A DNA stretch of 36,592 nucleotides from a bacterium HR17 (lineage in GTDB: Bacteria > Armatimonadota > Fervidibacteria > Fervidibacterales > Fervidibacteraceae). The position numbers were made by a program, and so were the translations under genes. The DNA is taken from contig BEHT01000035.1 in assembly GCA_002898575.1 (NCBI GenBank), forward strand, positions 1-36,592, read 5' to 3'. This document shows, in pieces, positions 1-36,592 of this stretch (its first letter is position 1; each line of letters opens with the position of its first letter). Under the pieces are notes generated by a model. That model saw nothing but the letters and a program-made list of their open reading frames with translations, was not told the origin of the DNA and did not search any database.

Positions 1-1
1 T

Positions 2-208
2 TTCGTGCATTACATGAACGCAATACGCCGCAACGCCACTTTCGTCACTAACAACCCCAAAATCCTCGCCGATAAAAGGAAACTGCAAAAACGCTTTGGC
101 GGCAAAATCATCAGTGGCGACCAGCTTCAAAGGAAAAGCGGTGAGCAAGCAAAAGCCGCTCTGGACGAATTCATGAGCGAACTTCTGGGACGCCAAAGAC
201 CTGCTTAA
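2..208 (+). CDS. C-terminal end of a possible PIN-like domain protein (5' truncated by window edge)
   Basis: The reading frame is open to the left edge, so this is probably the last ~68 codons of a longer gene. A GTG at 5 and an ATG at 14 are possible internal starts, but neither has a clear ribosome site in view. The peptide has a His followed by an Ala-Ile helix, then ATFVTNNPKIL, then a basic helix and GGKIISGDQL. That order (helix with H and A, strand ending in VTN, basic helix, Gly-rich turn, strand ending in IIS, short helix) resembles the end of PIN or NYN nuclease-like domains such as VapC-type toxins. Only the tail is visible, and the acidic catalytic residues would lie upstream of the window. 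It ends 21 bp before the methyltransferase and shares the lower GC content of that cassette. The assignment is inference from fold-like pattern only. Confidence 0.4.
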   Translation, partial: FVHYMNAIRRNATFVTNNPKILADKRKLQKRFGGKIISGDQLQRKSGEQAKAALDEFMSELLGRQRPA

Positions 209-229
209 ACGGAGCAGAGGTGAGGGTTA

Positions 230-1453
230 ATGAGCCGTCGCCTTCCCAATATCTCATTGCAGCGTGGCTACAGGGTATTGACAGCAGAACAAGCACGGCA
301 AATTGCGACTGAATGGCTCAAGGTGGGTCGCTTGGAAAACGCTGTTGCTTTGGGTTTACCTGAAATTGATGACCGCTATCACATTTGGCGAGTTCCACTG
401 CTCAACAAAGCAACGGGTGAACTTATCGGTGAAGTCGCTATTGACACTTTTACTTCCCTCGTCTTTGAAAATCGCTCGACACGCTTTGAGGTCCTTGAAA
501 TGAGGCTTTTGGGTCGGACTGAGGAAGCGTTGAAGGTAAACCAAGAGCCTAAACGATATGTGCTTTCATCCCTGCGCAATATCGTCGCTTTAGGAGATTG
601 CGAAGAAGTTTTATCAAATCTACCTGCCCAATCTGTGGATTTAGTGTTCACCTCGCCGCCTTACTACAATGCTCGCCCAGAATACAGCGAGTTTGTCAGT
701 TATGAGGACTACCTTGAAAAGATGCGGCGCGTCATTCGTCAGGTTCACCGAGTTTTGAATGAGGGAAGGTTTTTTGTCATAAATGTCGCACCCGTGCTTA
801 TCCGCCGTCCCAACCGTCAAGGTCAGTCCAAACGGTTGGCTGTGCCTTTTGATTTACATCGCATCTTTGTTGAGGAAGGCTATGATTTCATTGATGACAT
901 CATCTGGGTCAAGCCTGAAGGAGCAGGTTGGGCTGTCGGACGCGGACGCCGTTTCGCTGCCGATAGAACACCGCTACAATACAAGCCTGTTCCCGTGACC
1001 GAATATATTCTCGTTTACCGCAAACACACCGACAAGTTGATTGACTGGAACATCCGCACTTACCCAGACCAAGAGGCAGTGAGGCAATCCAAAATACTTG
1101 GTGATTACGACCGCACGAATGTGTGGTATATCCAACCAGCATACCACCCTGAACACCCCGCCGTGTTCCCATTAGAGTTAGCCGAGAAAGTTATCCGTTA
1201 CTACTCTTTCAAGGGCGATGTGGTTTTAGATCCATTCGCTGGCGTTGGAACGACGGGCAAGGCTGCATGGAAGTTGGGGCGTAGGTTTGTGCTTATTGAG
1301 AAAGAACCCCGTTATGTGGACATCATTCGTAGAGAAATCGTCTCATGGATGGGCAAGAAATCGTTGGATGTTCTGTATCTTAATTGTGACCCACCAATGC
1401 TTGATCAAGGACTGCTCTTTGAGCGAGGAGATAAGTATGACTCGGAAAGTTAA
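230..1453 (+). CDS. DNA methyltransferase, beta class (TSPPY type, likely N4-cytosine)
   Basis: This 407-aa protein is the modification half of a type II restriction-modification pair and would transfer a methyl group from S-adenosylmethionine to a base in the recognition site. The catalytic motif IV TSPPY is at residues 141-145, and the cofactor-binding motif I DPFAGVGTT follows at 334-342. Catalytic motif before cofactor motif defines the beta arrangement, and SPPY rather than NPPY favours N4-cytosine over N6-adenine. Residues 1-110 form an N-terminal extension (with WRVPLLNKATGELIGEV) outside the methyltransferase core. The ATG at 230 lies after GCAGAGGTGAGGG, a usable ribosome site. The next gene starts at 1437, overlapping this one by 17 bp, which implies translational coupling with the endonuclease. 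All visible motifs are intact. The target sequence cannot be read from the protein. Confidence 0.88.
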   Translation: MSRRLPNISLQRGYRVLTAEQARQIATEWLKVGRLENAVALGLPEIDDRYHIWRVPLLNKATGELIGEVAIDTFTSLVFENRSTRFEVLEMRLLGRTEEALKVNQEPKRYVLSSLRNIVALGDCEEVLSNLPAQSVDLVFTSPPYYNARPEYSEFVSYEDYLEKMRRVIRQVHRVLNEGRFFVINVAPVLIRRPNRQGQSKRLAVPFDLHRIFVEEGYDFIDDIIWVKPEGAGWAVGRGRRFAADRTPLQYKPVPVTEYILVYRKHTDKLIDWNIRTYPDQEAVRQSKILGDYDRTNVWYIQPAYHPEHPAVFPLELAEKVIRYYSFKGDVVLDPFAGVGTTGKAAWKLGRRFVLIEKEPRYVDIIRREIVSWMGKKSLDVLYLNCDPPMLDQGLLFERGDKYDSES

Positions 1454-2051
1454 ACGAGGGACGATCGGTCAACTGATGCCGTCAGTGCTCAAAAATCTCT
1501 TGGAAGCGCGTGGCGTTAAGTTCGTTCAACAGATTGGCACCGATGTCTTGCGACAAGTTGTCTTTGATGTCATGTGCGGGCGTAACCTTAGAGACGCAAC
1601 GGAAATGTTAACAAGAAAACACATTGCTCTGGTTAACGCTGCTTTGGTGGTCCTCTTCATGCAGGGGCTAAAATACCGTTCAGATTTCGTTTCTCGCCTT
1701 GCTGACATCGTTAATGACGAATTGCAACAAAAGCACTCCAAAACAGAGAGATGGGTGCTACAGTGGCTTTTAGGATTGACGGACAAAGCAGCGCAAAATA
1801 TTTTGCGGGATGACCTCATCGCATTGGAGACATACAAAGAACAATACATGAGGGTTTGTCAAGAGGTCGTAGCAGAATGCGAGCGTAACTTTGGAACACT
1901 CAAAGGCGCTTTGGAAATTAGCAGCGGTGAGTGGGCACATATTAACTGGGAGTTTCTGTATTACCTGCTCAATGCCGTTGGTGCTGGCACATTGGCAATT
2001 CGCGGCTCTGAGAATCAGTATATGGCAAACTTTTTGAACGGCTCATTTTAG
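1437..2051 (+). pseudogene. Restriction endonuclease, 5' part of a frameshifted gene (CfrBI-like)
   Basis: The ATG at 1437 overlaps the methyltransferase end and has GAGCGAGGAG just upstream. The frame encodes 204 aa and ends at TAG 2049-2051, but only residues 1-195 look native. The residues after QY at 194-195 change abruptly from the pattern expected of the family. At 2019-2022 the sequence reads TATA. Removing one TA pair restores a continuous 366-aa frame to 2539 through YGKLFERLILGSALSVLGF, a conserved-looking junction in type II endonucleases of the CfrBI kind. I infer that a dinucleotide duplication broke the gene, unless the extra TA is an assembly error. The N-terminal half is mostly helical and has no catalytic motif I recognise. 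See the 3' part for the nuclease core. Confidence 0.72.
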
Positions 2052-2539
2052 GCTCTGCACTGAGTGTCTTGGGATTCAAGTTTGTTTCACCAAAAAGTTT
2101 TCAAGAACAAGAGCGAGTGTTTTGGTTGTCCTCCCGCTCCGAAAGGCGTGAAAGCGACGCAACAGCGCTTATTCGCCTCGGCGTCGCCGTTCGGTTTGAT
2201 ATTGGCTTTATCGGGAGAGGCAATCCAGAAATCACCCTTGACAAACTAACACGCTTTGAGCGAGAAGTAGAGATAGGACCACGAAAATGGTTTGTTGCCA
2301 GTTTCATCATAGTTGACCGCATCGGCAAAGGAAGTCGTATCCCGCAAATCGCCGAGCAAGTTGGCGCAACAGTTATCCAAATGAGCCTAAGTTATTGGGT
2401 TCGCCTTTTGGCGCAAGAACTTGAGAGGCAAACTGGTTACCAAAATGAGTTAGCCCATATGCCTGATGAAGACATAAAGGACTACCTTCGGCTCAAACTC
2501 GCAGAAGTTCCGATAGAGCAATTCGTGACGGTTAAATAG
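2024..2539 (+). pseudogene. Restriction endonuclease, 3' part with the nuclease core (frameshifted)
   Basis: This is the continuation of the endonuclease in the +2 frame, ending at TAG 2537-2539. A standalone ORF could only start at about 2069 and would have no ribosome site, so it is unlikely to be translated alone. In restored numbering it contains RRESDATALIR (about 234-244), VRFDIGFIGRGNPEITLDK (about 251-269) and the strand FVASFIIVDRI. The Asp of FDIGF (254), the Glu of NPEI (264) and the Lys of LDK (269) are candidate PD-(D/E)XK catalytic residues. The sequence recalls the CfrBI family of type II enzymes, whose founder cuts CCWWGG sites, but the specificity here is unknown. With the methyltransferase intact and the nuclease split, the pair may now act only as a methylase. 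Confidence 0.72.
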
Positions 2540-2550
2540 TGAGCCAACGC

Positions 2551-3687
2551 CTACTCATTTGAAACGCTTTTCTCGCTTCGCTTCTCTTCTGCAATCTCTT
2601 CCGCCAAGGACACCAGTGCTTCCACGATGTCGCCTTCGTGGATGGTTTTGACGACTTCGCCCTTGACGAATAATGCTGCTTTGCCTCGTCCCGCTGCAAT
2701 TCCCAAATCGGCGATGCGCGCTTCACCCGGACCGTTTACGACACATCCCATCACAGCAATGTCAAGAGGTTCTGAAATATGTCCCACTCGGGCTTTGACT
2801 TGCTCCACCAGTTCAAACAGATCCACTTCACATCGTCCACAGGATGGGCAAGCGATGATTCGGACACCTTCACGGCGCAACCCCAACGCCCGCAAAATCA
2901 TCTTCGCTGCCTTGACTTCCTCAACGGGGTCTGTCGCTAACGAAACGCGGATGGTGTCACCGACACCGTGAGCCAAAACGGCGCCGATGCCGATCGCCGA
3001 CCAGACGATACCCTCTGGTGGCGGTCCCGCTTCGGTGACCCCGACATGGGTCGGGTAAGGAAACTTCTGTGCGAACAGCAGGTAGGCTTTGACGGTGTCC
3101 ATGACATCGGAGGATTTGAGGGAAACGACGATGTCCTCAAAACCCCACTCTTCCAGAAGGGCAATTTCCTTCGCTGCACTCTCCACCATCGCTTCAGGTG
3201 TCGGTCCGCCGTATTTCATCAGCAAGTCGGGGTCAAGGGAACCTGCATTGACGCCAATGCGGATGGGGATGCCTCGCTCCTTGCAAGCCTTGACAATCAT
3301 TTCAACCTTGTGCTTGTCTCGGATATTGCCGGGGTTCCAACGGATTTTGTCCACACCCGCTTCAATCGCCAACAGAGCCATTCGGTAGTCAAAATGAATG
3401 TCGGCGACGAGGGGAATGTTGATCTGCTCTCTGATGTGCTTAAGCGCCCTTGCAGCCTTTTCGTTAGGCACAGCGACCCGAACGATTTCGCATCCTGCTT
3501 CTTCAAGCCGATGTATCTGAGCGACCGTTGCATCAACATCTTCGGTTTTTGTCGTCGTCATTGACTGAATGGAAACGGGGGCGCCACCACCTATTTGGAC
3601 TCGCCCAACTTTAACGGGACGAGTTTGCTCTCGGGTGTAAAATTTGCCGTCACCGCAAAACAGCGGTGTCCATTTCGCCATCGTCAT
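2551..3687 (-). CDS. ispG: 4-hydroxy-3-methylbut-2-en-1-yl diphosphate synthase (IspG/GcpE)
   Basis: IspG catalyses the penultimate step of the DXP (non-mevalonate) isoprenoid pathway, reductively opening methylerythritol cyclodiphosphate to HMBPP with a [4Fe-4S] cluster in the cytoplasm. The 378-aa length matches the short bacterial form. The N-terminal TIM barrel carries VSIQSMTTTKTEDV (38-51) and the RWNPGNI segment (116-122). The cluster ligands are C280 and C283 (CPSCGRC) and C315 (GCVVNGPGEA), with E322 in the last motif. The 280/283/315/322 spacing equals 270/273/305/312 of the E. coli enzyme. The start at 3687 has AAGGAGG six bases upstream on the minus strand; the ATG six bases downstream is a poorer fit. 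The gene is convergent with the restriction gene (11-bp gap) and appears to stand alone. Confidence 0.97.
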   Translation of the reverse strand: MTMAKWTPLFCGDGKFYTREQTRPVKVGRVQIGGGAPVSIQSMTTTKTEDVDATVAQIHRLEEAGCEIVRVAVPNEKAARALKHIREQINIPLVADIHFDYRMALLAIEAGVDKIRWNPGNIRDKHKVEMIVKACKERGIPIRIGVNAGSLDPDLLMKYGGPTPEAMVESAAKEIALLEEWGFEDIVVSLKSSDVMDTVKAYLLFAQKFPYPTHVGVTEAGPPPEGIVWSAIGIGAVLAHGVGDTIRVSLATDPVEEVKAAKMILRALGLRREGVRIIACPSCGRCEVDLFELVEQVKARVGHISEPLDIAVMGCVVNGPGEARIADLGIAAGRGKAALFVKGEVVKTIHEGDIVEALVSLAEEIAEEKRSEKSVSNE

Positions 3688-4026
3688 CGTGCCTCCTTGC
3701 TATCGCTCGTCAAGCGGGCACCTACGCCACAGGTGAGCGAAAAAGCCAACGCAACAACGCACTGTTGGACCAAACCCTTTCGTTGACCGTCATGACGCCG
3801 ATGCTTCTCGGTGTTCCTGCCAGGAAAAGCCTGTTGCATTATGGCATCATCGGTTCGCCCTCGTAAGGCTTCACATTAAAGATGCCTCAGACGCTGTCTC
3901 AAGCGCCGACTTCGCTGCGGCGGGCATTACCCGCTGCGACAATTCCGTCGCCTTGTTGGTCGCTCCGTGCGTGCCACAATTGAAGCGGCGCTGTGACGCA
4001 ACACTCTGCTGCGAGGGGTGACGGAC
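3688..4026. other. Intergenic region between divergent ispG and the aldehyde dehydrogenase
   Basis: These 339 bp should hold the promoters of two divergently transcribed genes. I see the ispG ribosome site at 3691-3698 (minus) and the dehydrogenase site GAGGGG at 4013-4018 (plus), but no convincing -35/-10 pair. A GC-rich inverted repeat at 3917-3937 can form an 8-bp stem (GCGGCGGG with CCCGCTGC, one G-T pair) and a five-base loop. Short open frames here have no start context and I take them as noise. Confidence 0.5.
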
Positions 4027-5493
4027 ATGGCTGCGATCGCGGAACGCGTGGGTGACTTTCAGATGTTCATTGACGGCGAATGGACGGGTGGAACGAGCCA
4101 GAAAACGCGCTCCATCGTTAACCCCGCGACGGAAGAAGTCATCGCCGAGGTGCCTGACGGCACACCTGACGACGCCCGCCGCGCCGTTGACGCTGCGGCT
4201 CGGGCGTTCCCTGAGTGGTCGCGCCTAACGCCTTATGAGCGGGCGCGTTACCTCAAACGCGCCGCCGACCTCATCCGCGAGCGCAGCGAAGACATCGCAC
4301 GGCTGATGACTTTGGAAGTGGGCAAGCCTCTCAAAGAGTCGCGTGCGGAAGTGCGGATGAGCGCCGACTACTTTGAGTGGTATGCTGAAGAAGCCAAGCG
4401 CAACTACGGTGAGATTGTCCCGCAAATCGTCCCGCACAAGCGCCATTGGGTCATCCGCCAACCCGTCGGTGTGGTAGCGACCATCACGCCGTGGAACTTT
4501 CCCGCCAACTTGCTCGCCCGCAAAGTGGCGCCGGCGTTGGCAGCCGGGTGCACGGTCGTGTCCAAGCCCGACCATCGCACCCCGTTGACGGCGATGGCGA
4601 TTTTCAAATGTCTGCACGATGCCGAACTGCCCGCAGGTGTCGCCAACTTGGTCACAGGGGAGCCTGCCGAAATTGCTGCCGTCTTTTTCGCTGACCGACG
4701 GGTGCGCAAAATCAGTTTCACAGGCTCCACGCGGGTCGGACGGGTGCTGATGCAGCAAGCCGCCGAGCAAATCAAGCGGTTGTCGCTGGAACTTGGCGGG
4801 CATGCCCCTGTTCTCATCTTCCCCGATGTGGATGTGGACAAAGCGGCGCAATGGACAGTGCGCGCCAAGTTCCGCAACAACGGGCAAACTTGCATCTCAC
4901 CCAACCGTATCTATGTGCACGAGCAGATTTGGGACGCGTTCATAGAACGCGTCGTGCACCACACGAAAGCCCTGCGTATAGGCAATGGGTTGGACGAAAC
5001 GACGGATGTCGGTCCGCTCATTGACGCCAGCGCGTTGGCGAAAGTGGAGCGCCATGTTCAAGACGCTGTCGCCAAAGGCGCCAAAGTGCTGTGCGGCGGC
5101 AAACGCCCCGATGGGGAGCAGTTCCGCAAGGGCTTTTGGTTTGAGCCGACTGTTTTGGTCAATGTCTCGTCCGATATGCTGGTGTCGTGCGAAGAGACTT
5201 TCGGACCCGTCATGCCGCTCATTCCTTTCCGCGACCGCGATGAGGTCATCGCTTGCGCCAACGATTCGCCCTTTGGCTTGGCGGCTTATTTGCTGACCGA
5301 TAACTTGCGCACGGTCATTGAAGTCAGCGAACGACTGGAGACAGGCATGGTCGGCGTTTGGGATTTTGCACCCGCAACGCCCCAATGCCCCTTCGGCGGC
5401 GTCAAGCAAAGTGGCTTCGGCGCAGAAGGCGGTTGGGAAGGGCTCAAGGAGTATCTCGTCACCAAGCACATCAGCATCGTCTTGGAGCCGTGA
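4027..5493 (+). CDS. NAD(P)-dependent aldehyde dehydrogenase, succinate-semialdehyde dehydrogenase-like
   Basis: This cytoplasmic enzyme of 488 aa oxidises an aldehyde to the acid with NAD(P)+. Visible landmarks are PWNFPANLLARK with the conserved Asn157, Lys180 in VVSKPDHRTP (usually VVKPA; the Lys is kept but an inserted-looking Ser precedes it), FTGSTRVGR (231-239) in the cofactor-binding loop, the general base Glu255 in LELGG, and the nucleophile Cys289 in NNGQTCISPNR. EETFGP and PFGGVKQSGFG also match the GabD branch, so succinate semialdehyde is the most likely substrate class. The physiological aldehyde cannot be fixed from sequence. A GTG at 4018 is in frame, but GAGGGG at 4013-4018 is well spaced for the ATG at 4027, which I chose. 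It is convergent with hisF and has no evident operon partner. Confidence 0.93.
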   Translation: MAAIAERVGDFQMFIDGEWTGGTSQKTRSIVNPATEEVIAEVPDGTPDDARRAVDAAARAFPEWSRLTPYERARYLKRAADLIRERSEDIARLMTLEVGKPLKESRAEVRMSADYFEWYAEEAKRNYGEIVPQIVPHKRHWVIRQPVGVVATITPWNFPANLLARKVAPALAAGCTVVSKPDHRTPLTAMAIFKCLHDAELPAGVANLVTGEPAEIAAVFFADRRVRKISFTGSTRVGRVLMQQAAEQIKRLSLELGGHAPVLIFPDVDVDKAAQWTVRAKFRNNGQTCISPNRIYVHEQIWDAFIERVVHHTKALRIGNGLDETTDVGPLIDASALAKVERHVQDAVAKGAKVLCGGKRPDGEQFRKGFWFEPTVLVNVSSDMLVSCEETFGPVMPLIPFRDRDEVIACANDSPFGLAAYLLTDNLRTVIEVSERLETGMVGVWDFAPATPQCPFGGVKQSGFGAEGGWEGLKEYLVTKHISIVLEP

Positions 5494-5598
5494 CAACCGC
5501 CAACGCGGCGCACAAAGACAGGGGCACAGCGCCCAAATGGCACAAGCCCGCTGGGACGGAGTGATATCGCTTGTTGGGACGGACAGTCGCTGTTTTTC

Positions 5599-5618
5599 GG
5601 CGGCTCAGGAGAGCCGCC
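5599..5618. repeat. Solo hairpin related to the 79-bp repeat array
   Basis: GGCGGCTC, the loop AGGA and GAGCCGCC form a perfect 8-bp stem in the 163-bp gap between the convergent dehydrogenase and hisF. The same stem is hairpin 1 of the tandem array at 9051-9550. The flanks also resemble the array: TTTTTCGG directly before and a CGAGTG-like stretch after. It has no T-run on the 3' side on either strand, so it is not a standard intrinsic terminator. Confidence 0.7.
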
Positions 5619-5656
5619 CTGCGAGTGCCATCGCGTGTTGTGTGTCTCATTCCCTA

Positions 5657-6460
5657 TCAGGTCAACCGCACGGGCACGCCCCGTTCGGCGAGGTAACGCT
5701 TGATGTCAGCGATGCGATATTTGCCGTAGTGCGTGACGGATGCAATCAGCGCCGCCTCCGCTTTGCCGACGGTCAACGCTTCGTAAATGTGCTCTAAAGT
5801 CCCTGCTCCGCCTGATGCGATGACGGGCACGGAAACCGCTTCAGCGATGCGCTTGGTCAACCCGATGTCATAACCTGCTTGGGCACCGTCGGCGTCCATG
5901 CTCGTCAGCAAGATTTCGCCTGCTCCCAGCCCAACGGCTTTCACCGCCCACTCCATCGCGTCCAACCCTGTCGGCGTTCGCCCGCCGTGAATGTAAACTT
6001 CCCAGCGGCAGTTTTCCTCAAACCGTTCGTCGCCCTCAAACGGTCTCGGTATGCGCCCGACGCGCTTGGCGTCAATGGCGACGACAATGCATTGACTTCC
6101 GAAGCGTTCAGCGGCTTCGCGGATGAGTTCAGGGTTTTGCACGGCTGCTGTGTTGATGCTTACCTTGTCTGCGCCCGCTTTGAGCACGGCGCGAATGTCG
6201 TCCACCGTTTTCAGCCCGCCGCCAACCGTGTAAGGGATGAAAACGCGCTCGGCGACTCGCGCCGCCAACTCCGCGACGATACGCCGTCGCTCCGCTGACG
6301 CCGTGATGTCCAAAAAGACCAATTCGTCGGCGCCCTCTGCGTCGTAGTAAGCGCCCAATTCAACGGGGTCACCTGCATCCCGCAACTTCAAAAAGTGCGT
6401 CCCTTTCACGACCCGTCCGTCCTTGACATCTAAGCACGGGATAATTCGTTTCGCCAGCAT
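5657..6460 (-). CDS. hisF: Imidazole glycerol phosphate synthase cyclase subunit HisF
   Basis: HisF is the cyclase half of the HisF-HisH complex. It combines PRFAR with ammonia delivered by HisH to make imidazole glycerol phosphate for histidine and AICAR for purine synthesis. The 267-aa (beta/alpha)8 barrel starts with [18 protein letters not shown]. The catalytic residues are in their standard places: Asp11 in PCLD and Asp130 in VVAIDAKR. Phosphate-binding loops are visible as YTVGGGLK (77-84) and [11 protein letters not shown] near the C-terminus. The ATG at 6458-6460 follows AAGGTG at a spacing of about seven bases on the minus strand. No other his gene is in the window, so the pathway genes are scattered or begin upstream (beyond 6.5 kb on this strand nothing his-like follows). 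Confidence 0.97.
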
Positions 6461-6769
6461 CCAAGGACACCTTCACCTTCGCTCGGTGGATTCCCAGCCG
6501 ATGCCCAATTTGTTGCTTTGCCCCTAGCGCCTGCCAAGTCGCCCAAAGGTCCTCAAATTCCCGCTGCGCCGCTTCGTGCGGCAACGCTTGCAAACAGCGC
6601 CACTACTCCCGTCGCACGATTTCGTTTGCGCCTTTGCTCTTTGTCCGACGCCATGCTTGCTTCTCTCCGAGGCGCTATCAAGGCGCAAGGCTGATGCTCC
6701 AACGCGTTAAAGGCGTTGGGCGTGGCATAATTTTGGCAACACGCAGCCGGCGAAGGTGGTGCCGCGCCC
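6461..6769. other. Intergenic region with a possible decayed minus-strand reading frame
   Basis: This 309-bp gap separates divergent hisF and the 652-aa membrane protein gene. On the minus strand, from about 6660 down to 6470, one frame reads like protein (EIVRRE, stop, WRCLQALPHEAAQREFEDLWATWQAL) but is interrupted by a TAG and then runs out of frame into hisF. A second frame starts at an ATG near 6653 but stops after 33 codons. This could be a degraded short gene or chance. I see no terminator or RNA gene. GAAGGTGG at 6752-6759 is the likely ribosome site of the next gene. Confidence 0.35.
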
Positions 6770-8728
6770 TTGCGTGCGTTGATGGCAACAGCGATGACGG
6801 CGTGCCTGTTGACCGTTGCCACTGCGCAGCGGTCGCCCGTGCAAATGGATGTGCGCCCGCTGTTTGGGCTGACCGTCCCCCCTTACGGCTGTTTGCCCTT
6901 GCAAATCACTGTCCAAAACGACGGTCCCAGCGTCAACGCCACGTTGGTCGTAGAGCCCTCTCGCTGGCAAGCCGAACGCCGTCACTTCATCCCGCTGCCC
7001 TTGCCGACGGGCACGCGCAAAACGGTCGTGGCGCTGCCTTTCGTTTTGCCCAACAGCATGTCCGTCAAGGTGCGGCTGGACGGCGTTCGCCCGATGCCTG
7101 AACACATCCTCCCTGTTACGCCCAACGAGTTCGTTCGCCTTGCGGTCGTCGTCGGCGACGAAATTGGCGGTCTGGAGTTTCTGCATAAACTCAACCGTCA
7201 AGTTCCTTCGCAACCGTCTCGCCCCCGACCCGCTCCGCCGGGGCTTTCAAGCATCACTTGGTCATGGACATACTGTCGCCCTGAGGATTTGCCCGACAAA
7301 ACCGCTGCCTTCACGGGCGTGAGCGTTTTGGTGTTGGCGTCGGGCGCCGAACGCTTGACCCGCGCGCAATGGGAAGCCATTCGCCGTTGGGTCATGATGG
7401 GCGGTGTGCTCATCGTGCCGGGCGGTTCCGCTGCCATCTACTTGCGCCATGTCGTCCTTGCGGCGCTGTTGCCCATCCAAAATTGGCGGACGCAGGAATG
7501 GCGCGATTGGCGCGCTCTGAGCGCGTGGCTACAAACGCCGATTGTTTCGGAACCGTGTTTCATCACCGTCGGGCAGTTGCGCCCTGGCGCCAAAGCCTTG
7601 TGCGGGGCAAACGGTGTCCCGTTGGTAGCGGTGCGCCCTTACGGGTGGGGGGCTGTCGTCTTCACCGCCTTCAACTTGTGGGACAAACCGTTTCGGGGCT
7701 GGCACGGGTTGCCCGTCCTCTGGCACCGCACGGTTGTGCCTTGGACGACGCAAACGGTCGCTGAAATCTGGGAGCGCACTTTGTTCCCGCTGGGGCAATG
7801 GGCGGTGGAGCGGTCACGATGGTTCGCCCCACCGTTCATGATAGGCGGGCAACCCCGTCAACCGCCGCCGTTGCCGTTTCGCTTAGAACTGCCCAGCAGT
7901 GCGACTATCACGCTGACGCTCCTCGTTTACTTCGTGCTCGTCGTGCCTGTCAGTTACGCATGGTTGCGTCGCCGGCACAGTTTGGATTGGCAATGGCTGA
8001 TTGCACCGACGCTGGCAGTGGCGTTCGTGTTTATTGTCGCCCGCTCCGCGTTTGGGCTTTACCAACTGGGCAATCAAAACATCGCCCGCAGCACCATCTT
8101 GCTAACAAGCGGCGAACGCGACGGCTACCTTTTCGCCGGCGCGACCCTGTTCATGCAACGGGGCGGCGTTTACACGCTGGATTTGGGTGCCGACGCCGAA
8201 GCCGTTTTCACGCAAGTCGGCGAAGACATATGGATGACGCCGACCGTGCGCTTAGACACTGTTGAAGACCGCACCCTTCAAGTCCCGCTGTCTGTGCCCA
8301 ACCTCGGTTTTCGGCTGATTTACTTTGCCAAGCCCTTCACCCTCAACGGCACGGTGGAAATGACTGCTCGCCGACAGGGCACTCAAATCGCGGTCGTCGT
8401 CACTAACCGCACACCCTTCACGCTTGCAGCGACGGAATGTCGCCCTGCCACGCCCGTGATGGCTTCACCCCGCACCTTTGGCTGGCAATGGCAACACCGA
8501 CCAGCAATGCAGTTTGGTGTTGCGATGCCTCTCGCGCGTTTGGGCAATTTAGCGCCGGGGCAAACAGCGACGACAACGCTTACCTTGCCTCCCCGTACCG
8601 TTTCCGTTGAACCCCGTTGGCTTATCCTGACAGCGCAAATAGACGGCTTAGACATCGCCCCGTCCCTGAGCGTCTCTGCCCAGCGCAAATCCTATGTGAC
8701 ACTGCAAGTCGTTTGCCCCGTGCAGTGA
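6770..8728 (+). CDS. Membrane protein with GATase1-like domain and extracytoplasmic beta domains
   Basis: I do not recognise a named family for this 652-aa protein. Residues 1-20 form an export signal (hydrophobic, ending ATAQ). A beta-rich segment follows (about 20-120, with LPLQITVQNDGPSVNATLVV), typical of extracytoplasmic Ig-like modules. Residues 170-300 look like a class I glutamine-amidotransferase fold, with WEAIRRWVMMGGVLIVPGG as the characteristic helix and strand, but no catalytic Cys triad is evident. Two membrane segments lie at about 378-400 and 411-433, and a second beta-rich domain makes up the C-terminus. The TTG at 6770 is preceded by GAAGGTGG; the ATG at 6782 is an alternative. 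It is the first gene of the long plus-strand block and probably a surface partner of the MoxR/VWA system, though the 864-bp gap after it may mean a separate transcript. Confidence 0.7.
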   Translation: MRALMATAMTACLLTVATAQRSPVQMDVRPLFGLTVPPYGCLPLQITVQNDGPSVNATLVVEPSRWQAERRHFIPLPLPTGTRKTVVALPFVLPNSMSVKVRLDGVRPMPEHILPVTPNEFVRLAVVVGDEIGGLEFLHKLNRQVPSQPSRPRPAPPGLSSITWSWTYCRPEDLPDKTAAFTGVSVLVLASGAERLTRAQWEAIRRWVMMGGVLIVPGGSAAIYLRHVVLAALLPIQNWRTQEWRDWRALSAWLQTPIVSEPCFITVGQLRPGAKALCGANGVPLVAVRPYGWGAVVFTAFNLWDKPFRGWHGLPVLWHRTVVPWTTQTVAEIWERTLFPLGQWAVERSRWFAPPFMIGGQPRQPPPLPFRLELPSSATITLTLLVYFVLVVPVSYAWLRRRHSLDWQWLIAPTLAVAFVFIVARSAFGLYQLGNQNIARSTILLTSGERDGYLFAGATLFMQRGGVYTLDLGADAEAVFTQVGEDIWMTPTVRLDTVEDRTLQVPLSVPNLGFRLIYFAKPFTLNGTVEMTARRQGTQIAVVVTNRTPFTLAATECRPATPVMASPRTFGWQWQHRPAMQFGVAMPLARLGNLAPGQTATTTLTLPPRTVSVEPRWLILTAQIDGLDIAPSLSVSAQRKSYVTLQVVCPVQ

Positions 8729-8908
8729 AACGCTGTTCGGCATCAACCGTTTGTGTCAGGACGCATGTTACTGCGCTCGCCAGTCCGTCGTCGTGTTGGA
8801 ACGCGCGCTAACGGGGTGAGCCTTGATGGAGGCGACCAAACCCTTGCCGCCATTTCCTGACGCACTGTCGGCGGACATCGTCCCAGCGGCGGGAGCAATT
8901 GACCCTGA

Positions 8909-9050
8909 CATCGTTCCATCGTCCTTCGCGGCTCTGTCGTTTACGCTTATGACATCACCCGCGACCTTGGTGTGCTCACCGTCTCCCAAAACCCAAAGGG
9001 TGAGAACGCTACTTGGCTTGTTCCGCAAGCGGCTGCTATGTTGAATGCTC
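8909..9050 (+). pseudogene. Possible remnant of a decayed gene before the repeat array
   Basis: One plus-strand frame here reads VVYAYDITRDLGVLTVSQNP and then GENATWLVPQAAAML, which looks like genuine protein, before running into the tandem repeats. Upstream (8729-8908) the same frame is closed by stops, although short protein-like stretches appear in other frames. I see no start codon with a ribosome site. The remainder of 8729-8908 shows no feature I can name. This may be a gene fragment truncated by the repeat array, or a chance reading. Confidence 0.3.
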
Positions 9051-9550
9051 GGAGGGCGGCTCTTTTGAGCCGCCGAAGGAGACAGCGGCGCGTCAAGAGA
9101 CGCGCCCTCCAAGTGTTGAAGGTTTTTCGGAGGGCGGTTCTTTTGAGCCGCCGAAGAGAGACAGCGGCGCGTCGGGAGACGCGCCCTCCGAGTGTTGAAG
9201 GTTTTTCGGAGGGCGGTTCTTTTGAGCCGCCGAAGAGAGACAGCGGCGCGTCGGGAGACGCGCCCTCCGAGTGTTGAAGGTTTTTCGGAGGGCGGCTCTT
9301 TTGAGCCGCCGAAGAGAGACAGCGGCGCGTCAAGAGACGCGCCCTCCGAGTGTTGAAGGTTTTTCGGAGGGCGGCTCTTTTGAGCCGCCGAAGAGAGACA
9401 GCGGCGCGTCAAGAGACGCGCCCTCCGAGTGTTGAAGGTTTTTCGGAGGGCGGCTCTTTTGAGCCGCCGAAGAGAGACAGCGGCGCGTCAAGAGACGCGC
9501 CCTCCGAGTGTTGAAGGTTTTTCGGAGGGCGGCTCTCTGAGCCGCCGATA
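9051..9550. repeat. Tandem array of six 79-bp structured units plus a partial seventh
   Basis: Unit starts are at 9051, 9129, 9208, 9287, 9366, 9445 and 9524. The first unit is 78 bp, the next five 79 bp, and the seventh stops after its first hairpin. Each unit carries hairpin 1 (GGCGGCTC, TTTT, GAGCCGCC) and hairpin 2 (GGCGCGTC, four-base loop, GACGCGCC). CGGAGG at the start can pair with CCTCCG after hairpin 2, so a unit can fold as a three-way junction. Units 2 and 3 are identical to each other (loop GGGA, and C-to-T in stem 1 giving a G-U pair). Units 4-6 are identical to each other (loop AAGA). Since 79 is not a multiple of three, reading frames rotate and the array is not coding. It lies between two plus-strand genes. 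Confidence 0.93.
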
Positions 9551-9592
9551 GGATGAGACGATGTGATTGTGCGCAAGTCGGAGTGAGGCGCC

Positions 9593-10480
9593 ATGAGGCT
9601 GTGGCAGAAATGGGTCGTTGTCAACCCCGTTTTTCACTACCACCTTTGGGGGCAAACGCGCTTGATGGCGCGCCGACCGTTGTGGCAAATCCTGCTTTTC
9701 TGCGTGCCCTTTGCCGTCATTTACCTCTGGCTCATTGACCAAGCCGTGCGCAACGGGTTGCCCCAACTCAGCCTTTCACTGGAATGCTTGACCTTGTGGT
9801 TGGTCGCTCCGTTGATGAGCCATGCCCTTTTCGCGATGGAGTTTGAAAAAGCGACTTGGGACATGCTCATCCTGACCCGCCTAACGGCGGGGCAAATTGT
9901 TATGGGCAAATTCCTGTCGCGGTTGGCATTGCTGTCGTTCCTTGCTGTTCTGTTCGTCCCGTTGGCGCTGATCGGTGCCCTCAAGGAGTATCAGGCAGTC
10001 TCCTCGTTTAGCCTGCTGGCTTGGTTCGCCAAAACGCAACTTGTCGTCATAAGTTGGGCAATTTTGCTCATCGCCGTGACGCTGGCGCTGTCTTATTGGC
10101 TCAAACGGGGCATGGTCGCAGCCGCTGTCGCTTTTGCGGGGCAGGTGTTCGTCCTGTTCATCTTACCTGCTTTTTGGATGCTGTTTCTCGCACTTTATGC
10201 CGCAACGACCCGTCAACCCCTTGACCCCTTTGATTTTCGCTTCGGCAGTGAACCGATGCTGCGGTTCGGTTGGATGTTTGACCCGCGTTTCGCCGTCGTG
10301 GTTTACAATCCCATCGCTGCCATCGCGGGCATCGGGCTCTACCACTTAGGGGCTGTCCCACCTGACCGGCAAGCGTTGCTTTGGGGCACATGGCAGGGCA
10401 TCGTTTATTTAGCGGTGGCAAGTTTGGTCGTGACCGCACTCGTGCGCGCCGTCGCCAAAGCGACCCGCAAACCGTTGTGA
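9593..10480 (+). CDS. ABC-2 type transporter permease subunit (small)
   Basis: This 295-aa integral membrane protein has about six to seven hydrophobic segments, near residues 30-50, 65-85, 112-132, 150-168, 175-203, 240-252 and 263-282. A cytoplasmic N-terminus carries NPVFHYHLWGQTR. The pattern resembles permease subunits of ABC-2 type exporters, in which the first loop holds a conserved E-KATWDML-type segment (here EFEKATWDMLILTRLTAGQI, 83-102). It would form the membrane channel with the ATPase encoded 26 bp downstream and the larger permease after that. The ATG at 9593 follows GGAGTGAGG. The cargo is unknown. The two permeases are dissimilar in length but share the interfacial segment followed by choice of locus (MGKFLSRLALL here, AGKLLASFAFL in the other), consistent with a heterodimer. 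Confidence 0.8.
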   Translation: MRLWQKWVVVNPVFHYHLWGQTRLMARRPLWQILLFCVPFAVIYLWLIDQAVRNGLPQLSLSLECLTLWLVAPLMSHALFAMEFEKATWDMLILTRLTAGQIVMGKFLSRLALLSFLAVLFVPLALIGALKEYQAVSSFSLLAWFAKTQLVVISWAILLIAVTLALSYWLKRGMVAAAVAFAGQVFVLFILPAFWMLFLALYAATTRQPLDPFDFRFGSEPMLRFGWMFDPRFAVVVYNPIAAIAGIGLYHLGAVPPDRQALLWGTWQGIVYLAVASLVVTALVRAVAKATRKPL

Positions 10481-10506
10481 CACGCTGTCAAGGGGGGTGG
10501 GCGCTT

Positions 10507-11433
10507 ATGCTGGAAGTCAAGGGGTTGCGCAAAGAGTTTGGGCAACTGGTTGCCGTCAAAGATTTGCACTTCACTTTGCAGCCCGGCGACATCTTTGGCT
10601 ACATCGGTCCGAACGGAGCGGGCAAAACGACGACGCTGCGGATGTTGGCGACTTTGCTGGAACCGACAGCCGGCACAGCCGTCATCAACGGTGTGGACAT
10701 CGTCAAGCAGCCTGAAGAAGCCCGCCCGCTCATCGGGTTCATGCCCGATTTCTTTGGGCTTTACGAAGGCATCACGGCGTGGGAGTATCTCTCCTTTTTC
10801 GCCGAAGCCTACGGCATCCCCGCAAAAGAGCGCAAGCAAGTCATTGAAAATGTGCTGGAACTGACTGACCTGACTGTCAAGCGTGACGCCAATGTGGAAA
10901 CGCTGTCGCGCGGAATGCAACAACGCCTTTGCCTTGCCAAGACGCTGTTGCACGACCCATCGCTGTTACTGCTGGACGAACCTGCCTCGGGCTTAGACCC
11001 GCGTGCTCGCGCCGAACTGAAAGAGTTGTTGCGGGAGATCGGGGCGATGGGCAAAATCGTCATCGTCTCGTCGCACATCTTGCCTGAACTTTCCGACTTT
11101 TGCAACAAGATCGGTATCGTTGAGAAAGGCGAACTGCTGCTGTGGGGCGATGTGGACAGCATCCTGCGGCAACTGCAACCGGCGCGATTGTTGACTATCC
11201 GTTGCCTCGACGGCGCCGAAAAACTTGCCGAATGGCTGCGCAAGCAACCCGAAATCGTCCAAGTCCGAGTCATCAACAGCGGTGTGGAAGCGCAATTTGT
11301 CGGTGATGACGACACCCAGGCTGACCTTTTGCGCCGCATCGTCCTTGACGGTCACCGCATCGCCACCTTCAGCGAAACGACGATGAACCTTGAGGATGTC
11401 TTCTTGCGGGTGACCAAAGGCGAAGTTGCCTAA
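10507..11433 (+). CDS. ABC-2 type transporter ATP-binding protein
   Basis: This 308-aa cytoplasmic ATPase powers the flanking permeases. Walker A GPNGAGKT is at 34-41, the signature LSRGMQQRL at 133-141, Walker B LLLLDEP at 153-159, the D-loop SGLDP at 161-165, and the switch His190 in SSH. The signature has SRGM instead of SGGQ, which is common among ABC-2 exporter ATPases. The ~100-residue C-terminal tail (about 210-308) is the accessory domain usual in this group. The frame is open upstream to 10381 inside the permease gene, but AAGGGGGG at 10491-10498 places the start at the ATG at 10507. It is in an operon with the preceding permease (26-bp gap) and probably with the next permease. Confidence 0.95.
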   Translation: MLEVKGLRKEFGQLVAVKDLHFTLQPGDIFGYIGPNGAGKTTTLRMLATLLEPTAGTAVINGVDIVKQPEEARPLIGFMPDFFGLYEGITAWEYLSFFAEAYGIPAKERKQVIENVLELTDLTVKRDANVETLSRGMQQRLCLAKTLLHDPSLLLLDEPASGLDPRARAELKELLREIGAMGKIVIVSSHILPELSDFCNKIGIVEKGELLLWGDVDSILRQLQPARLLTIRCLDGAEKLAEWLRKQPEIVQVRVINSGVEAQFVGDDDTQADLLRRIVLDGHRIATFSETTMNLEDVFLRVTKGEVA

Positions 11434-11466
11434 CACCTTCGCCCACGCAGTTTGCCGGACCGATCG

Positions 11467-11486
11467 GGGCGGGCGACAGCCTGCCC
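11467..11486. repeat. GC-rich intergenic hairpin
   Basis: GGGCGGGC, loop GACA and GCCTGCCC form an 8-bp stem with one G-T pair between the ATPase and the second permease. It has no following T-run. It shares the GCCTGCC arm with the hairpin at 13219-13243, so the two may belong to one small repeat family. Confidence 0.5.
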
Positions 11487-11585
11487 GTAAGACGAAAGTC
11501 ACTGGGAGTGGCAAAGGCGGCTCTATCGTTCGGCGGACGAAGGCGAGCGTTTAGCGTAATTGCCTTAACAGGGCGGTGGGCAAGC

Positions 11586-13184
11586 ATGGCGGCGATAGCT
11601 CTGCGCGGCATCTGGGGCGTGGCGCTAAGACCGTTTCAGTGGCTGCGCGATCTGCTGACGCTGGTGGTTGGCAACCCTGTCATCAGCCGTGAGATGAAGG
11701 TGCGGATGCGTTTTGCCCGTGCATTTTGGCTGCAGGGCGCTTACCTGCTGTTTCTCATCGCTATCGTTTCACTGGCGTATCAAGGCATCGTCGCCCAAAC
11801 GCCGTTGAGCCATCCGGCAGAACTGCAATGGCGGTTGCAAAGCTTTTACGCCACGCTGCTCTACAGCCTTGTCACAGTCGTCGTGCTGATCGCCCCTGCC
11901 TTGACCGCCAGCGCCATTTCCTTTGAGCGGGAACGACGGACGCTGGATTTGCTTTTGACGACCCCGCTGCGCCCGATGCAAATTCTCGCCGGCAAATTGC
12001 TCGCGTCGTTCGCGTTTTTGACGCTGTTGCTGGTGGAGTCTATGCCCCTCGCGACGGTGTGCATTATCATGGGTGGGGCGACGGTCGGTGATTTGCTGGC
12101 GACTTACGCCCTCATCGCCTTCAGCACGCTGCACCTTTGTGCTTTTGCGCTGTATTGCTCAGCGTGCAACCGCACCAGCGGCATCGCCACCTTTTGGGCA
12201 TACTTGGGTGTCACAGTGATGTTGGGAGCGACTTTTTGGATGGCGCTTGTAGAAATTATCGCCAATGTCAGACGCGCTGTCGCTCCCCTCGGTGTGGGTG
12301 TAGTAGCCCCCGCAGAGGTCGTTTTCCCGCTGGCGGCGTTGCATCCCTTCGCCGCGCCTGTCATCAAGGCGTCGCCGACGAAGTTGTTTGGTGTTTCGGT
12401 GCCCTGCTGGCTTATCGGTGTCGCGTTCAGCGTGCTGCTCACGCGCTTTTGGCTGACGGCGACGGCTGCTAAACTGCCCGCAGTTTATCAGGGCAACTTC
12501 ATCGGCTCGCTGCGACGGCAAGCGTTGCTGTTAAGTGTGCTTAGCGTGTTGACGCTGGACGCAGCGTTCAGTGCACCCTTAGCGCGAGGACTAAACGCGG
12601 CAGATGTGACGATGGTGCTGCTGATGACGACCGGTTTCGTCAGCCTGTTCATCGCCCCGTTTGTGGCGTGGGTGGCGACTTTCGGCGAACATGACGGCAA
12701 GCCGCCTGCCGACGATGGTTGGTTCCGTCCGCTGCAGTTGTTCCGCCCCGTCGCTTCAGGGGCATTGCCATTTATCCTGACTTGGCTTGCGGTCACAGCA
12801 GGCACTTTGAACGCGCTGATGGCATGGCGATTTGGCGTTGCGCCGTTGTGGGCGCCGTTGCTGGTCGGTGTCGGTTATTGCGCCTTGGGGTTGACGGCGT
12901 TTTGGGCGGTCGCTCGGTTTTGGTCTGTGACGCTGCGGCGATTGACTTGGGCGCGCTACCTGACTGTCATCACGCTCCTCGCCGTCGTCCTTTTGCCTTT
13001 GCCCTACAACGCAGCGTGGACACCGCTGTATCCGTTCGTGCGGATAACGGAAATCTCCGCTCACCCGCCTCAGTTTGCCCTTGACGCGTTCGTTCAGCAA
13101 GCAACTGTGTACGGCAGCGTCATCGCTGTCATAACCGTCCTTGTGGGCATCGCTGCGTCTCTTTTAGGGCGTCGGCGCAAGTAG
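11586..13184 (+). CDS. ABC-2 type transporter permease subunit (large)
   Basis: This polytopic membrane protein of 532 aa has about twelve hydrophobic segments. It opens with NPVISREMKVRMRF, a hallmark of ABC-2 permeases fused to the GldF/NosY-like fold, followed by RRTLDLLLTTPLRPMQILAGKLLASF, the interfacial coupling segment before the third helix. The second half adds further membrane segments and ends with a basic RRRK tail. A GTG at 11508 would add 26 residues that read like translated spacer (including the end of a hairpin region) and lacks a ribosome site. The ATG at 11586, preceded by GGCGGTGGG, is preferred but not certain. It probably pairs with the 295-aa permease around the shared ATPase as an exporter. 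The substrate is unknown. Confidence 0.82.
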   Translation: MAAIALRGIWGVALRPFQWLRDLLTLVVGNPVISREMKVRMRFARAFWLQGAYLLFLIAIVSLAYQGIVAQTPLSHPAELQWRLQSFYATLLYSLVTVVVLIAPALTASAISFERERRTLDLLLTTPLRPMQILAGKLLASFAFLTLLLVESMPLATVCIIMGGATVGDLLATYALIAFSTLHLCAFALYCSACNRTSGIATFWAYLGVTVMLGATFWMALVEIIANVRRAVAPLGVGVVAPAEVVFPLAALHPFAAPVIKASPTKLFGVSVPCWLIGVAFSVLLTRFWLTATAAKLPAVYQGNFIGSLRRQALLLSVLSVLTLDAAFSAPLARGLNAADVTMVLLMTTGFVSLFIAPFVAWVATFGEHDGKPPADDGWFRPLQLFRPVASGALPFILTWLAVTAGTLNALMAWRFGVAPLWAPLLVGVGYCALGLTAFWAVARFWSVTLRRLTWARYLTVITLLAVVLLPLPYNAAWTPLYPFVRITEISAHPPQFALDAFVQQATVYGSVIAVITVLVGIAASLLGRRRK

Positions 13185-13190
13185 GTGAAG

Positions 13191-13211
13191 GGGCAATTTG
13201 CCCGCCTTTTT
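13191..13211 (+). terminator. Candidate intrinsic terminator after the large permease
   Basis: Seven bases after the permease stop, GGGCA-ATT-TGCCC forms a short stem-loop (extendable to six pairs), followed after four bases by TTTTT at 13207-13211. The stem is short for a terminator, so partial termination is as likely. If real, it separates the ABC module from the coiled-coil/MoxR module. Confidence 0.4.
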
Positions 13212-13218
13212 GTGCAGC

Positions 13219-13243
13219 CGTGGCAAGGGCATAGCCTGCCACG
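13219..13243. repeat. Intergenic bulged hairpin
   Basis: CGTGGCA pairs with TGCCACG, and an inner GGC pairs with GCC across ATA, giving a 10-bp stem with a two-base bulge. It lies between the candidate terminator and the coiled-coil gene. The GCCTGCC arm matches the hairpin at 11467-11486. Confidence 0.5.
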
Positions 13244-13309
13244 CCTTTGATGGCGATAGGCACCAAGGGTCGCCAAAATTGAGGCGACGCGTAAAAGGGG
13301 GTGCAGCCC

Positions 13310-14710
13310 ATGCCACCCGATGCGTTGCGACAGCATTTGCGCCCCTTTCAGCGGCGCATCCGCACCGTCTTGGCGTGGCGCTACGGGGCAATCAGTGGCA
13401 CTATCGGGGCGGCGACGGCGCTGTTGATGGACATCGGCGATTGGCAAGGCGCATGGACGGTAGAACCGTTGACGCTCATCGCCCTCATCGCCTTCGGTGT
13501 AGTGGTGGGCATCGTTTACGCGCTGTGGCGCCCGTTGCCTGTGGAAGTCGTCGCGCAACTGATTGACCGTCGTGCCCACTTGAAAGACCGCGTGACGACA
13601 GCGGTGCTGTGCGACGCCACCCCTTTCGCTGGACCGCTGTGCGAAGACGCTTGGCATCACCTTGCGTCTGTGCGTCCCGCACGCCTCTTTCGCTTCCGCT
13701 TGACGGCGTGGCATGGAGCGATCGTGGCGTTGGTGCTGGCGGTCGTGGTCAGTCGCTTGTTACCCCAATTGCCCTTGCCCTTCACGGCACGGTGGCGCCA
13801 AGACCGCAAAGAAGCCGAGCAGATGGTGGAGCAAGTCAAACGGGTGCTCAACCCCATCGCGGAGCACGCCAAAACGGCTGAAGCGTCGCCGACCGAAAAG
13901 CGCTTGGCGCAGCAGTTGAACGAACTCTATCGGCGAGCGCAACAGGGACGGTTGAGTAAAAAGGACGCGATGGTCAAGTTGAACAAACTGTTGGCAGAAG
14001 CCCAAAAGTTGGAGCGTCAGTCGCACGAGCACCTGCGGCGCGTCTCCACGAAAGCCGTGACCGCCGCACAAACGCTGCGTCAGCAGTTGACCCGCCGCGC
14101 AATGGCGTCACAAATGGACGCGTTGCGTCCGTTGTTGCAGCGGATGCAAGAGTTGGAGCGCCAACTGGCGCAAACGCGGGACACCCGTCAGCGCCAAGCG
14201 TTGCGGAGCGAACTGCAATCACTCCAACGGACGCTGGACTTGATGGTGCAAGGTGACCTGCAAGCGCTCCAGCGACACATGGAAAGCCTGACGCTACAAA
14301 TGGCGCAACTGCGGCAAATGCTGCAATCGGACAAGGACGAGCAAGGGCGCCCGCTCACCGAACCCGAAAAGCGCCAGTTGCGACAGCAATTGCAAAGCAT
14401 CCAGCAGCAACTGCAGGCATTGCAACTATCGCGGCAGGCGCAAGAGTTTCTGCGCAAGTTGATGAGTGACCCGAACTTTCAGGAAGCGATGCGCCGACTG
14501 GCGGAATTGCAAAAGCAATTGGAGCAGTTGCAGCAGTTGCAGCAGGGGCAAATGCCCAACCTGTCGCCCGAGGAGTTAGAACGGATGCTCAGGGAGTTGG
14601 AGCGGGCGATTGAGGAACTGGCGAAACGCTACGGCGACGACGAGAAAATTCGCGAACTGGCGCGGCAACTGTTGGAAGCGGTCAAGCAGATGAAAGCGGG
14701 CGGCACCTGA
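13310..14710 (+). CDS. Membrane-anchored long coiled-coil protein (DUF4175-like context)
   Basis: This protein of 466 aa has an N-terminal membrane part with three hydrophobic segments (about 25-45, 52-72 and 138-158). Between the second and third is a short conserved-looking domain with RRAHLKDRVTTAVL. The rest (about 165-466) is a very Gln/Leu/Arg-rich coiled coil. Proteins of this build (DUF4175-like) are known next to MoxR, DUF58 and VWA genes and normally continue into a Gly/Pro-rich linker and a conserved C-terminal segment. Here the frame stops at TGA 14708-14710 in AGGT, and the expected linker and C-terminal segment lie downstream in the same frame past a second TGA (see 14786-15175). 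The ATG at 13310 is preceded by AAGGGGGTG at good spacing, better than the GTG at 13301. It is likely co-transcribed with the MoxR gene. Confidence 0.75.
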   Translation: MPPDALRQHLRPFQRRIRTVLAWRYGAISGTIGAATALLMDIGDWQGAWTVEPLTLIALIAFGVVVGIVYALWRPLPVEVVAQLIDRRAHLKDRVTTAVLCDATPFAGPLCEDAWHHLASVRPARLFRFRLTAWHGAIVALVLAVVVSRLLPQLPLPFTARWRQDRKEAEQMVEQVKRVLNPIAEHAKTAEASPTEKRLAQQLNELYRRAQQGRLSKKDAMVKLNKLLAEAQKLERQSHEHLRRVSTKAVTAAQTLRQQLTRRAMASQMDALRPLLQRMQELERQLAQTRDTRQRQALRSELQSLQRTLDLMVQGDLQALQRHMESLTLQMAQLRQMLQSDKDEQGRPLTEPEKRQLRQQLQSIQQQLQALQLSRQAQEFLRKLMSDPNFQEAMRRLAELQKQLEQLQQLQQGQMPNLSPEELERMLRELERAIEELAKRYGDDEKIRELARQLLEAVKQMKAGGT

Positions 14711-14718
14711 AAGGGGTC

Positions 14719-14737
14719 GGGGCGGGGTCACCGCCCC
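14719..14737. other. GC-rich hairpin in the interrupted linker
   Basis: GGGGCGG, loop GGTCA and CCGCCCC form a 7-bp stem of only G-C pairs, nine bases after the first TGA. It has no T-run. It could be the coding consequence of a Gly/Pro-rich linker or a real RNA structure affecting passage past the stop. Confidence 0.4.
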
Positions 14738-14785
14738 CACTGGGGCTTCGGCTGAATCGGCGCAGGCGCCGGCGGTCTTGCCGGC

Positions 14786-15175
14786 TTGGGTTTTGGCACG
14801 GGCATCGGTGGGTCGGGCTTGGGGGGTAAACCGCTGCCAGGACCGGCTGCGAGCAGCGGTTGGGGACGCGGGCAAGGACCTGCACCGTTCCCCAGCGAAT
14901 GGCTGGGGCAAGGCGAAAGCCCGCAGTTTAGCGAACGGGTGCAGTTGAACTTCCGCACCCGCTCCCATGCCCTTTCAGGGGCGCAACCGGTGCTGCCTGG
15001 ACCGGCGCTGAGCGAAGAGGTGCTCGCCTTGCCGGCACCATCAGGGTCTGGCGTTCCGCTCAGCCAGGTGCTGCCGACTTACATGAAGCGCGCCGAACAA
15101 GCCTTGAGCCAGCAACTCATTCCGCCGTCCGAACGGCAGCGGGTGCGCCGCTACTTTGAGGCGTTACAACGCTGA
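14786..15175 (+). CDS. Gly/Pro-rich linker plus conserved C-terminal segment, detached from the coiled-coil protein
   Basis: The frame is open from 14756 to 15175 and has the same phase as the coiled-coil gene. The only usable initiator is a TTG at 14786, with no ribosome site, giving 129 aa. The first ~60 residues are Gly/Pro/Ser-rich (FGTGIGGSGLGGKPLPGP). The last ~45 contain VPLSQVLPTYMKRAEQAL and IPPSERQRVRRYFEAL, which resembles the C-terminal signature of DUF4175-like proteins in MoxR clusters. I therefore read it as the missing end of the upstream protein, separated by TGA codons at 14708 and 14753. It could be a true separate small gene, a decayed tail or a product of readthrough. The MoxR gene starts 38 bp later. 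Confidence 0.55.
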   Translation: MGFGTGIGGSGLGGKPLPGPAASSGWGRGQGPAPFPSEWLGQGESPQFSERVQLNFRTRSHALSGAQPVLPGPALSEEVLALPAPSGSGVPLSQVLPTYMKRAEQALSQQLIPPSERQRVRRYFEALQR

Positions 15176-15213
15176 ACCAGCGCCCCGACCATCTCAACGG
15201 CGAGGTGACCGGC

Positions 15214-16221
15214 ATGGAAGGCGGTCGGGAATTGGCGGCATGGTGCCGCGACCTATTGCGCGTCGTTGAAAGTGAAATCCGCAAAGTCATCGTCGGCATG
15301 AACGACATCGTGGAGAGCGTTTTAGTCGCGCTGGCAGCAGGTGGGCATGTGCTATTGGAAGGCGTGCCGGGGTTGGGCAAAACGATGCTGGTGCGGACGC
15401 TGGCGCAAACCCTCAACCTCAAGTTTTCTCGCATCCAGTTCACGCCCGACCTGATGCCCGCCGACATTACGGGCACCGAGGTGTTGACCGAAACGGAAGC
15501 GGGGCAACGCACCTTCGTCTTTCGCCCCGGTCCGATTTTCGCCAACATCGTCCTCGCCGACGAAATCAACCGCGCCACGCCCAAAACGCAATCGGCGCTG
15601 TTGGAAGCGATGCAGGAGTTGGCGGTCACGGTCGGCGGCAAGCGCTACCCCCTTGAGCCGCCGTTTTGGGTCATGGCGACGCAAAACCCCATCGAGCAGG
15701 AAGGCACTTACCCTTTGCCCGAAGCACAGTTGGATCGCTTCTTTTTTAAGTTGCTGGTGCCCTTCCCGTCGCTGGACGAGTTGCGGGAAATCGTTGACCG
15801 CACGACGGGCGCAGAGTTGCCGCAGGTGCAACCCGTCGCCGGCTGCGACGATTTGCTGCGGTTGCAACGCATCGTGCGGGAGGTGCCGGTCGCCCCGCCC
15901 GTGCGGGATTACGCCCTGAAAATCGTCGCCGCCACGCACCCTCACAACGAACTGGCGCCGTCCGAAGTCAACCGCTATGTCCGTTACGGTGCCTCGCCGC
16001 GCGCCGCGCAAACGCTGCTGTTAGCGGGCAAGGTGTTTGCGTTGCTGGACGGGCGTTACAATGTCGCCCGCGACGACATCAAAAAAGCCGTCAAGCCCGC
16101 CCTGCGCCATCGCGTCATCCTCAACTTTGAAGCCGAAGCCGACCAAGTGACGCCCGATGCGCTCCTTGACCGCCTCCTTGAGCATGTGGAACGCACCGAA
16201 CGCGAACCCATCGCTGTTTAA
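15214..16221 (+). CDS. MoxR family AAA+ ATPase
   Basis: MoxR ATPases act as chaperones that remodel partner complexes, usually together with VWA-domain proteins. The 335-aa protein shows Walker A GVPGLGKT (50-57), Walker B IVLADEINRATPKTQSALLEAM (112-133), the sensor segment MATQNPIEQEGTYPLPEAQLDRF (154-176) and a C-terminal lid with RYGASPRAAQTLL. All key residues are present. A GTG at 15205 is in frame, but GAGGTGA at 15202-15208 is placed for the ATG at 15214. It is followed by the DUF58 and VWA genes on the same strand, the standard MoxR-DUF58-VWA order, so it most likely acts on those membrane VWA proteins. Confidence 0.95.
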   Translation: MEGGRELAAWCRDLLRVVESEIRKVIVGMNDIVESVLVALAAGGHVLLEGVPGLGKTMLVRTLAQTLNLKFSRIQFTPDLMPADITGTEVLTETEAGQRTFVFRPGPIFANIVLADEINRATPKTQSALLEAMQELAVTVGGKRYPLEPPFWVMATQNPIEQEGTYPLPEAQLDRFFFKLLVPFPSLDELREIVDRTTGAELPQVQPVAGCDDLLRLQRIVREVPVAPPVRDYALKIVAATHPHNELAPSEVNRYVRYGASPRAAQTLLLAGKVFALLDGRYNVARDDIKKAVKPALRHRVILNFEAEADQVTPDALLDRLLEHVERTEREPIAV

Positions 16222-16304
16222 CCTCTGAACGCCTGCGCGCAAAATTTGGGGGCAGGTGGCACGAGTTTGTTCCCTAAGCCGCCAGTGAAGGTGGTCGGTG
16301 GGCG

Positions 16305-17171
16305 ATGTTAGACACGCAATTGCTCACGCGGTTGGAGCGGTTGCGGTTGCAGCCGCGCCGCGTTCACACGGGTGCGTTGCGGGGCGAACGGCTGTCCAAA
16401 CGCAAGGGCATCTCCATTGAGTTCGCCGATTTCCGCCCTTATGCCGTCGGCGACGACACACGGCATTTGGACTGGAAAATTTTCGCCCGTCTTGACCGCC
16501 CCATCGTCAAAACCTACCGCGACGAGACAGAGTTGCCCGTTTACCTGTTACTGGATGCGTCCGCGTCCATGCAGTTTGGCAATCCGCCCAAATGGCAACT
16601 GGCGCAGCAACTGGCGGCGGCGTTGGGTTACATTGGGTTGTGCGGCGGTGACGCTGTGATGCCCATCGCTTTGTCGCAACCGCAGCAACGCCTCACCTTC
16701 CTGCGGGGCAAAGGCATGTTCCCGCGCCTATTGGCATGGCTGAAAGGGGTGCAACCCGACGGCAAAGGGGTAGCGATAGGTTTGCGGCAATTTGCGCAAA
16801 CGGATGTCCCCAAAGGCTTGGCGGTGTTGCTCTCGGACGGTTTGGACGCTGCATTCCCTGACGCGCTGCGCCAAGTGACGCTGCGCGGGCACGAGTTGTT
16901 GCTGGTGCATATTTTGTCCGATGCCGAATGGGCGCCCGCACTGGAAGGCGATTTGCGCCTCGTCGATTGCGAAACCGACGCTGTCCTTGAAGTGACCGCG
17001 ACGGCAAGCGTTTTGCGGGAGTATCGGCGCAATTTGGAAAACTTTTGTCGCCAACTGGATGACTTGTGCCGGCGGGTAGGTGGTTGGTGTGTGCGGGTGA
17101 TGTCCGACGCGCCCGTCGCCGACATCGTGTTCCGCCAGTTACGCCGCTTAGGCGTCGTCGGGTCACCGTGA
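16305..17171 (+). CDS. DUF58 domain protein with VWA-like fold
   Basis: This 288-aa protein is the usual partner of MoxR ATPases. The DUF58 core is plain: GERLSKRKGISIEFADFRPYAVGDDTRHLDWKIFARLDRPIVKTYRDE (27-74). A VWA-like segment follows, with YLLLDASASM (80-89) giving a DxSxS metal-binding motif at Asp84 to Ser88 and LLSDGLDAAFP further on. It has no membrane segment, so it is probably cytoplasmic and membrane-associated via partners. The ATG at 16305 has GGTGGGCG just before it. It lies 83 bp after moxR and 34 bp before the first long VWA gene, suggesting a single operon. The molecular role of DUF58 is not established. It is often thought to be an adaptor or client of the MoxR ATPase. Confidence 0.93.
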   Translation: MLDTQLLTRLERLRLQPRRVHTGALRGERLSKRKGISIEFADFRPYAVGDDTRHLDWKIFARLDRPIVKTYRDETELPVYLLLDASASMQFGNPPKWQLAQQLAAALGYIGLCGGDAVMPIALSQPQQRLTFLRGKGMFPRLLAWLKGVQPDGKGVAIGLRQFAQTDVPKGLAVLLSDGLDAAFPDALRQVTLRGHELLLVHILSDAEWAPALEGDLRLVDCETDAVLEVTATASVLREYRRNLENFCRQLDDLCRRVGGWCVRVMSDAPVADIVFRQLRRLGVVGSP

Positions 17172-17205
17172 AAGCGGGGCGTAACGCCGCAGGGAAGTGA
17201 CAGCG

Positions 17206-20079
17206 ATGCGCTTTGCGGCGCCGTTTTGGTTGCTGTTGTTGCCCCTGTTGTGGCTTGGATTGGTGCGCACAAGCGCCCTCTTGTCGGGCGTGACGCGAGG
17301 GCGCAAACAGGTCATCCTGCTATTCCGCGCGTTGATCCTGACGCTGCTCGTTAGCGCGTTGGCAGGTGTGCAACTCGTTCGTCGCCCATCCCGCCTTTGC
17401 GCCATCTTCGTTCTGGATGTTTCCGAGAGCGTTGCCGAACGCGAGCGTTCCTCTGCCGTCAACTTCATCAATGCCGCGCTGCGGCACAAAGGTAGCGACG
17501 ACTTAGTTGCCGTCATTGCCTTTGCCCGTCAACCTATTCCCGAACTGGCGCCCATGAACCTGTCGCGGTTACCCCCGCTGCGGGCACGACCTGACCGATC
17601 GGCGACAGATATCGCAGCCGCATTGCGGTTGGCGATGGGGCTTGTCCCCGAAGGTTTCGCACCCCGCATCGTGCTGTTTTCGGACGGCAACGAAACGATG
17701 GGCGATGCCCTTTCGGCAGCGTTGGTCGCCAAAAGTCAAGGCATCCCCATTGATGTCGTGCCGTTGAAGCCGCAGGCGGCGCAACGGGAAGTTTTGCTGG
17801 CGGATGTGCAGATGCCGTCGCAGGTCAAGCGTCATCAACCGTTTCCTGTGCGCCTCGTTTTGGAAGCCACGCAGGCAGGCAAAGGCATCATCCGGGTAGA
17901 CCGCGACGGCGTGCCGGTCAAGGAGGTGCCCGTCCGTTTCGTGCGGGGCAAAAACGCCGTCGTCCTGAACCTTTGGGCGGACGCAGAGGGCGTGCACCGT
18001 TTCCGCTTCATATTAGACGGGCACCCCGACAGCAACCCGAAAAACAACATCGGGCTGGGCATCGTGCGCGTTGCGGGCACAACGAAGGTGCTGCTGGCAG
18101 AAGGCGAAAAAGGGGACGGTATCGCGTTAGCCCAAGCGCTGCGCGCCAACGGGATTGACGCTGAACTCGTTGCGCAAGGTCAGTTGCCTGTTCGCCCCGA
18201 AGAGTGGCTCGGCTACGATGCCGTCATTCTGGCGAACTATCCTGCGTGGGCGATGTCGGCGCAGCAGATGAAGTTGTTGGCTGGGTTGGTGCGGGAGAGC
18301 GGGATGGGGTTGGTGATGGTCGGCGGCGAGCAAGCGTTTTTAACGGGCGGTTACTACGGCACGGAAGTGGCGAAGGTGTTGCCCGTAGATTTGGAGGTGC
18401 GCCAACGGCGCGTTTATCCCGCCGCAACTGTCGTCGTCGTCATGGACACTTCCGGCAGCATGAATTGCATGGACCAGCCGGGTGATTGTCGCGAGGCGGG
18501 GCATCGCAAAGTGGACGCCGCCGCCCACGCTGCCGTCACTGCCCTCAAAACCTTGCGCCCCATTGACCGCTTCGGCGTCATCGTCAGCGGCGGTTGTGTG
18601 GAGTGGCTAGCGCCTATTCAACCTGCCAGCCAACGCGCTGCCATCATGAACAAACTCAGCCAACGCATCACGCCGCGTGGCGGGGGCATTTTCGTCCGTC
18701 AATGTTTGGAACTGGCGGCAAAAGGCATGATGGCGGAAGCAACCCGCTCGCGCCACATCATTTTGCTCGCCGATGGTAACGATTGCGATGAACAAGACGG
18801 CAGCGTGAACTTAGCGCGACAGTTGAAAGCGATGGGCATTACGGTGACGGCTGTGTCCTTTGGCAAAGGTCCGGCAACACCCTTTTTGCAACAGTTGGCG
18901 CAAGCAGGCGGCGGCAATTTTTATGTCGTGAGCCACACGGGTGAAGAGTTGCCCCGCTTGTTTGTCGCCGATGTGCAAATCATGACTCGTTCGGCGATAG
19001 AGGAGCACCCGTTCATTCCACGCCTTGCTGGCAGCGACGAAATGCTCAACGGCATTGACTTTCGGTCTATGCCCCCGCTCTTTGGTTACTGCGTCACCTC
19101 CGACAAACCCTTTGCCCGCACGCTGATGCGCACGGACAAAGGTGACCCGCTGTTGGCGGTCGGGCAGTTTGGCTTGGGGAGTTCCGTTGCGTTCACATCG
19201 GATGCGTCGGGGCGATGGGGGAGGGTGTGGTTGGGTTGGGGGGAGTTTGGCAAGTTGTGGGCGAACATCGTCAAAAGTGCTTTGCGCAAAGCAGCGCACG
19301 GTAAATATGCCCTGACGGTGCGGACAGACAAGGGAACAGCGGTCGTGCAACTGGAAGCGTTCAACCCGCGCGGTGAACCTGTCAACTTGCTCACCCCCGA
19401 AGTGCGTGTCAGCCGACCCGACGGAGCGGGGCAAACGGTCGTGCTGCAGCAGGAAGGGATGGGACGATATGTCGGGCGATTTGCCGTGAGCGAGACAGGC
19501 GTTTATTGGCTGACGGTGACGGAGCGGGAGGGGCAGATAGTGCGGGTTTACGGGAGGGGATTGGCGGTGCCTTATCCGAGCGAGTATCGGTTTGTGCGGG
19601 TGAACTTGCCGCTGTTGAAGCGCTTGGCGGAACTGACAGGTGGTCGGGTGAACCCGGCGCCCGAAGCGGTGTTCGTGTTGCCCCAAGGACGGCATGAAGT
19701 TGCGACGGATATTTGGCACTGGTGCGTGGTGGTGGCGTTAGCGCTGTTGCTGTTGGACATTGCGGTGCGGCGAGTGGTCATCGGTGCCCCTGAGGTGGTC
19801 CATACGCTGGCACAAAAATTAGCGGCAGCGACAGCCCGTCGGCGTCGCCGTCCAGAGCCTCAACTGGCGGTGACCGAGCGGTTGAAAGCGGCGAAGGAGC
19901 GAGCAAGGCAGAAAGGGCTAGCGGTGCCTGCCGCTGTTTCGCCTGGCGAGACGAACACGCCACCGACGCGCGAAGGGGAGCGCGCCGACGCGCCGACCCA
20001 ACAGGGGCGGGCAACGGAAACGACGGCACGGTTGCTGACCGTCAAGCAACGCAAACGCTTTGAAGGACGCAGCCCGTAA
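17206..20079 (+). CDS. Large membrane protein with two VWA domains and a GATase-like domain (paralogue A)
   Basis: This 957-aa membrane protein has two N-terminal hydrophobic segments (RFAAPFWLLLLPLLWLGL and the VILLFRALILTLLVSAL stretch). VWA domain 1 has the DxSxS motif at Asp71 (VLDVSES). A beta segment and a GATase1-like domain (LAGLVRESGMGLVMVGGE, about 360-380) precede VWA domain 2 with DTSGSM at Asp414. A beta-rich domain and one C-terminal membrane segment (near 845-865) follow, then a basic tail. AGGGAAG at 17191-17197 supports the ATG at 17206 over the GTG at 17197. It is the first of three VWA genes after DUF58 and is homologous end to end to the gene at 22022. Two stretches are almost identical in DNA to that gene (17581-17763 and 18980-19301). 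It is likely a structural or client partner of MoxR in the envelope. Confidence 0.88.
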   Translation: MRFAAPFWLLLLPLLWLGLVRTSALLSGVTRGRKQVILLFRALILTLLVSALAGVQLVRRPSRLCAIFVLDVSESVAERERSSAVNFINAALRHKGSDDLVAVIAFARQPIPELAPMNLSRLPPLRARPDRSATDIAAALRLAMGLVPEGFAPRIVLFSDGNETMGDALSAALVAKSQGIPIDVVPLKPQAAQREVLLADVQMPSQVKRHQPFPVRLVLEATQAGKGIIRVDRDGVPVKEVPVRFVRGKNAVVLNLWADAEGVHRFRFILDGHPDSNPKNNIGLGIVRVAGTTKVLLAEGEKGDGIALAQALRANGIDAELVAQGQLPVRPEEWLGYDAVILANYPAWAMSAQQMKLLAGLVRESGMGLVMVGGEQAFLTGGYYGTEVAKVLPVDLEVRQRRVYPAATVVVVMDTSGSMNCMDQPGDCREAGHRKVDAAAHAAVTALKTLRPIDRFGVIVSGGCVEWLAPIQPASQRAAIMNKLSQRITPRGGGIFVRQCLELAAKGMMAEATRSRHIILLADGNDCDEQDGSVNLARQLKAMGITVTAVSFGKGPATPFLQQLAQAGGGNFYVVSHTGEELPRLFVADVQIMTRSAIEEHPFIPRLAGSDEMLNGIDFRSMPPLFGYCVTSDKPFARTLMRTDKGDPLLAVGQFGLGSSVAFTSDASGRWGRVWLGWGEFGKLWANIVKSALRKAAHGKYALTVRTDKGTAVVQLEAFNPRGEPVNLLTPEVRVSRPDGAGQTVVLQQEGMGRYVGRFAVSETGVYWLTVTEREGQIVRVYGRGLAVPYPSEYRFVRVNLPLLKRLAELTGGRVNPAPEAVFVLPQGRHEVATDIWHWCVVVALALLLLDIAVRRVVIGAPEVVHTLAQKLAAATARRRRRPEPQLAVTERLKAAKERARQKGLAVPAAVSPGETNTPPTREGERADAPTQQGRATETTARLLTVKQRKRFEGRSP
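17581..17763 (+). repeat. Near-identical tract 1, copy A
   Basis: These 183 bp match 22400-22582 with one difference (C at 17727, T at 22546). The tract encodes part of VWA domain 1, including LFSDGNETMGDAL. Identity drops sharply at both borders. Confidence 0.95.
18980..19301 (+). repeat. Near-identical tract 2, copy A
   Basis: These 322 bp match 23778-24099 with two differences (T at 19226 and 19231, C in the other copy). The tract encodes the region from MTRSAIEEHPF to KSALRKAAHG after VWA domain 2. Confidence 0.95.
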
Positions 20080-20140
20080 GGGCGAACGCACCAGTGCAAC
20101 GCTGAAGGCGCTGTCGCACGCCCAGGCAAGGTGATGCTAC

Positions 20141-21970
20141 ATGCTGTTGCAAGCGCCCATGATGTTGCTGTGGTTTGTGCCTGTCGCGGCGTTCATCATC
20201 GCCCTTTACCTGCTCAAAATTCGGCGCCGTCCCGTTCGCGTGCCTGCCCTCTTTCTCTTCCCGCCCGTCACGACCGATGTCCGCGCCAATGCGCTCTGGC
20301 AGCGGCTACGGTTCAACTGGTTGATGGTGTTGCAGTTGTTAGCGGCTTTGTTGCTGTTGCTGGCGTTAGCGCGACCGATGGTCAAAAGCGAAGGGATTGC
20401 GGGCGGAGCCGTCGTGTTCGTGTTGGATGCGTCCGCCAGCATGCGAGCGACCGATCTCCATCCCAACCGTTTTGCAGAAGCCAAACGACGCATCGTGCGC
20501 CATTTGGCAGGGTTGAGCGCTCACGACCAAGCCGCGTTGATCGTGGCGATGAGTGAGCCGAAAGTCCTCGCGGCTTTGAACACAGACCATCAACGGTTGC
20601 GCCAGGTGTTGGACACAGTGCGACCGACCGATGCGCCCTCCGATGTCGGTGCGGCGTTGCGGCTGGCAGCCGCGCTGTTGACCAACCGCTCCAACGCCCG
20701 CATCGTGCTCGTCTCCGACGGTTCGTTCCCTGAAGTCAGCGATTTTGCGGCGGGCAACGCCGAGGTGGTTTATGAAGCCGTCGGCGCCAGCGACCGCAAT
20801 GCCGGCTTTGTGACGCTGGACGCCCAACGCAAGGGCGACCGTTTGCTGCTTTTCGCTATCTTGCGCAACTTCAGCCGAAGGGCGCTGAAGGGCACATTGA
20901 GCCTGTTGGCGGATGGGCAGCTGGTCAACGCCAAGGAACTCGTCCTGCCCGCCAAAAAGTTGCATGGGGAAACGCTGTTGCTGCCTGCTTCCGTGCGACA
21001 GGTGACCTTGCAATGGGAGTGTCCTGACGATGCACTTGAAAGCGATGATGTCATCCATTGGGTCGGCAGTGGGCGGCGGGCTGTGCGTGTCTTGCTGGTC
21101 GGCAGCGGCAACTTTTTCCTTGAGCGGGCGCTCGCCGTTGAGCCCCAATGCGTCGTGGACAAAGCGCCGCAAGTGCCTGCGACGGAAAAAGGCGATGGCG
21201 TCGGCGGACGCTACGATGTCGTCATCTTTGACGGGACAAAGGTGGAACCCGTGAAGGCGAAAGCGGTTTGGTTCATCAACACCACGGACAACGCGTTCAC
21301 CCGTAAGGTCGGGACAGTCAAGATGCCGACGGGCATCGTTTGGGACAAAGAGCATCCCGTCCTGCGGTTCGTGGATTTAAGCCCCGTCATCGTTGACACA
21401 GCGTTGAAGGTGCGATTGGCGGATTGGGCGCAAGCAATTGCTGAAACGCCTACCACGCCACTGGTGGCAGTGGGTGAGCGAAAGCAAAAGCGGTGGCTGT
21501 TTGTGGGGTTCAACTTGGCGGACAGCGATTTTCCGCTACGGGTTGGCTTCCCGATTTTCATCGCCAACGCCTTGAAGTGGTCGGTGGGTGGGCAGCGCTG
21601 GGAGCAAGGGTTCACGCTCAAAGCGGGTGCGGTCATCTCACTGGTGTTGCCGACGACGACGGCGATTTTGAAACGCCCGAACGGTCGGACGGAACGGTTG
21701 AATGTGCCCGACCAACAGTTGGTTTTGCGCGAGACGGAACAAGTAGGCGTCTACGAGTTGCAAGCGGGCAAGTTGCGGACGCAGTTCGCCGTTAACTTGC
21801 TGAATGCGGACGAAAGCGACATCGCGCCCAAACGCACCGTGCGATTGGGCGGTAAAGTTTACGCGGCGCAAAGGCAAACGGTGGCGTGGCAGGAGTTGTG
21901 GAAGTGGGCGGTCGCGATGGCGTTGGTGGTGCTGACGATAGAGTGGTTCGTCTATGTGCGCCGGTCGTGA
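20141..21970 (+). CDS. BatA-like N-terminal membrane domain with VWA domain
   Basis: This 609-aa protein opens with two membrane segments around a conserved cytoplasmic loop (PMMLLWFVPVAAFIIALYLLKIRRRPVRVP, then RFNWLMVLQLLAALLLLLALARP), the arrangement called BatA or aerotolerance-regulator N-terminal domain. A VWA domain follows with VLDASASM (Asp96 to Ser100 as DxSxS) and LVSDGSFPE. The middle and C-terminal parts are beta-rich and extracytoplasmic, and a final membrane segment sits near the C-terminus (WKWAVAMALVVLTIEWFVYVRRS). The ATG at 20141 is preceded by AAGGTGATG. It sits 61 bp after paralogue A and 51 bp before paralogue B, so the three form one unit. By analogy with Bat operons it is a partner of MoxR and DUF58. 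Confidence 0.9.
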   Translation: MLLQAPMMLLWFVPVAAFIIALYLLKIRRRPVRVPALFLFPPVTTDVRANALWQRLRFNWLMVLQLLAALLLLLALARPMVKSEGIAGGAVVFVLDASASMRATDLHPNRFAEAKRRIVRHLAGLSAHDQAALIVAMSEPKVLAALNTDHQRLRQVLDTVRPTDAPSDVGAALRLAAALLTNRSNARIVLVSDGSFPEVSDFAAGNAEVVYEAVGASDRNAGFVTLDAQRKGDRLLLFAILRNFSRRALKGTLSLLADGQLVNAKELVLPAKKLHGETLLLPASVRQVTLQWECPDDALESDDVIHWVGSGRRAVRVLLVGSGNFFLERALAVEPQCVVDKAPQVPATEKGDGVGGRYDVVIFDGTKVEPVKAKAVWFINTTDNAFTRKVGTVKMPTGIVWDKEHPVLRFVDLSPVIVDTALKVRLADWAQAIAETPTTPLVAVGERKQKRWLFVGFNLADSDFPLRVGFPIFIANALKWSVGGQRWEQGFTLKAGAVISLVLPTTTAILKRPNGRTERLNVPDQQLVLRETEQVGVYELQAGKLRTQFAVNLLNADESDIAPKRTVRLGGKVYAAQRQTVAWQELWKWAVAMALVVLTIEWFVYVRRS

Positions 21971-22021
21971 CAACGCCACCGCAACCGTAGCGCAACAGCA
22001 CATCTTGGTGGTGAACGCTTT

Positions 22022-24862
22022 GTGATTCGTTTCGCAGCCCCACAGTGGCTGCTGCTGTTGCCCCTTGTCGGAGCATTGCTGTGGTGGACAGGGCGGCAGT
22101 TAGCGGGCATGACGCCCAGTCGCAAACGGTTTGTGTTGGCGTTGCGTGCCGTCGTGTTGGGGGCGCTTGTTTTGGCGCTGGCGGGCGTGCAGGTGCGGTT
22201 GGTTGCCCGACGCGTTTGTGCCCTGTTCGTCGTGGACGCATCGGAGAGCGTCGCCGATGCGGAGCGCCCGCGCTTGCACGCCTTCATTGACCGCGCCCTC
22301 AAAAACGCTGGCAACGGTGACATCGTCGGCATCATCGTGTTCGGCCGGAACCCCCTCATGGAAGTGGTGCCAGCCCCGTTGCGCGCCGCCCCACCGTTAC
22401 GGGCACGACCTGACCGATCGGCGACAGATATCGCAGCCGCATTGCGGTTGGCGATGGGGCTTGTCCCCGAAGGTTTCGCACCCCGCATCGTGCTGTTTTC
22501 GGACGGCAACGAAACGATGGGCGATGCCCTTTCGGCAGCGTTGGTTGCCAAAAGTCAAGGCATCCCCATTGATGTCGTGCCGCTGCGGACGAAGAGCGAC
22601 CGCCAAGACGCGTTGGTCGCCGATGTCGCAATGCCTGCGCAGGTGCGGCGGCACCAACCCTTTGCGGCTCAAGTGATCGTGGAAGCGACTTATGGGGGCG
22701 AAGGCGTTTTGCGCGTTGACCGCGACGGCGTGCCTGTCAGAAAAGTGCCTATCCGTTGGGTGCAGGGTAAAAACGCAGTGGTCGTCACCTTGCGGGCGGA
22801 TGAACCAGGCGTGCATCGGTTTCGGTTCGTGCTGGACGCAGGTGGCGACAGCGAGTTGCGCAACAACATCGGGATGGGCTTGGTCAAAGTGGCGGGCGAA
22901 GGACGGGTCCTGCTGGCAGAAGGGCAGCCGGGCGAAGGGGCGGCGCTGGCGAAGGCGCTACGGACGAACGGGCTCAAGGTCACGGTGGTCGGGCAAGGTG
23001 GTCTACCCACGCGCCCCGAAGAGTGGGGCAACTACGAAGCCGTGATTTTGGTGGGCTACCCAGCGTGGGCGATGTCGGACAAGCAAATGACAACGCTGTC
23101 AAGTTGGGTGCAGGACAGTGGCATTGGGTTGGTGATGGTCGGCGGTGAAGGCTCCTTTTTGTCCGGCGGCTACTACGGGACAGACATCGCAAAAGTGTTG
23201 CCAGTGGACTTGGAAGGGCGCCAACGGCGCGTTTATCCGGCGGCAACTGTTCTCATCGTCATGGACACTTCAGGGAGCATGGCAGTGATGGAGGGGGGCG
23301 TGCAAAAAGTGCACTTGGCAGCCCAAGCGGCAATAGAAACGCTGCGGATGCTGCGCCCCATTGACCGCTTCGGCGTCATCGTCAGCGGCGAAGGCGCTGA
23401 TTGGTTGGTGCCCATCCAAGATGCTCGACGCCGTGACACTATCATCACCCAAATCCAACGCATCCAAGCGGGAGGTGGGGGCATTTATTGCCGACCGAGT
23501 TTGGAGTTGGCGGCGAAAGCGATCACCGCAGAAGTCACCCGCGTGCGCCACATCATCTTCATGGGCGACACCGACGATTGCGACGAGCAAGGCGGTTGCT
23601 TTGAGATCGCTCAAGCCCTGCGGCGGATGGGCGTGACCATCACAGCGGTCGGGTTTGGGCGACCCAACGGTAAAGACGCGCCCTTTCTGCAGCGCCTCGC
23701 ACAACTTGGTGGCGGCAACTTTTATATCGCCCAAAGCGCCCGCGATTTGCCCAAGATGTTCACCGCCGATGTCAGCGTCATGACTCGTTCGGCGATAGAG
23801 GAGCACCCGTTCATTCCACGCCTTGCTGGCAGCGACGAAATGCTCAACGGCATTGACTTTCGGTCTATGCCCCCGCTCTTTGGTTACTGCGTCACCTCCG
23901 ACAAACCCTTTGCCCGCACGCTGATGCGCACGGACAAAGGTGACCCGCTGTTGGCGGTCGGGCAGTTTGGCTTGGGGAGTTCCGTTGCGTTCACATCGGA
24001 TGCGTCGGGGCGATGGGGGAGGGCGTGGCTGGGTTGGGGGGAGTTTGGCAAGTTGTGGGCGAACATCGTCAAAAGTGCTTTGCGCAAAGCAGCGCACGGC
24101 AACTACGACCTTTGGGTGCAAGTGGCAAAGGGGCGGGCGACGATTGAATTGTTCGCCGCCGATGAAAGGGGCGAACCGGTGAACCTGCTACAGCCGCAAG
24201 CCATCGTCTCAGGACCGAGCGGCGAGAGCAAAACGGTCGTGCTGCAGCAGGAAGGTGTGGGACGCTATCGGGGCACCGTCGCAGCGGGCGAGACGGGCAT
24301 TTACCGCGTGACGGTAACGGAACGCGATGCAAGCGGACAAATGGGGGTGTATGTGGCGAGTTTCGCTGTCCCCTACCCGACCGAGTATCGGTTCGTCCGC
24401 CCCAACGAGCGGCTATTGCGGCAGTTGAGCGCCATCACCGGTGGGCGCTTCGGTGTGCCGCCTGAAGCGGTGTTTGCATTGCCACGCCAGCGACAAGGGG
24501 CGATCGTGGACCTTTGGCAAGGCTGCCTCGTCGCGGCGCTGATGGCGCTCTTGTTGGATATCGCAGCGCGCCGGTTAGCCATCGGCATACCCGAGTTCGT
24601 CGCCGCGTTCGTCCGACGATGGGACGCATGGCGACAGCAGCGACGGGTGCGCCCTGTCCCTGTGACCGAGCGGACGCAGCGATTGCTTTCGGCGAAGCAA
24701 CGAGCGCAGCGACAACCTGCACCGTCAGGGTCGACGGAATTGCCGAAACGGCAAGCGCCGACGGAGTGTCCAGTCACCGCGCAACCCCGTTCGCCGTCAG
24801 ATAGGCGGTCAGCCCAAGTGACGGAACGGCTGTTGGACATCAAGCGGCGGTACCGACAGTGA
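22022..24862 (+). CDS. Large membrane protein with two VWA domains and a GATase-like domain (paralogue B)
   Basis: This 946-aa protein has the same architecture as the gene at 17206: N-terminal membrane segments, VWA domain 1 with VVDASES (Asp72), a beta domain, a GATase1-like domain with GIGLVMVGGE, VWA domain 2 with DTSGSM (Asp415), a beta domain, a membrane segment and a basic tail ending ERLLDIKRRYRQ. It initiates at a GTG with GGTGGTGA just upstream. No earlier or better ATG fits, because the membrane segment begins at residue 3. Most of the protein is clearly diverged from paralogue A, but two blocks are almost identical at DNA level (22400-22582 and 23778-24099). The two may form a hetero-oligomer. 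The preserved identity suggests conversion, not a recent whole-gene duplication. Confidence 0.88.
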   Translation: MIRFAAPQWLLLLPLVGALLWWTGRQLAGMTPSRKRFVLALRAVVLGALVLALAGVQVRLVARRVCALFVVDASESVADAERPRLHAFIDRALKNAGNGDIVGIIVFGRNPLMEVVPAPLRAAPPLRARPDRSATDIAAALRLAMGLVPEGFAPRIVLFSDGNETMGDALSAALVAKSQGIPIDVVPLRTKSDRQDALVADVAMPAQVRRHQPFAAQVIVEATYGGEGVLRVDRDGVPVRKVPIRWVQGKNAVVVTLRADEPGVHRFRFVLDAGGDSELRNNIGMGLVKVAGEGRVLLAEGQPGEGAALAKALRTNGLKVTVVGQGGLPTRPEEWGNYEAVILVGYPAWAMSDKQMTTLSSWVQDSGIGLVMVGGEGSFLSGGYYGTDIAKVLPVDLEGRQRRVYPAATVLIVMDTSGSMAVMEGGVQKVHLAAQAAIETLRMLRPIDRFGVIVSGEGADWLVPIQDARRRDTIITQIQRIQAGGGGIYCRPSLELAAKAITAEVTRVRHIIFMGDTDDCDEQGGCFEIAQALRRMGVTITAVGFGRPNGKDAPFLQRLAQLGGGNFYIAQSARDLPKMFTADVSVMTRSAIEEHPFIPRLAGSDEMLNGIDFRSMPPLFGYCVTSDKPFARTLMRTDKGDPLLAVGQFGLGSSVAFTSDASGRWGRAWLGWGEFGKLWANIVKSALRKAAHGNYDLWVQVAKGRATIELFAADERGEPVNLLQPQAIVSGPSGESKTVVLQQEGVGRYRGTVAAGETGIYRVTVTERDASGQMGVYVASFAVPYPTEYRFVRPNERLLRQLSAITGGRFGVPPEAVFALPRQRQGAIVDLWQGCLVAALMALLLDIAARRLAIGIPEFVAAFVRRWDAWRQQRRVRPVPVTERTQRLLSAKQRAQRQPAPSGSTELPKRQAPTECPVTAQPRSPSDRRSAQVTERLLDIKRRYRQ
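22400..22582 (+). repeat. Near-identical tract 1, copy B
   Basis: This tract matches 17581-17763 in 182 of 183 positions in direct orientation, offset by 4819 bp. Confidence 0.95.
23778..24099 (+). repeat. Near-identical tract 2, copy B
   Basis: This tract matches 18980-19301 in 320 of 322 positions in direct orientation, offset by 4798 bp. One of the two changes alters the protein (Val in A, Ala in B). Confidence 0.95.
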
Positions 24863-24929
24863 AAAGCGAAAACTGCCCCACTCAGAGCGGTGTCAGCCGC
24901 GCCCCAAAATTAAGGAGGTGTGTCGTCGC

Positions 24930-26699
24930 GTGCGAGGGTGGCAATGGGCGTTGACAGCGATAGCGGCGTTATGCGGACTTTGGCAAGGAGGGCGGGCGAT
25001 GATGGACACCCAAGGGTTAGCCGAGCGGGCGAAAGTGCGTTGGACGAAAGTGCCCAAAAAGGTGTTGGCGTTCTACTACGGCTGGTATGGCAACCCGCAG
25101 GTCAGCGGGCGTTGGGTGCATTGGCATGAAGTGGACGAAGCCAACAAGCGCATCGGTAGCAGCACCCATTACCCGCAACTTGGTCCCTACGACAGCCACG
25201 ACCCCAAAGTCGTGGAGCAACACTGCCGCTGGGCGAGGGAAGCGGGTATTGACGGCTTCATCTTCAGCTGGTGGCAGCCCAACGATTTCCACGACCAAGG
25301 GCTGCCCCTCTTGCTGGACACGGCACAGCGCTTCGGGTTGACAGTGACCGCCTATTTTGAGACCGTGCCCAACAACGACCGCACCAAAGCCCTTAGCGAT
25401 GTCCTCTACCTGCTGGAGCGTTACGGCAGGCATCCTGCGTGGCTGAAACTGGACGGCAAGCCCGTGCTGTTCGTTTATGGGCGCGCCATTGGGCAAATCG
25501 GGTTGGGCGGATGGCTGTGGGTCATTAGTGAAGCGAACAAGCGTTACCCAGGAGGAGCCGTGTTCATCGGCGACCAAACTTCCCGTCGCGCCGCTCGCGT
25601 CTTTGATGGCATCCACACCTACAACATCACGGGCGAGACACAGGGCAAATCGCCCGATGCGATTCGGGCATGGGCAGAGCGAGCCTTTTCCGAGTGGGTG
25701 GCGATGGCTGGTGATGGGCGTATCGCGTGTGTGACCATCATCCCTGGCTACGACGACAGCAAATTGCCTGACCGACCGCCGCCCCGCCCCATCACGGAAC
25801 GACACAACGGGGCGACCTACCGTGTGTTGTGGGAAGCCGCACTGAAAGCCAACCCCGATTGGGTGCTCATCACCAGTTGGAACGAGTGGCACGAAGGAAG
25901 CGAAATTGAGCCGTCCGTTGAACAGGGCGATCGCGAGTGGAAAACGACTGCCGAGTTTGCTCCCAAATTCAAGCGTCTTCCGATGCGTTCGCCCCGGCTG
26001 CATTCAGCAGCCATCACCGAGTCGGAGCGGCAAAAGTTGCGCAACGCGTTGCGCAACATCCCCATCGCTTTGTTGCCCGGCAGCGATTCGGAAGGGGTCT
26101 GGTTTCTGCTTGAGGTAGGCGTGACGCCCGTTGAGGTGTCGTGGGCGCAAGTCATTGACCCGCAAACTTTCAACCCGCAAAAGTTTCCTATCACCGTTTA
26201 CGGGGCTGGCGAAGTCTATCAACCGACGGTCAAAGAGCCTAACGATGTGCTGATGGCGCTGCGCCGCTATGTGGAAGCGGGTGGGACACTCATGGTGTTG
26301 CCGTCGGCACCAATGCCGTTTCATTACGACCGTGCGATGGAACGCGGGCGCGCAGTGCACCATGCGCCACAGTTGGGGTTGCCACTGCAGGTCGCATGGG
26401 AGCGCCCTCCAGCGGGACAAACGCTGACCTTCGCCGTGCGGGACGAAAAAGCGTTCCCTCACGTCCCAAAACGGTTTCCGTTTCCCGAAGACGGCGACAC
26501 ACGCTGGCGCCCGTTAGCACCGCAAGCGGGCATCGTGCCATTAGTGGAACTCGTGGATGCGCAAAAGCGGTCGCACGGCATCGCGGTGGGCGTCGTGCCC
26601 GTCGGCAACGGACGCATCGTTTACGCGTGGTTCCGCTTGCTAGACATGCCTATCAGTGAGGGATTGCTTTACGACCTTTGGCATTTGGCACAAAAATGA
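24930..26699 (+). CDS. Exported GH99-like glycoside hydrolase with C-terminal GATase-like domain
   Basis: This 589-aa protein carries an N-terminal export signal (WQWALTAIAALCGLWQGGRA). The catalytic region (about 40-345) matches the GH99-like fold: VLAFYYGWYGNP, an early HW, GIDGFIFSWWQPNDF, PVLFVYGR, and WNEWHEGSEIEPS. Glu319 and Glu322 in NEWHEG correspond to the two closely spaced acids of GH99 enzymes, which cleave internal alpha-mannosidic bonds. The true substrate here is unknown. Residues ~365-589 contain LMALRRYVEAGGTLMVLPSA, a GATase/trimerisation-like module. AAGGAGG lies at 24912-24918. A GTG at 24918 overlaps it, so the GTG at 24930 is the better start, with a rather long spacing of 11. 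It follows the VWA block by 67 bp on the same strand and may be co-transcribed. Confidence 0.82.
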   Translation: MRGWQWALTAIAALCGLWQGGRAMMDTQGLAERAKVRWTKVPKKVLAFYYGWYGNPQVSGRWVHWHEVDEANKRIGSSTHYPQLGPYDSHDPKVVEQHCRWAREAGIDGFIFSWWQPNDFHDQGLPLLLDTAQRFGLTVTAYFETVPNNDRTKALSDVLYLLERYGRHPAWLKLDGKPVLFVYGRAIGQIGLGGWLWVISEANKRYPGGAVFIGDQTSRRAARVFDGIHTYNITGETQGKSPDAIRAWAERAFSEWVAMAGDGRIACVTIIPGYDDSKLPDRPPPRPITERHNGATYRVLWEAALKANPDWVLITSWNEWHEGSEIEPSVEQGDREWKTTAEFAPKFKRLPMRSPRLHSAAITESERQKLRNALRNIPIALLPGSDSEGVWFLLEVGVTPVEVSWAQVIDPQTFNPQKFPITVYGAGEVYQPTVKEPNDVLMALRRYVEAGGTLMVLPSAPMPFHYDRAMERGRAVHHAPQLGLPLQVAWERPPAGQTLTFAVRDEKAFPHVPKRFPFPEDGDTRWRPLAPQAGIVPLVELVDAQKRSHGIAVGVVPVGNGRIVYAWFRLLDMPISEGLLYDLWHLAQK

Positions 26700-26707
26700 C
26701 CCAACCG

Positions 26708-29700
26708 TTAGCGTTGCAGGCTGAACTGTCCCCGTTCACCAAAAGAAGTGTCGCACCAATAAAGCCGAACGGTGACGGTCAAGGCATTGGCGGTTTTGAA
26801 AAGAGGCACGGCGATATTGTCCAAAAGGACATCGGCAAACGGTTCAACACGGCGCGGGATAGACACTTCCACAGTTGTGCCGCCGTTCACATTGATACGC
26901 ACGACGACGCCCCGCATTCTCTTGGAACATTCGTTTGGTGGCAGCCAAGCAACCTCGCCCGTGTTGCCCAACTCAATGCGCAGGAAAATACGGTCAACTG
27001 TGGGCAAACGGACAACGGGCAAGTTGTCGGACAAAACTTCAGGGACGATTTCTTGCCAGTTTTGACCGTCCACCGAAACCCAAAGGGCGTTGATTTCGCC
27101 GTTGAGAAACTTTGGAGGTTTGCCCGACGACCAAGGAGTGTTGCCAACGGCAACTTCTGGGCAATCGTCAGAAGTTTTTCCTGTCCCGTCCGTGACGAGC
27201 ATCACCTGTTTACCCTCACGCACCAACTTTGCAACTTCATCGCCATGCTTGAGCCAAAGCGCCATCGGACCCCTTGCATTTTCGTCACGGTCAATGCGAA
27301 TCGGGACAGGAGGCGAGGGATGGGAGACGGGTTCTAAGGGCAAGTTCGTCAAAATTTCGCTCCATCGTTTCGCAACTTCAGCAGCAGGGCGCAATGTTCC
27401 ATCGGGGTTGACAATTCCAAAGTCGCTTCGTTCGTCCGCACGATAACCGCCTGGAAACCACCATCCCATCGCTCCGTCGGCATCGCTAACTTTCATCAGC
27501 CGATACATCGCTTCGTAAAGTTGTGCTTGAGATTGCAACCGCTCGGTGTCGCGATACCAGTCTAACGAAAACGCTCCGTGCCGAAGTGTCAACCCAAACT
27601 CCGCCCAGAAAACTGGCTTGCCTTTGCCCGCCCATCGTGCATAAGCAGTGATGAACGCTGCGCGAGCAAATTGTTCTTCGTTGGCTTGTCCGAGCCAACC
27701 CAAGTTCCAACCTTCAGGGGACACGAAATCCAAATGCTTTGCCCCTGCCGTATGGTCAAAGGGGAAAGCGCTCTCAGCGCCGAACGGGCCGCCACCGTAA
27801 CCTGTTCGTGCACCGAGCAAATGGTTCGGGTCAAGTTTCCTGATGAACCTGCAAACTTGACGATACTTGCGACTGATGAAATCGTCAAGGAAGCGCCTAT
27901 AGGCTGCTGCCATGACGCGCCATTCGCCATCGTTGAGCAAATGTTCATCTCGTGGCACTGTCGGGTTGCCTTTCTCGTCTCTGGGCAATTTGAATCCCCA
28001 ATCCCGCTCAGCATTTTCCACACTCCCGTATTGCTCAGCGAGCCAAATTCGCCATTCCGAATCATGTCGCCTTCGTTCACCGTAATTGCCCCATCGCGGC
28101 TCCCAAGCGAGGTCGTAAGCAAACATCGCAGGTTGATTCGCCAAATCTGCTGCTTCAATCAACTGGCGAGCCAACTCAGGTTGAAAATGCAACGGGTGAG
28201 CACCTGCGATGAACAAGTTGACTTTGATGCCGTGTTCGTGACAGCGACGCAGAAAGTCGCGTAACGGCATCGCTTGACGCAAGTTCGTGTATTGAATGCT
28301 CACACAATTCATCCCCATCTCCCGCAAAATGAGCAAATCTTGCTCAACGAGTTCGGGGTCATAGTTGGTTGGGTCAAGCCAATGGCGCCAATAATCACTC
28401 TGCTCTTTTCCAGCGACATAGCGCGGCCAGTAATTGATGCCAAAGGCGAACCAACAACGCTCTTCAGGAGCGGGGGACGAGGGGCGAGGGACGCGGACAA
28501 TGAAGTGACCGTCCTTGACAGTTATTTTGTCAGCATCAGTGACCTTCGGTCGTTCGGTGACAACGAGTTCGTGTTGCAACTCGTCAACGACTTGACTTGC
28601 GGAAAGCAATCCCACCCGCACGAGGAATTTACCTGCAGTCAACGAGGGCAAATCGTATGAAACCGTCGCTGAACTTCGCCCGTTCAATTTCACTGCTTCC
28701 GTTCGTTCGTGAACAACTTGTCCGTTTTGAATGACGGCGAAACGAACGCTCACTTCTCTGCTCGTCTCAGTATCGTTGACAACAACCGCACCAATTTTCA
28801 CTTGCTCGTTGATGTAAGCCGTGAACCTGTCCGTGCCTGCTTCCAGTAGCCAAACGCCGTTGCGCCATTCGTTGAGGGTTCGCTTCAAGGCAGTTTGCAC
28901 GACTTGACGATTTTTCAACCAGAAAGTTTCGTCAGCGGAACCGAAAACAAGCCATGATGCGTGAAGGTATGGCAACGATGCGCAACGAACGAGCCAAACG
29001 AGCGCGCCTCGCTCAACGCCCTTGTCATCAGCAACTGTCAATATCGGTTGCCATCGCACCACCCGCTCGCCGTTCGTAAACCCAAAACCTCGCCAACGGG
29101 GAACAGGGGCAACGCTATCGCTTGGCAAAACGACCTTGCCGACGCCGGCGATTTGCAACGAGGATGATTGTTTCGTCCCAGCCGCGATAGGCAGCGGATA
29201 AAGTTTGTAGGCAGGCGCTAATGCTTCTACGGTTGGCGGAACAAAATCAACAGAGGTTTCACCAAAGGGGTCAGGAGCAGTTCCGATGCCTGCCACCCAA
29301 ATCGTGTGATTTCCCGTCGGCATCGGTGCTTCCATTCCCAAAACGAGCGCTTTCGCATTTTGCGGGTTGAACCTGTCCCCAGCAAAACCCCGCTTGCCAC
29401 GCGTCGGGCTATCTTGACGGAAGACGAAATCGCGTGGCGACAAGACGATGAGTCTCCACTCGGTTGTCAACGGCACATGGGCGAACCAACGAGTTCCATC
29501 CGCTTCGCGCCACTCAACGAGCAAAGATTTCGTTTGAGGCGCACCTTTTGCCCAAAAGCAAGTGAGGGAGTGACCTTGCGGGAACGGAGACTTGTCAAAC
29601 TCGCGGGTGAAAATTGCCCAACCTTTCAGCGAAAAGTCCATGCGCAATGAGTGAGTTACAAAGCGCAACTCATGAGCAGGTTCAAGGCTTATGCGGTCAG

Positions 29701-30775
29701 CGACATCAGGATGGCTGGCATGATGTTGCCATCGGCGCAATTCGTTTTCGTCCAATCGCTCAAACAAGAACCGCTGAGGTTTCGTTTGCTTTCGCACAGC
29801 CTCCATTTCCTGCATTGAAACCCATTCTCGTCCCACGCCCCCCGTCCCTCGCCCCGTCCTCACCATTGGCTCATCAAAAAGCGGTGCACCGAAAACGATC
29901 AACTTGCCACCTTGTCGCAAAAATTCTGTCAATGGTTCTTTTGCAACGGCAGGCAGCCGTTTCCCGTTGGGTAAAACGACGATTCCTGCCTCTGCTTTTT
30001 GCCACCATTCGGGATCAGCCAAATTGTCAAGTCTTGCGGTTTCGGTCTTGATGCCCAAGCCTTTCAGTTCGGTCGCCAATAGGGTTGCCAATTTCATGTT
30101 GCCCATTGATTTGTCTTGAACAACAACCGCTTGCCCCAAATCCCTCACGGCTACCGCCTCACTTTCATGAGTTGTTTGTTTTGCGTCGCTAAAGGTCACA
30201 CGCATCCCTTGAACATTCAATGCCAACCAACCTGAACGGACAATGGGAACATTGTCAAGGGCATAACCGCGCCGCCAAAGAACTTGCCCTTGAGTGTTGA
30301 GCACTTCGCCGACAATTTGTGATGGGGAAAGGTTGATGCGCAGTCGGTAAGGTGTTTGCCACTGCCACGAAAATTGAGGGTTGAATTCGTTGATGACTTT
30401 CAGGCGAAGTTCGCTTTGAGCCTGCCAAATCCCTGAGTTCATTGCTACCAGTTCGGCGTATCGGGTTCTGCCACCGGGTGCTTCAACCAAAGCGAGCCTC
30501 CAAAAGTTCCCTCCGTCTTGAAAAACGCAAATTCCCGCTGCCGTCCAACCGCCACTGAGGCGCTGTTGAGGGGTCATCGTCACTTCAATTGTCTGCGCCC
30601 TTGCGTAGCGACTGAACGAAGCGAGCGCAAACCCATGACCATTTGAACTTTGCCCAACTAAACTTTTGCCAACCTCTCGCCATTCACCGTCCATAAAACG
30701 CCACAAGGTTGCCCCTTGACTAAGTACTGTCACATGCCCTACGACGAGCAGTAAAATTAGCATCCAAATTCGCAT
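26708..30775 (-). CDS. Large exported clan GH-A-like glycosidase (GH5/GH42-like)
   Basis: This protein of 1355 aa starts with an export signal (MRIWMLILLLVVGHVTVLSQG). The first ~200 residues are a beta-sandwich-like ligand domain (GGWTAAGICVFQDGGNFWRL). A GATase-like module follows (ADPEWWQKAEAGIVVLP, then FLRQGGKLIVFGAP), then further beta domains. The catalytic-type barrel is near 790-1130: WFAFGINYWPRY, LLILREMGMNCVSIQYTN, AYDLAWEPRWG with acid/base candidate Glu892, and VFWAEFGLTL with nucleophile candidate Glu1059. Those two strand-end glutamates mark clan GH-A. No specific family can be assigned by eye. The ATG at 30775 has GGTGATG eight bases upstream; ATGs at 30784 and 30862 are in frame but fit the signal less well. 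It is convergent with the GH99-like gene (8-bp gap) and divergent from the 960-aa gene. Confidence 0.78.
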   Translation of the reverse strand: MRIWMLILLLVVGHVTVLSQGATLWRFMDGEWREVGKSLVGQSSNGHGFALASFSRYARAQTIEVTMTPQQRLSGGWTAAGICVFQDGGNFWRLALVEAPGGRTRYAELVAMNSGIWQAQSELRLKVINEFNPQFSWQWQTPYRLRINLSPSQIVGEVLNTQGQVLWRRGYALDNVPIVRSGWLALNVQGMRVTFSDAKQTTHESEAVAVRDLGQAVVVQDKSMGNMKLATLLATELKGLGIKTETARLDNLADPEWWQKAEAGIVVLPNGKRLPAVAKEPLTEFLRQGGKLIVFGAPLFDEPMVRTGRGTGGVGREWVSMQEMEAVRKQTKPQRFLFERLDENELRRWQHHASHPDVADRISLEPAHELRFVTHSLRMDFSLKGWAIFTREFDKSPFPQGHSLTCFWAKGAPQTKSLLVEWREADGTRWFAHVPLTTEWRLIVLSPRDFVFRQDSPTRGKRGFAGDRFNPQNAKALVLGMEAPMPTGNHTIWVAGIGTAPDPFGETSVDFVPPTVEALAPAYKLYPLPIAAGTKQSSSLQIAGVGKVVLPSDSVAPVPRWRGFGFTNGERVVRWQPILTVADDKGVERGALVWLVRCASLPYLHASWLVFGSADETFWLKNRQVVQTALKRTLNEWRNGVWLLEAGTDRFTAYINEQVKIGAVVVNDTETSREVSVRFAVIQNGQVVHERTEAVKLNGRSSATVSYDLPSLTAGKFLVRVGLLSASQVVDELQHELVVTERPKVTDADKITVKDGHFIVRVPRPSSPAPEERCWFAFGINYWPRYVAGKEQSDYWRHWLDPTNYDPELVEQDLLILREMGMNCVSIQYTNLRQAMPLRDFLRRCHEHGIKVNLFIAGAHPLHFQPELARQLIEAADLANQPAMFAYDLAWEPRWGNYGERRRHDSEWRIWLAEQYGSVENAERDWGFKLPRDEKGNPTVPRDEHLLNDGEWRVMAAAYRRFLDDFISRKYRQVCRFIRKLDPNHLLGARTGYGGGPFGAESAFPFDHTAGAKHLDFVSPEGWNLGWLGQANEEQFARAAFITAYARWAGKGKPVFWAEFGLTLRHGAFSLDWYRDTERLQSQAQLYEAMYRLMKVSDADGAMGWWFPGGYRADERSDFGIVNPDGTLRPAAEVAKRWSEILTNLPLEPVSHPSPPVPIRIDRDENARGPMALWLKHGDEVAKLVREGKQVMLVTDGTGKTSDDCPEVAVGNTPWSSGKPPKFLNGEINALWVSVDGQNWQEIVPEVLSDNLPVVRLPTVDRIFLRIELGNTGEVAWLPPNECSKRMRGVVVRINVNGGTTVEVSIPRRVEPFADVLLDNIAVPLFKTANALTVTVRLYWCDTSFGERGQFSLQR

Positions 30776-30973
30776 CGCTGTCATCACCGCAGCATAAATT
30801 TTTACTACCTTGAGCGCCTGCTGACTTGAACTTCTAGCCCACAACATAATAACACGACCCAATAAACAAAACCCGTGCTTCCGATTTAAACTTGGGCTAC
30901 AACGGTAGCAATGTCGGTGTGAAAAGGCTATGGTGCAAGAGTTTGTCAGCGAAATGAGAGAGGTGAAGCGGGG
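30776..30973. promoter_or_regulatory. Divergent promoter region between two glycosidase-like genes
   Basis: This 198-bp AT-richer gap separates two genes transcribed apart, so both promoters must lie here. I see TTGAAC at about 30825 followed by TAATAA after 15 bases for the plus direction, and GTTTTG followed by TATTAT after 15 bases for the minus direction. Both are weak and slightly short-spaced. GAGAGAGGTGA at 30956-30966 is the ribosome site of the 960-aa gene. No clear operator palindrome was found. Confidence 0.4.
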
Positions 30974-33856
30974 ATGAGATGGATTGGCTTGGTCAGCCTA
31001 ACAGTTTTGCTGATTTGGAATAGCGAGGCATCAGGTCTGAAGGTTGAAGAGACACCTCAAGGGTTAAAGGTGGAAGGGAAGAGTTATCGGGCAAGGTTCG
31101 TGAGGGAAGTGGCGGAGTTCTCCTTAGAAGTGCTGGACGCCCAAGGGCAGTTCCGACCTGTCAGCCGTTGGTCGCCAGAGTTTGGTCTCGTGATGAAAGG
31201 TGAAATTGCCACCAATGTCGGTGCTCGCGCCGAATGGAACTTCCAACGCAAAGGCGACATCCTCGTTGTGGGTTGGGGATTTCCCTTTTTCGTGCCAGAA
31301 ACTAACTCTAACTGGCGACCTGTCTGGGCAACAGCCCATTTCCTTTGCTTGGATGATGGCATCTTGATGCGCTTTCAGTTGCACAACCTGAAACTTCCAG
31401 CCAATGCAGTCTGTTGGGTTATGCCCCGCTGGCGCTTGGATGAGAGGCTTTTTGACGCCTACACTTTCTGGCGTCCCGATGATGTCCGACGCAGCGGGCA
31501 CATTGCAGCATTAGGGGAGCGTCTTGTCTACGCAGGAGTAACTCCTTGGGAACAGCGAGGCGACATCGCTCCTGCTTTTGCTGCTTCACTCCCTGCCCTT
31601 ATTGTCCGTTCCGAAGCAACTGGCGTTGGCTTAGGTATCGTCTTTGTCCGCTACGCAGAGGACTGGAAAGGTGGTTTCGGTTTCCTTCAACGCTTTCGCC
31701 CCGATGTGGTCTACCTTTACAGCGGTTATCTTCCTGCCCAACGGGCTACTCAAGGCGTTTGGGCTTGGGTCGCTCCCTTTGACGGTCGGAATGCATCTCC
31801 CGAAAGGAAAGTGCAGTGGCTGTTGGAACAGGCTAACGCACTCCTTAAAACCTTCAAACCCATCGTTACCTCAAAACTTCCCTCTTGGGCTCAACCTCCT
31901 TCTGACTTTCCGACTGAACTTCGTCGCCCCCGACCTGTGGAACGCACTGAAGATGCTGTCGTGTTCAGCATCAACGAATTCATCCACACTCCCTACGGTC
32001 TCTGGCTGGCTCGCAAGGTGGGAAGCGATGTGCTGTTGAGGGCATGGTTCAAATGGGGCAACGCTCCCGACTGGAGAAAGTTCTCACCTCTGGTGGAAGA
32101 GGCTCATCGCTTAGGAATGCTCTTTGGGGGCGGAACAACCTGCAGCGCTCTCTATCACGGCGAGAACAATCTTAGCGAGGAAGAAGTTTTGGACATGGCT
32201 ACCCGTGATCCCGAAGGTCGCCTCGTGGATGCTTGGGGTCAGGCAGGGGTTCGGCACGGCACACTCTCTAACCCACGCTACCTCAACTACATCCTTCGTT
32301 GGTGTCAAGCCCAAATTGAAGCGGGCGCTGACTGCCTCTTCATGGATGAAATTAACGCTGCTTTGCATGATAACGAAGGTTACGACGATTATTCGTTGCG
32401 AGATTTTCGTGAGCACCTTATCCGCACCTATGTCCAAGGGCAGGGATGGAGGCTTGATGACCCTCGCTGGCAAGAGCGCTTTCGGATAGACCTGACCGAC
32501 CGAACCATCTGTCCTGATGGAACGATAGCCACTTTTGACTACCGAGCCTACTTGAAACGGCATGGTCTTGTCTCCAAACCCCTTTCATCTCAAAATCCAC
32601 TTCGGGAAGAGTGGCAGCGCTTTCGTGCCCAAAGGGACAGAGAGGCATGGCGATGGCTGGTGGAACGCATTCGTGAATTCGCCCGTCAGCGGGGACGACA
32701 AGTTTTCATTTGCGCCAACGGCATCGCTCCGTTCGTGGATTTCCAAGTGCGAGGTGTGTGGGATCTTTGGCGGGTGAAGGAAGGACGAGTGGATTTGAGC
32801 GCTTCCCAAATCCGAGACTGGGCACGAATTGTGCGGGATGGATGGTTTGTGGCTGGTCGTAAAGTTCCTGTGGTCTTCTTCCACGATTGGGGTTTTGGAG
32901 GCTTCCCTTGGATGGAAGTTCCTCCATCCGACCGAGAACTTTGGATGCGAGTGCGAGGTGCGGAGATTTACGCTGCCGGCGGATTCTTTGCCTTTCCAGT
33001 AACGGGTCTGGGAAATCATCACGACGCCCTTCGGGATGGCACGCTGAACGAGATCGCCCGGCAGACAGTCTTCTATCAAAGGTATCGGGACCTTTACCGC
33101 AACGGGATACCCATTGCTTTTGACGAACTGCCGACGGAGCCGGCTCAAGTGAGCACTGCCCTTTGGGTGCGTCAAGAGCCACCCACGCTGCTAATTCACA
33201 TCATCAATTGCCGAGTGGTTGACTTCCGCTTGCAAAAGGGACCTGTCACGGTTTGGGTTCCAATTCGGGACATGCCTCAGGATGTGAGTGTCTTCTCCCC
33301 TGATGGGTTTCAGGGGAAGGCGATACTGAAGCGGGAAGGGGAAAGAATTCGCCTCACTCTTCCCCAGTTGGAAGCCTACTGTGTGGTGACATTGCGGTTT
33401 AAGAAAATGCCTCGCTGGTCACCAGATTTCGTCCCTCGCCTTTATCCCACTCAACGCTGGGAACGGGCTTTGGAGAACTCTTTCGTTGTGCAGCCAGGTG
33501 GCATCGTGGAGGACGATTGGAAACTCGTTGCTTTCCTGCAAGGTAAACTTCACACTCACCTACGCAACCCTCCCACTTTTCTCATCAACGCCCCTCAAGG
33601 TGGAACTTTGGAGGTCTTTGTGCGAGGTGTGGCTCAAGGTGGAGCGCGATTGGTGCTTATGGTGGATGGTCAACTTACGCAAGCCGTTGAGTTGCCCGAT
33701 CGGGATGGGAAGAACGACCCCTTTGCCGACGAATACGCCCGCACTTTCACCTTCCGCCTTCCTGTCGGGAAACATCGCATCACTTTGGACAACGACGGCA
33801 ACGATTGGGCTTTCATTGAATGGCTGGCTTTTCGCGGAGAGTTCGCCCATCCTTAG
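30974..33856 (+). CDS. Exported TIM-barrel carbohydrate-active-type protein with C-terminal beta domain
   Basis: This 960-aa protein has an export signal (MRWIGLVSLTVLLIWNSEASG). The first ~290 residues are beta-rich with repeated aromatic strands, resembling the N-terminal supersandwich of some glycosidases. The central ~320-720 region looks like a TIM barrel (FSINEFIHTPYG, RLGMLFGGGTTCSALYHGE, ADCLFMDEINAALHD, VVFFHDWGFGG). Asp and Glu of CLFMDEIN are the best candidates for catalytic acids, but I cannot place it in a named GH family. Residues ~800-955 form a carbohydrate-binding-like jelly roll (GTLEVFVRGVAQGGARLVLMVDG ... GKHRITLDNDGNDWAFIEWLAF). The ATG at 30974 follows GAGAGAGGTGA. It is divergent from the 1355-aa gene and precedes the GH42-like gene by about 175 bp. 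Confidence 0.75.
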   Translation: MRWIGLVSLTVLLIWNSEASGLKVEETPQGLKVEGKSYRARFVREVAEFSLEVLDAQGQFRPVSRWSPEFGLVMKGEIATNVGARAEWNFQRKGDILVVGWGFPFFVPETNSNWRPVWATAHFLCLDDGILMRFQLHNLKLPANAVCWVMPRWRLDERLFDAYTFWRPDDVRRSGHIAALGERLVYAGVTPWEQRGDIAPAFAASLPALIVRSEATGVGLGIVFVRYAEDWKGGFGFLQRFRPDVVYLYSGYLPAQRATQGVWAWVAPFDGRNASPERKVQWLLEQANALLKTFKPIVTSKLPSWAQPPSDFPTELRRPRPVERTEDAVVFSINEFIHTPYGLWLARKVGSDVLLRAWFKWGNAPDWRKFSPLVEEAHRLGMLFGGGTTCSALYHGENNLSEEEVLDMATRDPEGRLVDAWGQAGVRHGTLSNPRYLNYILRWCQAQIEAGADCLFMDEINAALHDNEGYDDYSLRDFREHLIRTYVQGQGWRLDDPRWQERFRIDLTDRTICPDGTIATFDYRAYLKRHGLVSKPLSSQNPLREEWQRFRAQRDREAWRWLVERIREFARQRGRQVFICANGIAPFVDFQVRGVWDLWRVKEGRVDLSASQIRDWARIVRDGWFVAGRKVPVVFFHDWGFGGFPWMEVPPSDRELWMRVRGAEIYAAGGFFAFPVTGLGNHHDALRDGTLNEIARQTVFYQRYRDLYRNGIPIAFDELPTEPAQVSTALWVRQEPPTLLIHIINCRVVDFRLQKGPVTVWVPIRDMPQDVSVFSPDGFQGKAILKREGERIRLTLPQLEAYCVVTLRFKKMPRWSPDFVPRLYPTQRWERALENSFVVQPGGIVEDDWKLVAFLQGKLHTHLRNPPTFLINAPQGGTLEVFVRGVAQGGARLVLMVDGQLTQAVELPDRDGKNDPFADEYARTFTFRLPVGKHRITLDNDGNDWAFIEWLAFRGEFAHP

Positions 33857-33939
33857 CCCTCCAACTCGCCATGCTGAATTCAAAGAGCGCTGAATTGGCG
33901 GTGAGCGGAAAAGTATAAGGGAAATTGACAGCAATACGA

Positions 33940-34065
33940 ATGAGCACCCTGTGCGGAAAGTCTTCGCATTGCGAAGCCGATGCTTCATGCCACAAAGGCG
34001 ACAAATGCATTCTGTGCGGAGGTGAGTTGCCATGCAGCGCGAAGTGTCCACCTTCGCCGGGCTGA
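33940..34065 (+). CDS. Candidate cysteine-rich micro-protein (41 codons)
   Basis: A short frame from ATG 33940 to TGA 34063-34065 encodes 41 residues with seven cysteines at 5, 11, 17, 23, 26, 32 and 36, four of them regularly six apart, and one CxxC (CILC). The last part, KCILCGGELPCSAKC, looks like a metal-binding knuckle. An in-frame TTG at 33925 is an alternative start. There is no well-spaced ribosome site, and the frame overlaps the start of the next gene by 34 bp in another phase. It could be a metallothionein-like or leader peptide, or a chance frame. No homologue is known to me. Confidence 0.3.
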   Translation: MSTLCGKSSHCEADASCHKGDKCILCGGELPCSAKCPPSPG

Positions 34066-35381
34066 CAGCAATGATCGCAATCGCTGCCATCTTGACAGTT
34101 ATTTTGTTCCCTGTGTTCGTCCAAGCCGGCGAACAGGCGCAACAGTCATCCTCAATTGCGCAACCTCAAGGGACACCGCCTGATGTATTTATCGTGGCTG
34201 ACTTTAAAAGCCTTGAAGGTTGGCGTGCCTTCCCTTGGCCAGACCGTGATGGTGCTCGCCACACAAGCCGCATCGCCATTTCCCTGTCCACTGCACAAAA
34301 ACCTCATGAAACTGTGATGCGCATTGACTATGCCTTCGCTTCTGACCACTCAACGCAGGTCTGCATTGACTACGCTTTGCCACCTTGCGCTAACTATGCT
34401 GAACTGGTCTTCTCTGTCTTTGGTGACGGGAGTGGCAATGTGTTGGAGGTGTGGACTGGAGAGCAAGCACGAGGTTGGCGCGGCGCAGGCAGTCTGAAAC
34501 TTGATTTTACTGGTTGGCGCACAGTCACGCTGCGACTTGATGACAATTTCACAGCACTCACTCATACCTTGCGCTTTGTCGTCCGTCGCGTCAATGGCTT
34601 GGGTGAACACACCATCCTCCTTGACGACATCATCTTACGCCAACCTGCGGAAAAGAAACTCCCAGCAGACTATTCCTTCGCTCCCGAACTTTCCGAACCA
34701 CCTCCCTTCCGTCGCAAGAAGGAATTCCGAGTGGAGCGGCGGCAAGTAGGTGACCGAACGGTGGTCTTGATAGACGGTGAGCCGTTGGTGTGTATATTGG
34801 ATGCTTCGTCCGACCCCAAGTATCTGGAACTGGCACAGCGTGCCGGTGCCAACTGCTTTGCCCTGGATTTGTATTGGCGAGACCTTGAGCCATTGCCAGG
34901 ATTTTCCAACTGGAGTCGGCTGCGCAAATTCGTTGATTGGCTCGGAGAGGCAGGCTTTGCAGTGATCATGCTCGTAAACATTCATCAACCGCGATGGCTT
35001 TTGGCTCAGCGGGGTGACGAACCCCTTGACAACGGTCTCCTGTATCCCAACGCGCCTTTAGTGCGCCAATCGTTCACGCGTTTTCTGGAACGGTTCTTGC
35101 CAGAATTTGCGTCGGCGCGAAACCTCATCGCTATTGGAGTGTCGGCGGGTGGAGAGGCAGATGCGAACTTTCCAGAGATACCTGGGCTTAAGACGGCGTG
35201 GCGCAAGTCGCCAACGCTGCTTGCAGAATTTCGTGCTTTCCTTGCCAGCAAGTATGGGAATGACAAGGCGTGGTGTGAAGCGTGGCAAGTAAAGAACCCG
35301 ACAGCGCGCATAGAAGAAGCAGTGCCACCTGAACCCTTGGGAGACCCAAACGGTCCTTGGACCGATTTCCGACAATGCTGA
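34032..35381 (+). pseudogene. GH42-like glycosidase with pilin-like anchor, 5' part (interrupted by TGA)
   Basis: The ATG at 34032 is well placed after GGAGGTGA. Residues 10-45 (GLTAMIAIAAILTVILFPVF, then VQAGEQAQQSSS) resemble the N-terminal helix of type IV pilin-like proteins (FTLIELLVVIAIIAILAAILFPVF type), but the prepilin Glu5 is lost. Residues ~50-205 form a beta-sandwich-like domain (IVADFKSLEGWRAFPW), and ~235-449 start a TIM barrel (GANCFALDLYWRDLEPLPG, FAVIMLVNIHQPRWLL, NLIAIGVSAGGEADANFP). The frame stops at TGA 35379-35381 in DFRQC, and the same frame continues with HDWREFIDRWW. A TGG (Trp) to TGA change would explain it. The part up to the stop may still be made as a truncated protein. 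Confidence 0.68.
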
Positions 35382-36278
35382 CACGACTGGCGTGAGTTTA
35401 TAGACCGATGGTGGATCGCAACTACTGACTGGCAAGCAAAAATTGTCAAGCGGATATTGCCCGGAAGGCTTGTGATGGTGAGGTTTAGTTGGCCGGTCTT
35501 TCAGTGCGAAAATGTATTCCTTGCACGGCAGGTTCAGAATGTGGACATGATACAGTGCAAAGACGCAGTGCCAAGTTGGGAAGCAGCAACGCCATGGTTT
35601 TTAGTGGCCCGTGCTGCCCTTTATCATGGCGTATTGCGAGGCACTGACAAGGTCAGTTTCATTGAGGTTGATGTGGGGCATGACCGAGGAAGACCAGCAT
35701 CCGATGACATGGTGAAATACCTTCCGCCTCTGGCTCCATTTATCGGTGCGCTGTGGTATTATCGTGGCGTGCACGAGGAGTTCGTGGAAGGGTTTGCTAA
35801 GGCTGTTAAGATGCTTCGCAAAGGTTTAATGCAGCCAAGCCACCCTAAAATCGCCATCTTCTACGGGCAAAAGTATGCGAACTGGACGCAACATCACACG
35901 AACTATACCAACGAGGCTGCTTTGGCGGGAGCGGCTCGGGTGTTGGGTGAGGCTGGGCTGTCTTTCACGGTTGTGTCGGAATACAACTTGGACGACTTGA
36001 AGGACATGAGAGCGGTTGTGTTGGCTGACAATCCCATATTGCCCCGTGAGGCAGCAGCAGCGCTTGAGGAATTTGTCAAGGGTGGCGGTAAACTCGTCAT
36101 TGAGGACATGGAGCGCCGGGACTTGAAAGGCAAACCTTACACCTTGAGGCTTCCGACCACAGCGTTGAAAGTCCCTGCAGGATTTTTCGCTTCTGTCCAA
36201 CCGCGAGGTGAAGGCTTGACAATGACTGCTGCTCAACAGCAAATCGCTCAAAAGGTCGTAGAATATCTGCGACAGTGA
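35382..36278 (+). pseudogene. GH42-like glycosidase, 3' part with trimerisation-like domain
   Basis: This is the same phase as the 34032 gene, open from the codon after TGA 35381 to TGA 36276-36278. It supplies the rest of the barrel (KIVKRILPGRLVMVRFSWPV, TDKVSFIEVDVGHDRGRP with Glu as a possible catalytic residue) and a GATase/beta-galactosidase trimerisation-like domain (KIAIFYGQKYANWTQ, VVLADNPILPREAAAALEEFVKGGGKLVIEDME). An independent start (ATG at 35475, or alternatives near 35457) would leave out barrel residues and has no good ribosome site. The two parts together would give a 748-aa protein of ordinary length for the family. Confidence 0.65.
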
Positions 36279-36417
36279 GAGGCAATGTCCCAATAGCGAC
36301 TTCCGTCGTGTCTGGACGGGCATCGCAAGAGAAATCAACGCTATCGGTTTTAGAGCCGATCCGTTCAGGGTCTATCTTCATCGCAAGGGGTGCTGAAAAC
36401 GAAAGGGGGCAACTGTG

Positions 36418-36592
36418 ATGGGTAGGAAAACTTTCGCTCTGGTGTGGTGCTTGGTTGATGCTGTCGTCCTTTCCGCCTTCGCCCAAACCTCAGTTGTTGC
36501 GAAAAATGTATCGCCATTTTTGCCGGAACACGCTGACGCCTTCGCCTGCGACAATTGCGAGCCGTTAGTGTCCACCCTTGCCGATGGCGTGT
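36418..36592 (+). CDS. 5' end of an exported protein gene (truncated by window edge)
   Basis: The ATG at 36418 follows GAAAGGGGG at 36401-36409 with eight bases between, an excellent ribosome site, and the frame stays open to the right edge (58 codons). The first ~22 residues are an export signal (GRKTFALVWCLVDAVVLSAFAQ). After it comes SPFLPEHADAFACDNCEPLV with two cysteines three apart. The family is not recognisable from this part. It lies 139 bp after the GH42-like gene on the same strand and is probably another member of the exported enzyme block. Confidence 0.65.
   Translation, partial: MGRKTFALVWCLVDAVVLSAFAQTSVVAKNVSPFLPEHADAFACDNCEPLVSTLADGV

Follow-up and report, generated by a model that had tools for sequence, protein, structure and literature searches.

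A tandem array in bacterium HR17 that resembles a BIME-type cluster of GGAG-headed REP-like elements

The stretch of bacterium HR17 DNA analysed here (36,592 nucleotides, hereafter the window) carries a tandem array between two genes, the second of which starts shortly past the end of the array (Table 1). The product of this downstream gene has homologues in G001 (56%) and G064 (50%). Genes for an ABC ATPase and an ABC-2 membrane protein follow, and the array is located in the leader of a probable ABC-transport operon starting with the downstream gene. An effect of the array on this operon, if there is any, would be a side effect. The 322 bp that separate the stop of the upstream gene from the array (8728-9050) contain no called gene and are coding-like in parts; they could be the decayed 3' end of the upstream gene. 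When an empty site was sought in the same-genus genome G001, the one usable relative, the region upstream of the neighbour gene was found not to be syntenic.

Tandem Repeats Finder, run on the window, gives the array a period of 79 and 6.4 copies with 97% matches. The initial annotation had described six tandem 79-bp units, which is confirmed with the correction that there are 6.4 copies and that the first unit is 78 bp long, its inner linker having 12 nt instead of 13. The array resolves into 13 half-elements of 23-24 nt in the order A>B<A>B<...A>, that is, six full units and a partial seventh. The type A half-element reads GGAG[GGCGGCTC]tttt[GAGCCGCC], and type B, on the opposite strand, reads GGAG[GGCGCGTC]tctt or tccc[GACGCGCC]. 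Every unit had been credited with two perfect 8-bp hairpins with four-base loops. This holds for hairpin 2, with six perfect matches (a scan allowing three mismatches found six sites, a number that none of the shuffled sequences attained, their expectation being 0.87), but hairpin 1 has one G-T pair in units 2 and 3, where the stem is GGCGGTTC/GAGCCGCC, and its loop, TTTT in all six full units, is TCT in the partial seventh. This G-T pair is the change in stem 1, still pairing as G-U, that had been noticed before. The loops reported as AAGA or GGGA are those of hairpin 2, taken from the opposite strand; the element's own frame gives TCTT and TCCC. As for the outer CGGAGG/CCTCCG stem, it is present, except that unit 1 ends in CCTCCA, and it consists of two GGAG heads facing opposite ways.

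Table 1. Array elements and neighbouring genes in the window
Feature	Position	Strand	Basis or remark
Upstream gene, DUF7408/DUF4350-type protein	6770..8728	+	
Whole BIME-type tandem array (putative)	9049..9548	.	TRF and half-element map
Type A half, unit 1: GGAG + GGCGGCTC-tttt-GAGCCGCC	9051..9074	+	half-element map
Type B half, unit 1: GGAG + GGCGCGTC-tctt-GACGCGCC on - strand	9087..9110	-	hairpin scan and map
Type A variant, unit 2: GGCGGTTC, one G-T pair	9129..9152	+	half-element map
Type B, unit 2: loop TCCC in own frame	9166..9189	-	hairpin scan and map
Type A variant, unit 3: GGCGGTTC	9208..9231	+	half-element map
Type B, unit 3: loop TCCC in own frame	9245..9268	-	hairpin scan and map
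Type A, unit 4	9287..9310	+	half-element map
Type B, unit 4	9324..9347	-	hairpin scan and map
Type A, unit 5	9366..9389	+	half-element map
Type B, unit 5	9403..9426	-	hairpin scan and map
Type A, unit 6	9445..9468	+	half-element map
Type B, unit 6	9482..9505	-	hairpin scan and map
Type A, partial unit 7: 3-nt loop TCT	9524..9546	+	half-element map
Downstream gene, start ~46 nt past array	9593..10480	+	no Pfam match
ABC ATPase, downstream of 9593 gene	10381-11433		
ABC-2 membrane protein, downstream of ABC ATPase	11508-13184		

An exact pattern search found 633 half-elements in the 3.15-Mb, 75-contig assembly, while the reversed control pattern had no match in the same genome; a BLAST-type search gave 183-194 unit matches. 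The lack of other copies had been named earlier among the findings that would refute the initial annotation; the result is strongly the opposite. The exact pattern is absent from the four other genomes of the order and is present in 4-15 copies in G256, G264, G267 and G268, which include Zipacnadia-type relatives. Cluster and context statistics were drawn from 45 fetched loci, holding 441 halves in 54 clusters of 1-29. Adjacent halves alternate in orientation in 369 of 387 cases, and all 369 join A with B, none like with like. The B stem covaries, with GC in 117 and AT in 70 copies at position 6, and CG in 169 and TA in 23 at position 3. Stems are 8 bp long and begin with GGCG or GGTG, the loops of 3-5 nt are uniform across the sampled halves when read in their own frame (TCCT, TCT, TCTT, TCCC, TTTT), and the bases preceding GGAG are YTC in nearly all copies. 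Most distinct linkers are cluster-specific (54 of 76 in the tail-tail and 60 of 72 in the head-head class occur in a single array), which would follow from a seed unit landing at a site and amplifying there. Because the copies of a cluster are clonal, the counts do not represent independent events. In this fragmented assembly many arrays are located at the end of a contig, which makes the copy number per array uncertain.

Only 5 of the 54 clusters overlap predicted genes, against 83% coding (the share of the fetched DNA placed in genes by a simple hexamer gene caller; binomial P ~2e-32). The argument that the window array must be non-coding, its period not being divisible by three, is nevertheless weak, because ORFs of 101-214 aa cross parts of the array, and a cluster of period 75 is open in-frame elsewhere. 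The latter (C12:46367-46765, L049:4068-4466) lies inside a 1268-aa restriction-modification protein of Eco57I/MmeI type. Between the N-terminal part of this protein and its methylase domain, the cluster is read as about five repeats of 25 residues (SEGGSPEPPKIGASKDAPSESLKVY and variants).

Judged from its sequence, the array is very probably a BIME-type cluster of REP-like elements (REPINs) that carry a GGAG head. As in REPs, a short palindrome is present in high copy, mainly between genes (49 of the 54 clusters), with a fully paired stem within the 7-20 bp range, a loop within the 2-5 nt range and a G+C-rich foot. As in BIMEs (PMC2817692) and REPINs (PMC3116915), REPs alternate, pairs stand in tandem and linkers are particular to the cluster. 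The view that the array fits no known pattern was thus wrong in substance, and among the options listed by the initial annotation it is the mobile mini-repeat that is well supported, by more than 600 copies, the inverted two-part anatomy, linkers of each cluster's own and hairpins of the same type beside transposase genes elsewhere. We found no report of REP elements in Armatimonadota within an open-licence library of papers.

The GGAG head is one feature that counts against this assignment, as a departure from the defining GT[AG]G, the published head, which functional REPs carry (PMC6006769). The degeneracies considered by Di Nocera et al. are GYAG, GYRG, GTRG and GTMG (PMC3733652), and GGAG is not among them. 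With the S. maltophilia enzyme, a change of the second base of the tetranucleotide, to GCAG, nearly abolished cutting (PMC8266576). Since GGAG falls outside the published REP definition, we file the family as a variant and not as a canonical REP. It retains the position and the spacing of the GTAG/GTGG foot, and its last two bases, AG.

The family resembles E. coli BIME-2/REP (Y, Z) and Pseudomonas REPINs in its alternating hairpin types, its tandem intergenic clusters, its hundreds of copies, its palindromes kept by compensatory change and its cluster-particular linkers (PMC2817692, PMC3116915). It differs from them in having GGAG in place of GTAG/GTGG, in its short linkers (mostly 7-25 nt) and in that this assembly shows no cognate RAYT with the family on its flanks. 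With group 3 REPs (subclass 2.5 TnpAREP; Stenotrophomonas) it shares the perfect 8-bp stem, the tetranucleotide directly at the foot and a 3-4 nt loop with conserved bases (PMC8266576). In that group the last two guide bases matter most (PMC8266576), and these are kept in GGAG, whereas the second guide base of the window family is G. The RAYTs found beside GGAG elements have D100, as do subclasses 2.5/2.7 (PMC6006769).

According to current models, REPs are moved by RAYTs (TnpAREP), HUH enzymes that read the tetranucleotide at the foot of the hairpin (PMC2817692, PMC6006769, PMC8266576). The genome has one REP-flanked RAYT, at C41:29226-29750 (NCBIfam NF047646, 122 bits against a cut-off of 80), whose best PDB match is E. 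coli TnpAREP 4ER8. Its flanks belong to a separate, GTAG-headed family of two stem types, for which the genome gives about 29 matches, the majority of them on C41, C16 and C5. Like the GGAG family, this one (GTAG[CGTCGTCC]/GTAG[CGTCGGGG]) has 8-bp stems of two types in inverted pairs; it differs in its canonical head, its 5-nt loop and its copy number, the GGAG family counting hundreds. The GTAG elements that bracket the RAYT as a BIME, with stems CGTCGTCC and CGTCGGGG, are contained in L100:6900-8869 (G000:C41:28900-30869). On C5, inverted GTAG pairs are inserted within GGAG clusters (L028:3946-4010 and L029:436-502), and they share flanking bases (AATCAATCGGCGCATC) in the GGAG linkers, so that such composite mosaics were themselves copied.

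A second, more divergent Y1 gene is present on C45 at about 17855-18487 (L243), and no REPs were found around it. By eye it is RAYT group 1-like and stands between a restriction-type helicase-like gene and its partner. A GTAGGGGCAGAC...GTCTGCC hairpin and, after it, GCGCCCCTAC lie within the ORF of the Y1 gene, which reads through them in-frame. In a profile search for extra RAYT remnants, only the C41 and C45 genes and a weak match on C9 came up, and the last was taken as false because the 513-aa ORF reads like LpxK by eye. That the array is cognate to the C41 RAYT is unsupported, this gene being bordered by GTAG elements. No GGAG-flanked RAYT was found in the assembly. The GGAG family looks orphaned, or else its enzyme is missing from the assembly: contigs often stop at an array, and an enzyme with arrays on both sides could have dropped out when the reads were assembled.

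GGAG hairpins do accompany RAYTs in other genomes. Geminisphaera colitermitum TAV2 (Verrucomicrobiota) has GGAG[GGCGGGTC]tccc elements both at dispersed sites and on the flanks of a RAYT; they resemble the window family in head, stem start, loop (tcct/tccc) and inverted pairing, and differ in that the stem core is another and the pairs enclose other hairpin kinds, in another phylum. In Zipacnadia MAGs (Armatimonadota), the A and B hairpins of the window recur exactly and are opposed to one another, and other GGAG hairpins flank RAYTs. GGAG hairpins are thus RAYT-associated in at least two phyla. For the A/B pair of Zipacnadia and of this lineage, convergence is inseparable here from transfer between the two; what speaks for common descent is that they share the A-B pairing and the TTC in front of GGAG. 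One Zipacnadia RAYT (L230, G292:C59), with K at residue 101 and NAS for NPV near the C-terminus, lies amid numerous GGAG[GGGCGGGAT] hairpins in tandem, almost all of which point the same way. Among 30 phylum-wide Y1 loci we found no further REP-flanked RAYT, using a motif finder that was effective on a minority of them only.

The stretch W94-Q95...E100-H101...R104 of the E. coli enzyme is implicated in guide recognition (PMC6006769). We read residue 101 (E. coli numbering) by eye in the REP-flanked RAYTs (n=12-13 genes). The GTAG-flanked RAYTs L059, L224, L231 and L233 have H, whereas the GGAG-flanked ones have R (L220, L223, L227 from Geminisphaera, L228, L229 and L232), K (L230) or T (L226); L232 had been classed DR before its head was checked. 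Comparing H with not-H by head gives Fisher P = 0.002, for a small sample and uncorrected for phylogeny, or P ~0.007 by hand calculation if a possible counter-example is counted, L222, which has R at 101 and flanking hairpins after GTGG and GTGC. Given the sample size and the lack of phylogenetic correction, this match is a lead and not a result. Both RAYT-like genes of the present genome have H at this position, the C41 RAYT being of EH type. We would tentatively propose, on comparative sequence grounds, that GGAG REPs may form a separate specificity class, in which guide base 2 changed from T to G with residue 101 from H to R (sometimes K or T), and which crossed between Armatimonadota lineages and left this genome with hundreds of copies and no matching enzyme.

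The array may have arisen as follows. Each 24-nt half is made up of a guide tetranucleotide, GGAG, and an 8-bp hairpin; binding to it in single-stranded form and cutting nearby would be the work of a HUH tyrosine transposase of RAYT/TnpAREP type. The mobile unit would be two inverted halves, A>B<, of about 63 bp. A RAYT would have spread and amplified the GGAG family, the head-to-head linker being captured with the seed unit at each site and then copied in tandem, and the source enzyme may since have been lost, may be unassembled, or may act in trans.

Three other functions or origins, and an artefact of assembly, are considered. In the first, the array would be a structured RNA array or a cis-regulatory leader whose hairpins are selected in RNA, for example for mRNA stabilisation or attenuation before the operon. 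The folds are indeed very stable, a single unit lying far below shuffled sequence on either strand (z = -4.3 and -5.1); the array ends less than 50 nt upstream of a gene start; and on the GGAG strand G-T mispairs are commoner than A-C (54 against 31, summed by hand over copies that are clonal). However, the three-way junction of the initial annotation is the minimum-energy fold of the 63-nt core as DNA, on both strands (-23.0 kcal/mol), whereas as + strand RNA the core marginally prefers a long hairpin (-40.5 against -40.0, a gain of 0.5 kcal/mol), so that structure is a property of the DNA element and gives no evidence for RNA. The outer stem is a by-product of inverted GGAG heads, and an evolved RNA junction is not supported; the conserved, pyrimidine-rich loops make sense solely in the element's own frame on each strand, where the supposed GNRA loop, GGGA, is TCCC and the term loses its meaning. 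The reading as GNRA loops in an RNA three-way junction was therefore rejected. A gathering scan of the window against Rfam gave no match, the intrinsic terminator search gave a chance-level hit only, the genes around the clusters are in some cases tandem, in others convergent or divergent, and 633 copies in one species resemble spread more than one regulator. We consider a function in RNA very unlikely.

Alternatively, the array could be a protein-binding DNA element, such as a gyrase, IHF or nucleoid protein site, kept for chromosome structure. E. coli BIMEs do bind gyrase, IHF and Pol I (cited in PMC2817692, PMC6006769), and the intergenic placement would suit such a role. Strict A/B alternation, conserved loops and GGAG heads beside RAYT genes are nevertheless unneeded for it, and total absence in related genomes speaks against an essential site, which makes it highly improbable as the primary explanation. 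Protein binding can be a secondary use, compatible with a REP/BIME origin. A classical (DDE) transposase could instead have moved the repeats as a family of MITEs or terminal inverted repeats. Such a family would also be short, inverted, high-copy and lineage-specific, but the fixed 4-nt foot and the tandem A>B< clusters are typical of REP/BIME and not of DDE elements, and in other genomes it is HUH-Y1 genes that have hairpins of this type on their flanks, so we hold this to be extremely unlikely. That the array length was inflated or collapsed in a metagenome-type assembly, as 75 contigs and the many arrays at contig ends might suggest, is hardly credible for an array that is contig-internal, whose units are told apart by point variants and one indel, and which has 53 other sampled clusters with different linkers beside it.

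The REP/BIME assignment would extend this class of repeats to an Armatimonadota lineage. A family with a GGAG head would escape searches built on GT[AG]G, and such arrays fragment metagenome assemblies. The orphan state, if real, offers a natural case for asking how long repeats persist after the loss of their enzyme, and the apparent match of guide base 2 with residue 101, should it be confirmed, would provide a simple handle on how RAYTs choose their hairpins.
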